Below are positions 1-64,000 of a DNA stretch of 64,000 nucleotides, piece by piece. The notes below the pieces were generated by a model that saw nothing but the letters and a program-made list of their open reading frames with translations, had not been told where the DNA came from and made no database searches. The stretch's first letter is position 1; the number at the start of each line of letters is the position of its first letter. The DNA comes from Naegleria lovaniensis. Its lineage: Eukaryota > Heterolobosea > Eutetramitea > Acrasida > Naegleriidae. Location: contig NW_025407861.1 of NCBI RefSeq assembly GCF_003324165.1, positions 310,001 through 374,000 of the forward strand, written 5' to 3'. The position numbers were made by a program, and so were the translations under genes.

Positions 1-1
1 T

Positions 2-361
2 ACCATTCTCAATATTCCAGCAGTTGATTATGCCCTCAGCACTGAAACTGGTACCTACATTAGCGCTCCTGCTGTCAATTCATTGTACCATTATCCAGTT
101 GTTTTTACCAAGAAAGGTAATTACAATATTGCTGTAGAAACAGCAACCATTAAGGCCAATAGTTACATTGGCATTTACATGGATGGAGTCAAGTTGGGAA
201 GTGTCTTGTCCAACTCTGGTGGAAGTAATATCTGGAAATTCTCAGTCAATGTTTCTGTTCCAATGGTCACTGAACCAAAGTTAGCATTGGTTTCGTTGAA
301 GTGTGAAAGTGACAGAGCTTATAACATTAGAACTGTGAGAGTGAAGAGAGTGGTTGTTTAA
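2..361 (+). CDS. C-terminal end of a glycoside-hydrolase-like secreted protein (5' truncated by window edge)
   Basis: Frame 2 is open from the first base to a TAA at 359-361, giving about 119 residues, so the gene starts outside the window. The sequence aligns by eye with the C-terminal beta-rich domain of the next gene: both have a PAVNS..YHYP/FHYP motif, a I.IYMDGVKLG / LDIYLNQIRAG strand, and a closing CESDRAYNIRTV / CRTDRAYNINTV segment. The two genes are therefore tandem paralogs. This one ends in VKRVVV and lacks the hydrophobic tail seen in its neighbour, so it is probably secreted without a membrane anchor. The function of the domain is inferred only from the upstream part of the neighbour; it may be a jelly-roll accessory or carbohydrate-binding module. 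Confidence 0.75.
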   Translation, partial: TILNIPAVDYALSTETGTYISAPAVNSLYHYPVVFTKKGNYNIAVETATIKANSYIGIYMDGVKLGSVLSNSGGSNIWKFSVNVSVPMVTEPKLALVSLKCESDRAYNIRTVRVKRVVV

Positions 362-659
362 AATTTTTAGGTTATTTCACATGTCCATGTATCATTCTGA
401 TTCAGTGATGAATACATATCTATAAACAAATCATTCACTGTTCTGATTTTAGTGTTTTTCGGATTGGACCTGTTTAACAGCAGAAACCTAAGCAATGTTT
501 CACAAAATTTCAAGATATTCTTTTTCCAGTCTAGTTTGGTTACCAGAACACAACTCTCAATTGTTGACAAGTGAATTTGGATCCACAACTTGAACAGTTC
601 ACACGTCTGTGAGAAATCTCCATCACTTCAACAACAAAAAAAATTGAATCCACAACAAC

Positions 660-2933
660 ATGACTCGACGCGAACTAGTTCTTCATCATCCTCATCCGAT
701 GGACTACTCGCTCCGAGTTCTATTACTTGTAGTTACCTACACAGCTGTTCTATGTTGTGGTTTCTTCTTCTTTCCGAATGGTAACAATGTATTGGCTCAA
801 TCTTCCATCGTTCTTCATAAACCCATTGTTGGAGGTAATTTGGATGGAGTTTCCGATTATTCCCGAACTTTGAATTTTATAGATGCCATGAAAACATGTC
901 GCAAGGTTTGTTTTTTTGATTTACACATTTCACACTTCTAAATTTGGAAAAAATAGTTTGGTTCTGCAAACGCACCATGGGATGGCAATGCCTCGTTAGA
1001 TGCTGATGGATGGCCCATAGGTCTCTCTGCTGGTGCTATTGTTTTTACAGCTCTTGATCCTGGTGGTGCTGTCAATGGAACTTATTATTTTCAAGGCGAT
1101 GGTCCACTTGAACTCTCATTAGTAGCTTCTCCTGGTTGTACACTTTCTAATTTTATCTATTCTCCAACGACTGGAAAGACTACTGGATATGTACATGTTG
1201 ATTCTACAGCTACTCAACTCATGCTTGCGTTTTCTCAAACCAATTCCTCGAAAGCTTTTCGAAATTTGAGATTAATTCGACCTGGTTATTCCATTCAAGA
1301 TGCAGATGATAAGATTTTTACAAAATTCTTGGAAAATGATATTGCACCAATGAAGATTTTGAGATTTATGGATTGGGGACATACGAATGGAAATCAAATG
1401 TCGAAATGGAGTGATCGTGCCAAGCTGTCAGATGCCACTTATTCCATAAAAGGAGCGCCTTATGAACTCATGATTGAATTAGCGAATCGATACAATAAGG
1501 AAATTTGGGTCAATATTCCTGTTCGAGCAGATGATGATTACATTACTCAAATGGCCAAATTATTCAAGGCAAAACTCAATCCCAATGCAATTGTTTACAT
1601 TGAATATTCGAATGAATTATGGAACTCAGGATTTGAACAATTTAATTACAATGTCAATGAGGCAGAAAAGATGGTTTTACAGCAAAACAACACTGTTCTG
1701 AATTATGACAATGTCAATAACAAGTATACGTGGTCTTTTCGAAGAACTGGATATCGGTCGATGCAAATTTCAGATATTTTCGCTCGAGAATTTGGTGAAG
1801 AAAAAAGAAATGTTCAATTTCGAGTGGTTTTGGCAGGACAAGCTGCGAATTCGTATATTGTAAATCAGGGATTGAGGGTTGTGGAAAGAAATTTTGGTCC
1901 TCCTCAACGATATTTCTATGCCATTGCAGGAGCCCCATATTTCCAAATTAAGAATGCCAATGAAACGTTGACATCTGAAAGCGCTTTTCAAATCTTAAAG
2001 ACGGAGGCAGAAAAGAGTCCATTGATCTATCAATACATGAACCATTTATGTCTCTGCAAATATTATGGACTGAAATGCATGGCGTATGAAGGAGGACCCG
2101 ATACTTTTGGTCCTTTTAATATTCCAGAAAAGAAAGAAGCGTCAAAAGATCCAAGAATGAGACAAGTTGTCATTAATTTTTTGAATGATTGGTTCTCCTA
2201 TGGATTTGATGCATTTTTGTGGTTTACTATTGGACATGGAAGTTATGACACGCAATATGGTACTTGGGGATGGGTGGATAGCATGCTGTCAGGTGTCACA
2301 AGTCCAAAGAAAGAGGGAATTCTATATGTCGCTTCTCAAACCAATGGAATACCACTCAATTATACCATTTTCAGAACTGTATCAAAATCCGAAATGTCCA
2401 TTCCTGCCATCCATCATGCACTCGCTGGAGGTAATTCACAATTTTCATATTTGGCATCTCCAGCTGTAAATTCCACATTCCATTATCCATTAATATTTTC
2501 AACTCGAGGATACTTTAACATTTCAATAGAGATTCAAAATTTAAAACCAAAGAGTGAATTGGATATTTATTTGAATCAAATACGAGCTGGAACCTTGATA
2601 TTTAACAATCAAAATTCTATATTCAATGTGACAACCCTTTCACCAAATATAGTCATTGAGAAGGGAATGACTGTCATTACCTTATTGTGTCGAACCGATC
2701 GAGCTTACAATATTAATACGGTCAAAGTTCAACTCGTGACCGATTTGAGTGATCCTTTACCTTCTCCAAAAATTTCACCAACAACAACTAGAAATACTAC
2801 AGCAGTGTCCATGGGCATGTCGTGTGTGAAAGGTCACCAAGTAAAAACACTCGTTGGAATGATGACCTGCCAGTCGTTAACAATACTGTTGGCATGGTCG
2901 GTGTGGATGATCTTGATCATTGTAATGGAATAA
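660..2933 (+). CDS. Putative clan GH-A-like glycoside hydrolase, secreted (2 exons)
   Basis: Joining 660..905 and 957..2933 removes a 51-nt intron (GTTTGT...AATAG) at a codon boundary and gives 740 aa; exon 2 is open far upstream of its first Met, which supports the join. Residues 15-47 are a long hydrophobic stretch, read as a signal peptide or anchor. The middle resembles a TIM-barrel glycosidase: the YIEYSNELW motif (Glu302) looks like a clan GH-A Asn-Glu acid/base, and MAYEGG (Glu460) could be the nucleophile. Assignment of these residues is inference. Residues from about 560 on form the beta-rich domain shared with the partial gene upstream. The C-terminus adds a Ser/Thr/Pro spacer and a hydrophobic tail, suggesting a surface-anchored form. 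Polysaccharide digestion would fit a bacterivorous amoeba. The substrate cannot be told. Confidence 0.7.
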
Positions 2934-3357
2934 ATTTAATCATAATTCCAGTCACGTTCATAAGCGCTGTGTGATATTTGTTGATCGAGGTCTATAAATT
3001 TCAACCAAAGGATGAGATTTGTTCAAACGCAAGTTATATTGCCTGCAAACGAAGAGGTTAAATTGTTTCGAATCATGGGATAATACAATCGAGCATGAAA
3101 ATAAATTTTATTCGTAAAACAATTCATGTTGTTGTAAGGGTATATAAATCTTTGCATAGATTCCAAAAACAAAAATATATATAAATATTTGTATTATTAT
3201 TATTACCATATGATACAGATTTAAAAACATATAAAACTAAGGTTTTTTACCATATATAGATATATAAAAAAGTGTATTTTCATTGAAAATTCCTGAAACA
3301 ATTTCTTCATGCAAGTCACTCTCGTCCGAATCAAAATCAAATACACATTCGAATCAT
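2934..3357. other. Intergenic, AT-rich, no gene seen
   Basis: This is the 3' flank of the glycosidase-like gene. It contains AT-rich runs around 3160-3280 and no open frame of note. It leads into the decayed region. Confidence 0.6.
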
Positions 3358-3585
3358 TCAAAGAATAATTCGAACAAGATCATTCTTTCGGACCCACTGG
3401 TGCACTGGATGATCACTATCTTGGACTCTCTGGACCACTGTGCGTTCGGTTTTTAACATCGGACGGTCACAGAGAGATGAATGGGCCTCTGTCACTAAAA
3501 AACCTCCATCATGTATCTCATTGCTATCCTCATAAAAGATGACGGTGTAACCTTTGAGAATCCATTCGAGTTGAACTTTAGAAAG
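3358..3585 (-). pseudogene. Decayed coding fragment, C-terminal end, unknown family
   Basis: On the minus strand about 75 codons are open and end at TGA (3358-3360). The translation looks like real protein, with mixed charged and hydrophobic residues and segments such as VIFYEDSNEIHDGG and HQWVRKNDLVRIIL. A stop (TAA) lies immediately upstream in the same frame. Other short protein-like stretches continue upstream on the same strand in different frames (about 3600-3690 and 4090-4240). That pattern is expected of a gene broken by indels. I do not recognise the family. Part of the upstream stretch is the repeat at 3994-4184. Confidence 0.4.
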
Positions 3586-3783
3586 TTAAAGATGTGGTCC
3601 ATTACACAACATGAAACTATGATCAATCTGTGACAATTATCGTCATAACCTTCAAGACGACATTGATGAGCCATGGCAAATAGCGATCAAAAAAGTTCTA
3701 CCCACGCTGGCAACAAAATAAGTAGGTTTGAGAATGTTAAAAGTCATCAAAACAGTCTTCAGAATCAAAATTAGTTTTAGTAC

Positions 3784-3813
3784 CGAGATCTCAAGCACTT
3801 TCTTTTGTGCCCT
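3784..3813 (+). repeat. Dispersed repeat, segment a, copy 1
   Basis: These 30 bases are a perfect reverse complement of 22336-22365. Together with the segment at 3994-4184 they define one repeat family present twice in the window in opposite orientations. Confidence 0.85.
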
Positions 3814-3993
3814 ATAGCACGTATTGACAAAAAGTTAGGGTGTAAATCTGTCTTTAAAGCAAAGAATGAATATATAATACATTACATGCAGCATAATTTT
3901 TGAGGAGCTCTACCACCAACCTTCTATCGTCTTTGTTCAACGTCAGCCGTCGCTTGTGTTACACACATTTCATCATGGAGAGGTGGAACCTCA

Positions 3994-4184
3994 CTCATAA
4001 TGCCATCGAACAAGAACTCTTTATTCACTGAATGACGTTGGAATGATCCTCAATGACCAACAAGAAAAACGAGTGAGCAAGACAATTGAATGGATGACAG
4101 TGTAGATTCAGATGATCAACTTTAGAATAATAGCATCAAACACTTTAAGATGACCATCCATTCCTTGGCAAGGCATAAAGATCA
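3994..4184 (+). repeat. Dispersed repeat, segment b, copy 1
   Basis: This 191-bp stretch matches the reverse complement of 22088-22267 almost base for base, apart from two small indels (about 5 and 6 bp) and a few substitutions. On the minus strand it reads partly as protein (MPCQGMDGHLKVFD), and the other copy keeps this frame open longer, so the repeat probably derives from coding sequence of a mobile element. It lies about 1.1 kb upstream of the Fanzor fragment at 5276. Confidence 0.85.
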
Positions 4185-5275
4185 TAGCTCTCACAACTTC
4201 CCAAGAATGGACCACTTGAGATTTGGCTCCTTCTTTCATAATGAGGATTGAGGGGCGGAAGAAATCGCCCATCCTAGCTCACAGCTAATAGCCCTGATCG
4301 GGGTGATTGCTAAAACACTGCTGAATTCAAACTTCAGCAACAACAGCCACCGAACAATCCCGAAAAATTTTAATTCCAGTAATTGATAGATTTATTGTTG
4401 CTTGAAACAGTTGTATGGCCAAACTTTATTCACAACAAGGGGCTGACTTGGCAACGTTTTGCGTGACATGATGTCATTAATTCAAATACCTTGTTGGGAG
4501 AAGCTTGACAATATGTATCTCCAACAAAAATTTCCATCATTCTTACATAGACATCCACGATCTATCACTAAAAATCTAGGTCCTCTCAAAGCTTTGAGAA
4601 GTATATATGATAGTACATTATCTAGACTTGTTAAACGAAATTGATGGTTTTGAGGAACAAACATGTATGTTGAAAAGATTTGTCAACGTTTTAGACAAAT
4701 GACATGGACGTTTTTTCGTCCATTATTGCTGTTACTAGTTTCGTTTTTCCCGTTATTAATTTTTCGCAATTTTCTGTTACTTGTTTACGAATGTTTTCCG
4801 TCCCTCAGCCAAGTGCGGGCATACAGCGACACCAACGACAACCACAATCATTAACAACACCCACATTAGAATTCAATGCTATTATAATATCGTATGTTTG
4901 TATTGTAATGATTGAGTTTTCAGCAAAGAAAATCAAGGAGTGGATAAGGAATTGTAAAGGTGTTCACTTTTCCATGAACAGCAAGTTATTTAAATTGATA
5001 GGGTTTCAATAAGTCATTCAAAACTGATAGAGTTTCAACCTTCTCATCCTCCTACTAATCCATCTCTTGCACAAAGCATCATTCCATTCTGGGATGAGTT
5101 TTCACAACAAGTATCGGATAAACTTTGAACATGTGCCAGAGAGATTTTCATGATTGTATTCAGTACAACAATACGGGATGCACTGATGGATGGTTCAACT
5201 TTTCTCAATTCACTGTCATTGAATCCAAGCCAGGGTTTGATGTTCCACTCAATGTTCAAAACTCTATAACAGCAA
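4185..5275. other. Gene-poor decayed stretch between repeat and Fanzor fragment
   Basis: Only short open frames of 60-102 codons occur here, without recognisable motifs and often overlapping in different frames. The most protein-like is 5125-5346, which overlaps the start of the Fanzor remnant in another frame. I see no intact gene. The stretch may be the eroded N-terminal half of the Fanzor element, but I could not match it to the second Fanzor relic. Confidence 0.4.
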
Positions 5276-5512
5276 ATGTGGCTTTGGAAAACTCAAAAAA
5301 GCCACCTCAGCTCAAGAAGGCAAAGAAGAATCAAAAGGCGGCTTAACGAAGCGTATACATCCAAAACTTGCTCATGTTGTGGATATATGTATACGGTTGG
5401 ATCATCCGAAGTGTTTTGTTGTCCATCATGTGACTCAATTTTTGACAGAGATATCAATGGAGCAAGAAATATTCTTCTTCGATTCCTTACTACTCATAGA
5501 ATTAGTTTTTGA
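5276..5512 (+). pseudogene. Fanzor (TnpB-like RNA-guided nuclease) C-terminal fragment: zinc ribbon and RuvC-III
   Basis: The 78-codon frame carries the hallmark end of TnpB and Fanzor proteins. It has an EAYTSKTCSCCG motif, a second CPSC pair 22 residues after the first (a Cys4 zinc ribbon), and the RuvC-III motif DRDINGARNI with its catalytic Asp. A Lys/Arg-rich stretch precedes it, as in the family. Fanzors are the eukaryotic homologs of transposon TnpB, which cut DNA guided by an omega-RNA. Here nothing resembling RuvC-I or RuvC-II lies upstream in frame, no Fanzor-like start is present, and a full protein would be about 500 residues or more. This is therefore a truncated relic, or less likely the last exon of a gene whose earlier exons I could not see. 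The EAYTSK spelling resembles the IS607-linked Fanzor2 group. Confidence 0.85.
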
Positions 5513-5923
5513 GCACCTTGTGTGCGTTGGGTCCTTTCCCCTGGCTTTAAGATCAGCACTTGTTCGATTTGTTTTGTTCAAATTGTTGATTTAAATAAAG
5601 GCGTTAAATCAGGCTGGTTTGTTCCACACCAACTCGCTACCTGTTCCGTTGGGACTATCCAGAGATCTGGTGTCTTAATAAATTAATAAAACGTATTGAC
5701 ATGTGCTCGAATATCTGCTGTGTTTTAAAGCTTATTCAAAATAGGATTAAAGCAAAATAAAATCTGTTATTTTGTCATTGCGGTGTGAATGACTTCAGCC
5801 CCTTTTGCAACAACAGTCGACTGCAGCAATATGTTATTTGAAAGAAGATTCTAGAGCTTGGCGATAAAATTCGGTAGGTGCTGTCACTTGTCAATTTCTC
5901 ATTAAAAAATAACAACAACGAGA
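5513..5923. other. 3' flank of the Fanzor fragment; possible omega-RNA / element end
   Basis: No gene is visible. In TnpB and Fanzor loci the guide RNA usually overlaps or follows the 3' end of the nuclease gene and runs to the element end, so any remnant would fall in about 5480-5760. I cannot delimit it without a second intact copy. The last 150 bases are the 5' flank of the next gene. Confidence 0.35.
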
Positions 5924-6934
5924 ATGAACTCCCTTCATCCCACCAACATTCAAAAATCTCACCACCACAACACCACCACCCGAAGTCATCACCGTTCCAG
6001 TTCGACTCGAGTCGGATCCAACCACAACAACACAGATCCAAACAACAATTCTCATTCTCCTCCACCACACACTGAAAAATTCGTTCATCCCGAACAATCC
6101 ACTCATTTATGGCACCTTTTCGGATTCGCATTAGGTTCCTTCACCATTTCAACCATTCTTTGCATCACGTTGGCAGTTGTTGTTGCATTGGGAGTTTCTT
6201 CCAGTAAATCTCCTCGAAATTGCTATTTATGGACATCGAATGAGGAAATTCAAAATCATTTATTATCGGAACAGAGTCCGATTCGTGTCTTGTTGGAAGA
6301 TGTGAAAATGAAAGAAAATGATAGTTTTGTTTTTACGAGAGATATGTTTTCGAGAGGTGAATTTTCAATTTCTCGTTTTAATAACATGACTTCGGAAGAG
6401 TTGATTCGAGAACAATTCAATTTGAATGGAAAGGGAATGAATGTGGCAACGTTGCAATTGAGAACTTGGAGTTTACCTGCAACGATGGATTTGATTTGGA
6501 ATGATGGAAAGGGAGTGAGTCATGCAGTGGGTGGGTTTTTTGCGCTCACAGATACCATTACGATTGGAAGATATGCATCGAATTGTATGCCCTTGACAGG
6601 TGAGAGTAGTGTGTCGACGAATCAGAGTATTTATGGAGCTACCATTAATCAACAAGTGAAAGATTATGTGAAGAGTTTCTTTATTATTGATGGAAAAGGT
6701 CAACCAAGAGCGGTCATGCAACAACGTGTGGATTTCATTTCCTATGAGCTGCCAATTGTCAGATATGAAAATTCAACAAGCGTCATTGCCATGTTGAGAA
6801 AGAATTATTTAAATCCAAATGAACAATGGATTTTGACCATTAAGAATCCATTATTAGAGAGTGAAATGACTGATGGTTTTGGTTACAATACTCTCTTTTA
6901 TTTGATTGGTTATATTAATTATAGAGAAAAATAA
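5924..6934 (+). CDS. Single-pass type II membrane protein, unknown function
   Basis: This uninterrupted 336-codon frame starts at ATG 5924. Residues 1-60 are rich in His, Asn, Ser and Thr (low complexity, presumably cytosolic). One strong membrane helix spans about residues 64-93 (LFGFALGSFTISTILCITLA and following). The remaining 240 residues form a mixed alpha/beta ectodomain with several N-x-S/T sequons (for example NMTS, NQS, NST) and few cysteines. I recognise no family. The arrangement suggests a type II surface or endomembrane protein. An upstream in-frame start is not apparent. Confidence 0.75.
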   Translation: MNSLHPTNIQKSHHHNTTTRSHHRSSSTRVGSNHNNTDPNNNSHSPPPHTEKFVHPEQSTHLWHLFGFALGSFTISTILCITLAVVVALGVSSSKSPRNCYLWTSNEEIQNHLLSEQSPIRVLLEDVKMKENDSFVFTRDMFSRGEFSISRFNNMTSEELIREQFNLNGKGMNVATLQLRTWSLPATMDLIWNDGKGVSHAVGGFFALTDTITIGRYASNCMPLTGESSVSTNQSIYGATINQQVKDYVKSFFIIDGKGQPRAVMQQRVDFISYELPIVRYENSTSVIAMLRKNYLNPNEQWILTIKNPLLESEMTDGFGYNTLFYLIGYINYREK

Positions 6935-7098
6935 GTAACTCTTATTAATTCTCTGTTGTGTGTTTATATATATAAATATATCTGACATGGTTTCACTAAT
7001 TGATAAAAAATAACATGACTTTAATGTTATAATTTTCTAATGAATGTAAACAATAGACTGATTCAAACCATGTTGAATTCTCTAGTCTATTATGAGAG

Positions 7099-8741
7099 TT
7101 ATTTTAGACAGCAAAAAAGGGCTGTCCAACTTCCAGATTGACCAATCTTTTCAATATTTTTCACTTTCTCGAATTGAAGGGAACCAGAGACGTCATGATT
7201 ATCTTCATCGCGATCATGTGAGGCCCAGTACAATTCAACCTTACTAAATCCTGCTTCATCGAGAGCTTCTTTCAATTCTCGCACTCCCCATTTACGAAAT
7301 TGATAACTGAACGCTTTTTTAATCCAATGATCACTGAGTCTAATAGGAGTTCAGGAATTGGTGGAAACAACGTTCAGCAGTGTTTAGCAGTAATAAAAAG
7401 AAATTATAAAACCTACTTGAAGTGAATGTGACATGTTAAAATATCTGTAATTGGATTGTAACTGGTTTGCTCAAATTCATACATGATACCTCCAGGCAAA
7501 TCCTTTCGGACACGTTCTCGATCGTTGACTGACAACATTTTTGCTCCTCCAAGCAGGTCCAATAGAAAGATGGAGCCATAATCAGCCATCGATTCTCTCA
7601 CTTTTTTAAAGTATAAAATCAAATCTTTTCTCTTGTGGAGAAGACACACACTGTAATTGTAGGCACAAATAATATCGGCCTTTCTGAGATAACACTTTCC
7701 AGTGTCTTCGTCTTGAGCGAGCAACAATTCACAATCTCGTAATTCTTCTTCCCAATTGAATTCGAGAACATTCTTGGTAAATGTGTAAATTCTATCACTC
7801 ACGTTGAATTTTGAATATTTTGTTTCCATGTTGTGTTTTCTTCCCCATTGAATAGTGTCATGATCTAAATCAATACCAATGGAAATATTTTCAACTCCTC
7901 GTTTGGCCCTAATAACGTTGAGCTTGATATTCAAAGAAAGAATTACAAATACCTACCATTCACAACACAATAGACCAGTACCACAAAAATCTTCCCTGAA
8001 AACATGTGGTGCTTTTTGTTGAAAATACGTCTTGAACATTTTCTCAAATAAATTCACATCATCTCTTGACGACTGCACAGATTGCTGGTACAAGTGGTGA
8101 ATGTCAACCTCAATCTTGTTTCCTTCTTGTGCATTGTGATAAATATTTCCAGAGTGAACGGAACTGTCGTGTTTGTTGACAATCTCTGTTTCTTCTTGTT
8201 CCTCATCCGCTGAGGGATTTTCTTCACTACCGTGCTCTTCCATTTTTCCATTCTTCTTCATGGATGGTTCCGAGCTCGTATGAGATTTCAAGTGAGGCTT
8301 TGATATGAAATCGCTCAAGCATTGGTTCAATAATTGAGCACCAAAATTCTTAATAATGTTCTTTTGTAATTTCCTAGACTGTGCAAGAGGAAATATAAAG
8401 GGAGAAGCTTCATCGGAATCAGGATTTTTCATGGCCTGAATTAATAATTTTACCTTCTCTCCGTCCTTCTTTTTCAATCGATTACTGATCATAAATTGAG
8501 AAGCATTGAAGAGAAATTGAATCTCTGAATTGATATGTTGCTTCTTCATAGGCCCTTCTTCTTCTTCCTCGGAATCAGCAACCTGTGGTTCTTCCTCTTC
8601 ATCGGAACCTTCTCCTTCGTCGTGTTTCAGCTCATCAACATTTTCCTCTTGATGATCTTGAACCAAAGATTGATTCCTATACCATTCGAGCCTTTGTATC
8701 AATTCTTGCAATGAAATTTTATTCGGTTCCGAATTTTGCAT
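7099..8741 (-). CDS. SAM-dependent methyltransferase domain protein (3 exons)
   Basis: The exons 8741..7957, 7908..7417 and 7339..7099 join across two introns (48 and 77 nt, both with GTAGGT donors and TTAG acceptors) to give 505 aa. The joins are supported by phase and by protein continuity. Residues 1-200 are acidic and low-complexity. The catalytic part begins near a HVFREDFCGTG motif, the class I glycine-rich SAM-binding loop in the REDFCGTA-type family, followed after the junction by IGIDLD (the acidic ribose-binding strand) and ICAYNYSVCLL. The family is common in bacteria and scattered in eukaryotes; its substrate is not known. The first exon carries an unusually long acidic extension. 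Cellular location is probably cytosolic or nuclear, since no signal peptide is seen. Confidence 0.8.
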
Positions 8742-8829
8742 TTTTTTTCGAAAAAAGGAAACCTCAAAGTTTTATTAGTTTTTCTTCACTATTGAAACAT
8801 CAATTGAACGTTGCATGAAACAAGCTTCA

Positions 8830-10217
8830 CTATTGAACGACCGTCATGCTTTGTTCCAAGGTTGTTTCATTCAAAGGAATGTCCTTTGTCTCTACAGTTT
8901 CAGATTTTGGTTCATCCTCAGTATCATCTGTTGAAACCTTTTGATTTCTTCCATTTGGTATTTTCTTATTTTCAGAACTCTCATAATAACTAGTGCTACT
9001 GGACTTCATGGATTCCTCTTTCCATAAAGGATTGTACAATAGTAATACAAATACAACGAATAACACGACACCAAATGCTTGTAAAAAGTAATCAAGTACA
9101 TGTAAATATCCTGCAAAAGTCGAAGTAATAAAGGAGCAAATAATGGATAAAATTTGAAGAAAGGCACTTAGAATCATTCCTAGCATGAGTGTGACAATTT
9201 TAGTGAACGGTCTTTGTGAATTTCGAGATTTTTCATCTTTGGCATTTGACACTTGGCGACTTGTTTTTTTGACGACATAGAGCAAACGCGAAGAAACACA
9301 TATAAATACAATCAAGTTCAATACGCAAATTAAAAAGAAGATCACAAAGAGTACAATTTGCAATGGAAGTGAAACAGATTTTGACAACAGTGACATTTTC
9401 ACTAACAAGTTCATGATGGCATTAATTAAATTTAAAATTCCAAGAATGAAGCAAAAGCATAGATTCACAGAGAGAAGTGTCCATTTGAGTATGAGATGAA
9501 ATTTTCTGGACATGGCTCCAGCAGAAGCAGCGGTGGTTAAACTGAAAGAATTCATGTCAAAAATGTCACAAATTTTCCAAATTTAAACATTTCGCCAATT
9601 CACAAAAAATCAGTTGTTCAATATAAATACCCAACAACAATTAACATATTTCACGAGTATACTTACAACACTGATTGAACAAAGCCAGTAATTAAATTAA
9701 TGGTCACAACTTCTGAAAATGCCAATGCATTTTCCACGACACCGCTCACCCATAACACCACTCGATAATCCAACAAATTCGGTAACTCTGTCCATTCAAT
9801 ACCATTCATATAGAGAGCTGTTCCATTGTACACCACACGTACGGCCAATGCAAGAATTTCAATAATGATCAGAACAGCAACAAAGAGAAAGAGAATGTGT
9901 TGATTTCGTTTCATTCCTTGTTGTCGAGATTTCATATAAAACGCAATAAATATGAAAAACAAGACGCTCAGAACAAGAATGAACAGAATCGAATTGACGA
10001 GAGAAGGTATATTCTCGGCGGCTTCTGGAATTTTACCTGAAGTCAAATTCACGTTCGTCGCTGCCATGGAAGCAATTTTCACAGACTCCCAGGTCGAAGT
10101 TTCTTTCAAAACCAATGATGATGAAGAAACTGGGATGGATGTAATTTCATGAAGAGAGTGCATGGTTGGAATATTTTCTTTGGTATTTTTTGAAAAATGA
10201 TAACCTTGTTGTTGCAT
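8830..10217 (-). CDS. Seven-helix membrane protein, TOM1/TPRA1/GPCR-like (2 exons)
   Basis: Exons 10217..9667 and 9541..8830 join across an intron (GTAAGT...TTTCAG) to give 420 aa; TCA GTG TT and T TTA ACC restore the frame. After an extracellular N-terminus of about 75 residues with sequons, seven hydrophobic helices follow. Three lie in exon 1 (around residues 74-96, 105-128 and 150-175) and four in exon 2. The C-terminal tail (about 75 residues) is Ser/Thr/Glu-rich with likely phosphorylation sites. The pattern and the closing LLLYNPLWK resemble the TOM1/THH1/TPRA1 family of seven-helix proteins, linked to GPCR-like signalling and membrane tubulation. The family call is by topology and general resemblance, not a unique motif. 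Confidence 0.7.
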
Positions 10218-10769
10218 GTCCAGTTATTTTGTTGGACATTATAAACCTTCCATTTTGGTGCGACTTTTTCCGAATCGGTAAGTGCAAGAAAAAAACGTGT
10301 CAGTAGATTCCATTCAACACGCTCCTTCTACTGACAACAGCAAGCTCCTTCCGTATTAAAGCTTACAAGATGATGATTCGTTGTTATTATTCAATCAAAA
10401 TCATTGAAAGTTCTATTTGTTGTAAACAATTTGTGGTCCCAACTATGAGGTGCAACCAAAAAAAATGTAAGAATCTCATCATCACGATAAGAAGACATGA
10501 TAGTGGATATAATACGTAATAATTGTTCGAATCGGAATCTCCAAGGAAGATTTCTGATGTAATCCAATCATTATTTCTAAATTTTTAGATACAAGATATG
10601 AACATAGCCATGGACAAACGGATGAATAATTGCTCTCTGTGATGCGCTATCCTGAATATCCAATGCTCAGTGTTGAACGATACTTTCCAATTAAGCCACA
10701 GGGAACACAGTCCTTAAATTTGGAAATAGGCAAAATTTGGACAAGATGATGTCTTGACCAAGAAGCCTC
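10218..10769. other. Divergent intergenic region
   Basis: This 552-bp stretch separates two genes that diverge from it. It must hold both promoters. I see no RNA gene, repeat or clear TATA box. Confidence 0.5.
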
Positions 10770-13112
10770 ATGGATTCTTACTGTGTCTCAACGCTAGACA
10801 CAAAACCGTTTCGAAAAATGATCAGCACATCAACACTCTTACAAGAATGGGATTCACAATTTCTCAATGTAATCACACAAGCGTACAAAACCATGTTGAA
10901 AAGCAATAATAATAACCATGATGAGAGCAACCACCACTCGAGTAGTGGTTGTATCAGCGAATGGACACTAATGAACCAAATAGCCGAACAGGTTGCAGAA
11001 ATAACCTCTAGTTCCTACGCATTAATTTTGAAAAAGGTGTATCCTGGCCAACATGATCGAGCAGGTTGTGATACTCAACCGCCGCCTTCACTGGCTGCGA
11101 TTGGTTTAGCAGGTTGGCATCGAGTGACTGCCAAGGATCAAAATATTACCATACCCCCCAAGTTGATATTTCGTACACAGGGTTCACACGCATTGTTCGT
11201 AACTGCTTTTCTTGAGAATAGACATGTTGTGTGCAATGAAATGCCACCTCGAGGGAACAAGCCAACCGCTCATCCAGATTTGGAGAATGTGATCTGTTCT
11301 CCGATATGCTACGGCACAGAACCCATTGGAGTGTTAATTATTGCAGACAGACACGGTGGATACAATGAAGAAATGACACGACCGATGACATGTTTATGCA
11401 ATTCACTGGCTCATATTATTAAGGTTCTTGAATTACATTGTGGTTCTGAAGATTCTGAATCAAGTGAAGAGAGTTCTGACACTCAAAGCCACACAGGAGG
11501 AAGTAATAATCAATCATGTCCTCATCTTTCGAACAATACAGCACGCGTGGATATGGAAGGAAAATTTGAAAAAGAAAATGAATTGCTGAAATCTGCTGAA
11601 TTGTCTCTGGCTCTATTTAAAGCAGTTCAGGATAGTATCATTGTGCTTGATAAGGATTTATGTATTACGTCAATGAACCCCAGTGCTAAGGACTTTTTTA
11701 ATTATCAACCTGGACAAAAGAATGCTCACATTTCAGAATTAATTCCTGATAATATTGAGCAACAACTATTTTGGTCAAATTTCACGCAAAAACAGGGAAT
11801 TATTGGGTTCAAAGGAAAAGCTCTTGCAAAGAGAAGAATAGCAGAAATTGCCAATGTCTCATCAGCCATTCATCCACCTCAAACCATGACAGAAGCTAAT
11901 ACGACCTATAATTTTGAATATGTACTTACACCAATTGCACTCTCTGTGAGCAGCTTCTTTTTTAGAAAGGAACCATACTTTGCAATAACCATAGCTGATG
12001 AATCAACGAAAGAAGAATTGAAAGACAAAATTAAGTTTCTTGCGTTCTTATCTCATGAATTAAGAAATCCCATTCAAGTAATCATTTCTGGAATACATGC
12101 CTTGATTGATTCAGCCAATTGTGAGGATACATCCGTTATTGCATCTCTATACAGCTCGGTGGAGTTCATAACCCATTTGCTTAACGACATGATTGATTTA
12201 TCACAATTACAATCAGGTCATTTGAAACTGTGTGAATCTTCGTTCAATCTTAGAGAAAAGTTGGAACAAATTATGAACATGTCGTATTTTCATCAAAATG
12301 ACAAGTTGAAAATATATCTTTCCATTGATGACAATGTACCGAACACTATTTATTCAGATGCCACCAAATTTCAACAAATAATCAGCAATATTTTGACTAA
12401 CTCTTGTAAATATACGAAACAGGGAAGTGTTCACCTGAAATGCTCTTTTAATGAGCATGTGAGCCCTCCATTAATTAACTTTGAAATTTCTGATACAGGT
12501 GTGGGTATTGCACCGTCTGAAATTTCCCTTTTATTTAATTTGTTCAGAAGACTAGATAAGACACAATCAGAAACAATTGGAAGCGGCATTGGTCTAGCTC
12601 TCTCCAAGTTATTATGCGACATTTTAGGATATACAATTAGTGTTCAATCACAGTTAGGTGTTGGTACCAAATTCACAGTGAGTGTGCCATACAAACCTGA
12701 GGAAAAATTGACATGTACCCGATTCGCAAACAAAAGTTCCCAAACGAATACCATTGAACACAAACGAGTTCTCTTAGTGGATGACAATGAAATTATACGA
12801 AAATCACTAAAGAATATGTTACGACACTGTGTTTGTGAAGAAGCTGAGAACGGTGCTGAAGCGGTTCACAAATGTGAAACTAACCAATATGATTTCATTG
12901 TGATGGACGATATTATGCCAGTGATGAGAGGATGTGACGCTATCAGGGTATTGCGATGTGAAAAAGGTTTGAAAACTCCCATTATTGCCTTGACGGGCAA
13001 CTCGTTACAAAACGAAGTAGCTGAACTTGAGAGAGCAGGTGTGGACAAAGTTTTACTTAAACCAATCACACGGTCAGAATTGATGTCGGTTTTGTGCCAG
13101 TTGCTGCCATAA
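10770..13112 (+). CDS. Soluble hybrid sensor histidine kinase (GAF-PAS-HisKA-HATPase-REC)
   Basis: The single-exon 780-aa protein has no membrane helix. Residues about 60-225 look like a GAF sensor domain, and residues 275-412 like a PAS domain (DSIIVLDKDLCITSMNPSA). The HisKA H-box is FLSHELRNPIQ with phospho-accepting His429. The HATPase has N-box residues around Asn540/Asn544, a G1 box DTGVGI (575-580) and a G2 box GSGIGLA (604-610). A receiver domain fills 665-780 with Asp671-Asp672, phospho-Asp713, Thr742 and Lys764, so every catalytic residue is present. It should autophosphorylate on His429 and pass phosphate to Asp713, then probably to a separate HPt protein, since no HPt domain is attached. 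Soluble sensor kinases of this type are known in free-living amoebae. The signal bound by the GAF or PAS domain cannot be inferred. Confidence 0.92.
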   Translation: MDSYCVSTLDTKPFRKMISTSTLLQEWDSQFLNVITQAYKTMLKSNNNNHDESNHHSSSGCISEWTLMNQIAEQVAEITSSSYALILKKVYPGQHDRAGCDTQPPPSLAAIGLAGWHRVTAKDQNITIPPKLIFRTQGSHALFVTAFLENRHVVCNEMPPRGNKPTAHPDLENVICSPICYGTEPIGVLIIADRHGGYNEEMTRPMTCLCNSLAHIIKVLELHCGSEDSESSEESSDTQSHTGGSNNQSCPHLSNNTARVDMEGKFEKENELLKSAELSLALFKAVQDSIIVLDKDLCITSMNPSAKDFFNYQPGQKNAHISELIPDNIEQQLFWSNFTQKQGIIGFKGKALAKRRIAEIANVSSAIHPPQTMTEANTTYNFEYVLTPIALSVSSFFFRKEPYFAITIADESTKEELKDKIKFLAFLSHELRNPIQVIISGIHALIDSANCEDTSVIASLYSSVEFITHLLNDMIDLSQLQSGHLKLCESSFNLREKLEQIMNMSYFHQNDKLKIYLSIDDNVPNTIYSDATKFQQIISNILTNSCKYTKQGSVHLKCSFNEHVSPPLINFEISDTGVGIAPSEISLLFNLFRRLDKTQSETIGSGIGLALSKLLCDILGYTISVQSQLGVGTKFTVSVPYKPEEKLTCTRFANKSSQTNTIEHKRVLLVDDNEIIRKSLKNMLRHCVCEEAENGAEAVHKCETNQYDFIVMDDIMPVMRGCDAIRVLRCEKGLKTPIIALTGNSLQNEVAELERAGVDKVLLKPITRSELMSVLCQLLP

Positions 13113-13364
13113 CTAAGGCACTTCACAGATGGTATTCGAAATGGCATTGAACTTTTTGACTTTCCAAATATTTGATGCTTTTACAACCACGAGCAGAGAG
13201 CAGCGAATGCATTGTTATTTTCCGAAAGTGAAAATTGTTGGACTCTCATTGGAATCCAGTTACTATGGAATGTTGTGAAACGATTGGTTCTTTTGACATC
13301 GCCCCTTTCCATCCCAAGACGACAAATAACGGATCACCACAAGTAATTCACTCCAAAAAAAACA

Positions 13365-14141
13365 ATGCAAACCCAATCTTCACACAACCACATGAATCCG
13401 AGCAATCCAGAAGTGCCTCCTCCGAATACCATGTACTATTCACACATGGTTCAACCACAGCAACCCATCATGAATTACCCCAATGCGACTCAGCCTTCAC
13501 ACGTTGTTGTGGAAATGATGGCGGCGGTCCCTGCTACTCTGCCAATTACAAAATCTCAATATTTTGCGAGTCGTATGCAAGCCTTGGGAGACCAAAAGTT
13601 GAAACTTGTGATTCAAGAAGATGGTATTTGGATGTCCTTTTTCACCACCATTGTGGCTGTCTTGCTGTTTCCCGTGGCTATTTGTCTCGAGTGCTTGTTT
13701 AGTGAATTGTGTGTGGTTGTGTTGGCGATCCTGATCGTTTATTTGGCTATTGCATTTCCTATCATCTTGTTAGCAGCTCCATTGGTTATAATATACATCT
13801 TGTGGACAGAGACAGTGATGACCGTGATTTTGGATGACGCCAAACGAGAAATGTCGATCGAAGTTCGAAAACGATATTTCGCTGAATCCAGAAGTAATAG
13901 CATTGTGACCTCATGTCAAATTCCATATTCAGATATTGCACAAGTACTTTTATCAAAGAAAAAAAGAGCATCAAAACAAAAAGTCCTACTCGAAACAAGG
14001 CAAGGTCAACAATATGAATTCTCTCTGGGAATGAAAGAGGAGATTGCAAAGGAAGAATTGGACTATTTAACAAAGTTCTTCCAAGTAAGAGGAGTGGTGT
14101 TGGGTGAATGTTTCAAACAAACACCACAAATGTTGCCTTAA
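13365..14141 (+). CDS. Small two-helix membrane protein, unknown
   Basis: This 258-aa frame starts at ATG 13365. Residues 1-75 are Pro/Gln/Asn-rich. Residues about 90-150 form a long hydrophobic block that can be read as two membrane helices (FFTTIVAVLLFPVAICLEC and LAILIVYLAIAFPIILLAAP). The C-terminal 110 residues look like a small beta-rich domain with basic patches (LSKKKRASKQKVLLETRQG). It could be a pleckstrin-like fold of the type found after paired helices in bacterial PH-domain membrane proteins, but that is a guess. An overlapping frame, 13235-13702, is rejected because it lacks these features. Confidence 0.65.
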   Translation: MQTQSSHNHMNPSNPEVPPPNTMYYSHMVQPQQPIMNYPNATQPSHVVVEMMAAVPATLPITKSQYFASRMQALGDQKLKLVIQEDGIWMSFFTTIVAVLLFPVAICLECLFSELCVVVLAILIVYLAIAFPIILLAAPLVIIYILWTETVMTVILDDAKREMSIEVRKRYFAESRSNSIVTSCQIPYSDIAQVLLSKKKRASKQKVLLETRQGQQYEFSLGMKEEIAKEELDYLTKFFQVRGVVLGECFKQTPQMLP

Positions 14142-14409
14142 TAAAATGGTATTGTAATATGAACACCCATCCACACAATTCGATTGGGTCATGATTTCAT
14201 TTCTACACATGTCCTAAAATGGATTCCGAACCAAATGGAGCATGGTAAGGAGATTCAAGATTGTTAAAAATCAAAGTGATACTCCTTGTTTTACCACCAC
14301 ACAACAATCAATTATTATTTTCATACCATTCCACCACACGACCACGTCATCACTGCGCTCAACTCTCCGTTCATGAATCATTGAATTTCCAAGGTTCCCG
14401 AACAATTCA

Positions 14410-17400
14410 ATGACTCAATCGTCATGTATCGGACCAAAGATGAAAAAAATGGCCCAAGTGGAAACAAGAAGGAATCTCGATCGAGAGGAGACTCCTTCTT
14501 TTGATTCTTCCCTTGAAGACTACTCGTCCATCCGAACAATAACCAGGAAGGATGGATCATGTCATGAACATGGGTCTTTGGATTCTTCTTCTTCTACCTT
14601 TTTGAAATTAAATTATGAGGCTCATCATTTCGTTCCTCATGAGGATGGAAAAAGATCATCAACAGCATCATTACTTGTAAATACTTGTAGTTCTTGTTCA
14701 TTCTCTCCACTCTATAATCATCCTTGTACCAATCATTCCGAACGTCCAGAAAATATTGTAATCAGTAATAATCATCATCATTCTTACACCCATGAAACAT
14801 CCGGTAATTTCTTCTCATTATCACTTTGGCCAAAAACAATGCAAACACAAAAATCATTCGGACCTTTTCCATTCATATATTTATTGAAAATCATGACGAT
14901 CAGCATGATGGTCATGTGTTTTGGATTTTTAGGAACGAGTACCATGGTCGAGGCTGCTTCCTTTCGATTCATGAGTGAATTCACAAAAACTGCAAATACA
15001 ACGGTTTTGAATGTTTTACCAAATTCAACCACGACTGTACTTAACAACGTGACAACCACAAATACCATTGGTTTTGGTTACTTTACGTATACATATGAAA
15101 CAGATTCGTTGAGTTGGCAAATTTTGATGGACACAGAGTTGCCTTCATTTTCAAATTCAAGTTCGGTCATTTCATTGCGATTTTGGAGACTGGTTCATAC
15201 CAATGTATTATTAACTCAATATGCAAAAACCTTATTCGTTCCAAAAGCCAACCTGACTCAGACACTGATTGAGAAAAATTTGTTAAATTCAACCACTGGT
15301 GTGACCATTGTTCCTGAGAAAATGCTGTATCCTCTCAATGGAACGACGAAAGGAAAAATAACGAATACTACTCTCTACCTGAGTGTGCCTGAAATGTTTG
15401 AAAATTCATTTGTGGTACAATTTTTTGAATTGGAATTGAACGCCTCTCTACTGCAAGATAATTCTTCAGAAAATGTCGTTCCAATGAGTGACAAAATTCT
15501 TGTCAAATTTTCATTATTCAAAGGAAAGAACCCAACTTATACGTATTCCGTTTTGGAAAAACTCAAAAATGCATTACGAGTCGTTTCTGTTTCAACCGTG
15601 GCATTCAAAAACTTGTGCAGTTCTGCCTCTCCTGTAGTTGCATTTGCATGGAACTCTTGGAAATTATGGTTTGTCTTGTTTGTAATTATTGCCATGCTTG
15701 GAGGCCTAGTTCTCTCATGGTGGAAACCATATTTTGTAGTATTTTTAGCGCTTGTTGTGTTGAACATTTCTGGAGTGATTAATGTGAGTCAGACATTGGC
15801 TGGTTTTTCAAACGATGGTATGCTCACAGTGTTAGTACTGTTCCCTATTGTGCAACCCATTTCTGAGAATTCACTTGTTCTCAAAATTTCCAAGGTTGTT
15901 TTTGGATCTCCCAAATATGGATTGTGGCTATGCATGCTTCGTGTGTGCTTATTTATTGCATTAGTGAGTCCTTTCATTAACAATACTCCAATTGTGGTTA
16001 CTCTCATTCCGATTATTAAGGACTGGGCGAGAGTGAACAATATTGCTCCCTCTAAATTTTTAATTCCCATGTGTTTCATGACGTCTGCAGCAGGATTAAT
16101 GACATTGATTGGTACCTCGACCAACATTGTCACCAATGGTCTCTACGTTGCCTATGGTTTCACACCATTTACATTTTATGAATTTTTCTATATTGGAAGT
16201 ATTTTATCGGTTGTGACGGTGATTTATCTGTGTACTTTTGGCTTGTGGGTGTTGCCCAATAAGAAGGGTGGTATGTTCAGACTTGCCAGAGAACGTGGTG
16301 AGCAGTTCTTGACTAAGATTGCTGTGGATGATCCAAATTCACCTCTCATTGGAAAAAATAAGCATGCAATTATTCAATATCTTGGATTGGAAAAGTTGGA
16401 AGTGGTTGAAATTATTCGAAAGAAACAGAGACTAAGTACTTCTGCAAATCCCACTGTCACTGAATCAACCAATGCTGATACACCCAAAGTATCAATTGCC
16501 ACTGATATGGTGGCAGCCAATGAGGATCAATCCACAGAAGATCCAGTAGAGCTCATCGTTCCAGTTCCAGACGATTTGACCATCATTTTAGGAGATGTCA
16601 TTATTTTCAAAGGTCATCCCAATATGATTCTTAAATTGCACTCCAAGACTGGAATTTCTGAAAGCTTACCTGATGAAGGTGCTGGCATTATTCACACCAT
16701 GTTGGGAACTGCTGACATGCAAATGGAAAAGCAAGCAGCTGTCAATATTTCCTCGTCACAACAGCCAAATGTGCAAATTGAAAATCTTCCAACAACACCA
16801 CTTCCTGCTGATAGCAGTGACGGCAATCTCGTCGTGGAAATTAGTGAAAGCAGTGAAATTAATTCTTCCAATGATTTCATTCATGCTCACGATTCTTCCA
16901 CTCCACAACTCGAAGTGGCTCCTCCCATTCCAAAGGCCACATTGAAAAGTCTATTGAGTGAACATCATGGTCTCTATGAAGCTGCCCTTAGAAAATCCAT
17001 TCATGAAGAATATACTCAAGATGCGACTGCCTCCTCATCTCTGGATGTTGGAGTTGTGAATGAAGAACAACCACCTAAATCATCATCAACAGAAATTGCT
17101 GAAACTCAAACACCACAGAACGAGAGTGCTGTTCCTTCAGTCCACAACAATTCCAGTACTCCACAAATGACAACACCTGCAAGTGTCGATTCCTCAAGCG
17201 AAGATCGTTCAAAGAGCAAGTCTAAAAAACGATTGTCACTTGCCTGGTTTAAGAGAAAGAAAAAACCAGAAGTCGAGGCAGAACAAGACACCACAGAAAA
17301 GGAACCAGAATTTTTTGAGTTGATTATTAGTGTGAGCAATCCTTGTATTGGATTTAGTTATGCTGAATTTGAAAAACGATACGGAGTGGTCGTACTTGCT

Positions 17401-18222
17401 GTGCGTTATGTTGGTTTGGAAACAAAAACTGATGTCACCGATTTCAAAACATCAAACGTGAGTACAGGTGACACCTTACTTGTCATTGGAAGAGGAGAAT
17501 TTTATGCCAAATGGCACGAATCCAAAGATTTTTATGTCATTTCTCGATGTAATGTGAATCCAAAAGAAAACAAGCCCAACAAATTTATTGTCAAAATTCC
17601 ATTCACAAATAAGGAATTTAATTTATGGTGGTGGGAACATTTAATTTTCCCAATATTTATTGCCATGATTGCATGTGCCATTGCAGGATATTCCATGTTA
17701 CAATGTGCCATGGTCACATTGTGTGTGGTTATTATTTTAGGTCTTATTCAACCTATCAAAGCATTAGAGAGTGTGGAATGGCCACTCATTGCCCTAATTG
17801 GATCTTCATTTGGAATTGGAACTGCCATCACACAGAGTGGAATGGGAGAAGCCTTTGCCGAAGTGGTTCGATTGATGAATATTCCAAATTTCTTGTTGCC
17901 TGCCGTTGTGGTATTGATCACTCTTGTAGTCACTGCTGTCATTACCAATAACGCTGCTGTTGCCATTACCTTCCCATTAGCCATGGCTGTTGCCATTCGT
18001 AATGGACTGAACCCACGATGCTTTGCCATGTGTGTTTGTATTGCTGCAAGTTCTGTATTTGCCACTCCAATTGGATATCAATGCAACATGATGGTTTACG
18101 GAACAGGAGGATATTCGTTTTTGGATTATGTGAAATCTGGTTTACCTCTCACAGTTTTATATTTTGTGTGTATTAGTGTATTCGTGCCATTGATTTGGGG
18201 ATTGGAAGTACCAAATTTTTAA
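14410..18222 (+). CDS. SLC13/DASS-type anion permease with two RCK-C (TrkA-C) domains
   Basis: The 1270-aa single frame has a Ser/His-rich cytosolic N-terminus (1-150), a membrane helix near 160-185, and a sequon-rich luminal segment (190-390). The permease halves run at about 415-620 and 1070-1270. The first half holds SPFINNTPIVVTLIP and a GTSTNIVTNG loop, the second AVITNNAAVAITFPLA. These paired (N/I)TNNA and GTSTN loops are the substrate and sodium sites of the SLC13/ArsB-type ion transporter superfamily. Between the halves lie two beta-rich cytosolic domains near 633-743 and 963-1055 (each ending in GD.(I/L)(I/L)..G), matching RCK-C domains, separated by about 200 residues of Ser/Glu-rich linker. 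The layout is that of sulfate/SAC1-like and cyanobacterial Na+-coupled transporters. Sulfate or another dianion is a likely substrate, not shown by the sequence. Confidence 0.85.
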   Translation: MTQSSCIGPKMKKMAQVETRRNLDREETPSFDSSLEDYSSIRTITRKDGSCHEHGSLDSSSSTFLKLNYEAHHFVPHEDGKRSSTASLLVNTCSSCSFSPLYNHPCTNHSERPENIVISNNHHHSYTHETSGNFFSLSLWPKTMQTQKSFGPFPFIYLLKIMTISMMVMCFGFLGTSTMVEAASFRFMSEFTKTANTTVLNVLPNSTTTVLNNVTTTNTIGFGYFTYTYETDSLSWQILMDTELPSFSNSSSVISLRFWRLVHTNVLLTQYAKTLFVPKANLTQTLIEKNLLNSTTGVTIVPEKMLYPLNGTTKGKITNTTLYLSVPEMFENSFVVQFFELELNASLLQDNSSENVVPMSDKILVKFSLFKGKNPTYTYSVLEKLKNALRVVSVSTVAFKNLCSSASPVVAFAWNSWKLWFVLFVIIAMLGGLVLSWWKPYFVVFLALVVLNISGVINVSQTLAGFSNDGMLTVLVLFPIVQPISENSLVLKISKVVFGSPKYGLWLCMLRVCLFIALVSPFINNTPIVVTLIPIIKDWARVNNIAPSKFLIPMCFMTSAAGLMTLIGTSTNIVTNGLYVAYGFTPFTFYEFFYIGSILSVVTVIYLCTFGLWVLPNKKGGMFRLARERGEQFLTKIAVDDPNSPLIGKNKHAIIQYLGLEKLEVVEIIRKKQRLSTSANPTVTESTNADTPKVSIATDMVAANEDQSTEDPVELIVPVPDDLTIILGDVIIFKGHPNMILKLHSKTGISESLPDEGAGIIHTMLGTADMQMEKQAAVNISSSQQPNVQIENLPTTPLPADSSDGNLVVEISESSEINSSNDFIHAHDSSTPQLEVAPPIPKATLKSLLSEHHGLYEAALRKSIHEEYTQDATASSSLDVGVVNEEQPPKSSSTEIAETQTPQNESAVPSVHNNSSTPQMTTPASVDSSSEDRSKSKSKKRLSLAWFKRKKKPEVEAEQDTTEKEPEFFELIISVSNPCIGFSYAEFEKRYGVVVLAVRYVGLETKTDVTDFKTSNVSTGDTLLVIGRGEFYAKWHESKDFYVISRCNVNPKENKPNKFIVKIPFTNKEFNLWWWEHLIFPIFIAMIACAIAGYSMLQCAMVTLCVVIILGLIQPIKALESVEWPLIALIGSSFGIGTAITQSGMGEAFAEVVRLMNIPNFLLPAVVVLITLVVTAVITNNAAVAITFPLAMAVAIRNGLNPRCFAMCVCIAASSVFATPIGYQCNMMVYGTGGYSFLDYVKSGLPLTVLYFVCISVFVPLIWGLEVPNF

Positions 18223-18259
18223 CTTGCCTCAATGCAAAATACATGGAATTTTTAAAACA

Positions 18260-18280
18260 AAACGCTTTTATTAAGCGTTT
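18260..18280. terminator. Hairpin between convergent genes
   Basis: A perfect 8-bp inverted repeat (AAACGCTT / AAGCGTTT) surrounds a 5-base loop, TTATT. It lies 38 bases after the permease stop and 79 bases from the end of the convergent CorA gene. It could mark 3'-end formation for both, but eukaryotic hairpins are not standard terminators, so this is only suggestive. Confidence 0.3.
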
Positions 18281-18358
18281 CAAGATTACAAAGTACCTAA
18301 CTTCCGTAGTCTCAAAAATAACAGTGTGAAATCCATTCTGATAATGTCTCAACCTCCT

Positions 18359-20299
18359 TTAAATATTCATTATTAATTTTCTTAATAGAATAACCATGAA
18401 AAGAGCTACAACGGCCATTGCAGAACATACTCCAAAAAACCAATATAAATTCTTAACACCTTGACCTGGCACCTTCATATTCATTCCCCAAATTCCAGCG
18501 ATCAGAGTCACTGGTGCTAATAACACAACTATTCCAGTTGGTATCGTCATTATTCAGTGTAATAAAAGTGAAACTTACCAAACACTGTGATTCGATTCAT
18601 GAAAACATCTGTTGCTTGTGAATGTTGGGCAATGTCGAGATGTACTCGAGAAAGATAATTGGAGTGAGTCTGGGCAAACGAATCACGTGCCATGTCCTAC
18701 GCTCGTTTGGAATCCAATGAATGGATGTAATCTATCATTATATCGTGCACATTAACACTTACCAATCGTTCACAACATTGTTTCAAGTGATCCAAAATAT
18801 CCCTCAAAAAATGTTTTGCCTCAGGATCCAAAAACGGAATTGGCAATTTAGAAGCCACCATAAATGCCACCATCTTTTGTTTGGGAAGTAACAGTTTTCT
18901 TAATATTGCAACTCTTCTCTTATTGAATGCTATTCTCCAGAGCAAGTCCTCCTTGTCTGATAAAGTCAAAGTAGCTGTAAACTCATCCACAGTGTCACAT
19001 TCACGAATGACTTGGTCGACCTTTGGAACATAGACATCAACAATGGCATCCAAATAGGCATAAAAAATCCATGAAGGTGTCAATACAAAGAAAGATTGGC
19101 TGTGCTGTTCTGATGGACTGGTCGTATTAATATTCGTTGTTTTGTTCGAATCAGATTTATGGTCTTTCTTTTTTTGGTTAAATTCAAATTCTTTTTCAAT
19201 TCTGTTAATGAGTAAATCTAAGCCTTCGATTGGCTATTGTAACGTTTCAGAAATGATACATTCACCAAAATTAAATACACACCTTATCATGGATGGTTAA
19301 AATACATCTCTCAAAAATTACCATATTCAAATAACACGGTAAATATTCATTCAACACTACCCTCCCTGTGGTTTGTCCAGTAATGCAAATAAATAAATAA
19401 TTGTCAAAAGCTTCCCACTTTTCACCACTATCATTGTTGACACAGTCTTCAACCGTCAAGGGATGCAAATTAAAATAATATTGTAATTCCATCATGTCCT
19501 CAGAAGAACATTGTTGACAATCCATCCAAAAATGTTCTGTAGACTCCTCTTGTTTGGAGAGGTAAATAATCATTTCCTTAATGGTATGAAAGATTCGGCA
19601 ATAACCAAGTCCAATTAAAAAGAAATGCTTTCCTTGTTGTAACAAAGATTGCGTGTCCAGTAACATTTCTCGTAGATTGTATTCATGGGATTCATGTTTT
19701 TGGGAGGACAATAGTGTCGCTCCATGAAGCACATGAGGTTCCCTTAATGTTTCATGTCTATTCACGTCATTGGTGGAACTTGCAGTGGTCGTCACTGGTT
19801 CCATCTCTTTCATGATCGTGTTTTTTTCACGCCTTGGAGCTCCTTCTTGTTTCAAATGTGGATAAGAATGTGGAACCTCCTGATCACTCAAAGTAGGAAA
19901 TAACAATGGTAGTGTGTGTGGGGTGAACGGCAGGGATCGATTTTTATGTTTCTCCCATCCCATATCACTCAACGTTGATGGTCTTCGAGAGGTCATTGGA
20001 ACAGAAGGTTTGTTGGTGTACAGGCTTGTCATGTTCGGCAGCAGCAGCATGCTGGATCTCCTCGGCGGGAAACTATTTTGATGATACTTGTTTGGTATGT
20101 TTTCATGAAGAAGAGGACGTCGTCGAGAGGGACTGGTAGTCATGTTTCCGAAATATGTATTTAGCATTTGATTTTCATGATGTATAACATTTGGAGTTGC
20201 TTGGTATTCCGAAATTAGTGGTTGTTGTTGTTGTTGTTGTTCTTCTTCTTCCGTTGTAACTTGGAGAAGGGTTGAATGAACGGGTTGCATACTGTACAC
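18359..20299 (-). CDS. CorA/Mrs2/Alr1-type magnesium transporter with an in-frame TAG (3 exons)
   Basis: Exons 20299..19283, 19233..18579 and 18528..18359 join across introns of 49 and 50 nt (GTGTGT...AATAG and GTAAGT...AATAG), giving 614 codons with the terminal stop. The N-terminal 190 residues are low-complexity. A CorA cytosolic domain follows (HPLTVEDCVN, LTIHDK, SWIFYAYLDAIVDVYVP). The signature WGMN (GMN at 572-574) follows the end of the first C-terminal helix (VVLLAPVTLIAGI), with the second helix (LYWFFGVCSAMAVVALFMVILL) after it. All essential parts of a pentameric Mg2+ channel are there. However, codon 518 (plus 18699-18697) is TAG inside conserved coding sequence, with the frame unchanged on both sides. 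Removing it by a legal intron is not possible with the splice sites I see. A CAG-to-TAG change would explain it. As given, translation stops before the pore. Confidence 0.8.
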
Positions 20300-20697
20300 G
20301 TTTTTGAAATTAATGTTATTACAATGATATTATTATGTTTTAAAAGCATTCACCATTGTTGAACATGTGATCTTATGATCGGGAATGGAAATGTTCCTGA
20401 TATGGCCATAGTTGTATCATCCAATAACTTGTAGCATCTCGGAAGTGGTCTTTTGACTTGTATTAAGGGTTACCTCATTCCACCCATCAATACATTTGAT
20501 AGAGCCGCCTTGGAGTTTGGCATTCCACAACAGACACATTTGCTGTTCCTCATCGAGCTTAAAATTGTTAAATTTTTTATATTGCAGTGAGTAGTATTCT
20601 TGAGTTGTTTTCCAAGTTTTCCTTCTCTGCTCTTCGTTAGAAAATTATTTCAATGTCGGATAGTATGTTGATCAAATTTGTTGTTCGTATTAATTAG
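20300..20697. other. Intergenic, nothing recognised
   Basis: This is the 5' flank of the CorA gene (398 bp). It has no open frame, RNA gene or repeat that I can support. Confidence 0.45.
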
Positions 20698-21293
20698 GCT
20701 CCATTGAGTTGATTGGGGTTTCTTCATCATGCTGTAGGGAAATGCGGTCAGCAACATCCATTTTTCTCTTTCCTTGGGCTGATGAAACATCTATTCCTTC
20801 ACGAGAGTTATCAATTTCCGGGTTGCTTGTTGGAGAAATTGTGTGCTTTTGTTGCCATTTTGATATTTTTTAAGTTTTTCTCATCAACCATTTTCAGAGT
20901 CTCAAACGAAGGAAGTAAGATCACTTGGTAGTTTCGACACAGCCACAAACACTGTTTCTTGTGTAGATCATCCACAATATTTCTAATCTTTTGTTGAATT
21001 CTTCTTCCTGCTCTCTTGTATCTTTTGCAATGTCTGACTTCTGGTTGAGACCACTTCGATTGCGACTTGTCATACGTGCAACATAATCTACCAATTCTTT
21101 TGGCACCTCCTTAGCCCCATTTGGTTGAATAACCATTCAAATCAAAGGTGGTCTGAAATGTTCTTACTCCTCCAACACCACTACCACTCTCATACTCTTG
21201 TTCGAGTTGTTTCAGACGATAATATCCTTGTTTCAGTTTGACCCTCTCCACTCGCGATAATAATTCTGTAATTTCATCCTCATGAACGCTCAA
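20698..21293 (-). pseudogene. Fanzor relic: RuvC-I to central region, frameshifted
   Basis: Read on the minus strand from 21293, the protein-like sequence passes through three frames. First comes GGVRTFQTTFDLNG (plus 21131-21173), which matches the RuvC-I block (DPGVRTF type) of TnpB and Fanzor. After a frameshift near 21120 come residues around AKEVPKELVDYVARM and GLNQKSD. After another shift near 21040 come RRIQQKIRNIVDDLHKK and NYQVILLPSFETLKMV, which match the conserved central helix and the strand after it. That frame ends at a TGA (20813-20811); about 35 more protein-like codons follow in another frame to 20698. The catalytic Asp of RuvC-I appears lost (GVGGVRTF in place of a DPG). RuvC-II, RuvC-III and the zinc ribbon are not seen. 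At least two frameshifts and a lost catalytic residue make this a dead copy. Confidence 0.8.
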
Positions 21294-21378
21294 ACAAAAA
21301 TCTTGAACACTATTATGCCAGCTGCGCAGTATGTCTATTAATTAATAAACAGTTACTTTATACCGGACACCCAAATAG

Positions 21379-22035
21379 AAAGATCACTACCTAGCCAATG
21401 TAATAACCATCCCAAAAGAATGTGGGGAACAATTCGAAAAAGTGGGATTTATAACTCCATCTAATGAACACCACAACGACGTGTTTGGTATTAACAGAGT
21501 TAAAGGTTCAGACATGATTATTCCAATAGGTTTCCAGTGTAAAGTGCAATCTGGAACTAACTTTGACCCCCATTCATATTTTAGCTCCACTATTCCTGAA
21601 CTATTTTATCTCGATAATTATGGAAAACTGAAATCTAATACCCTCTACAATTTAAATTGTAATCATATTGAAGAAACCAAGATTAACAATGAAAATCTTT
21701 TCGTTGTGAAGAATAATTCAAAACAGAAAATAGATGATGCGAACGGTCAAGGCATGAAAGTTAGTTCAAATGCAAAATGGTACAATGACATAAGAAATGC
21801 TGTTTTACAAGTATTTAAATCATCAAATATGATGCATGTGTGTGTTGGACTTCACACAACTGAAACATTCTCAAAAGAGGTTGTAAAGAAATACCAGAAA
21901 AACTATTTATGCTCCTTCATTGACATGAGCAACTATGACTTACTCTTCGACAAAGAATGGGAGAGATATTTAAAGAACTTTTTAACCACAGTGGCAGAAC
22001 GAGTGAATAGTGATAATAAGCATAATATGAAATAA
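21379..22035 (+). pseudogene. Open fragment with a possible PD-(D/E)XK-type nuclease core, start missing
   Basis: The frame is open from just after a TAG (21376-21378) to TAA at 22033-22035, about 218 codons, with no ATG near the beginning. It is therefore either the last exon of a gene or a 5'-broken copy. Its bias is clearly coding. The segment GSDMIIPIGFQCKVQSG has the spacing of a restriction-like core (Asp, a hydrophobic strand, then Q-x-K as in Mrr-type enzymes). The C-terminal part (VVKKYQKNYLCSFIDMSNYDLLF) resembles the end of nuclease-ATPase proteins of the crinkler/retrotransposon-hotspot kind. Both comparisons are weak inference. It sits on the opposite strand, between the Fanzor relic and the repeat copy, so it may be cargo of, or an insertion into, that element. 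Confidence 0.4.
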
Positions 22036-22087
22036 TATATCGAAACAACTCTATGCCATTGCTTTAAGGCGTTTCTCAGAAATAAAT

Positions 22088-22267
22088 TGATCCTTATGCC
22101 TTGCAAAGGAATGGATGGTCATCTTAAAGTGTTTGATGCTATTATTCTAAAGTTGATCATCTACACTTTCATCCATTCAATTGTCTTGCTCACTTTCTTG
22201 TTGGTCATTGAGGATCATTCCAACGTCATTCAGTGAATAAAGAGTTCTTGTTCGATGGCATTATGAG
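22088..22267 (-). repeat. Dispersed repeat, segment b, copy 2 (inverted)
   Basis: This 180-bp stretch is the reverse complement of 3994-4184 with two small deletions. On the plus strand it keeps a frame of about 48 codons open (from MPCKGMDGHLKVFDA, position 22097) to a TGA, whereas copy 1 is interrupted. This copy is therefore less decayed. It lies about 0.8 kb upstream, in the Fanzor reading direction, of the Fanzor relic at 21293. Confidence 0.85.
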
Positions 22268-22335
22268 AATAAATGTGGTTCTATCATTTGTAGATAGGAA
22301 ACATTTGAGGTAGGTATCTGCAGATTACGAGCTTG

Positions 22336-22365
22336 AGGGCACAAAAGAAAGTGCTTGAGATCTCG
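22336..22365 (-). repeat. Dispersed repeat, segment a, copy 2 (inverted)
   Basis: A perfect 30-base reverse complement of 3784-3813. The gap to segment b is 68 bp here and 180 bp in copy 1, so the two copies differ by an internal indel. Confidence 0.85.
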
Positions 22366-23439
22366 TTCTCTTCACACAATCGGGTCTGGGAAACATTTCG
22401 AACGCAATTTTTGGACAACTCGACCGACAATGACAATACCAAGAAATGACAAAGTTGTGGACGAAGTGAAGAACAGACTCGCCCTCACTTTCTACGCTGA
22501 AGTACTTCAGCATCATACACTTGGTGTCAATTATGTTCTGCACTTCATATATTTGACACTCACGGTCTTGCCAAGAGAAATCAACGATTTGGATTATTTG
22601 TGAAATATACAGCCTGTTGACAGTGCGTGTAACAGCTCAGAACAGCTTTATGATGACAAAAAAACGAATACCAATCAATATTTAATTGATTTTATAATTG
22701 ATCTGTATCTTGGAATATTTCAATGTAACGGACAAGTTTAATATTTATAATTGAACAGAATGATGTAAGGACAGTGCTCGAATATTCACTTTCATTTGGA
22801 AATTAATCAAACCTCTCCTCCCAAAAAAACAACAAGAATTATTTGTTGCCAACATGGGCAGAACTTTTTTAATATCGCTATTTCGCCTTGCTCTTCGTCT
22901 TAAACTTTGAAAAGGGGTGTAGATGTAAAACCAAAGAAACGCAAAGAAGTAAGAAATGATGAAGAAGAGATGAGTTGTGATCAAATCACTTGAACATTAA
23001 TAAACCAAGCATCAAAGGTTGTGACAACGTTAATGTCAAATATCTAAAGCATAAATTAAGGTTAAACAATTAATATTCAACTACATGTACAAAAGATTCG
23101 AATAAGGTAGTCCCGCACAGTGTCATAATGTTCTTCCTTACCACAAGAGCATGTTAAGGGTAGGAGTGCGATGGAAAGTCATTTTGCAAACCAATGAAAG
23201 ACCAAGCTCGAGTATGCAGAAATTTTTTTGAGTTTTTATTTTTCGTATCTGTTGTAACTTAAGAATATAGTTCAGTTTGATGGTAATTATTTTCAAACAT
23301 AGCTCTTCGAATTTTTCCCAATCAGGTTTTGATGATGTTGCTGAAGCCAGTTCTCTTCATTTTTTTTAATTGATAGTTTTTAATACGAGATTTATTCATA
23401 CCAAGCTCAATAAAGTCAACAGTCATTTAGGGCTCTCAA
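22366..23439. other. Decayed or noncoding stretch
   Basis: Only short frames are present. The 22355-22603 frame has protein-like composition (DKVVDEVKNRLALTFYAEVL) but no recognised motif, and it continues from the repeat segment in a shifted frame. After about 22700 the sequence looks noncoding and forms the 3' flank of the next gene. Confidence 0.4.
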
Positions 23440-26400
23440 TTACTTTCTCTCATCCCATTTTGGTGGAGCAATGTAAGAATAATGTTTGTGTTTCATGTTC
23501 CAATCCATAACGTCCTTCCAGTATTTGGACTTTTTCGAGCCAGGTGGTGCTTTGACCATGTTTTCAATAATGGACAATGTGGAGGAAGTTTTGGCAAATG
23601 CTTGTTGCAATTTTTGACAGGATGAATGAGTATGGATGGTATAGAAAAGCGCAGCCAAGGTTTGGAAAGGCCAACCCTTGTAATCCTTCGACCAAATATT
23701 GTAGGCCGCTACAAAGACAGCATCCACAAGTTTTTGTTTCAAAATAAAGTCTATCAAGATTTGAACTGCCTTATGATACTTGTCGTGAGCTTTAGCAGGA
23801 ATGTTATTGCCCTTCTCGCAAACTAACTCGGGTCTCTTGTCATCATTTTCAACTTTTTGCCAAATGTTGCGATCAATTGGAAGATTGAATATCTTGTTAA
23901 AATAATGAAGTGCGTTGGTGGCAATGATAGACTTTTGCTGCAAACTAATTGTTGACAAAAAGCCGGACATGTTATGGTTGGTAATTTCAGACATGACTTC
24001 CTCTCCGTGGAATTTGATCAACTGATAGAAAAGTCTCCATGCATTACGATTAAATTCCATGTCAACATCATCTTTACACAACTCGAGAAGTTTGGTATAG
24101 AAGGTAGCGTCTCTGTTGAATAAAGCAAAAACTTCTGGAACTTTGATCAAGTGACGGAAAGCAACCAACATGGCAGAACGTGGTCTATATGTTCTTCTCA
24201 ACTTGTCCTGTTTTCCAATAAAGTCCCACATGTTTTGAAGATTGGATTGAGTCACCTCAACCTTGGAGCCAGAATAGAGAGCTTGTTTGACTTCAACAGT
24301 TTCCTTCTTTCTCAAGAAACTGAATAACTTGTTTTTGCTTGAAGAATCGGATGTTTTTTCAGATGGAGCTTGAACCAATTGATTGCATACCAAATATTTG
24401 GCAAATTTAGCAATGAAGAGCGAACCCATAATAGTACCTTGATGCATTCTCTTTTGTGTCACTGTCGAAATTACTTCTTCGAGTACAATGTGGAAAACTC
24501 GAGTCTCAATAAGCCCCACAATCATGTGGAATGAAGCATCCTTCTCACCAAATTCATTCTTTTTAATGGTAAGAGATTCACTCAAGAATTCAAGAACCAT
24601 AGAAGAGATGAGTGGAGGTTGAGAATCGAGCACAGCTCTCTCAGCAGACTTGACCAAGTCTCTCAATACGTTTTGACCATTCTTGTAATCTTTTGTCAGT
24701 AATTCCTCCCATTCCTTCAAGAGTGGGAATAATCTGGCTGTGGCATTTTGAACGTGGCTGAATTTACTACAGGCCAATGTTCTGATATTGGCCAACAGAT
24801 CTGTGTCTTCTGATTTCAAAGCGTTCTTAATATCCTCTTTCCATGACAAGAAGAAGAGGAAGGTCATGACAAATTTACCCAAAGCTGTGACGGCTTTACA
24901 TTTCGATCCAAGAATCTTCCAAATGTAAGTCTTCAAGAATGACTTGCTACATTTCAAATACTTGTTCACTTCTTCAATGTACTTTTCAAGTTTTTGGACA
25001 AGGAATTGATAAACAAATGGATATCCTCTATCTTCCTCGACCAATGATACTGTAATGCAGTTAGTATAATACAACAAGAGTAAATTGACAAGGAACTTGT
25101 CAACCATTCTTGTGAGAGCTTCATCCTTCTTTTTCGTGTCTGCAATGAGCACAATATTGATCACAGCGTTTCTAGTAGATTCTGTGTATTCAAAGAGTGG
25201 GCTTGGTACTTCATCAAAAAGTGTTACGGCACGAGCAATGAAATACATTGTTGAGTAATCATCCTCTTGAAGTATTTCAGAAATGATATCTCGAGCCATT
25301 TCAGTCTTTAAGAATTCTTTAACAAAGTGTGCAACTTTGGCATGGGTAAGTTGTGAGTTGCAATTGTGGAAATTGTGTAAAATTCTGATAAAGGTTTGTT
25401 TTGAAGTGGAATAGAACATTAATTCTCTATAAGTTCTAAGTGGAATTTCAACTCCGTTCTTCATCATGCTCATTCTGAGCTTGAGTTCAGTTTGAAGGAA
25501 TTTTTGGAAGTAATCCAAATAGGTTGAGCTGGAGAAGATGTTCTCAAAGTGTTGAATGGTCATTTGAGAAGGGTGTTCAATTACATCTAAAATACTACAT
25601 AGAGCATCAAATTTTTGTACCAATGCAAATTGATCCTCCTTGGGGAAATACCAACTGTTGAGTTGATTAAATCTCTTTTCATTGTCTTTTCTTGCGAGCA
25701 CAATCTGCAAGAATTTGACATAGTTTTGAGACTTGAGATTAGCAAAGGTGATCACACCAAGATCGAACTCAGGTGTCTCGAATAGCACCTCTTTACCTTG
25801 CTCGAAAGTGTCACAATCTTTGGAAGATCTGACTTCTTCGTCGGTGAGATCTCTTCTTATGAGAGGCATTTGATGGGGATACTCACGACTTGCGTTGGCT
25901 TGTTCATATGCCATGGTTCCTTGAGCAGGTACGCAACTGAGCGATTTTTCTTGTCTCTGATAAACAATCCAACTTCTAATATTGTCTGGCTTAATTCTTT
26001 CACCTTGAGTAAGTTTGAGTGGAACAACCTTGGTCTCTGATGCAAAAGTTCCATGTCGAAGAGCTACGGCAGGTTGATGGAATGAGCCAAAAGTTTCCTT
26101 ATTCTTCATCTTGGCGTCCATAACCTTTTGAATACTATTTTCAATTTCACGTTTAACATTGGGCTTGAGCTTTTCCCAGCCATTCAAGACTTCGTAACGT
26201 ACAGAGTCATGGTCGTCATCCTTTCTATCCTCGTCGTCATTGTGGTCACCATCTTCACGATCTTCCTTTTCCTCTTCGCCGCTGTCGTTGTTTGAAGTTT
26301 GAACGCCAGCAACTTGGAATTTTGGTTCGTTCACTAACTTGAGACCCAACAAGTTTTGATATTGTGCAACGTGGGGTGGAAGGAATGGTAAACCGAGGCA

Positions 26401-28032
26401 AGTAATGGCCCAACGTATCATTGCCGTTTCATATTCCTTGAAGGTTTCATAGAATTCTGGTTTTGGTTCGAGCGGTACCAAATGTGATTCCCAAGTTTCA
26501 TGACTTTCATTCATGTCATCGTCCATAATTGATGATTTCATGGAAATTGAAGAAATGTTTTCAGCAATACGTCTCGAGTTGAGCTTACTGGCGTCAGATC
26601 TGGTATTGTCTCCCTCATTCTCAGAAATAACTGGCCTTTGACATGGACGGAAATAATGTCTACCCATTACACGTGGCAATTGCAAATAACCCAATTTTCC
26701 TTCTACTTGTTTGCTCCAATTCAATAAAGCCTCTTCATACTCTTCAAAAGTGGTAAAACTATCTGGATCAGGTGCTGACTGATACAATTCAGGATCGTAC
26801 TCATACTCATAACGATCCAACATACGAGCACGTTTCAGACATTTCACACCAATCTCTTCCTTATCAACAATGGGGCCATACTTTTTCAATATTTGTTCCT
26901 GTTCACTATTGTAAACAATTTTCTTATTTTTCAATTCTTTGGCTTTTGTGTAACCTTCACCAAATTCTTGTTCTGCACCCTTGGCACTAGATCCATAAGC
27001 AATTTTTGAGAATTTTCCTCTTCCTTTCATTTGTGTGGCATCTTGATTGGGCAAAGGCTCATAATACAAGTTGTACAAGGTACCATCTTCACCAAGAAAT
27101 ACAGGTTTTGATGTCATTCCTGAAGGTAAAGGCTTTTCTCCATTTTGCATACTTTGCAAAGTCTCCACTAAACGTTTCTGTTCCTCAAAAATAGCCTCAT
27201 GAATCACGTCCACATGATGAGAATCAGCCTCTTCTTCCTCATGATGCACGTCTGTCTTTTTATCGGAATGATGATCATTCGAGTCGGCATCTCCCTCGAC
27301 ACTATTCTCACCACTTCCAGCACTACCAGTGCTATTATTATTATTACTGCTACTGCTACTGCTACTACTACTACTACTATTCACCTTCTGTTCCACATCT
27401 CCACTATAGACCAACAATGGACCCAAATAAGCCTTTTCCGTGAGCTGACCTCCCGTTCCTCCCACACACATATTCGCCTCAAATTCCCGAGAGTGTAAAA
27501 ACGCAGGAGAACATTTTTTTTCCAAACGTTCCAACGCTGTTTGACCCACAACGGCTCGTTCTTTACGTTTGGCCATAGTTCCGAGTTCTCTCTTTCGTTC
27601 GGCTCTACGTTCTTCTTGAGTGGCATAAAATTCACGACGAGAGAGAGCTCGTTTGAGTGGATCTTGAGTTTCGAGTTGAAGTTTTCGTTCGAATTCTTCG
27701 GCTTCCACGGAGAGTTGTTGTTCGAGAAGATCCATCGTGTTGTTGTTTGGGTTGTTGTTATTAGGATTGGAATACTGATGATTCGTTTGGAGAGAGGACG
27801 AGTTCAGAAGGGCTGGAGACGATGATGAAAACCCTGCTGAGCTGGAGTGAACAAGAGGGGAATTGTTGAGAATGGCCCTCTTGTTGAGCGAAGTCATTTT
27901 TTTTAATAATTTGTGTGTGAGAAGTCTTTTGATTGGATGACACTTGACGTTGGGTATGAATGTTTTTTTCATAACACTTGAAGACCTCAATGTTTCATGA
28001 GTCATTTCGAACCAACTCCTATTGGTTTTCAT
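23440..28032 (-). CDS. Large helical protein, 1530 aa, family not recognised
   Basis: A single uninterrupted frame from ATG 28032 to TAG 23440. Residues 1-110 are Ser/Asn-rich; a Met near residue 46 (MTSLNKRAIL) is an alternative start. A Ser run and an Asn run lie around residues 220-235. Residues 300-600 contain two similar motifs, DSFTTFEEYEEALLNWSKQV and EFYETFKEYETAMIRWAITC, which look like an internal duplication. The region 600-660 is acidic. The C-terminal 900 residues are almost entirely alpha-helical in composition (many L/F/K/E heptads), suggesting an armadillo/HEAT-like scaffold. No catalytic motif, membrane helix or signal peptide is visible. I suggest a cytosolic scaffold protein without naming a function. 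Confidence 0.8.
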   Translation of the reverse strand: MKTNRSWFEMTHETLRSSSVMKKTFIPNVKCHPIKRLLTHKLLKKMTSLNKRAILNNSPLVHSSSAGFSSSSPALLNSSSLQTNHQYSNPNNNNPNNNTMDLLEQQLSVEAEEFERKLQLETQDPLKRALSRREFYATQEERRAERKRELGTMAKRKERAVVGQTALERLEKKCSPAFLHSREFEANMCVGGTGGQLTEKAYLGPLLVYSGDVEQKVNSSSSSSSSSSSNNNNSTGSAGSGENSVEGDADSNDHHSDKKTDVHHEEEEADSHHVDVIHEAIFEEQKRLVETLQSMQNGEKPLPSGMTSKPVFLGEDGTLYNLYYEPLPNQDATQMKGRGKFSKIAYGSSAKGAEQEFGEGYTKAKELKNKKIVYNSEQEQILKKYGPIVDKEEIGVKCLKRARMLDRYEYEYDPELYQSAPDPDSFTTFEEYEEALLNWSKQVEGKLGYLQLPRVMGRHYFRPCQRPVISENEGDNTRSDASKLNSRRIAENISSISMKSSIMDDDMNESHETWESHLVPLEPKPEFYETFKEYETAMIRWAITCLGLPFLPPHVAQYQNLLGLKLVNEPKFQVAGVQTSNNDSGEEEKEDREDGDHNDDEDRKDDDHDSVRYEVLNGWEKLKPNVKREIENSIQKVMDAKMKNKETFGSFHQPAVALRHGTFASETKVVPLKLTQGERIKPDNIRSWIVYQRQEKSLSCVPAQGTMAYEQANASREYPHQMPLIRRDLTDEEVRSSKDCDTFEQGKEVLFETPEFDLGVITFANLKSQNYVKFLQIVLARKDNEKRFNQLNSWYFPKEDQFALVQKFDALCSILDVIEHPSQMTIQHFENIFSSSTYLDYFQKFLQTELKLRMSMMKNGVEIPLRTYRELMFYSTSKQTFIRILHNFHNCNSQLTHAKVAHFVKEFLKTEMARDIISEILQEDDYSTMYFIARAVTLFDEVPSPLFEYTESTRNAVINIVLIADTKKKDEALTRMVDKFLVNLLLLYYTNCITVSLVEEDRGYPFVYQFLVQKLEKYIEEVNKYLKCSKSFLKTYIWKILGSKCKAVTALGKFVMTFLFFLSWKEDIKNALKSEDTDLLANIRTLACSKFSHVQNATARLFPLLKEWEELLTKDYKNGQNVLRDLVKSAERAVLDSQPPLISSMVLEFLSESLTIKKNEFGEKDASFHMIVGLIETRVFHIVLEEVISTVTQKRMHQGTIMGSLFIAKFAKYLVCNQLVQAPSEKTSDSSSKNKLFSFLRKKETVEVKQALYSGSKVEVTQSNLQNMWDFIGKQDKLRRTYRPRSAMLVAFRHLIKVPEVFALFNRDATFYTKLLELCKDDVDMEFNRNAWRLFYQLIKFHGEEVMSEITNHNMSGFLSTISLQQKSIIATNALHYFNKIFNLPIDRNIWQKVENDDKRPELVCEKGNNIPAKAHDKYHKAVQILIDFILKQKLVDAVFVAAYNIWSKDYKGWPFQTLAALFYTIHTHSSCQKLQQAFAKTSSTLSIIENMVKAPPGSKKSKYWKDVMDWNMKHKHYSYIAPPKWDERK

Positions 28033-28488
28033 TGGTTTCTATCAAGTCTGAAATTTCCAGACCAATTGTTGATGTGGATCTTGATTTTAAATGATTTGGC
28101 TCCCTGCAACACCCTTCAAATGTCATCATTGAGTTTTCAAAAAATATTCAACATCCAGCAGCGGTGTTTTGCCCTCTTCGCAATTTTCCCCAATCTCATA
28201 GCGAGCCCAACAACCACTTTCGACACTGTTCTTCTGTAACCGAAAAGCCGAAAGTCGACTCGTTCATCATCTTTTTGAAAAACCAACAACCAACACTTTT
28301 CGATCCATAGAGATTTTCTTCTGTATTCGTGTCGGCCGGTTTCCTCTTGTTGTAATTTCAAGTCTTGATACAATCAACAACAAGAATCAACGCCGAAGAA
28401 GATTTCATCATCCTCTTATGGATTTTCAATAATTTATATTACATCATCTCAACAACAACAACAAAACAATAATCAAATACATCACACA
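28033..28488. other. Divergent intergenic region
   Basis: This 456-bp stretch must hold the promoters of the helical protein gene (minus) and the G-alpha gene (plus). The last 60 bases before the G-alpha start are a CAA-rich leader. No RNA gene is seen. Confidence 0.5.
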
Positions 28489-30330
28489 ATGGGTTCTTGT
28501 CTCTCGGGTGGAGGAGGTTCCAAACCAAATAATAATAACAACAATGGAAGTAAGGATCCACAAAATGGTACTACTACTACTACTTCCAATTCAAACCATA
28601 ATAATAACTACAACAACAACACGACCAATCATTCGCAACAACAACAAAATGGTCAAACCAATGTCAGCAACAACATGAATGGTAATAATGGATCAGTTTC
28701 TCATCGATCGAATCATCATGGTGGTTCGGAGAATGGACAGACAGAGGATATCAAGATTTTGTTGTTGGGAAGTGGAGAATCAGGTAAAAGTAAGTACTAG
28801 TCGATGATTGGTGTCAAGCGTCAAAAAACTGATCGCAATGGTTTTATTGAAATTTTGAAAATGATCATCAACGAACTACAACTGTTATTTACAACCAACA
28901 ACAACAACAACGTGGTGGTGGTGCTTTATCATTTGTGTGCATCATTGTTTTATGTGATCTTGTATCAACAAAACTTTTCACATCAACACACCGCTGCGAC
29001 ACTTGAACGACATCAATGCATGGTACATCAAATTCTGACATATCATCATGAACCTTCATACGTTCATTGCCTATGTGTTTTTCATATCAACAACCATGCT
29101 TGGTCGTGAACCTCTCAAATGCCAATCTCAAAATTACCCCTGTTATATCTGTACCAATACTCCTTTAGGTACCCTTTTCAAACAAATCAAAATTACTGAG
29201 AAGGGAGGTTTCACAAAGGAAGAAGTGAGTCGCTATTTGAACTCCATCTATGGAAATATCATTCAAACAATTGATTCATTACTTACGGTTGTCAATGAAA
29301 AGGGACAATCAAAATTGCTTCCAACAAATTCGAATCGAGTTGCTCGAGTTCGACAAGTGACAAGCGATGATTCATTCCTATGGTGTGGAGTTCAACAATA
29401 CAACGAAGATCTCGCTTTAGATATCGAAGAATTATACAAAGATCCTGCCATTACTGAAGCTTTTGATAGGTATCGATATGAAGTTCACGTGTTCGAAGGT
29501 GCTACCTACTTCTTTAAAGATTTAGTTCGATTAAGACCACCCAATTATATACCAAGTCAAACCGATATATTATTGCAGACAAAAGACGACAGGTATTAAT
29601 GATACAACATTTGAATATAAAGGATATAGACTGAAAGTGGTGGATGTAGGTGGACAAAGACCTGAAAGAAAGAAGGTAAGAATTTGAAACTGCAATTGGA
29701 ACCATTTATCGTTTTTTATTGAAATTGCTCAAATATTGTAAATTTCAATGATGATGAAAATGTTGCATTTCATGACGAACGTAGTGGATTAATTCATATG
29801 CCGGAGTTCATGCTGTGATATTTGTGGCAAGTCTTGGAGACTATGATCAAGTTTGTTACGAAGATGATCATGTATGTATATCTTGTAATAATTCTTGTTG
29901 ACCATTTATGTTCTAACTCGAATTACGTTAACCATATTATGTTGTTGGTGATGAAACAATTCTCGAATAATTCTCGTGAGAATAGACCAATCGTATGTCG
30001 GAATCTATTGACCTTTTCGAAGAGACCATTAATAGTCGTCACTTCCAAAATACCATGATCATTCTCTTACTCAACAAGACGGATGTTTTTTCCCGAAAAA
30101 TCAAAGAAAAGTCCATACGGACTCTTTTCCCAGATTATGAAGGAGCTGATACTTTTGAAGAATCTGTGAAATTTATTGAAAAGAAATATCTTGACGCCAA
30201 CAAGTATGATCCTAACAGAATTTTCACATTTTGGAGTTGCGCCACAGAAACGGAATCCATAAAACAAGTATTTAACTCGGTGAAAGACAAGGTGCTAGAG
30301 TTGAAGATGGCTCAAAAACCAAATGCATAG
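28489..30330 (+). CDS. Heterotrimeric G-protein alpha subunit (4 exons, one apparent frameshift)
   Basis: Exons 28489..28789, 29169..29675, 29785..29871 and 29986..30330 give about 415 aa. The N-terminus MGSCLSGGG fits N-myristoylation at Gly2 and palmitoylation at Cys4, and is followed by about 75 Asn/Gln/Ser-rich residues that are unusual for a G-alpha. G-boxes: GSGESGKST (94-102, split by intron 1), RQKTTGI (switch I Arg and Thr), DVGGQRPERKKW, LLLNKTD and SCATETE. Exons 3 and 4 join as YEDDH-TNRMSES, a typical junction. Within exon 2 the frame slips by one base between TDILL and RQKTTGI (about 29570-29577), where no intron fits; one extra base explains it. All catalytic residues are otherwise intact. 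It should couple seven-helix receptors to effectors at the plasma membrane. Confidence 0.88.
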
Positions 30331-31179
30331 AATACGAATTATTCATGAAGCACTCTATGAATGTATTGCAAGAAACGAGAGTCCATACTCTCCTCTCTCG
30401 ATCCATCACAACTATTTGTGACATGAGCAGCAAACGTGTTTCAATCACACATTTGCAACTATTTTACCTCAACAACAACACCAACATTGGCCAATTTATT
30501 TCACAACAACAGTCCTATGATTTTTTTATAATAATTATTCAAAAATAGTTTACATGTAGATTCGTACTGTCACGACCATTCACAACATCACGATAGCCCT
30601 CCTTCATCTCTTTTCTCACTACTCCATTTCCAAACACAAGCTTCTCACCCAAATTCCAACATACATATTACCTTCCTTAAAACCACACTACTTTTCCATA
30701 ATTCTCTCCTCCATTTCAATGTTCAATAAACCAAAATCATTTGCATCAATTTCATTAAGATTGGATGAGAAACGACCGTGACGATATGCTCTCAATCATG
30801 ATTGAGGACTCGTAATTTTCTTTTTGCATCAACTTTTCTTCAGAGAATTCTTGCTGAAGGCGGTGAGCAAACCTCCTTTTGCACATGTTCCTTATTGATC
30901 GTATCCTATGGGAGCGTTTAGGTTGAGGATATGAAATCACGTGTGCCAAAAACGAAAGAATATTTAATGAAATCATTTTTCCATCACACAACAAGCTCCC
31001 TACGCCCACCTTGATAACAGCGTTATTGATATTTTCTCTGTTTCTTTGTTCTTTCCAAAAGGAACAAGGCAGAGAATATACTTGTCCTCCAGTGAAAATT
31101 TCGGTTCCATCTCAACCTCTTCAACTCGTCGAATTCATTTCAATTTTTCAAAAAGATTTTTTTTGAATCTCAGAAAAAA
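30331..31179. other. Intergenic, no gene supported
   Basis: Several short frames (67-84 codons) occur on both strands without motifs. The stretch holds the 3' flank of G-alpha and the 5' flank of the next gene, possibly including part of its leader. Confidence 0.45.
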
Positions 31180-33807
31180 ATGCCTTTACAAGCCTTGCAG
31201 AGTTTTTTTTCCGGCTCGACGCTGCTGGCATCATCATCTTCTCATGAGTCTGTTATGAGCTCTATTTATTCATCATCCTCAACATTGTTATCCTCATCAT
31301 TGATTACTCCATCGGGGTGGCCTTGGTTTTTTAATGTATCTTCTTGTGAGGGATATCCATCGTTGACCACACAAATGCCAGATAGTATGGATCTATGTGT
31401 GTGGAGAGGATGGTTTTATGTAAGTAGTAGTAGTTGTTGGAAAGTGTGTTCTAATGTCGGAATTTGTTAATATTGTTTGGTAAATACCCCAAATATTCCA
31501 AATATTTCGGAAATGTGTGATGATGATCATCCAACTATTCATGAATGGCCGTCTCGTCATTCCGTTGATTGATATTTTACCATTGTATTTATATTTCTTT
31601 TTGCTGTCATTAAAATCCAAACAATCATGTGTATTACGACCATGCCGATGATATAGTTTATCGCTCTAATTTTTGGATTGGTAGTTGTTAGTGGTGCTAT
31701 TTTGACAATTACCACTTGGATTCTTTTTGGCGTTCTCAACCTTTGTAAATGTCTCTTCGGAACTGGCTCACGTAGACGAAAAGGATATCAACGAATCGGA
31801 GAGGAACCCATTTCCAGAGTGTTACACAGCGAATACGGATCAGGAGATTTATCATATTCATCAGGGGGCGATTCTGTGTTTACTAAGATTTGTGGAGCTT
31901 CATATTGCTGCTTGATGATGAGTGTTATTTTATTGGCACTTTGTGGAATTGGTTTTTCGATTGCATTCTTTGTTGGATTAGATAGAACATCAAAGCCCGT
32001 GTATACTGCCCTAGACAGTGCTAAGAGTGCCCTCAATGAAACTATAGTTATCATGTCAAACACTACGTACACACAAGGTTTGACAAATTTTTTGCTAAAT
32101 TATGGTACTACTAGTAATGTTGTCGCTAGTGCGATTCCACAAGGTCAGGCCTACTTGACAAATGCCGTTGTCGACAATGATGACAGACTACATTTAGAAG
32201 ATTTGATTTATAACAAGTTGAATGATTCTATGAAAGCACTGTATGAAAAATCATTCAAAATTTACGAAATTACTCAAAAATACGACAACATTGTCAAGAC
32301 AAGTAGCATTGATGTGTTCCAATTGGATGACGTTTACAATTACACAAATTTAATGCCTGAGGGTCTTGTGAAACAAATGTTAACAAGTCATAGCTATTTA
32401 CTAGAAGCTCTTACTCTCACGCAATTCATTGTAGATCGTCTCAACTATACAAACAATGTTTTCCAAGGTAACACCTATTCCAATTGGAACAGTATGTGGA
32501 ATGAAGTTTTTGGACCGCTCGCTCTTCAAGCTCCAACCATTCCTTCACAAGTTGGACAGTTTGAAGATGTGATTGGAAATGTCACAACTCCAGGAGCCGA
32601 ACTCTACGCACAAGACGTGATTACCAAATTTGAAATAGCCTACATGTCATCCTTTATTGGATTCTTTGTCATTGCCTCAATTGTTGCAATGACTGGTGGA
32701 GTGGGTGTCACGAAAAAATCCTCTGGTATACTCACTCTTGCATGCTGTTGCAGCTGTTCCGTCTTGATTTGGCTCATGCTTCTTGCAGGTGCTGGTATTG
32801 CCTTGTTAATGGCAGTGGGACCATACTGTATCAATGGTGACAATTTGTTTAATCCTGAAAATATGAATCAACCACATTCATTCTCTCACTCTTCATTCGA
32901 GTACTACCTCATGAAAACTCAACAAGACGGTCATTTGGCATTACCACCATCCACAATCTTTGGAAATTCTGACTTGTTTGTTCACAATTATTCATTCGTA
33001 GTGAATGTGACACGATTCTTCTTGAATTGTGGTGGACAAAACTTTGATCAAAAACCTGATGAGTATCAAAATGTTCTCAATGTGATTGAACTTGCTCAAC
33101 AAGGACACTATGCCACCTCAGATGATTATCAAACATTCTTTGACAATTTTATCATGGGAATGGAAAGTTTGAACGTTACGTATCAAGGAAATCAGATAGC
33201 TACAAGTGGACAACTGTTATTTATTGAAATGAATACAATTTTGAATCAAGGATTACCAAATATTCAGGCAGGTCTTTCCTCCTACATGAATGCTTTGGAC
33301 CAATTCAAGAGCCGTGTGAATAACAATTCAAATTATGAAAACTATGAGGCTAACAAGGAAGAAATTACTAACTTCCAACATGAAATGACCACTCTGTTGG
33401 ATTCATTGTATGACTCTGCGAATCAGACCATATTCGTTGAATATGCCAACGCAAACGATTGGTTCCACACCAAATCATACCCTGAATTTGTACAAGGATA
33501 CCAACTTGGAACCACCTTCATGTTGAATTTGGAGAATAACTTGGAACCTGCTGCATCTTCATTGGTTGATGCTGCTCAAGTCGTTGGAGAGATGCTCAAC
33601 GAGTTGAAAGTTAAAACCAAGTGCAGCTTTATGGTAGACACTTCTACCCAAGTGACAAACGATATTTGTGGTATTATGGCTATTTCAACATTTGGAACCG
33701 TTTCAGCTCACTTGCTGATTGTATTCACTTTATTTGCAGCTTTAATTGTTGGTGTGGTGCTTTCAGGTAGATTCAAAGCGCAATTATTGAATGGTGGGAT
33801 TAATTAA
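31180..33807 (+). CDS. Prominin-like five-helix membrane glycoprotein (5' end uncertain)
   Basis: The main exon is open from 31657 (after a TATAG acceptor) to TAA 33807 and has no ATG at its beginning. I join it to an upstream exon 31180..31419 (donor GTAAGT), which keeps phase and gives 796 aa; the first exon is the uncertain part. Topology in the main exon: helix 1 (LVVVSGAILTITTWILFGVL) followed by a Cys-rich short loop, helix 2 (MSVILLALCGIGFSIAFFV), a large loop of about 220 residues with many N-x-S/T sequons, helices 3 and 4 with a small Cys-rich turn, a second large glycosylated loop of about 280 residues, and helix 5 near the C-terminus. Five helices with two large loops and a Cys-rich first turn is the prominin layout, found in cholesterol-rich membrane protrusions. 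The family call rests on topology. Confidence 0.65.
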
Positions 33808-33888
33808 GTTGTAAAATAACATTGAATATTATTATTTATTTTAATTGACAAAATGCTGTTTCTATACAATTTGGCAAAAGACGTTTCT

Positions 33889-36006
33889 TTACTTCCACTT
33901 GAACGATGTTCGTATGAGCTCAGAAAATGTGTGTTTGGCTGAAGGCTTTTTCTTCTTTTTCAAGCAATCGTCAAGAGTCACATTAGGTTGAGTGGCAACA
34001 GCCAATCCTTTGGAGGATGAAGTTGATCGATTTAGCGAGGACTGGGAGGGGTTCGAAATTTTCACCTTTTCAGGCGTGTTCAAAATCGCTTTTGCTTCCT
34101 CAATGAACAAGGAAGTTGTACGAGCGACTGTGGATCTAGTGGGGTCATTATTATTTTTGTCTTTCATAGCAGGACTTGCTGGAGGCGATAGCAACTTGGA
34201 GTATTGCTCATTTTGAAAGGTACAGGTACTTGCATTCTTATCACGCATGGTAGAGTGTTTCTTCTTTTCTGGAGTTGTTTTTGGAGAATCTGTAATGACT
34301 TGGTCCATAGAATCCAATAGTCGTTTGGTGGTTTTGCACGTTTCCTTCTCAATCTCCGTCTCTGATTTATCTACAGTGTTGAAAAATTGAATTATTTTGT
34401 CTGTAATGGAATTGAAAAATTCTAAACAAGCTGAGATGTGGATAACTGGTTCCTGTACATTTAAATTCTCCCAAGTAGAAAAGTATTCTGAACTTTTTCG
34501 TCTGAAAGCACCCGAAGTGACTCCATTGAACTTGTCTCGAAAATGTTGAATTTGCGTCAATATCACGTTTCTTTTCTTTTCCAAGTCTCTGAATAGAATG
34601 GTAGTTCTAGAATCAAGTTTCTTGATATCACTCTCTCGGTCCTTTTCCATTGCATTCCTTCCCTTATCAATTTTTTGTTGAGCAGCACACAATTCTTGAT
34701 GTTGCCTCTGTGACAAGTGTTCGAGCTTTTTCGCGACATGATACTCTTGTTGATTGAAAAAGTTTGCAAGATCCTTCTTCTCCAGATCATAGATTTTCGC
34801 TTCAAGCCCATTTCCTAGTTCGTACATTTTTGAGGTTGATAGTACATTCAACAAATTCTTCTCAGCAAGGGTAGATTTGGAAAGTGTTGGTTTCTTCTTT
34901 AAAAAGGCCTTACGGTATTTTTCTTGGCTCGTTGCAAATTCAGTCTGATGCCTCTCTGCCATATCGTTCATCAACACCACAGCAACTGAATCATACTTGA
35001 GAATTCTCCTTGTCCATAACTGATTAATTTCTTCATGCTGATCATGCAAAAGGGCTTGAATTTCTTTCCTTCTCAATGAATAATCGTAATTGAACTTGTC
35101 TTCGATATCATTCATCTCTTTTTGTATGTCCTTTCTTAAGGCAGACTCTAATCGGTTCAATTCATGGTACTCTCTCTCACTCTCCAACAATTCCTTTTGA
35201 GTTTCATATTCGCGAATTTTTCTACAAATATCCATTGGATTGTATCGTCGGACGAGATCAATTTTCACTCGTGGAAGCTGCTTTCCGTCTGAAGCTGTTA
35301 GAGATGCATCACTCGTTTGTCCTTTCTGCACCGATGAATCATCTTCCAATTTCTTACTCGATATAGCAATAAATTCTGAGAGTTGCCTTAATTCTTCCCG
35401 AACGGATTCTTCATAGGATCCAAAATCTCCTGATAATGAAGCAAGGACTCTCTCCTCAAGTGAGTCTGTATCATCCTCTCCGCGATCCGAAAACAAATGG
35501 GACAAATGAGGATTTCTGATAGGATTGGAAGAAGAGTTTCCAGGCATCCCTTCTGAATTCTTTTCAAAAGCCTTTTCAAAGAAGGCTCTCGTCTTGGCGA
35601 CATTGTTGGATAAACAGAGAGTAGCAAGGGACGGAGAGGAGGGATTCTCTGGTTCTGTTGTTGTTGTTTCATCAAAGATTGGATCATGAAGAGGTGAGGT
35701 TTTGCCGTTGTTGTTGAAAATGTTGTGGTTGGGATCTAACAAGATATCAGGATCGAGCGGAGGATGGCTCATAGGTAAGGACGAGGAGGTTGTATCCTCA
35801 AAGGTAAAATCCAGTATATTCTCATGAGTTGTCATTGTTGCAGTTTGTGAGGTAGAATTTACTGGAGTGATGGAATGATTAGGCATGAGAAAGAACAAGT
35901 CGGAAGAAGCGGATGGAATGGCTCTCTCATGGTCCTTACTTAAATTTAAATAAGAATTTGAATAAGCCGATGATGATGAAATAGCCATGATGATGGAGTC
36001 CTTCAA
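33889..36006 (-). CDS. Coiled-coil protein, 705 aa
   Basis: A single frame. Residues 1-200 are Ser/Pro/Asp-rich and probably disordered. Residues 250-420 and 440-500 are strongly helical with heptad-like patterns (ELNRLESALRKDIQKEMNDI, QEYHVAKKLEHLSQRQHQEL), predicting long coiled coils. Residues 510-560 contain a hydrophobic helix pair (LEFFNSITDKIIQFFNTV). The last 140 residues are Ser/Thr/Lys-rich with many proline-directed phosphorylation-type sites (SPPASP, TPEK). No enzymatic motif is present. It could be a cytoskeletal or basal-body component, but nothing in the sequence proves this. A second Met at residue 7 (MAISSSS) is an equally good start. Confidence 0.75.
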   Translation of the reverse strand: MKDSIIMAISSSSAYSNSYLNLSKDHERAIPSASSDLFFLMPNHSITPVNSTSQTATMTTHENILDFTFEDTTSSSLPMSHPPLDPDILLDPNHNIFNNNGKTSPLHDPIFDETTTTEPENPSSPSLATLCLSNNVAKTRAFFEKAFEKNSEGMPGNSSSNPIRNPHLSHLFSDRGEDDTDSLEERVLASLSGDFGSYEESVREELRQLSEFIAISSKKLEDDSSVQKGQTSDASLTASDGKQLPRVKIDLVRRYNPMDICRKIREYETQKELLESEREYHELNRLESALRKDIQKEMNDIEDKFNYDYSLRRKEIQALLHDQHEEINQLWTRRILKYDSVAVVLMNDMAERHQTEFATSQEKYRKAFLKKKPTLSKSTLAEKNLLNVLSTSKMYELGNGLEAKIYDLEKKDLANFFNQQEYHVAKKLEHLSQRQHQELCAAQQKIDKGRNAMEKDRESDIKKLDSRTTILFRDLEKKRNVILTQIQHFRDKFNGVTSGAFRRKSSEYFSTWENLNVQEPVIHISACLEFFNSITDKIIQFFNTVDKSETEIEKETCKTTKRLLDSMDQVITDSPKTTPEKKKHSTMRDKNASTCTFQNEQYSKLLSPPASPAMKDKNNNDPTRSTVARTTSLFIEEAKAILNTPEKVKISNPSQSSLNRSTSSSKGLAVATQPNVTLDDCLKKKKKPSAKHTFSELIRTSFKWK

Positions 36007-36244
36007 ACAAATTTCATGAAAAAACTGCTCTCAATGAGTTTGTCCTCCCCAACGCGTGCGTGTGTATGTGGAGTGAAAGTTCAAAGGGTTATTATTGTCG
36101 TTAAGGTTTCCTCTCGCAACGTATCAATGTGAATTTTTTTGGCGCACTACTTTGCCAGCTAAACTACAATGGACTAATTTCATGTGAGGATATGAAATAA
36201 TCGTGTGTTTAATCTTTTAGGATATCAAGTTCGTTCTAGAATGT

Positions 36245-39200
36245 CTAAAAATTGGAGGCGTATTCTCTCATGGTATAGGTAATGGGTATTTTGAGACGAT
36301 TGGGAGTTTCCGCATTGGGAGGGAAAGCAGAATTGAGTTGCAATAATTCATGAGCATCTTTTCTCTTGCCAAACTCGAGATAAATTCGTAATAAGGTATT
36401 GGGTTCACACATGTCCAGGAGCCATAATGGAATGCCATCATTGTTTCGTTTACCGTCTGATGGTTCTCGTGACTGTTTTTGAGTATTATTGTCAAATAAT
36501 TGAATTTCCTTGTAGATGGTTTTTACACAAGCTGCACTTAATTGATAATTCGTTGCAGCACTGTCGTGTTTTTTCAACTTGAGTCGTAATAATTGCCACA
36601 ATTTTTCCGTGCTACTTTTTGATATGAAGGGTTGTTGTTGTTCGCTATGGTAACATTTACGAGCGAGTCGTGTGAAAATTTCATGCAAGTCACTTGGAGG
36701 CAATTTACAACATGTGGCCACATAAAACGCTTTTTCATATTCTTCACAATTTTCAGAGGCAAGCAAGGTAATCACGTCGAGTGGTTTGTTCAACAAGAGC
36801 AATGAAAGCACATTGAAAGTAGTGGTTGGATTTTTTCTCTGACATTGGAGAATGGTGACTTTGGAGGATGCCATGTGGTAACGAGTCTCGAGTTGAGAAA
36901 TTGTGATAATACCTGGATGAGGTCTCTTTTCCAGATCCTCATTCTCAATGGCCGTGGATTGGCTATCACGATTTCTCTTTAGGGGACTAATCGAACGATC
37001 GATCGCTTCAATACTATCATCAGGGAATGGATACAAGAACCATTGATTCCTATCAGAGACGAGTTTGAGGGCATTGAGAGAAATTAAGAAACATTCTGCT
37101 TGCTTCTTCAGGTAAGCCTCAATAATTTCTTCATAGGCAGCATCTGAAGAGACAGACATGGGAATGAGCTTGACTTGACTATCAATTCTACGCCCCAATT
37201 CATACATGTACAGGGCTGCCTTGTTATAGTCGCCTCTGTGTACATTGAATGCGTACAAAAGATGATAGTAGGCATAGGTCGAATTGATACGTTCTTGATG
37301 CTCTTCGAGAAGTGTCAACTTGGATTGAGACAGCACGGATGAAGTGTTACTAGGATGGAGAACCTTAACAGAAGATAAGGAGCCATAATAATTGGGCGCT
37401 GTTTCTGACATTCTAATGCTGAGATCTGCGTGCATGGCTCGTTCATGTAGTAAATCATTGACTTCGTTTCGCATGCCTGAGAAAGGCAATTCGCACAACA
37501 TGTTACCATAGTAGGCACATTGTGTTGCATTAACAGCTGCGAGCTCACCAATGGTTCCAACAAATTTTCTGAGATCTGCCTTCTTTCTTTGAACATCGGT
37601 TTGACAATTAATGGCAATATAGGCGTCATCGTATCGATCGAAATGCAAACTTAGTGTAAATAAGACGCTATACAAAATATTAACTTCTTCTTGAGGAACA
37701 ACTTCGCTATCTGCTTCCATAAGAGCAAGGTTTGTAAAGTCCAACGCCAATTCCGGATGCTTTCCACATAATTGTCTAACATAATTATAATAATAGAATG
37801 AAACGGACTGCTTGACAAGGTCTTGACTGGTCTTTGAGTTCACGATCGATGGTTCAACCTTCCAATAAATATTCATGAGTTCAAACAAACGTTTCGTTTC
37901 TTCTTGCTTGGACCTATTGTTAATGGCAATAATAGCACATTTCACAAAGTTTTCTTTGGTTTGCAGGGCTTCTCCTTGTTGTAGATTGGCAATACCCAAG
38001 AAGTGGAATGAGTGAGGGAAAGAAGCATCGTAACTCTGCAGGATACTTGCATACTCTTTTAGCGTTTCAAATGCTTGCCAATTGATGAGATATTGACAAA
38101 TTTCCAAGTCGTTCGCATGCGGATTAATACCGTCATATTCAACAAGAATGTTACTGTGCACAAAGTTTGAGGCAATATTAGTGACGAGTCTACTCAATGA
38201 CAGATTCTGTGAAGACAGTTGATCCAAGAGTGATATCATATCGCTAGAGATTCTAGACTCTCTGAGCAGCATTTCCAACACGAAGGCATGATTCTTTGAG
38301 TTGTGTAAAGTAGGATAACTGAGCATGTAATCGGTCAAGTTCAGTTTTGAATCAGATAATGATTTTGCTAAATTCAAAGTTCCGAAATTAGCCTCAATAG
38401 ATCTGGTGGAGAGCCACCAAGCAATATGATAACCTCTAAGAGCTGTGTAATAGCTCTTGCTTTCAAGAGAATCAGCCAATGCAATACTGTGTGTAATGGA
38501 AGAATCATTGGGTGTCAACAACTTCATCACTTCAACAAATACACACAATTGACAACATAAATAAAATCGAGATTCTAACAGTTGCATGGAAGCGCCATTA
38601 ATAAGAGAAATGAAATTTGCACTTCGTGGAGAAGCTCTGCATTCTTTTGTTGAAGCACTGATGCTGTCCAGGCTTATACTTTCCAAGCCCATTAATTTTC
38701 TCGAAATATAATTTAAAATGGCATAGATTGGAGTGCTGGTAATTTTGTTCAGTCTCTTCAAAAACTCGTGTACAAACAGCTTTCTTTTAGAATTAATTTT
38801 TGAGTCTTGAATAAGGGTATCAGGAAGTTCATTCGCATCTGGGAATGTTAATCCAGAAACCAATTCAAGTGCAATCACTCTGGCAGTAACAGAAGGATCT
38901 TCATGTTCTAAACCTAGTTTTTTCGAGAAATAATACGGTAAAATATTGAACGATTTGGAAAGCTCAGTGACAGAAGTCTCAACATAATTCAACACCTCAA
39001 ACAAGCGTATTAAATCTTTGGAAAAGGATAATTTGGAAGTAATTTCTTTTGTGAGATGAATTTGATCAGCTACAAGCACGTAGTTTCGATTACAATTTTG
39101 CTGGTTCACATTATGGAAAATGTTTTCCAAAGTATCCATAGAGCGAAGCATGGATACGGAAGGTGCTGATTTGAATGTGCCAGTATAAATTATGCCTGGT

Positions 39201-41404
39201 GTTTGTTGTGGTTTTGTGTCAAACCATGCAAATGCAAGTGGAGAATTGAATGTTATCCACACCTGTATGAGTGTGTGTAAAAACTCTTTCCATGTTTGTG
39301 CTTCCATCTTGGCTTCCATTTGGTTCCGTTGAAGAGGATTGGCATCATCGATCATGGCTCGCTTTTGAGAGAGAGTATACTCAATAGCGTATGTGATACG
39401 TTCCATCCAGAACACATGATCTAGTTGAGAAGATAAAATTTCATTGTAATCCTCAGAGACTCCTAGAGATTGAGCCAGAGTAGGTAACTCATCTTTTGGA
39501 TAGAATGAAACAACTGCTCTAAGTAACACATTAGGATTGAGCATGTTTCGAATGGAACTTTCAAAAAGGAATTGCATGACGAAACCTCTAACATTTTCTA
39601 CATGGTCATTCACTTTGCTAATTTTCAAAATTCCACTTGCATATTGTGAGTGAAGAGTACGAACAAATGACCAAGCAGATTGAGTTTGAACTGCTGATGA
39701 TAATATTGATCCATAGGAAGCAGTATACGAAAGGAAAGAAGAATAGCCACCTTCTATAACATTCCTAAAACTGAAATCTCTCACTGACCAAATCGCCCAT
39801 ACATTTCCATCAGCAATGTCAAATGTGACCAATCTTGACGCTATCGAGCTATTACCATAAAATTGAAATAAATCTTTTTGTAAAAGTTCAGATGAAAAAT
39901 ATTTCACGTTTTCAATGCCGCGGTATTCGAGAGAGAATTGTTCCTGTTGATCAACAGTAGTTCCAAAACTAAGAGCCGTAAATAAAGTCTCGTCCGTCAC
40001 AGGAGCCGTTATCGAAGCTGCTGACGATGTTTTTCCATTGAGTCTCGAATATGCCAGCACAATATTAAAACTACTGCTTGTCTGTTGTGGAGTAGTCACA
40101 GTAGAGGGTATCACTTTCATAGGATCGGAGCAAAATCTTAGGCTGTCAATAAGGTCGCTTTCATAGATTGTATCTTCATTGGATTGTTCTCTAGGAATAT
40201 TCAATGTTAAAAGTCGCAAATGGTTTTGTACTGGGTCGATCTCTTCTGTTGCCATCACTTTTGTTTCCACATCTTCTCTCCAAACGATTAAATAACCATT
40301 TCTGTGAAGAGAAATGATGAGATCTAGTTGATTATTGAACATAGAAATGTGCTTGACAGAAACAACACCGTTTTTGAAAACTCCCATTAAGGTCATATCC
40401 TTATTCCTGCTCGAAAACCATGGCCAGCTAGTTGTTGAAGTGTTTTCAAAAATGAACCTGTTCATTTGGGTGGAATTATTGCCCTCTTTCATGACTCTCA
40501 ACAAGTCACCATTTGCAAATCCAATTATAGCTGCATTATGTTCAATGCCATAGAGGCATGTTGGAAAATGTTGACTATGATTGTTGAAGAAGTCAATATT
40601 ATTTGATTCGGAAGACCCTCCCCCAAAGAATCCAGTAAAAATCGATTTTTGGTTTGCTCTGTTGTAAGCGAATTCAATTTCTTCTGTAGCCATACCAATT
40701 CGTAATACTTCCACAATAGGAATGTTATGGTGCAAATGAGCAACTAATGCATCGATTAAGCTGTTGTTTTGCTTGTTTTCAGTTTCGGTGTTGCTTTTGT
40801 TGTATTGGTATGTCAGGCTAATTCGATACAATGTTCTATTGGTGGCTAAAGCCCACATTGTAATTTCTTGATGGGTTTTCATGAGTGAAACTCCTGGAAG
40901 AAAGAAAACATTCATGGGAGCTTTGAATGTGAATGTTCTTGATGACCGCTCTCCATACAAATCGGCTTCTTGCAAAATCAAATCATTTCCAAATGTTTTC
41001 CTAGTGTTGCATTGATACAAAAAGATATTTGATTCAAAGATATTCATCCATTCATCATGATGGTTATTAATAAAAATTGTCATCATGATGATTGACCTCC
41101 AAGTTCGGTTCCAAAACCTCATTCAATACTACACCTACCATATGAGTGTTAATTGAGAATTAATATTAAAGCTACCACCACTACATCTCATCTCGGCTTC
41201 ATCTTGATGTTTCATAGCTTGGAACATCTTTTCATAAAACATGGCATTTATATCCTGATGATGATGATTGGGTTCATTCATTGCTTCATCCTCCAACCAA
41301 CACACATAATCCCCTTCCGCAGTCGGCGTGGATTTCAGGCTTGCCGCTGATGATGATGGCGAGTCCGAAGAGAGAAGAGAGGGAAACACTTCAACAAAAC
41401 TCAT
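36245..41404 (-). CDS. Nucleoporin Nup160/Nup120-like (2 exons)
   Basis: Exon 1 (41404..41139) ends before a GTAGGT donor and joins exon 2 (41096..36245) across a 42-nt intron, giving 1705 aa. A 21-nt alternative intron keeps the same frame but is too short. The N-terminal 550 residues are beta-rich with blades such as IIGFANGDLLRVMK and LIISLHRNGYLIVW, as in a beta-propeller. The remaining 1150 residues are an alpha solenoid. The C-terminal motif YNKAALYMYELGRRI followed by CFLISLNALKLV matches the Nup160 family signature. Nup160 is a core subunit of the Y (Nup107-160) complex that scaffolds the nuclear pore. The protein is longer than the human one (about 1436 aa). Family assignment is from this C-terminal motif and overall architecture. 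Confidence 0.75.
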
Positions 41405-41536
41405 TTTTTTGTTTGACTATGAAAAAAAAATAAAGCTTGACAATTTAATTGAACAGATGACTGAAACTTGATAAAATGTTTTGTTAGAATAAACATTAAT
41501 TTAATAAATTGATTGGTGTGTGAAAATTGGACAAAA

Positions 41537-42121
41537 TTACATCATGAACAATCCCAAAATCATCAACACTGCCAATACAACCAAAGAGCTTGAAATCTTA
41601 CCAGCAGATCCACATCTGTAAATCTTCTTTTGAGAATTACAAGTATTCAAGACGACTGGATCTTCAGCTGAAACAGTTTGACAAGCATCATCTTCATACA
41701 AGACCAGCTTTTCACAATTGACGTATTTGGCACTCTTTGCGTTAGGTCCAAAAATTACATTCGAAGTCATACAAGTATTAATACGATAAACTTCATATGA
41801 AGTCAATGAAGCAGCACTACAAGAGGCTTCAGAATAGGTATTGATATAGATTTCTCCAGCAACACTGGCTTGATTTGGGAAGGCAGTTGGGCACGATTGA
41901 GTATAGGACAATTGATTTGGTTCAGCAGTATATTTCGTGCAAGAATCAGTGGCATTGCATTGAGTGTTGATCTTTTGAGTCACAATACGGAAGGGAGTAC
42001 CAGCACAAGTGGTTCCTTGGTAGAGGGAACGCATTTGAAATTGTTGTTGATGAGAATCTTGTGTGAAGAAGAGAGCCATCAAGACAACAGCCATTGCTGT
42101 GAGAAGGAACAAGGATTTCAT
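41537..42121 (-). CDS. Small Cys-rich secreted, probably GPI-anchored, surface protein
   Basis: The open frame extends to 42226, but the Met at 42121 is the better start, because it begins a clear signal peptide (MKSLFLLTAMAVVLMALFF). The 194-aa product has about 13 cysteines in the mature part, spaced as likely disulfide pairs (GTTCAGTPF, DSCTKY, ASCSAA, DDACQT), and ends in a small residue (Ser/Ala/Gly) cluster followed by a hydrophobic tail without charged end (SLVVLAVLMILGLFMM). This is the pattern of a GPI-attachment signal. It is a likely extracellular adhesion or lectin-like domain. I recognise no named family. Confidence 0.75.
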   Translation of the reverse strand: MKSLFLLTAMAVVLMALFFTQDSHQQQFQMRSLYQGTTCAGTPFRIVTQKINTQCNATDSCTKYTAEPNQLSYTQSCPTAFPNQASVAGEIYINTYSEASCSAASLTSYEVYRINTCMTSNVIFGPNAKSAKYVNCEKLVLYEDDACQTVSAEDPVVLNTCNSQKKIYRCGSAGKISSSLVVLAVLMILGLFMM

Positions 42122-42226
42122 CTTGTTAGTGATTGGTGTGTGGTGTGGTTGTGTGTTGTTTTTTTGACGAGAGTCCAGTGTGTGGTTGTGTGGGGTAACA
42201 AATGAATACAAAGCGTCGGTGATCAC

Positions 42227-42560
42227 TTTTTGTAAGCTTACTGCTCTCTGTTACTGCTTGTCATGCGCGCTTGTGTCTGCTTAGGTCCGCTGTTTGTGTG
42301 TGAAAATGATTGGATTCGCAACTTTTTCCGTTTCCATAGGTACGTTGGTGTTTGTGGGTAAAAATCTGCCTTTCGCAACGCACATTTTGAAAATTCACGA
42401 CTCGGGAAAATTAGTTGCTGATGATGATTATGGTGTTGTTGCTTGCTTGGGAGATTTCTGTAGTTGATCAGATGTGCAAGTATTTAATACAAGCGGTAAG
42501 GGTGGTTGTTGAGTCTGTTCACATGATGGATGTTATTGTGAGGTCACAGTACTGAGAGAA
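42227..42560. other. Intergenic
   Basis: This 334-bp stretch has no gene visible. It is the 5' flank of the Cys-rich gene and the 3' flank of the membrane protein gene. Confidence 0.5.
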
Positions 42561-44606
42561 TTATTCATTGGTAGTGGTTACTGAAGAATTGGCGATATGG
42601 TTCAACTTGTTTCGTTTCCAGCAACGAGCACAGGTCAGAATTTCTAAAATTCTTTTACCATACACCATTTCAATGGCTGTCTCGTTGAAGGTAATGTAAG
42701 ACGAGAGAGAAATGACAGCTGTCAGTGCAGAATCCATGAAAGTGTTTCTAGCCATTCCCCAAAATAAATTCATGATATCAAATCCAAAGACATAACTGAC
42801 GAACATGAGTGCTGAAATGGCACAACCTGCCAAAAATACACCAGTTTCTGCAAGCATAAATTTTGTGAAACGATATTCCATCAAATTCTTCGAGTCTCCT
42901 ACTGTTTTTCGAAGTTTGTACAAAATTCGAAATCCATAAAAAGCAAACCCTAAAACAAAGGTAAACAAATAAATGACAATACAGAGACTCAATAATATCC
43001 AAGCGTAGGATTCCTTTTTGGTTGCTCCAAACACAATGAGTGAGACAATGACAATAATGACCATGGCAATATAGAACAGAGAGAGAATTGCAATATTGAG
43101 CTTACTCAGTCCATTTCCTTGCTTGGAGTCTGTGGTCTTTCTATTTGATAGATCAATCACATGACTCCAACTAATAATTAAACTTGAATATCCACAAATG
43201 ATAAATCCACAAGCCAATCCTCTAAACACTCCAGAAAAATAATTTTTAAAGAATGGATTAGACGCCTTAAAGTTAAATAATATTCTCATAAAATTCTCCA
43301 TAAATGCAAGTAAGGAAGCAATGGTAAAGAAAGGAGGTGGTTGACTGACAATATCAAAAAAGTGTTTGAAAAACATGGCAATTTTTTGTGGAACGGAAAT
43401 GCCGAGGCCTTGAGTTCGTAATCGTTCCTTAAATGTGAGAATTCTCTCTCCAAATCGAGGTACTAACACGAGAACGAGCTGAGCCACAAAAATCGAGGCA
43501 AATATTAAGGCAAAGATCCACACCGAATATCTGTAGGTGAAATTGATTTGCCAATTTTGAAAGAAATCATTGCATTGAAAGCCAAAACTCTTATCCCTTT
43601 CGGATTGGTAATTACACCAACATATGAATGGTACCGTGAGTGGTGCACTCAAGCTTGTCACATCACTATTAAAATATTCTCTAAAGTAGAAGGTAAGAAT
43701 GGGATTGAGAGAAACTGATGATACAGTGAGTTGAGGATTTGGTTGTGGTGCACCAGTGACTCGTTCCATGTATCTAGCAAATCGATTCATGAAATATTCG
43801 GACATGAAAAAGTTGTAATCCAAGAGAGCCAAATTATTGGATGATCCTTCTGCAGAGGAAGCAACACCGTTACAATGAACATTAGACACTTGATTGAATT
43901 TGGCAATGAATTGATCACTGGGAATAGTCGTCGTAGTGGTTGCATTTTCTGAAGCGCCCAATACAAAGGCAGGACACGAATTGTTCATCAATGCTTGGCG
44001 AAATAATTCGGAAGAAGTCTGATTACATCGTAAGCAGTAATTGAAAATAATTCCCAAATTCATTCGTTGAGTCGTATTTCTCAAATTCCAAACATTCTCC
44101 CTACGACACAAATAATTGACACAAGAAAAGTCTTCATTGGGTGATTCGGGAACAATTCGACTCTCATAAAACTCTGTTGGCAATGAAGTTTTGTCTTTCA
44201 AATTACAAAAATCATAATAATCAGTATCAATGGTGAACATGAAGGGATAGTAGGGTTGATTGATAGGAGCGTGTCTCAAACAATCATGTTTGGGATACAA
44301 GATGGTATTGAGTATCACGTGGGATGACAAGTTCGAGTCGAGTAAAGATGTTTGCTGTGTGGATGTTGTGAAAAAATTCTTGTGATATTCATCATGAACA
44401 TTGGGATGAGCTTTGGCCATATTTGTTCCTGACGATCGTCTCATAGGCAGGTTGTGTTGTGAGATTATACTAGAGGAGTATACTGCTGCTGTTGTGCCGA
44501 ATACAAGCAGGAAACCACATATCAGCAGTGGTAAAATAAATACAGTGTGAAGTGTGTTGTAATTGTTGTTGTTACAATGGGAATATGGAGCGTTGGTGAG
44601 TGTCAT
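42561..44606 (-). CDS. Multi-pass membrane protein with large ectodomain, receptor-like
   Basis: A single 681-aa frame. A hydrophobic stretch near residues 22-45 is a signal peptide or anchor. The ectodomain (50-345) has many sequons and paired cysteines (CNLKD, CVNYLCRREN, CLRC). From about residue 350 on there are seven or so hydrophobic helices (for example YSVWIFALIFASIFVAQLVL, LNIAILSLFYIAMVIIVIVS, ETGVFLAGCAISALMFVSYV), and the short C-terminal tail is cytosolic. The layout of a large glycosylated ectodomain plus a heptahelical block is receptor-like and would suit the G-alpha encoded upstream, but no family motif is recognised and the helix count is by eye. Confidence 0.7.
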   Translation of the reverse strand: MTLTNAPYSHCNNNNYNTLHTVFILPLLICGFLLVFGTTAAVYSSSIISQHNLPMRRSSGTNMAKAHPNVHDEYHKNFFTTSTQQTSLLDSNLSSHVILNTILYPKHDCLRHAPINQPYYPFMFTIDTDYYDFCNLKDKTSLPTEFYESRIVPESPNEDFSCVNYLCRRENVWNLRNTTQRMNLGIIFNYCLRCNQTSSELFRQALMNNSCPAFVLGASENATTTTTIPSDQFIAKFNQVSNVHCNGVASSAEGSSNNLALLDYNFFMSEYFMNRFARYMERVTGAPQPNPQLTVSSVSLNPILTFYFREYFNSDVTSLSAPLTVPFICWCNYQSERDKSFGFQCNDFFQNWQINFTYRYSVWIFALIFASIFVAQLVLVLVPRFGERILTFKERLRTQGLGISVPQKIAMFFKHFFDIVSQPPPFFTIASLLAFMENFMRILFNFKASNPFFKNYFSGVFRGLACGFIICGYSSLIISWSHVIDLSNRKTTDSKQGNGLSKLNIAILSLFYIAMVIIVIVSLIVFGATKKESYAWILLSLCIVIYLFTFVLGFAFYGFRILYKLRKTVGDSKNLMEYRFTKFMLAETGVFLAGCAISALMFVSYVFGFDIMNLFWGMARNTFMDSALTAVISLSSYITFNETAIEMVYGKRILEILTCARCWKRNKLNHIANSSVTTTNE

Positions 44607-45044
44607 TTCAACTGAAGTTATGGAATGAAAGGAACGAATGGTATATCATGCAAGAGAGTTGAGATTGTTTTTTTGATGGTTGAAAGAAGGGAAGCAAGGC
44701 CGTTCAGATTCATGCCAATACGGATCTCACATTTTACAAGAGCAGTTGTGATAAGAACGAACAAATACAGTCCACCTTTTCAACATCATCAACGACAGTA
44801 GTGGTAGTTGGTTCCTTTTGTGGAAAAATTAAGCGTTGTTTTACAATCGTCAAGGGTGTTTAACTTGCATAATTTAACGTTTGCAACAAGGAAAGACTGG
44901 TGGAATCCTCAGATTTTCCAAAGTCAATGAATAAAGTTGCATCTGCGTATGCTGTAAGGAGAGCCAACAAGAGAGTGAAACCTCACCTCTTTGAATTTCG
45001 GATGCAATGACTTTTTCAAGTGGTTGTGTGAAAACTTGCCCATG
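44607..45044. other. Intergenic
   Basis: 438 bp between two minus-strand genes. I see no RNA gene or repeat. Confidence 0.5.
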
Positions 45045-46355
45045 TCATCGTGTCGAAAAATGGAAAGTGATCTCTGGTGACAAATGAGTGGTCATGTTCT
45101 GATGTTGCTGCAATTGCTCAAACAAACATTGAAGCATGTGTTGCTTTTCCTTGAGTATAATATCCATGAAACATTCAGCTGAATGATAACAGAGAGTAAA
45201 GCGATTTCCACATACGAGAGAGGTTGGTTGTTGATTTTGGTGTTTGGCAGATGCAATAAGTTGTTGACCGTCAACAAGAATTGGAGTTGGCGAAATTGGG
45301 TTATGATGAATCCACTGGCCAATGGCACCATTAGAGTTGGATCCACAGGCCAAAATTTGTCCGTCAAGAGTCATCATTACAGAAAAGTGATCACCACACG
45401 AAACATCTCTAAAGGTTGTTTGAGGCATCACTATAGAGAATTCATATCGGTTATAAAAGTCATTGAGGCCAAGTTGGCCAAAATCATTGGCTCCTGTCGA
45501 GTATATGTGGCCCCTCTCACTCAATACCAGTACATGATGCATGCCACATGCTGTTTTTTGTATCTTTTCAATATTCTCCGAATTCATAATTTCAATCTTT
45601 CTAAACACTTTCACAGTGCTGTCCTCCTCATTTGAAATTCCAAGCTCCCCATTTAAATTACTTCCTGCAACGTAAATGAATCCACTTTCTCCAATTGCAA
45701 CAGAATTATGATATCCAAAATTAATTGATTTCACACTCTCTGGTATCGATGAAACAAGCGTAAATTTGTTTCGATCGAAATAATGACCCAACCCAAATTC
45801 ACCACAACCATTTTCTCCAATGACATATAGAGAACCATCACGAGAAATGACTCCACAATGGGTGTATCGAGCATGTATATATTCAATACCAGCATTTTTC
45901 AATTTTGTGGGTACATAAGGATCCAAATTCGTAAACACCTCACATTCCATTAAGGGACTTGATCCAATAAAACTCCCACAGACAAACAATTGTCCCAACA
46001 ATGTTTGAGCCAATATAAATCGATTTCCAATGGCAACGTTTTTAATGGCAAGTCCTTGCAATCCATTTCCGATCCATGTAAAAGGTTTTATGGATGGATA
46101 TTTCTCATTATTGAAACCAAACATGGAGGCAACGTTCTTACCACTTCCAAATAACTTTCCATCCATAGTCAACATGGCGGTAGCAAATTCATTGTTGGCT
46201 ACAATTTTACGAATTTGAAAATTGCATGATGGTAGAGTTAGCGGTGTTAATTCAAAAAGATCATCGTTAGTATTAATATTATTACGAAATTCAAGAAGAA
46301 GGCTTTCCGAGGATTTCAATACTTCATATTCATTGGCTCCGAATCCATACAACAT
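45045..46355 (-). CDS. RCC1-repeat beta-propeller protein
   Basis: This 436-aa single-exon frame is made almost entirely of RCC1-type repeats. Recurrent blades include LYVIGENGCGEFGLGHY, IYVAGSNLNGELGISNE, IYSTGANDFGQLGLNDF and ILACGSNSNGAIGQW, about 50-55 residues apart, with the G-x-N-x-x-G-x-L-G signature. Roughly seven repeats are expected for one closed propeller, which fits the length. The first residues MLYGFGANEYEVL start directly with a blade, so there is no targeting sequence. RCC1 propellers act as guanine-nucleotide exchange factors or as plain interaction domains, and which applies here cannot be told. The C-terminal 50 residues are Gln/His-rich. Confidence 0.88.
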   Translation of the reverse strand: MLYGFGANEYEVLKSSESLLLEFRNNINTNDDLFELTPLTLPSCNFQIRKIVANNEFATAMLTMDGKLFGSGKNVASMFGFNNEKYPSIKPFTWIGNGLQGLAIKNVAIGNRFILAQTLLGQLFVCGSFIGSSPLMECEVFTNLDPYVPTKLKNAGIEYIHARYTHCGVISRDGSLYVIGENGCGEFGLGHYFDRNKFTLVSSIPESVKSINFGYHNSVAIGESGFIYVAGSNLNGELGISNEEDSTVKVFRKIEIMNSENIEKIQKTACGMHHVLVLSERGHIYSTGANDFGQLGLNDFYNRYEFSIVMPQTTFRDVSCGDHFSVMMTLDGQILACGSNSNGAIGQWIHHNPISPTPILVDGQQLIASAKHQNQQPTSLVCGNRFTLCYHSAECFMDIILKEKQHMLQCLFEQLQQHQNMTTHLSPEITFHFSTR

Positions 46356-46536
46356 AATTATGATGAATCGTTGTGGCGTTTTTTAGATGAAAAAAAATTA
46401 TTGAATTAAGGTAGATGGCTGGTTGCAATTGAAATTTCACTGTAGACGTAGAATAACAATTTATTGAAGTATCTACAACTGAGGACGCAATAATAATTAA
46501 TCGGAAAGTGTTTCATCGTTACAAACAACAAAAAAT

Positions 46537-47448
46537 ATGTCTTCTTCATCAGCTTCATCGTCGGGTGGCGTTGGAATTAAAGCCATTGTGGTTGGATCTA
46601 CTGGCTTGATTGGAAAGAATCTTGTGCGTTTACTTTCCCAACAAGATCCTAACGTGTATTCAAAAATTGTGGCCATTTCTAGACGAAAGGAAAATCCATT
46701 CAATTTTCCAAATTCAACCGTTCCGATTGATCATGTTTGTTTGGATAATTTAGATCATTTGAATAGTATTGAAAATGTATTTGATGGAGTGGATGAGGCT
46801 TATTGTTGTCTCGGAACAACTATTAAAGCGGTAGGAAACGATAAGACGAAATTCCGTCATGTCGATTATGATTATCCAGAGTCATTTGCTTCATTGGTGT
46901 ATTCAAAATTTGCCAACAATTTAACATCATCTTCACCAAATAACATCAAACAATTCTTTTTGGTGACTGCAGTTGGTGCCGACAGCAAATCCATGTTTTT
47001 TTATAATCAAGTGAAAGGCGACATTGAGAGAGCATGTGCCAAGAAACAATTGGATTTTGTTGAATCGTACAAGAATAATAATTCTGGATCTTCCTCCATT
47101 CCTACCTATTGTCACATCATTAAACCTGGTTTATTAATTGGAGAGCGTGAGAATGAACAGCGATTTGGAGAGCGTGTTGCTCAGAATTTGAATAATGCAC
47201 TCGATTGGATGCTACCAAGAAGTTGGAGTGGAGTGAAGGGAGAAGATGTTGCCAAGGCCATGATTCAAATTGCTCAAGTCACTCGAAGTCAAAAACAATT
47301 AGACATTTTGAAAGAACGTGACAATCACAACACCATTGGCGACGTCTCTAAGGACGACCGATTTGCAAAACACATTTTCGCTCACGGCAATGCCACCCTT
47401 AAAGATTATGCTCAAGACTATGACAAGCAACGAGAACAGAAAAATTAA
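46537..47448 (+). CDS. HTATIP2/TIP30-like NAD(P)-binding oxidoreductase
   Basis: The 303-aa frame has a Ser-rich leader of about 13 residues and then a Rossmann fold: AIVVGSTGLIGKNLV is the nucleotide-binding G-x-x-G-x-x-G loop, and ISRR after the next strand fits NADP preference. A conserved CCLGTT motif follows. Tyr156 and Lys160 in FFYNQVKGDIE make the Y-x-x-x-K pair of extended short-chain dehydrogenases. IKPGLLIGERE and a C-terminal helical part complete the HTATIP2 (TIP30/CC3)-type fold. In animals the family acts in the cytosol and nucleus, with roles in nuclear import and transcription control; in microbes its members are generic oxidoreductases. The substrate is unknown. Confidence 0.88.
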   Translation: MSSSSASSSGGVGIKAIVVGSTGLIGKNLVRLLSQQDPNVYSKIVAISRRKENPFNFPNSTVPIDHVCLDNLDHLNSIENVFDGVDEAYCCLGTTIKAVGNDKTKFRHVDYDYPESFASLVYSKFANNLTSSSPNNIKQFFLVTAVGADSKSMFFYNQVKGDIERACAKKQLDFVESYKNNNSGSSSIPTYCHIIKPGLLIGERENEQRFGERVAQNLNNALDWMLPRSWSGVKGEDVAKAMIQIAQVTRSQKQLDILKERDNHNTIGDVSKDDRFAKHIFAHGNATLKDYAQDYDKQREQKN

Positions 47449-47587
47449 TTTTTCAACACGAGTTTGTTAATATATGATGAATCTTTATTTGTAAATACAT
47501 GGTTGTTCTTGCGAACCTGGGCCAACACCAAAGTATTTCAAATTTGCGAATAGGACGTTAAATTTTTATTTCAAAAAAAAAAAATAG

Positions 47588-49948
47588 ATGACGTGGGATA
47601 GCACTCATGACGATCGGATGGGCGCCGCTGCAGATTTTTCGCCTAGTTCGTTAGTGCTTCAATCCATAACTCGTATGATGGCTTCTTCGGATGCTTCAAA
47701 AATAACTTCGGGTTCTTTGGAAAACAATGATGATGGTACTCCCATCATGGGGCAAGCGATTCAATTACTTTGGGACGGAATTAATATTACGAATAACGGA
47801 ACCAATAATTCAACAAATGGAACTGTAACAGAAACTCAACCGATTGATGCGTTTTTTTCAGTGAGTTTGGGACTCACTATTGTTCTGGGAATTATATTTT
47901 CATATTGTATACTCCGGTACTATGCAAAGAATTCTTCCTTGAGTTGGTTTTTGTATATTCCTCTCTTGTTAACGTATACATTGTTGTTTACAGCTGTCGG
48001 ATTGGTGTGTTTTGATTTGGCGGCTGCCAGGTCTGTCGACCGTTCATCGGCAAAAACCGATGCGAATAGAGCCCTTGAAATTACGTGGCGAGTGATTTAT
48101 TGGACTTGCTTTGGACTGGCTCAAGTGATTTTACCCCTATTCAAGGGATATCCCTTCACAGGTGAATTTACTGCACTCTTCAGACTCTTGAGATCCATTG
48201 TCATGAACTTGTTGGCCATTTCTGTCATGATTTTGATCGGATTGGGAGGTTTAGGAGGGTTTTTGATTTATATTGCCATTGTTGATGACATTAAAAATGT
48301 CACATTCAACATGTTAATGGGTCTTGCCCTTTCTCTCTCGAACATTGTAGGTTTGGCACTTCTCATCACATTATTGGGATATGGTATTGTCATTCTTCCG
48401 AGAACTCTGTGGGAAATTTCGAATGATCAAAGACAATTAAGGCTCTATGAATTTAGAAGCGTCGGATTACTAGAAACACTCACCGATACTGAAGATGAAC
48501 TCATTGAACTCATATCCATCTGTACATATTTAGACAAACACGTGGATCAATCACACAAACAACGAAAGAACGTCGATCGCATGATGAAAACCGTCAATGA
48601 GCTCATGGAAACTCACCCTCAATTGAAAAAAGCTCGTCTCAGAGATCGCTTTGAACCTGGAAAGCTTCCTGACATTGAAAAATTGAGTCGATGGAGATTA
48701 GTGTCCATTCATGGAGACTTGAAAAATACCATGCTTGAATTTGACATTCATCAATACCAATGGAAGTATTTACAAGTTCGTGCCTTCATTTTACAAGACA
48801 TTATTGACTCTAAATCTAATGGTTTAAGAAAAGTCGACTCACCCTTCCTTCAACGAAGATTTACTTGGTGGCAAAAAATTATTGAGAAACCCGAATGGAT
48901 TTATTACAGGTACTTGAGACCATGGTTCTTAAAGTTGTTGGTACTCTTGTACATTCCGTGTGCCTTCATCTTGTTATGGTGTGAATTTACTCCCCTCTTC
49001 AAAAATGTGACCACTGTGAGACTCTCAGTTCTGGAATTGCTCATTGAATCCATTCATGACCGTTTCATCACACAATTTGTTGCATTATTTATTTTACTCA
49101 TGATTTTGGTCACCATCATGTTTGCATTATTCAATGTGAGAGTAATGCAATATTTTAGAATCATTCCTCACCATACAGACTCCTACACACTCTTTTATAC
49201 TGCTCAATTATTATGTCGAGTCATTCCTAGTATGATGTACAACTTTTTACAATTGATTGGTGTCACGAAAAACGATGGTGTTGCCTATTTCAACATTTAT
49301 GGAGAGTTGAGATTGGATGGACTTAAAATTTTTGGTGCCATTGGTGGTTTTGTGGTCGATTATTTACCACTGGGTATTATTCTTGTTGCTTTTGTTGCAC
49401 TATTCAGAATTTTGGAAAGATTAGGAACTCTTATTAACATTGAACGATTCAAATACAATGGCGGAGACAAGATTACCGACGAACGAGTGTTGGAAGGAAA
49501 GGAAATTTTGCAACGTGCCAGAGAGAGAAAACTCAAACATTTACAAACAGCAAGAGAAGAATTTGGCTCTAAATATTTCTCAATTTCCACCTTCTTTGAT
49601 AAATTGGATGAGCACGATAGTGGAAAGAAGAGTCATTCCAAGAAAGTCTATGGTCAACAAGAAGATTATGACGATAGTATGAATAATATTGAAATTTCTG
49701 GAGATATTAAATTTGGAGAAAAGATTGAGGATGATGTGCGAATGGAAGAGTTCAATGTGCATCATTATCAAAGTCCTGAAATGAATAGAAGCAACAAAAA
49801 GTCTTCGGCAAACAAATCGTACACGAAATTTGAGGAGGACGACGAGGATGATGTGCAAGAAAAGCCCATGAGTCATTCCTATAAGAGCACTAGAGAGGAA
49901 TACAAGAACAAATGGAAGAAATCAAAGAATTTCGAGTCAGTTTTGTAG
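47588..49948 (+). CDS. LMBR1-domain membrane protein (LMBRD2-like)
   Basis: The 786-aa single frame has a short luminal N-terminus with sequons and nine predicted membrane helices: five between residues about 90 and 280 and four between about 450 and 625. Between the helix groups lies a helical cytosolic block beginning IVILPRTLWEISNDQRQLRL, the conserved PR-x-LW start of the LMBR1 central domain, continuing with long coiled-coil-like helices. The C-terminal 150 residues are acidic/basic and Ser-rich. LMBR1 proteins act at plasma or lysosomal membranes; LMBRD2 has been linked to beta-adrenergic receptor signalling in animals. A poly-A stretch just before the ATG separates it from the previous gene. 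Confidence 0.85.
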   Translation: MTWDSTHDDRMGAAADFSPSSLVLQSITRMMASSDASKITSGSLENNDDGTPIMGQAIQLLWDGINITNNGTNNSTNGTVTETQPIDAFFSVSLGLTIVLGIIFSYCILRYYAKNSSLSWFLYIPLLLTYTLLFTAVGLVCFDLAAARSVDRSSAKTDANRALEITWRVIYWTCFGLAQVILPLFKGYPFTGEFTALFRLLRSIVMNLLAISVMILIGLGGLGGFLIYIAIVDDIKNVTFNMLMGLALSLSNIVGLALLITLLGYGIVILPRTLWEISNDQRQLRLYEFRSVGLLETLTDTEDELIELISICTYLDKHVDQSHKQRKNVDRMMKTVNELMETHPQLKKARLRDRFEPGKLPDIEKLSRWRLVSIHGDLKNTMLEFDIHQYQWKYLQVRAFILQDIIDSKSNGLRKVDSPFLQRRFTWWQKIIEKPEWIYYRYLRPWFLKLLVLLYIPCAFILLWCEFTPLFKNVTTVRLSVLELLIESIHDRFITQFVALFILLMILVTIMFALFNVRVMQYFRIIPHHTDSYTLFYTAQLLCRVIPSMMYNFLQLIGVTKNDGVAYFNIYGELRLDGLKIFGAIGGFVVDYLPLGIILVAFVALFRILERLGTLINIERFKYNGGDKITDERVLEGKEILQRARERKLKHLQTAREEFGSKYFSISTFFDKLDEHDSGKKSHSKKVYGQQEDYDDSMNNIEISGDIKFGEKIEDDVRMEEFNVHHYQSPEMNRSNKKSSANKSYTKFEEDDEDDVQEKPMSHSYKSTREEYKNKWKKSKNFESVL

Positions 49949-50106
49949 GCGGTATTGCAACAGCTTTCAGAATCCAATTGTACATTTAATTTATTAGCGT
50001 TATATGCAGAGTGAAATTTATGTGTTTTTTTGTAATATTGTGTTGAACTGTTGTGTGTTTGAAAATGACAAAGTGCGTACGAACAAGTGAGTGGTGTGAA
50101 ACATCA

Positions 50107-53100
50107 CTAAATGTGAACAATTCGATCTGCTTCACTTTGAAGAGCCGAGTTGTGAGAAATCATAATGACTTGTTGCTTATCCTTAAACATGGTGGTCAAA
50201 ATACGGGCAACGATTTTTTGCTTCTCCTCATCGAGGTTTGCATCAATCTCATCCAAAATGTAGAACATGCTGTTTTTGAAAGTGGCCAAGGCAAAAAGAA
50301 AAGCCAAGCTTAACATGGTTTTTTCGCCTCCAGAAAGCTGATTAAGAGGAATGGGGCTCTGTGAGGCCTGTTGGCTTTCATTGCTCTTGGATCTTGGTAA
50401 AATGCTATTTCTTTGCATGTTCGATTTGTGTTTAACAATGAATTCAATTCCTTCACTAACTTTTTCTCCAACCATAGCTAAATGACATTCCTTATTTGCA
50501 AGCATCATGGAGGTATACTTGATGAACAGAGACGAAATCTTTTCAAAAGCAATTTGATTGTAACGATCCACAATTTGTTGACCCTGTGCAATTCCTTCTT
50601 TCAACTGGTCACAGCTTGTTTTGATCCATTCCACTCGATTCAAACTATTATTGAGGGTTTGTTGTTTTCGTTCGACATCGTTAGAGTCAATCAGCAAGTT
50701 TTTTGCTTTCTTTTTGAGTTTGGAGAATTTCTTTTCCAGATTTGCAATGATCACTTCTAATTCTTCGACGGATTTTGTGTTCATGGCATTGTCATGGTCA
50801 TAGAGCTCAAGGGAGGTGGCTTGCTCAATAGATGAAATTTCTTTTTGGAATGATGTAATTTCTTGAAAGAGCGATTTTTCTAGCTGCTCCATTGCTTTGA
50901 GAGACTTTTCAATTTCCAGCTTTCTTTGAAGAAGTTTTTTTGACTCTAAAGGGAAATAAATAAAATTATCGAACGTTACAGCTCGTTGAACATACTTACT
51001 TGTTTTTCCTTCCTCTTGATGCTTTTTCATCGTTTCATATCGTTTCGAGAGTTCCTCAATTCTTGTCAAACAATTACCAAGATCATCTTTTAGATGCTGT
51101 TCCTTTTCTTTCATTTTAGAAACTTCCAACTCAATTTCTTGTAAATGATTGTGGGATATTTTCTCCCCTTCTTGTTGCTGTTCTATCTCTTCAATCTCGT
51201 CGAGTATAGTCTCTTTTTCCATAGTCAATTGTTCATGTTCGGATTTCATTCTTTGAACGGCATTGTTTGAATTTAATTGTTCCTCAATGTATATTTTCTT
51301 AACCTTTAACTCCTCTATTTCGATTGTTTCTTTGGAAATTCGTTGTTGAAGATTATGTTTCTGTTTGTTGAGCTTGTCCAAACGCTCACGCTCTAGCTTC
51401 AAACGATGTGTCATTTGCTGTAATGACGCAATTTCCCTTGTCAATTTTTCTTGTTCATGGACACGAAGTTTTACCTGTTCCACAATTTCCTCTTCTTCCT
51501 TCATTTGTTTCTCAGCACTTTGAAGCCTTAATTTTTGTGAAATAATATTTGTAGAATTCTGCCTTGAAAAATCTCCGCCAATGATTCGTCCTGGAATATG
51601 TTTGACTCCATCAAGCGTCCTGAGTAAACATTTAGTGAATAAGAGCTTCATGCATTTCGACTACTTACACAGATGAAATTCCAAGTTCAAGTAGTTTCTT
51701 GGACATGTCATTGGAGCTGGAAATGACAAAATCACCGAAACATCTTTGAACGGCAGTTTCAATCTCTGGATCAAATTGAATCAGATCCATTGGTAGGAAA
51801 AACTCTAAATCGTTACGCTGTCTTAATTTTCTTTGAATGTCAATCTTTTTTCTTTGAGGCGTTGCGTCCAGTCTGTCCATGGGCCAAATTACACATTGCC
51901 TTTTTAAACTGGTGTACTTGACTAACACTTGTTCGGCCTCATCTGTTGTTCGTGTGATAATATTGAAAATATTTCTTCCTGCAATGACAAAAAGGGCGAG
52001 TAAATAACTTTCTGTGTTAGGATTCAAAGTAATCTTGTTGATCAAGGTGGAGTTGGGGAAAAGATCCAGCTCGTGAGAGTGTAGGATTTGAGTTAAATAC
52101 GAATGATTACTCTTTAAAACGCGTAGTTTTCCTTCATGGGCTGTCAGGTAGTCTCTCATTTGAGAAAGAGAACGTTGTGCTTCATCCAATGATGCATTAG
52201 AGCCCCCTTGAAAGGAGGATATTCCATTCTCAAGTTGATGAACAAGACTCTCAGCGTTTGATTTTTCACTTTCAATTGTATTGACTAGATTAGTAAGTCG
52301 TTGCACTGAAGCATTCAACGAATCTATGGATTGTTCTGCTAGCTTGAGCTCAGTCGCTAGCTGTTGGGGAGTGTGCGTGATCTCTCCCTGTGAAGAGCTT
52401 ATAAAAGTTTGAAATAATTACAAAATCAAGTTATGCTTACCTTTTCATAACAACTTCTATAGCTAACAGTCGTGCATCCAAAACTGCCTTATTTTGAGTC
52501 AATTCTTGAAATCTATGCTTTCTAGAGTGGTCTAATTGGGTCTGTTCTTGAAAGGCAAGAAGTAGTTGCTTTCGCTTTTCTTCAAGTTGAGAAATTTCTT
52601 CCTGAATGAGATCCAAATTAAACTCTAAATCCTGTCGATTCTTTTCCTTTAAATCTAACTCTTCCAAGCACTCACCAGTAGCGTTGGTATTGTCATCGCA
52701 TTTACTTAATGGGTCAATATCGATGTTTAACTCAATTTCATTGATTTCATCTTGCAACTTGACCATCGTTTGATGAACATTCTTCTGCTCTTCCAATTTC
52801 AATGCAACTTTTCCTTCAAGTTCTGTTTTTCTTGACAATTTGACAGCAATTCTAGCTTGTCTCAAATCAGCCTCCACACTTTGTTTCTCCTGAACGAGTT
52901 TAATCCTTCTCATATCCTCTTCAATAACCTTCTTCAACTTGTCTATTTGTTGCTTAATGTGCTTTTCAGTACCTTTCCATACTTCCAAGTCATGAAGAGC
53001 TTTTTCAACCTTTTGTTGAAAATTCAAACCTCCACTTTCATCAGTAATCATTTCAGCCAACTTTTTCGGATCCTTAAAACTCAATGCAATCACCTGATTC

Positions 53101-53720
53101 TGCAAAATAACATAATTGGCACAATTTCTGAGTCCGTTTTTGAAGAGAAACGATTGGACCTCTCTCAGCGATACATGTTTGCCATCCAATTTATATTTCC
53201 GAGCATTCTTGTTTTTAAAGATGGTTACCGATAATTCATGTTGTTTGGAACATTCGCCCTCGATGGTAGATGTTGTTGTTTTCGGAAGGGTTTGTTGCAG
53301 AGTTTGTTCATCCTGTTCATCCTCCATCAAATCTTCTGAATGATTCCGTTCTTTCTCTTTCAATGGTTGGAAATTTCCTTCTTCTGAAACGGTTTCAGAT
53401 GAACATCTTGAAAAGATCAATTGAACATGAGCATATGGTTCTTTCTCTTCTCCTCTCGTGGTGAGAAGATCGTCCAATTTACTCACTCTCAACTGTTTGA
53501 TATCAAAGCCTAATGCGAAACAAATAGCATCCACTTGGAACATCAATATTCGTATAAGAGAGGCTTTCGCGAGCAGGATTCCAAAGTACTTACCAATATT
53601 ACTCTTTCCTTTACCATTCGGGCCAACCAAGCAGTTGACTCCTTGGATAAACTCGACTAGTTTGGGTGCAGACTGGCTGTATGATTTGAAACCACTCATG
53701 TATACCTTATGGAGAAACAT
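50107..53720 (-). CDS. Divergent SMC2-like chromosome ATPase (5 exons)
   Basis: Exons 53720..53594, 53533..52441, 52397..51669, 51619..51000 and 50945..50107 give 1135 aa, with introns of 60, 43, 49 and 54 nt. The fourth intron has no stop and a length divisible by three, so it hides inside an open frame, but GTAAGT...CCTTTAG marks it. The N-terminus MFLHKVYMSGFKSYSQ leads to the Walker A GPNGKGKSNI (intron 1 lies within its last codon context), then VDAICFALGF. Coiled coils flank a hinge (about residues 500-650) in the SMC2 style, with FDPEIETAVQRCFGDF and VTLDGVKHIPGRIIGGDF. The C-terminal head has the signature LSGGEKTMLSLAFLFAL and Walker B FYILDEIDANLDEE. Condensin-type chromosome compaction is the family role. 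Divergent hinge and head sequences suggest a paralog and not the main SMC2. Confidence 0.8.
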
Positions 53721-53838
53721 TTTTTTGTAAACTATTCAAATCGCTTGCTTGCTCCAAAGCCTTAGCCTTAACAACTCTAGAAAATTCAAACTAGTTTTTA
53801 ATGAATGAGCGTGATATGCATGCTTTCTAAATTCCTAT

Positions 53839-56800
53839 TTACACTGTTTTTTGAAGTTGTTGTTGCTGTTGTCTCAATGTACATTCTCGTTCAATCTTGT
53901 CGAGTTTATCATTGATAAACTTTCTAAAATCTGGATTTGATTGCATTTGAGAAAGATCACATAAAAGACTGGCGTTCACAGAGAGCATGCTTTCGTTACA
54001 GGTCACATTCTGAGCGGTGGAATTTCTAGAATGATCGTTCAAAAGAAATGGAGCGGATTGATGCTCATCTTGGATTTCATAATGTTCGTCATGAGAGGAT
54101 GTGTTCTGTTTGATGGTTGCCGCTTCTTCAATGGAAGAATTAACTGCTGCATCATCTTCTCCAAAACTATTGTGTATTTGTTCAGAATCTGTAACATATT
54201 TGTTACTATGAATAATCTGGGTCTCTTTTTGAGGATTGTCTTGAAGAATGCAATATTTCGATTCCATCTCTTCGAGTAAGGTTTTATCATGTGGATGATC
54301 CTCTATGTGATCCTCTGTTGCGTAGTCCTCTCGAGAATATGAATTTGGACAAGTCTCACGGCCGTCAATGATATCCAAGTCATAGGAAGAAGCTATTTTT
54401 CTGAGCCCTTCCTCAATGGATCGTATTCGTTCATCCATCATTGCTTGGACTGCAGAGTTTATACCGTTATTTGCGCTTTGAGCAGGTTTGGATGGAGCAT
54501 TTGGAGATGGTTGAAAATCTGGTGACTCACTACTATTTACAATCGTTGAACTCTTGTCTGGACGTTGATGTGGTGGTGTATTGTCATTGAGGGTTGGTGC
54601 TGTCTTGAATTTTAAAATACGAAGTTCCTCTCGTTCAATCTCTCCCCAAACTCGCTTGTACTCATCGTTTTCAATCAGTATATTTCTCAGTTTCACATTC
54701 ACTGATGTTGTTGTTGATTGAGGTGATGTTGAACGACTCTTTGACAGAGAAGATGACCGCTTTGGAGTCGATGATAGCTCGGTTGTTGTGTTGTTTAGTT
54801 GACCGCTGGATGTAATAGACTTGTTACTAGATGCAGAAGAAGGTCGTTGTTTTGGAGTGATAATCTTGGATGCATATCCGTTTTGAGCGTCCAACGATGT
54901 TGAATCAGCACTCATTAAGGTGCCAGCGTTGTGTGGCGTTGAAGCTCTGTGAGATACCACTTTTGGTTTGACATGAGCATATTTTTCTCTATTTTTTCTT
55001 GCAATCTCTTCGAGAGTAAGCTCTTTTGGATCAAAGCCGGCAGGTCGCGTTCTGTTGGAATTGGGCTGACTTGATGGAGTTTTGGCTCCACTTCTGCTAC
55101 TTGCACGGCTTGAGGGTGTGAAAGGCCTTGGGTTCAAAAAACCACTAGTGTTCGAAAAATTGCCACTCCTATTTAGAGATGTGAATGATGAATTTTGGTC
55201 ATCATTACTTGCGTCACAAGCATGCCCATTGGTCATTCGGCTTACATTTCTTGGAGTTTTTGGCGTCGATGAGGCACTATCTGCGTTAGCATCTGTTCCC
55301 AAGTTAGAAGAAGTGTCCAAATTGGAGACTATATTCTTGAATACAGAGCTCTTATTGAGCTGCTGATCCAGGTTCAAAATTTCTTCGAGTATTAGCTTTT
55401 CTTGTCGGTCAAATTGAATATTGTCATTGTGCGTGAGTGAAGATGATGTATTTCTTGAATTGAATCTGTTAGACTTGGGTGTGGAGATGGTGTTTGAAAT
55501 GTTATTGTTGTTTCTAGAAGGAGCTCGATAATGAGGTGAATGTCCCGAACGAGGGGATTTTACATTTCTGTTTCCAGTTTTTGACGAATTCGTGTTGACA
55601 TGGTCTGAAAAGTTGCTTCTATTCGTAGAAATCTGAGAGTGAAGTCTGCGATGAGGTGAGGTCGTTGCATTGGCTGCTGAGAATGAGGTTCGGCTATTGT
55701 TGATATTATTTGAGGAGCATCGAGAAGGTGACTGAGCAGAGGATGATGTTCGTATGCGAGAGGAGGAGCCAGGTCTAGGAGTGAAAACCTTAGAAGAATC
55801 TGCTGATGAATTTGGCAAGCAATGTAAGGATGAAGATCGTTTCATGGGTGACTTGGAGCTCACTGTTGGCGTCATTGCTGACATGCTATTACTACTGTTA
55901 TATAAAGTATATCTCTGCAATGGGGATGTGGTTCTTTGGAATGGGCTAGTACCAGCATTGTTTTTGTGATGAGGTGAGCTCGTTCGTGAGTATTCTGGAA
56001 TTTCTTCAGGAATTAAATTCAACTCCTCTCGAGCTTGCTCCTCATAATTAAAATTGTTCCTGGCTACAATTCTCTTTCGGCGTTCTTGCTCATAATGCTT
56101 GGACCCTTTGGGTGAGGGTGGCATGTTTACGGGCAACGATTTAACGTCATTGACCAACCTGCTGCTAAAGTTATGATTGGAATGGCTCGTTGAAGATGGA
56201 GAGGAGCTTCTCGATTTGTTGGAGGTCGTCATCATTCCCGTGTTTGACCTATTATTGTTACCAGAAGCATCCAGTATTGATGTGAATGTATCCCTACTAC
56301 TCACACTCTCTAACATGGCCTTAATATTCATATTCTTTAACTCCTCAATACGTTTCAACAAGTAGGACGATCGATCGTCGGAGAGATGTTTGTACTGTTG
56401 GTGAGCGAAATTGGTAGCTACTCGCCTTACTTCGGAAGAAACAGTAGGAGCAAAGTAGTGATGATTTTCAGATGGTGAGGAGGAAGTAGTTTCTTTGTTG
56501 TGATGTGATGATTGGCATGACGAGAAGGAAGAGTGTTCATTGTGTTGCTTGGGGTGGGATAATGAAGAAGACAAGGAAGGCTCGTAGGATGCCTTCTGGG
56601 GATGGAGAACAAAGTGGCGCTCAGCAAATTGATTAATGAGGTGTTCATGATCATCCTCCAAGCCTTCATCTCTATACATCATGTCATCATCGAGTTGATG
56701 ATCATCAAAATGATCTGCTTCATCATCATGAACATCAATTTCGTAAGAGTCCTCCTCCTCCCGTTGTACATCTCCTCGCGAGGTCATTTCGCTTCGGAAA

Positions 56801-57447
56801 TGTTGAAAAGCCTCCAATAATTCTTGTTTCTTCTTTCTTCTCCGAGAGCGAGACATTTCCAATAAATTCCTTACATAGCCTTCTTCATCCTCAATTTTTC
56901 CAACGTGATGAGGTGTATTGGGAGAAGAAGACTTTTTTGAATGAGCACTGAGTGGTGAGGGTGTTGAGGTGGCTGAAGATGGTAGAGGTGAGCCTACTCC
57001 TCCACTCTGCATTGGAGATGTTGTTGTTGCTGATGGTGATGCCCTCTTCTTTTGATTCCGTAATGAGGGTTGTTGAGAAGTCATCATGATCCCTCCGCTC
57101 AATGTTGTCGTCATACTCTCCATCCGTTTCAGATGATTATCGTCTGTGTTGTTGTTGTTGAACTGCTTGTTATTTTCCACTATTGAATTGCTAGCAAGCC
57201 CACTACTCTGAAGGTCGGATTCGTTCGTAGACAATGAGGCTTGTGTGCTTGGAGCAAGCTGCAGCATTGTTTTTTGGTTGATGCAGATTTTGAGTGGGCT
57301 CGCTTTCGCGCCAAAATCACTTCCAATCATCCAATTAACGGGATGGGAATGATTTAAATTCATACATCCATCAAGTCGAATGAAATGATGGATTTTAGCA
57401 AAGATCATGATTTGATATAATAATGGAGGAGAACTTGTGTTGGCCAT
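53839..57447 (-). CDS. Ser/Asn-rich low-complexity protein, 1202 aa
   Basis: A single frame from ATG 57447. Residues 1-70 are ordered (MIFAKIHHFIRLDGCMNLN), and most of the rest is disordered: Ser/Thr/Pro/Asn repeats with many S-P sites. Two ordered helical stretches stand out: about 190-240 (SRSRRRKKKQELLEAFQHFR, then acidic Asp/His-rich) and the C-terminal 70 residues (DKLDKIERECTLRQQQQQLQ), both coiled-coil-like. The repeated pattern of short conserved islands in disordered sequence suggests a scaffold or microtubule-associated protein. No catalytic or membrane feature. The family is not recognised. Confidence 0.7.
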   Translation of the reverse strand: MANTSSPPLLYQIMIFAKIHHFIRLDGCMNLNHSHPVNWMIGSDFGAKASPLKICINQKTMLQLAPSTQASLSTNESDLQSSGLASNSIVENNKQFNNNNTDDNHLKRMESMTTTLSGGIMMTSQQPSLRNQKKRASPSATTTSPMQSGGVGSPLPSSATSTPSPLSAHSKKSSSPNTPHHVGKIEDEEGYVRNLLEMSRSRRRKKKQELLEAFQHFRSEMTSRGDVQREEEDSYEIDVHDDEADHFDDHQLDDDMMYRDEGLEDDHEHLINQFAERHFVLHPQKASYEPSLSSSLSHPKQHNEHSSFSSCQSSHHNKETTSSSPSENHHYFAPTVSSEVRRVATNFAHQQYKHLSDDRSSYLLKRIEELKNMNIKAMLESVSSRDTFTSILDASGNNNRSNTGMMTTSNKSRSSSPSSTSHSNHNFSSRLVNDVKSLPVNMPPSPKGSKHYEQERRKRIVARNNFNYEEQAREELNLIPEEIPEYSRTSSPHHKNNAGTSPFQRTTSPLQRYTLYNSSNSMSAMTPTVSSKSPMKRSSSLHCLPNSSADSSKVFTPRPGSSSRIRTSSSAQSPSRCSSNNINNSRTSFSAANATTSPHRRLHSQISTNRSNFSDHVNTNSSKTGNRNVKSPRSGHSPHYRAPSRNNNNISNTISTPKSNRFNSRNTSSSLTHNDNIQFDRQEKLILEEILNLDQQLNKSSVFKNIVSNLDTSSNLGTDANADSASSTPKTPRNVSRMTNGHACDASNDDQNSSFTSLNRSGNFSNTSGFLNPRPFTPSSRASSRSGAKTPSSQPNSNRTRPAGFDPKELTLEEIARKNREKYAHVKPKVVSHRASTPHNAGTLMSADSTSLDAQNGYASKIITPKQRPSSASSNKSITSSGQLNNTTTELSSTPKRSSSLSKSRSTSPQSTTTSVNVKLRNILIENDEYKRVWGEIEREELRILKFKTAPTLNDNTPPHQRPDKSSTIVNSSESPDFQPSPNAPSKPAQSANNGINSAVQAMMDERIRSIEEGLRKIASSYDLDIIDGRETCPNSYSREDYATEDHIEDHPHDKTLLEEMESKYCILQDNPQKETQIIHSNKYVTDSEQIHNSFGEDDAAVNSSIEEAATIKQNTSSHDEHYEIQDEHQSAPFLLNDHSRNSTAQNVTCNESMLSVNASLLCDLSQMQSNPDFRKFINDKLDKIERECTLRQQQQQLQKTV

Positions 57448-57962
57448 GACTTGCCTCCATCAATGACCACTACCGAGCTTGAACAATGGGAAACAAAATG
57501 ATAATGTGCTTCGTGTGTTTGCTCGAACCACAAGATAATGAAAAAAAATTGATGACAACCACCCGGTTGTGAAGTCGATCGAACGTGGTTCTGTCATATC
57601 TTCGGCAAGAACAACCACATGTCCAAATTGGTTTTCTCTCATGTTATTTCATCATTCGTTCTTCACCCAACAAACGATCTATTGATCATTTCCACCACAA
57701 CAATTAATTCCACACAATTGCAAATTACTGTCATCATTAAACAATAATTTCGCCTGAGCCAGTATCGTATCCAATCATACAGTGGCAAGCTGTGTGAAAA
57801 TTGAATCCATGAAGATGAGGTTGGCATAATTGGTGTCGAATGCCTTGAACGGACGAAAGGTTTTTTGTTTGGACCAATGGTTGATGGCGGGTAAAAATAG
57901 TTTATTGAGGGGCGATTTTTCATTGGTTGCGATTTTATTGTTGTAACGCACCGTTGTGTTTT
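57448..57962. other. Intergenic, promoter side of two divergent units
   Basis: About 515 bp without a supported gene. Short minus-strand frames (60-107 codons) occur but carry no motifs and overlap the putative promoter of the 52-codon gene. Confidence 0.4.
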
Positions 57963-57970
57963 TATAAATA
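57963..57970 (+). promoter_or_regulatory. TATA box (TATAAATA)
   Basis: A canonical TATAAATA lies 109 bases upstream of the ATG at 58079. It is one of few clear TATA elements in the window and points to a strongly transcribed short gene. Confidence 0.45.
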
Positions 57971-58078
57971 GCCAAACCGTACCCAACGGTAAAAGTTGCG
58001 AAAAAATTGCGTTGATTCAAAACGATCATTCAACAACTCACATTCTAAAGAACCATTCTCCTAAACCCGCATCACAAA

Positions 58079-58237
58079 ATGCTCTCTCACGCTTCCGTAA
58101 CTGCTGCCAAGATGGTCCACTCAAATCCATCCCGAAACTTTAGACCAGTGTGTCGAAATGGAGATTGTGTTGGAAATATTCTGGATATGGCTTTGGTGAA
58201 TAGACAATTATTGATGGCCAAGAAGAACAAGATTTAA
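58079..58237 (+). CDS. Possible small protein of 52 aa
   Basis: The 53-codon frame (ATG in context CACAAAATGC to TAA at 58235-58237) begins MLSHASVTAAKMVH and ends LLMAKKNKI. The N-terminal 15 residues are free of acidic residues and could be a weak mitochondrial presequence-like helix; the middle holds two cysteines (VCRNGDCVG). A TATA box lies about 110 bp upstream and a CA-rich leader precedes the start. No overlapping better frame exists here. I recognise no family. Small size makes chance occurrence possible, so the promoter context carries much of the weight. Confidence 0.5.
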   Translation: MLSHASVTAAKMVHSNPSRNFRPVCRNGDCVGNILDMALVNRQLLMAKKNKI

Positions 58238-58716
58238 ACATGTTCATTTGTTCGCATTAGTGGACTCTAGGATCAACTCATTCACCTTTACGAATATTTT
58301 CCTTTGAGTTTTGAGGGTTTTTGTTACTGCGCTTCTTGTCGTATTGAGCGACAAAGCTCGTAACATGACAAGCTGGATGTGCATCGCACTTGGATCTCTC
58401 TATCGAGAGATTATGAAAACAATCTGAATCAGCATTGTCTTGCTCTCGAATTCTTTCCATTTCTCAATCTCCTCATCTCTCTCCCAACAATTTTGATTTG
58501 CGGCTTTTACTTCAATTTTCCAATATAAACAAATTTAATGATTTTACTTCACACCAAATTATTTGTCGTTATCTCGCTTTGAACATGATTTTGTGTCTGA
58601 ATGAGTCAACAACCAAATTTTGCTGTTTGCTTGAGACTCGCCCAATCTTATTTGCATGAAAAGAACTCGCAATTTATCGAAAAACCACTCATTCGATAAT
58701 TTATTTTCCAACATGA
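58238..58716. other. Intergenic between convergent units
   Basis: About 480 bp, AT-rich, no gene or RNA recognised. It contains the 3' ends of the small gene and of the zinc-finger gene. Confidence 0.45.
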
Positions 58717-61700
58717 TCACTCTTTAGAGTGAACATTCCGATTGTGTCTTCTCAAATTGCTGGCTGTGGTGAATGCTTTACCACAACCCTCAATTTCACA
58801 CAGATAGGGTCTTTCACCTGTGTGTCGACGAATGTGCACCTTAATATCGCTCTTTCTCTTGAATTTTCTGTTGCAAAACGAGCATTCAAATCCTTCATTG
58901 TTCTCAAGTTCAATAATTCCAATTTGACTTGCTGTAATGTGAGATTTTCGTTTCTTCTTGGTGGGTGAATGGGGAGTGTCATCATGAAGATCCGAGGCAG
59001 AATCTTCGCCATGATGGCCTTCTTCGTCATCTGAAACATTTGGAGACGTTTCCATAGCAGCTTCGTCTTGAGAATGGAATACGGGTTGGGACGCTGCTTG
59101 GTGGTGATGTGAATCAGTTGTCTGTGACACATGTTGTTGAGATGAAGAAAAGGTGGATTGCGATGGCATCATTAGAGCGCTTCCAGAGTCTTGCTTAATT
59201 TTGATTCGTTTGGTTTTTCCCTTTTCTGTTGCAGCACTGCTCGTCACGATATGGGTGTGCATGACTGGTGTCATGTTTTCAGTCGATATTTCGTGTTGTT
59301 GTTGCTGCTTGTCCTTCTTGGGTTTTGACTTGCGTTTTTGTGGCGTCAAAGGAGATGTGGTAAATGCTTGAGCTTGGTGGATATTCTCTTCCGTGACGTT
59401 GGAGAAATTGAACTGTTTTTGCTTTCTTGACGCATTTGAGGGTGCTGTATTGACATTTTTCATGGACATCATGTGGTGATTGGTATTCATGTTCTGTTGT
59501 TGCTGCTGCTGATGTTGTTGATGCAATTTTGAAAACAATGGGTTCACAGCTCCCCCAATCATGGCATGAGTTGGAGAGGTTAATCTTGATGAATGTTGTT
59601 GTTGTTGATCCACAAATTGTGACGTTGCATTACTTCCAAAATTCATGCTATTCCTTTCACCAGTGCTATTGACATTGGATCCCATTAGAAATTGTTGCTG
59701 TTCCATACTCCTAGAAGAGGTACCTTGATGACGTGAGGACGATGATAATTGTTGTAAATTGGCAGAGGTTGGGGAGGAAGCAGCACTTGTTTCAATAAAT
59801 CTCTGAAGTACAGAAGGATCAATAGACATGGAGCTGTTCATATTATTGAATGACTTGTTGCTCTGGAAAGAATTGCTAGTGTTGCTACTACCCAGAATAT
59901 TTGAGCCAGTAATATGACTACCACCAATGCTTCCTTGTTGTGAGCTTGTAAATCTAAAGTTGCTATTAAAGTGAGAGGAGTTCGAATGTTGAACGCCATT
60001 ATTTTTCCCACTTCCCAACGAGGTATTGTTATTCACATTCGATTTAAATGGTTGATTCTGTGTTTGTGTGGGTGGAGGATTAAAATTAAAAGACCCGGCA
60101 CTATTTGAGACACTTTCATTATAGGCACTTGCTTGCTTTTGTTGTTGCTGCAACGTGAGAGCAAACAAAGAGGCAAGATCAATACCACTTTTTTGAGCAT
60201 ATAAAATTCCCTGAAGTAAGGTGTCCGTGCTAATGTTGAAAAAGTTATTTGTATCAATAGATCCCACGCTGTGAGTATCATTATTTGGTGATTGCATTGA
60301 ATGGCTGTTTGTGGGAGATTGCATGGTTTGACTCAAATGTAATCCCATATTGCTGTTGGAAGCAGTATTTTGCTGATTGTAATTGTGGTTCATTTGGTTC
60401 ATTTCCATTAGTTTATGCTGTTGATGTTGTTGCTGCTGAGTGTTCACAGAGCTTCCTCTACTTGGTGCATTCTGCATGGTGACGTTCATATTGTTACTTG
60501 TAGAGAAATCTTCATAAGTAGATACCATTGGTGCAGTAGTCTGATTGGTTTTCGTATTGTCTGTTGTAGCTGCAACAAATTCATAATTTTGCAGAGATCG
60601 CTTCATATTGTTGAAGGACGACGAGATGGTCTCTGAGGCGCTACTGTTCATTGAATTTTGGTTGGCTGAGGCAGCAGTCGTCGTCGAGGAGTAGTGTGGT
60701 GTTGCCGATTGTGAATGGGTGACACCAGCATTACCAGATGTCAATTTTTGAGTGGATGGTACAAAGAAATTCCCAGAATTGCTCGAAACTGGAATATTGT
60801 CGAGCGAAATGTTTAGAAAAGGGTTGGAATTAATGTTGGATGATTCCCAAAAGTTTTGTTGCGCGGATTGAGAGGAATTGTTCAAATTTTGAAGGGATGA
60901 ACCTTCTTTTTGAGGAGGGTTTGGAGTAGGGAAGGAAGCAGGTTGAAGAGGAGTGGTTGGTGTGTTTAAGAAAGAGCTTAGTGAGCCGCTTGATGTTTCG
61001 TGTTTCATGGAGTTTCCAAAGCCCTTTCTAGTAGGGTTGTCAATGAGACTCGTGTTGGACACAGATACTGTCAAGCTACCGCCATTGTTCAAGTTATTGC
61101 TGCTATTGAAGCCCAATAGACCCATGTTTTGATTGTGAGAGCTCGTGGAGGCAAAGAATGCATCCACTACTGAGCTACTGTGGTGCAATGAGGGTGCAAT
61201 GGCGTCCTCTTCCATAATATTCATAAATTCATTGTCCTCAAAATTGATCATGTCTTCATAGGTCAATCCAAAATCGTCTCCACTCAATGCAGTGTTTAAC
61301 ATGTACTGATTGGGATCATCAGATTCCATTGCATTAACATCCATATCACTGCTGCCACTTTGTGTATTGGCACCCTGATTTTTCATGACATCCATAGAAA
61401 TGTTATTTTCAGAGAGTCGTTCTTCTGTGAGCGCATCATGACTGTGAGATGCTGAGCTAGTACCATCTTTGGGTTCTCCACCACCTAGCGAGGAAATTGG
61501 TAAACCGCCAGAAGAGGATCTACCACGTTCCGAATGTTGCTGTTTCTGTTGCTCAAATAATTCAGCTCTTCTCGATCCAACAATTCCTCTAATTTTTGAT
61601 CTGAGTGACGATTGTTTTTTCACAATATTATTTCCAAAGTGAGCATAACATGTTTGTTTTCTCTTTGAACTTTCAACCATCTTTGCAATTGGTCTCAAAT

Positions 61701-63108
61701 AAATAATTTCCGAGTTTTGATTATTATTTGAGTTCAAATAGGGATCATCCTTATTACTGGTTAAAAGTGCATAGATGGATGGAAGTTTAACTGTAGGAGG
61801 TTCCGAAGACAATGCAGGTATCAGTGTATTGTTACTTCTTCTAGAGGTTGCGTTTGAAATTGTTGTTGATGATGTTGGAGGAGGATTTGGAATGGATGCT
61901 TCAGCAGCATTATTTGATGACGGCACAGTGATTGTAGTGGTTTTTGAAAATTTAGTTTGAAGCTGTTGTGAAGAAATGACGCTAGGATGACTGCTGCTAC
62001 TCGTTGTTGTTGCTGTTGTTGTCGTCGTGGAAGGAGTAGGTCCCGATGGGGCCATGCTGTTAGTTAAGTTTGATTTTCCGCTGCTCGTATTATTGCTAGC
62101 AGTAGTGTATGGTGAATGACTGGATGAAATATTCATCATCGGAGTTGTAGCTGGGGTGCTTGTATTGGAGGATGGTGGAAAAGTTAGAGAGGAAGGGTTG
62201 GTATGAAAGGAAGTATTGGCTACAGCAGATGCTTTTGGAGAGAATGCTTGTTGTTGTTGAGAGGGATGAGTGGAAAGTCTACCACTTGTGGTTACTTGTG
62301 GTGGTGTTGTAGAGGTGGCTGATGCTGCTCCTGCTGATGGTTGTTGCATCATTAGGCTTCCACCGCTACTGCTCATCGTTACGGAAGATGATGATGATAT
62401 CGAATGAAGATGATGATGGGAAGAAGAAGAGGAAGGATGAATGGATGCCGATGGAGATGGCAATACCGAGAGAGCTCTCTGGTCTTCCTCTTGAAATGAT
62501 GACTGCCCGTAGTTTTGATGATGAATAGGCTCTCCGCTCTTACTAGTTTCCAACAATGGAGTTTTGAAAGTATTGATGGTGGTGGTATTTTGTTGTGGAT
62601 GGATGAAATGATGATGATTATACAATGATGATTGCTGTGCTTTGGAATGACGATTTCTCGGCGAATCAAGTTGAGTATAATGCGATGAATTGCTGCTCCA
62701 GCTACTGCTTCCACTACTGCTGCTGCTAGGATGAAGGGAAGAAGAACTGGAAGCAGAATGAATGTGTTGTTGTACTTGTTGCTGTGGTAGCAATCGTTGT
62801 TGTACTTGTTGCTGAGGAGTATGATGATCCGAAGAAAGAGTTCTCCTTCTCGTAATTGCATCAACCGTGGTGGTGGTACTGCTGCTGCTGCTACTACAAG
62901 AAGTCCCGACAGGAGGAGAGATGAGGGCAATATTTTGTTGTGTGGTTGTGCTGGTTGAGGATAGTGGTTCTGCTACAACAGCTGTTGTGGGATGATGAAG
63001 AAGGGATGAACAAGAAGAGGTCGTGCTCGAAGTGTTGTTTCCAATGGGGAGGTTGTTACTCGTTAATGCTGTTGTCGTTGTTGAGGAAGGAGGAAATATG
63101 GTCTGCAT
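58717..63108 (-). CDS. C2H2 zinc-finger transcription factor with very long low-complexity region
   Basis: A single frame of 1463 aa. The last 60 residues hold two C2H2 zinc fingers: CSFC...H-x3-H, a TGERPY linker and CEIEGC...H-x4-H, as in sequence-specific DNA-binding factors. Two fingers and a Kruppel-type linker suffice to bind about 6 bp. The preceding 1400 residues are mostly Ser/Thr/Asn/Gln-rich tracts with Gln runs, consistent with disordered activation domains. Acidic patches occur before the fingers (SDDEEGHHGEDSASDLHDD), and basic KKKRK-type signals fit nuclear import. An island near residue 490 (KQTCYAHFGNNIVKKQSSLR) may be a conserved motif. It should be nuclear. The start at 63108 is the first ATG of the frame; later Met codons would also fit. 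Confidence 0.85.
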   Translation of the reverse strand: MQTIFPPSSTTTTALTSNNLPIGNNTSSTTSSCSSLLHHPTTAVVAEPLSSTSTTTQQNIALISPPVGTSCSSSSSSTTTTVDAITRRRTLSSDHHTPQQQVQQRLLPQQQVQQHIHSASSSSSLHPSSSSSGSSSWSSNSSHYTQLDSPRNRHSKAQQSSLYNHHHFIHPQQNTTTINTFKTPLLETSKSGEPIHHQNYGQSSFQEEDQRALSVLPSPSASIHPSSSSSHHHLHSISSSSSVTMSSSGGSLMMQQPSAGAASATSTTPPQVTTSGRLSTHPSQQQQAFSPKASAVANTSFHTNPSSLTFPPSSNTSTPATTPMMNISSSHSPYTTASNNTSSGKSNLTNSMAPSGPTPSTTTTTATTTSSSSHPSVISSQQLQTKFSKTTTITVPSSNNAAEASIPNPPPTSSTTISNATSRRSNNTLIPALSSEPPTVKLPSIYALLTSNKDDPYLNSNNNQNSEIIYLRPIAKMVESSKRKQTCYAHFGNNIVKKQSSLRSKIRGIVGSRRAELFEQQKQQHSERGRSSSGGLPISSLGGGEPKDGTSSASHSHDALTEERLSENNISMDVMKNQGANTQSGSSDMDVNAMESDDPNQYMLNTALSGDDFGLTYEDMINFEDNEFMNIMEEDAIAPSLHHSSSVVDAFFASTSSHNQNMGLLGFNSSNNLNNGGSLTVSVSNTSLIDNPTRKGFGNSMKHETSSGSLSSFLNTPTTPLQPASFPTPNPPQKEGSSLQNLNNSSQSAQQNFWESSNINSNPFLNISLDNIPVSSNSGNFFVPSTQKLTSGNAGVTHSQSATPHYSSTTTAASANQNSMNSSASETISSSFNNMKRSLQNYEFVAATTDNTKTNQTTAPMVSTYEDFSTSNNMNVTMQNAPSRGSSVNTQQQQHQQHKLMEMNQMNHNYNQQNTASNSNMGLHLSQTMQSPTNSHSMQSPNNDTHSVGSIDTNNFFNISTDTLLQGILYAQKSGIDLASLFALTLQQQQKQASAYNESVSNSAGSFNFNPPPTQTQNQPFKSNVNNNTSLGSGKNNGVQHSNSSHFNSNFRFTSSQQGSIGGSHITGSNILGSSNTSNSFQSNKSFNNMNSSMSIDPSVLQRFIETSAASSPTSANLQQLSSSSRHQGTSSRSMEQQQFLMGSNVNSTGERNSMNFGSNATSQFVDQQQQHSSRLTSPTHAMIGGAVNPLFSKLHQQHQQQQQQNMNTNHHMMSMKNVNTAPSNASRKQKQFNFSNVTEENIHQAQAFTTSPLTPQKRKSKPKKDKQQQQHEISTENMTPVMHTHIVTSSAATEKGKTKRIKIKQDSGSALMMPSQSTFSSSQQHVSQTTDSHHHQAASQPVFHSQDEAAMETSPNVSDDEEGHHGEDSASDLHDDTPHSPTKKKRKSHITASQIGIIELENNEGFECSFCNRKFKRKSDIKVHIRRHTGERPYLCEIEGCGKAFTTASNLRRHNRNVHSKE

Positions 63109-64000
63109 GATGTTGTGTTCTCGTTCTTCCTTTTTTGTTGTTGGTTTGGTGGGATGAATTCAATAAGAATGGATAGGTCTTTTTTGTAATCATTTCAAAT
63201 ATTTGCGCATGAATGGAAGTTTGGGTTATGAGAGTCGATAATAGAAATATTGCAACATCATCAATGAGGGATTCAATGATAGTAGTAGTAGTAGTAAATG
63301 TCATAGTCAAACATTGAATCCACATGATCCATATTGTATATATTTCAATTTCATTTCAAATAATCATGTGGTCGATGAAAACGACAATAGTTCAATTCAC
63401 AAGAACAGTAAGAAACGGATGAAAAGGGAAGATCTCTTTGTTTGAAATACCTACCTTTCAAGAATCCTTTTCAGAATCTCTATTTCAACAATTGTTAGTT
63501 TCAAAAGACATACGAAAAAAGTACCCACAAGCACACACATGTGGGTAAAGTGGCATGTGCGCCAAGAAATATATATTGGGTTGAACATCATCACGTCGAG
63601 CATTAATTGTTGTTGTTGTTTTGATGATCATCAGGAAAAGTGTATTCAGTACGGAAAGAACTTGAGATGTTTACATACATGATATTGTTGATTCGGAAAG
63701 CTTGCACTACTACTCGTCTCTATCGGTTTAATTCGACCACCCGGGTGGATGGATTTATGTGGAACGAGTTGGAGTTGGTGGTTTGAAACAAATCAATGAG
63801 GATCTTCTTCTTGTCGAATGGTTTTTGATTGTACTAGAGCTTGTTAGTAGTGATTGTGTGAGCGTTTTAGTGCTCGTTGTTGCTGTTGAAGGAGGGTTTT
63901 GTCGAGGAAGTGTTTCTCTTCTTCGTAAAATGTGCCAAAAGTCAACGCAGTTTTTTTCTTCAAAATAACCCAAAAAGTAAATATTTAGAACACGAGGGTA
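63109..64000. other. Upstream region of the zinc-finger gene, no gene supported
   Basis: About 890 bp. It has short GT-rich and TAG-repeat runs (a TAGTAGTAGTAG run near 63280) and short frames with no motifs, including 63759-63968, which is Val/Leu-rich but not convincing. It probably contains the promoter and 5' leader of the minus-strand gene. Confidence 0.45.

Follow-up and report, generated by a model that had tools for sequence, protein, structure and literature searches.

Does the 80-residue zinc-ribbon reading frame on contig C40 of Naegleria lovaniensis represent a small protein in its own right, a stray bacterial gene, or the remains of a larger RNA-guided nuclease element? The window analysed here is the whole stretch of 64,000 nucleotides at C40:310001-374000 (GC 38%) of the 30.69-Mb, 97-contig genome. 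A first-pass annotation, made from the letters of this window, had assigned positions 5276..5512 to the C-terminal end of a Fanzor protein (zinc ribbon plus RuvC-III), had regarded the copy as truncated, and had proposed that a eukaryotic RNA-guided nuclease element has lived in this genome.

Assignment of the fragment

The plus-strand frame 5270-5512 encodes 80 amino acids and contains EAYTSKTCSCC, CPSC and DRDINGARN, the motifs from which a TnpB/Fanzor origin had been read, and profile searches upheld that reading. PF07282 (Cas12f1-like_TNB) leads the Pfam search with 54.4 bits (cut-off 26.3; E 1.4e-14); the family in second place has E 0.023 and stays under its own cut-off. In NCBIfam the best model is guided_TnpB (E 2.2e-10), whose 40.4 bits fall below the whole-protein cut-off of 100 bits, as expected since the query is a fragment. 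Zinc-ribbon families outside the Fanzor/TnpB group, namely C1_2 and HypA in Pfam and rubrerythrin and HVO_0649 in NCBIfam, all scored under their cut-offs and were rejected. Among solved relatives, the fragment is best matched by L79, a TnpB-like protein of mimivirus (PDB 9b0l; E 2.1e-8). L79 is also the best solved relative of P0001, the intact protein translated from copy L064, although the two are only distantly related (E 6.2e-26, 94.5 bits, over aa 95-485). P0001 exceeds the cut-offs of PF07282 and HTH_OrfB_IS605, with OrfB_IS605 remaining under its own.

According to Yoon et al. (PMC10711439), Fanzors are told apart from TnpBs by a DPG motif in RuvC-I and by a glutamate placed six residues ahead of the zinc ribbon. 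The pattern found in L064 is DPG-x139-E-x6-CxxC-x13-CxxC-x4-D, with the DPG at aa 300 and 139 residues before the glutamate, and this matches the Fanzor fingerprint of that paper. A regular-expression search found E-x6-CxxC-x13-CxxC-x4-D retained in the fragment, from which the DPG is absent because the RuvC-I part has been deleted. The relocated glutamate (Ealt) stands six residues before the zinc ribbon in the fragment, in L064, which belongs to a family that we call A, and in L047, which belongs to a second family, B. In the family B open frame the full DPG-E pattern was not found at the published spacing; ALDPG is visible in its translation. The pattern [TS][TS]xx-C4 zinc finger-x(5,50)-RD is present in both the fragment and L064.

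Extent and parts of the relic

When the window was aligned by blastn with 20 fetched copies of the element, the fragment proved to be part of a longer relic that starts at 4937-4940 and ends in a GGCG at 5600-5603. Its parts are as follows.

4937..5603, plus strand: whole Fanzor-element relic, left over from a 2.07-kb element (blastn with the 20 fetched copies)
4937..5029, plus strand: 5' non-coding remains (alignment and HSP chain)
5030..5341, plus strand: N-terminal coding remains, Fanzor codons ~5-109 (ORF list, alignment)
5341..5346, plus strand: junction of a 989-bp internal deletion, with ~4 bp of filler (HSP chain)
5342..5512, plus strand: C-terminal coding remains, Fanzor codons 440-495 and stop (genome match, alignment)
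5348..5350, plus strand: relocated RuvC-II glutamate (Ealt), six residues ahead of the zinc ribbon (regular expression)
5369..5431, plus strand: C4 zinc ribbon, CSCC ... CPSC (ORF translation, Pfam profile, regular expression)
5444..5470, plus strand: RuvC-III, DRDINGARN (ORF translation, Pfam profile)
5513..5603, plus strand: right end, putative remains of an omegaRNA scaffold (alignment and folds)
5550..5592, plus strand: terminal hairpin of the right end, still foldable (RNA fold)
5604..5625, plus strand: guide position of the putative omegaRNA, in flanking DNA (start of the unrelated flank; TnpB/Fanzor layout)

Homology to the other copies begins at 4937-4940, which corresponds to element base ~257-261, so the relic has lost its left edge; about the first 257-260 bp are missing, the CCG left end included. 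The start codon was removed by a 77-bp deletion at an 11-bp overlap (AGAGTTTCAAC). Codons ~5-109 survive only partly in frame, and within them the frame 5122-5346 is identical to aa 37-109 of an intact copy at 58 of 73 residues. The 989-bp deletion then took codons ~110-439, the DPG of RuvC-I among them, and codon ~109 is now joined to codon 440, beyond which the C-terminal 56 residues are identical to those of L064 at 50 positions. Simple 5' truncation of the relic was rejected, as N-terminal remains are present upstream. Thus the zinc ribbon and RuvC-III do lie within 5276..5512, but the Fanzor frame runs only from 5342 and the whole relic covers ~4937-5603; similarly, the copy is truncated, as had been said, but this description was incomplete: the left end and the start codon are gone, an internal deletion took RuvC-I, and N-terminal remains are still there. 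Residues 1-24 of the 80-aa frame (5270-5341) result from reading, out of frame, a piece of Fanzor DNA that lies ~1 kb upstream in fuller copies, and this out-of-frame opening in the N-terminal part may explain why only the C-terminal fragment had been noticed. Within the 168 bases of its C-terminal part, 5 differences are private to the window copy: two are at the deletion junction, and two of the other three change a residue; among the 20 other copies only L068 exceeds it, with 14, and L068 has a deletion junction of its own within the same stretch. Judged by its sequence, the window copy is a dead, multiply deleted Fanzor whose left end, start codon and catalytic core are gone.

Other repeats lie close to the relic. 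The fragment at 3994-4184 has a second copy in the window at 22088-22267 (minus strand) and another near a Fanzor copy at C40:402854. At 4249-4450 there is a repeat of ~200 bp with more than 10 matches, mostly 80-87% identical and on many contigs, which resembles a small non-autonomous element. Two repeat pieces that are ~6 kb apart on C36, C3 and C25 adjoin at 4457-4786, and this stretch looks like another internally deleted mobile element beside the Fanzor relic. A 60-bp stretch at 5623-5682, 20 bp past the right edge of the relic, occurs at three other places (C38, C15 and C17); it came up in a search with window positions 5590-5900 and is not an empty site. No tandem repeats were found between positions 3000 and 7500 of the window.

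Copies across the genome

The 80-aa query gave 63 genome matches at E up to 1, itself included. Family A accounts for matches mostly at 82-91% identity over residues 25-80 and family B for 11 matches at 44%; the other rows comprise some weaker or broken matches and out-of-frame matches of residues 1-27. Elsewhere than in the window, 25 matches cover at least 36 residues at 82-91% identity, which excludes chance for the Fanzor fragment. PF07282 itself has 45 matches in the genome, 41 of them over its cut-off.

Twenty family A copies, the best 20 matches after the window's own, were taken in 6.5-kb pieces. An uninterrupted 495-codon gene is present in four of these 20 (L054, L057, L061 and L064), and, together with the Fanzor fingerprint of L064, this bears out the proposal that a eukaryotic RNA-guided nuclease element has lived in this genome. 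The first-pass annotation had also suggested looking for intact copies, and their alignment to the window did supply the missing parts and the ends of the element. L064, on C39, interrupts a long minus-strand open frame that is rich in CxxC pairs at its C-terminal side.

Grouped by coordinates, family A forms ~52 clusters, an approximate figure because only those matches of the 80-aa search that belong to family A and lie in the Fanzor frame entered the count, whereas family B, the matches of residues 1-27 and a few that were weak or overlapping did not. A left end, a right end and a zinc ribbon are found together in 22 clusters, among which the window is counted through its inner left piece. 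The others hold a right end and zinc ribbon (six), left and right parts only (two), a right end only (eight), a left end only (11) or a zinc ribbon only (three). One copy, L075 (C36:189773-190233), is ghost-like and keeps both ends as well as a CACTC/GAGTG hairpin. Going by these alignments, family A is a Fanzor2 element of which this amoeba genome contains tens of copies or pieces. Family B, a second Fanzor-like family, comprises loci L047, L048 and L069-L074, with its left end not reached; seven of its fetched copies are 96.9-98.3% identical to L071. In L047 and L048 a 198-codon open frame is followed by one of 360 codons, and these successive frames suggest an intron.

Borders of the element

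When the fetched copies were compared by BLAST with one of their number, L064, a common unit of 2,066 bp emerged (L064:1734-3799), outside which the flanks are unrelated between copies. When 300-bp copy flanks were searched against the fetched loci from L049 on and against the window, there was no match at E 1e-8 and no empty site. The left edge, CCGTTGAAGCC, was found in 17 of 22 sequences (the 20 copies, the window and L075); L056, L059, L060, L066 and the window copy are without a left end, and L063 is without a right end. With CCG included in the search pattern, all 17 of 17 left ends recovered carry it; with CCG omitted from the pattern, 16 places were recovered in 21 sequences, and CCG directly precedes every one of them. 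The base before CCG is A in 14 and G in 3 of the 17 (binomial p for A 2.3e-5, a test chosen after seeing the data). At the right edge GGCG is found in 19 of 21 sequences, the two bases after GG being TG in L051 and CA in L067 instead of CG, and the base after this edge is T in 15 of 21 (p 2.1e-4, again chosen after seeing the data). In the 16 sequences that retain both ends, the two flanks have no base in common in 14 cases and a single base in 2; the CG of the left CCG recurs in the right GGCG in 14. An IS607-type element would show no target-site duplication longer than a core dinucleotide and constant nucleotides at its right flank; here the shared CG may be part of the target or of the element.

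True terminal inverted repeats were not seen at the element edges in the copy comparison. A 12-bp inverted match lies 11 bp inside both edges (L064:1745-1756 and near L064:3777-3788), at 11 of 12 positions in L064 and one base poorer in copies such as L057, L061 and L067. Examined after the fact, shuffled sequences gave a match as good in 14 of 20000 trials with the offset fixed and in 141 of 3000 with any offset allowed, so we regard it as a hint only, possibly of a subterminal inverted repeat.

NlovFz2, the Fanzor2 of N. lovaniensis, was described in 2023 (Saito et al.), and its TAM is given as 5'-CCG in that paper (PMC10432273). If NlovFz2 belongs to family A rather than to family B, the left edge of the element would equal the measured TAM of its nuclease, an agreement of sequence and not the outcome of an assay. 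As no empty site was found, CCG may be element sequence rather than target DNA. Open frames of at least 70 codons occur on both sides in one (L064) of the 16 sequences with both ends; there, the reading frame of an empty site would call for a number of target bases between the flanks equal to 0 mod 3, which fits either CCG as target or nothing added, a result that concerns a single case with its joint within a low-complexity linker. By analogy with the known TnpB/Fanzor layout, the guide would be read from the DNA that follows the right edge.

The right end, from stop codon to GGCG, measures 91 nt in the window as against 141 nt in L064. The window copy is without one unit of a 23-nt near-duplication, which is also single in the intact L061 and in L068, without a 22-nt stretch carrying the CACTC/GAGTG hairpin, which L051 has lost with other breakpoints, and without a few bases of the terminal hairpin. 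Fold z-scores of the right end are all modest: -2.2 and -1.6 for two cuts of L064, -2.0 for the window and -2.7 for L075. Rfam gave no matches over the window at gathering thresholds.

Internal deletions and mobility

With L064 as reference, at least one internal deletion of over 40 bp is present in 9 of 20 sequences (19 copies and the window, deletions within a single BLAST piece not being counted), and the breakpoints differ. L055 also has a deletion but was set aside from this count on account of an N in the junction. The junctions have either overlaps, 0-13 bp long, or filler DNA (4 and 115 bp). The pattern of the copies fits repeated interior loss with decay, and incomplete repair after cutting may be its source.

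A serine recombinase TnpA (PF00239) had no match in the six-frame translated genome at E up to 1, introns not being considered; as a control, the same family was matched in 10 of 14 control genomes. For Y1_Tnp there was one match in the genome, of 15.8 bits and under the cut-off, and hence no significant Y1 transposase. A search for relatives in viral contigs returned 26 pattern matches, none of which was confirmed.

We offer, as a speculation that we ourselves consider rather unlikely, that the Naegleria Fanzor2 elements are nuclease-only elements that spread without a transposase of their own. They would be seated directly behind the TAM of their own nuclease (purine-CCG, usually before T), their guide RNA would read the far side, RNA-guided cutting and repair copying would move or keep them, and broken, relic-like copies would be the by-products of incomplete repair.

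Interpretation

We are highly confident that what remains at this locus is a Fanzor2 element, dead and internally deleted, whose intact form measures 2.07 kb, encodes a 495-aa protein of the RNA-guided nuclease kind, has a presumed guide-RNA right end and bears at its left edge CCG, the putative TAM. Homology, ends, deletions, the CCG edge and the fingerprint residues of an intact copy are what we observed; to these, the model adds an RNA, a guide, cutting and copying that we infer. The intact element encodes this one protein and would end in DNA for a presumed guide RNA, such that the sequence beside the right end would act as guide. By TnpB/Fanzor logic, the nuclease would cut a site composed of CCG and guide sequence that lacks the element, and cutting of the element-free site would favour the keeping or copying of the element. 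The window copy would be incapable of the nuclease role, its left end, start codon and catalytic core being deleted.

The window locus might instead be a working ghost, that is, a locus without a nuclease whose right end is transcribed as omegaRNA and whose guide is lent to the nucleases of intact copies. Such loci have been proposed for Spizellomyces, and ghost omegaRNAs function with SpuFz1, according to PMC10432273; in our data, the GGCG right edge and the terminal hairpin of the window copy are kept and foldable, and L075 provides, at another place in the genome, an example of a ghost-like copy that retains both ends along with the CACTC/GAGTG hairpin. However, a working ghost would be expected to keep both ends, and the window copy has lost its left end as well as the 22-nt hairpin segment of its right end. 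Moreover, with 77% identity to the reference, its right end ranks last among the 39 matches of that search, the first 24 of which reach 91-100%. CCG followed by the first 14 guide bases has no exact genome site besides the locus itself, and sites within 3 of 17 mismatches number 21 besides the locus, as against 15 for the reversed control, the two nearest having 2 mismatches and one of these (on C37) having all 14 guide bases without CCG. We therefore judge a working ghost to be improbable.

Two further readings seem to us less credible still. That the 80-aa frame is a new domesticated mini-protein using the zinc ribbon would accord with its being open and with its retained cysteines, but 24 of the 80 residues are out of frame, no other genome match to it reaches farther than residues 16-80, and the private differences in the 56 C-terminal codons give no sign of selection, in numbers too small to exclude it; we consider this highly improbable. 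A bacterial TnpB, acquired by contamination or recent transfer, would account for the best NCBIfam profile being that of the general TnpB family. Against it stand Ealt in the relic, DPG with Ealt in the intact copy, the presence of copies on many contigs of the genome, and the successive open frames of L047 and L048 in family B, which suggest an intron, and we give this origin equally little credence. A dead, internally deleted Fanzor2 copy is thus the reading that we prefer.

Comparison with known systems

As NlovFz2 was described in 2023, the presence of Fanzor in N. lovaniensis is not news, and the locus is an ordinary one; if NlovFz2 is family A, the relic adds one dead copy to a known family. 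Under the same proviso, delimiting the element and finding that its border agrees with the TAM adds modestly to what was known. The multi-copy alignment provides sharp ends, places at the left edge the TAM that was determined biochemically, and reveals internal deletions whose breakpoints differ from copy to copy. Such copies could be used to test how eukaryotic Fanzor elements spread when they have no transposase.

In PMC10432273, NlovFz2 is a protein of the same kind as that of family A, with an N-terminal extension before the core and a TAM, CCG, that equals the family A left edge; it differs in that the window copy is dead. The same paper states that the N. lovaniensis Fanzor loci 'seem to lack IRs' and a transposase, whereas the family A ends described here are sharp, and any inverted repeat is limited to 12 bp lying 11 bp inside the edges. 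According to one of its figure legends, that paper compares Fz with ghost loci in N. lovaniensis, and the borders may thus be partly shown there already. Ghost Spu-1 of Spizellomyces punctatus, from the same work, resembles the window copy in that the guide-RNA region is kept and the gene lost. Its conserved region, however, spans ~550 nt between two inverted repeats, whereas the window copy is a one-off deletion with its left end absent. Finally, the Fanzor2 proteins of IS607-type elements, as characterised by Bao and Jurka (2013; PMC3627910), share with family A the C-terminal [TS][TS]xx-C4-x(5,50)-RD motif and, going by the copy comparison, the lack of obvious terminal inverted repeats, but are accompanied by a serine recombinase of a kind that we did not find in this genome.
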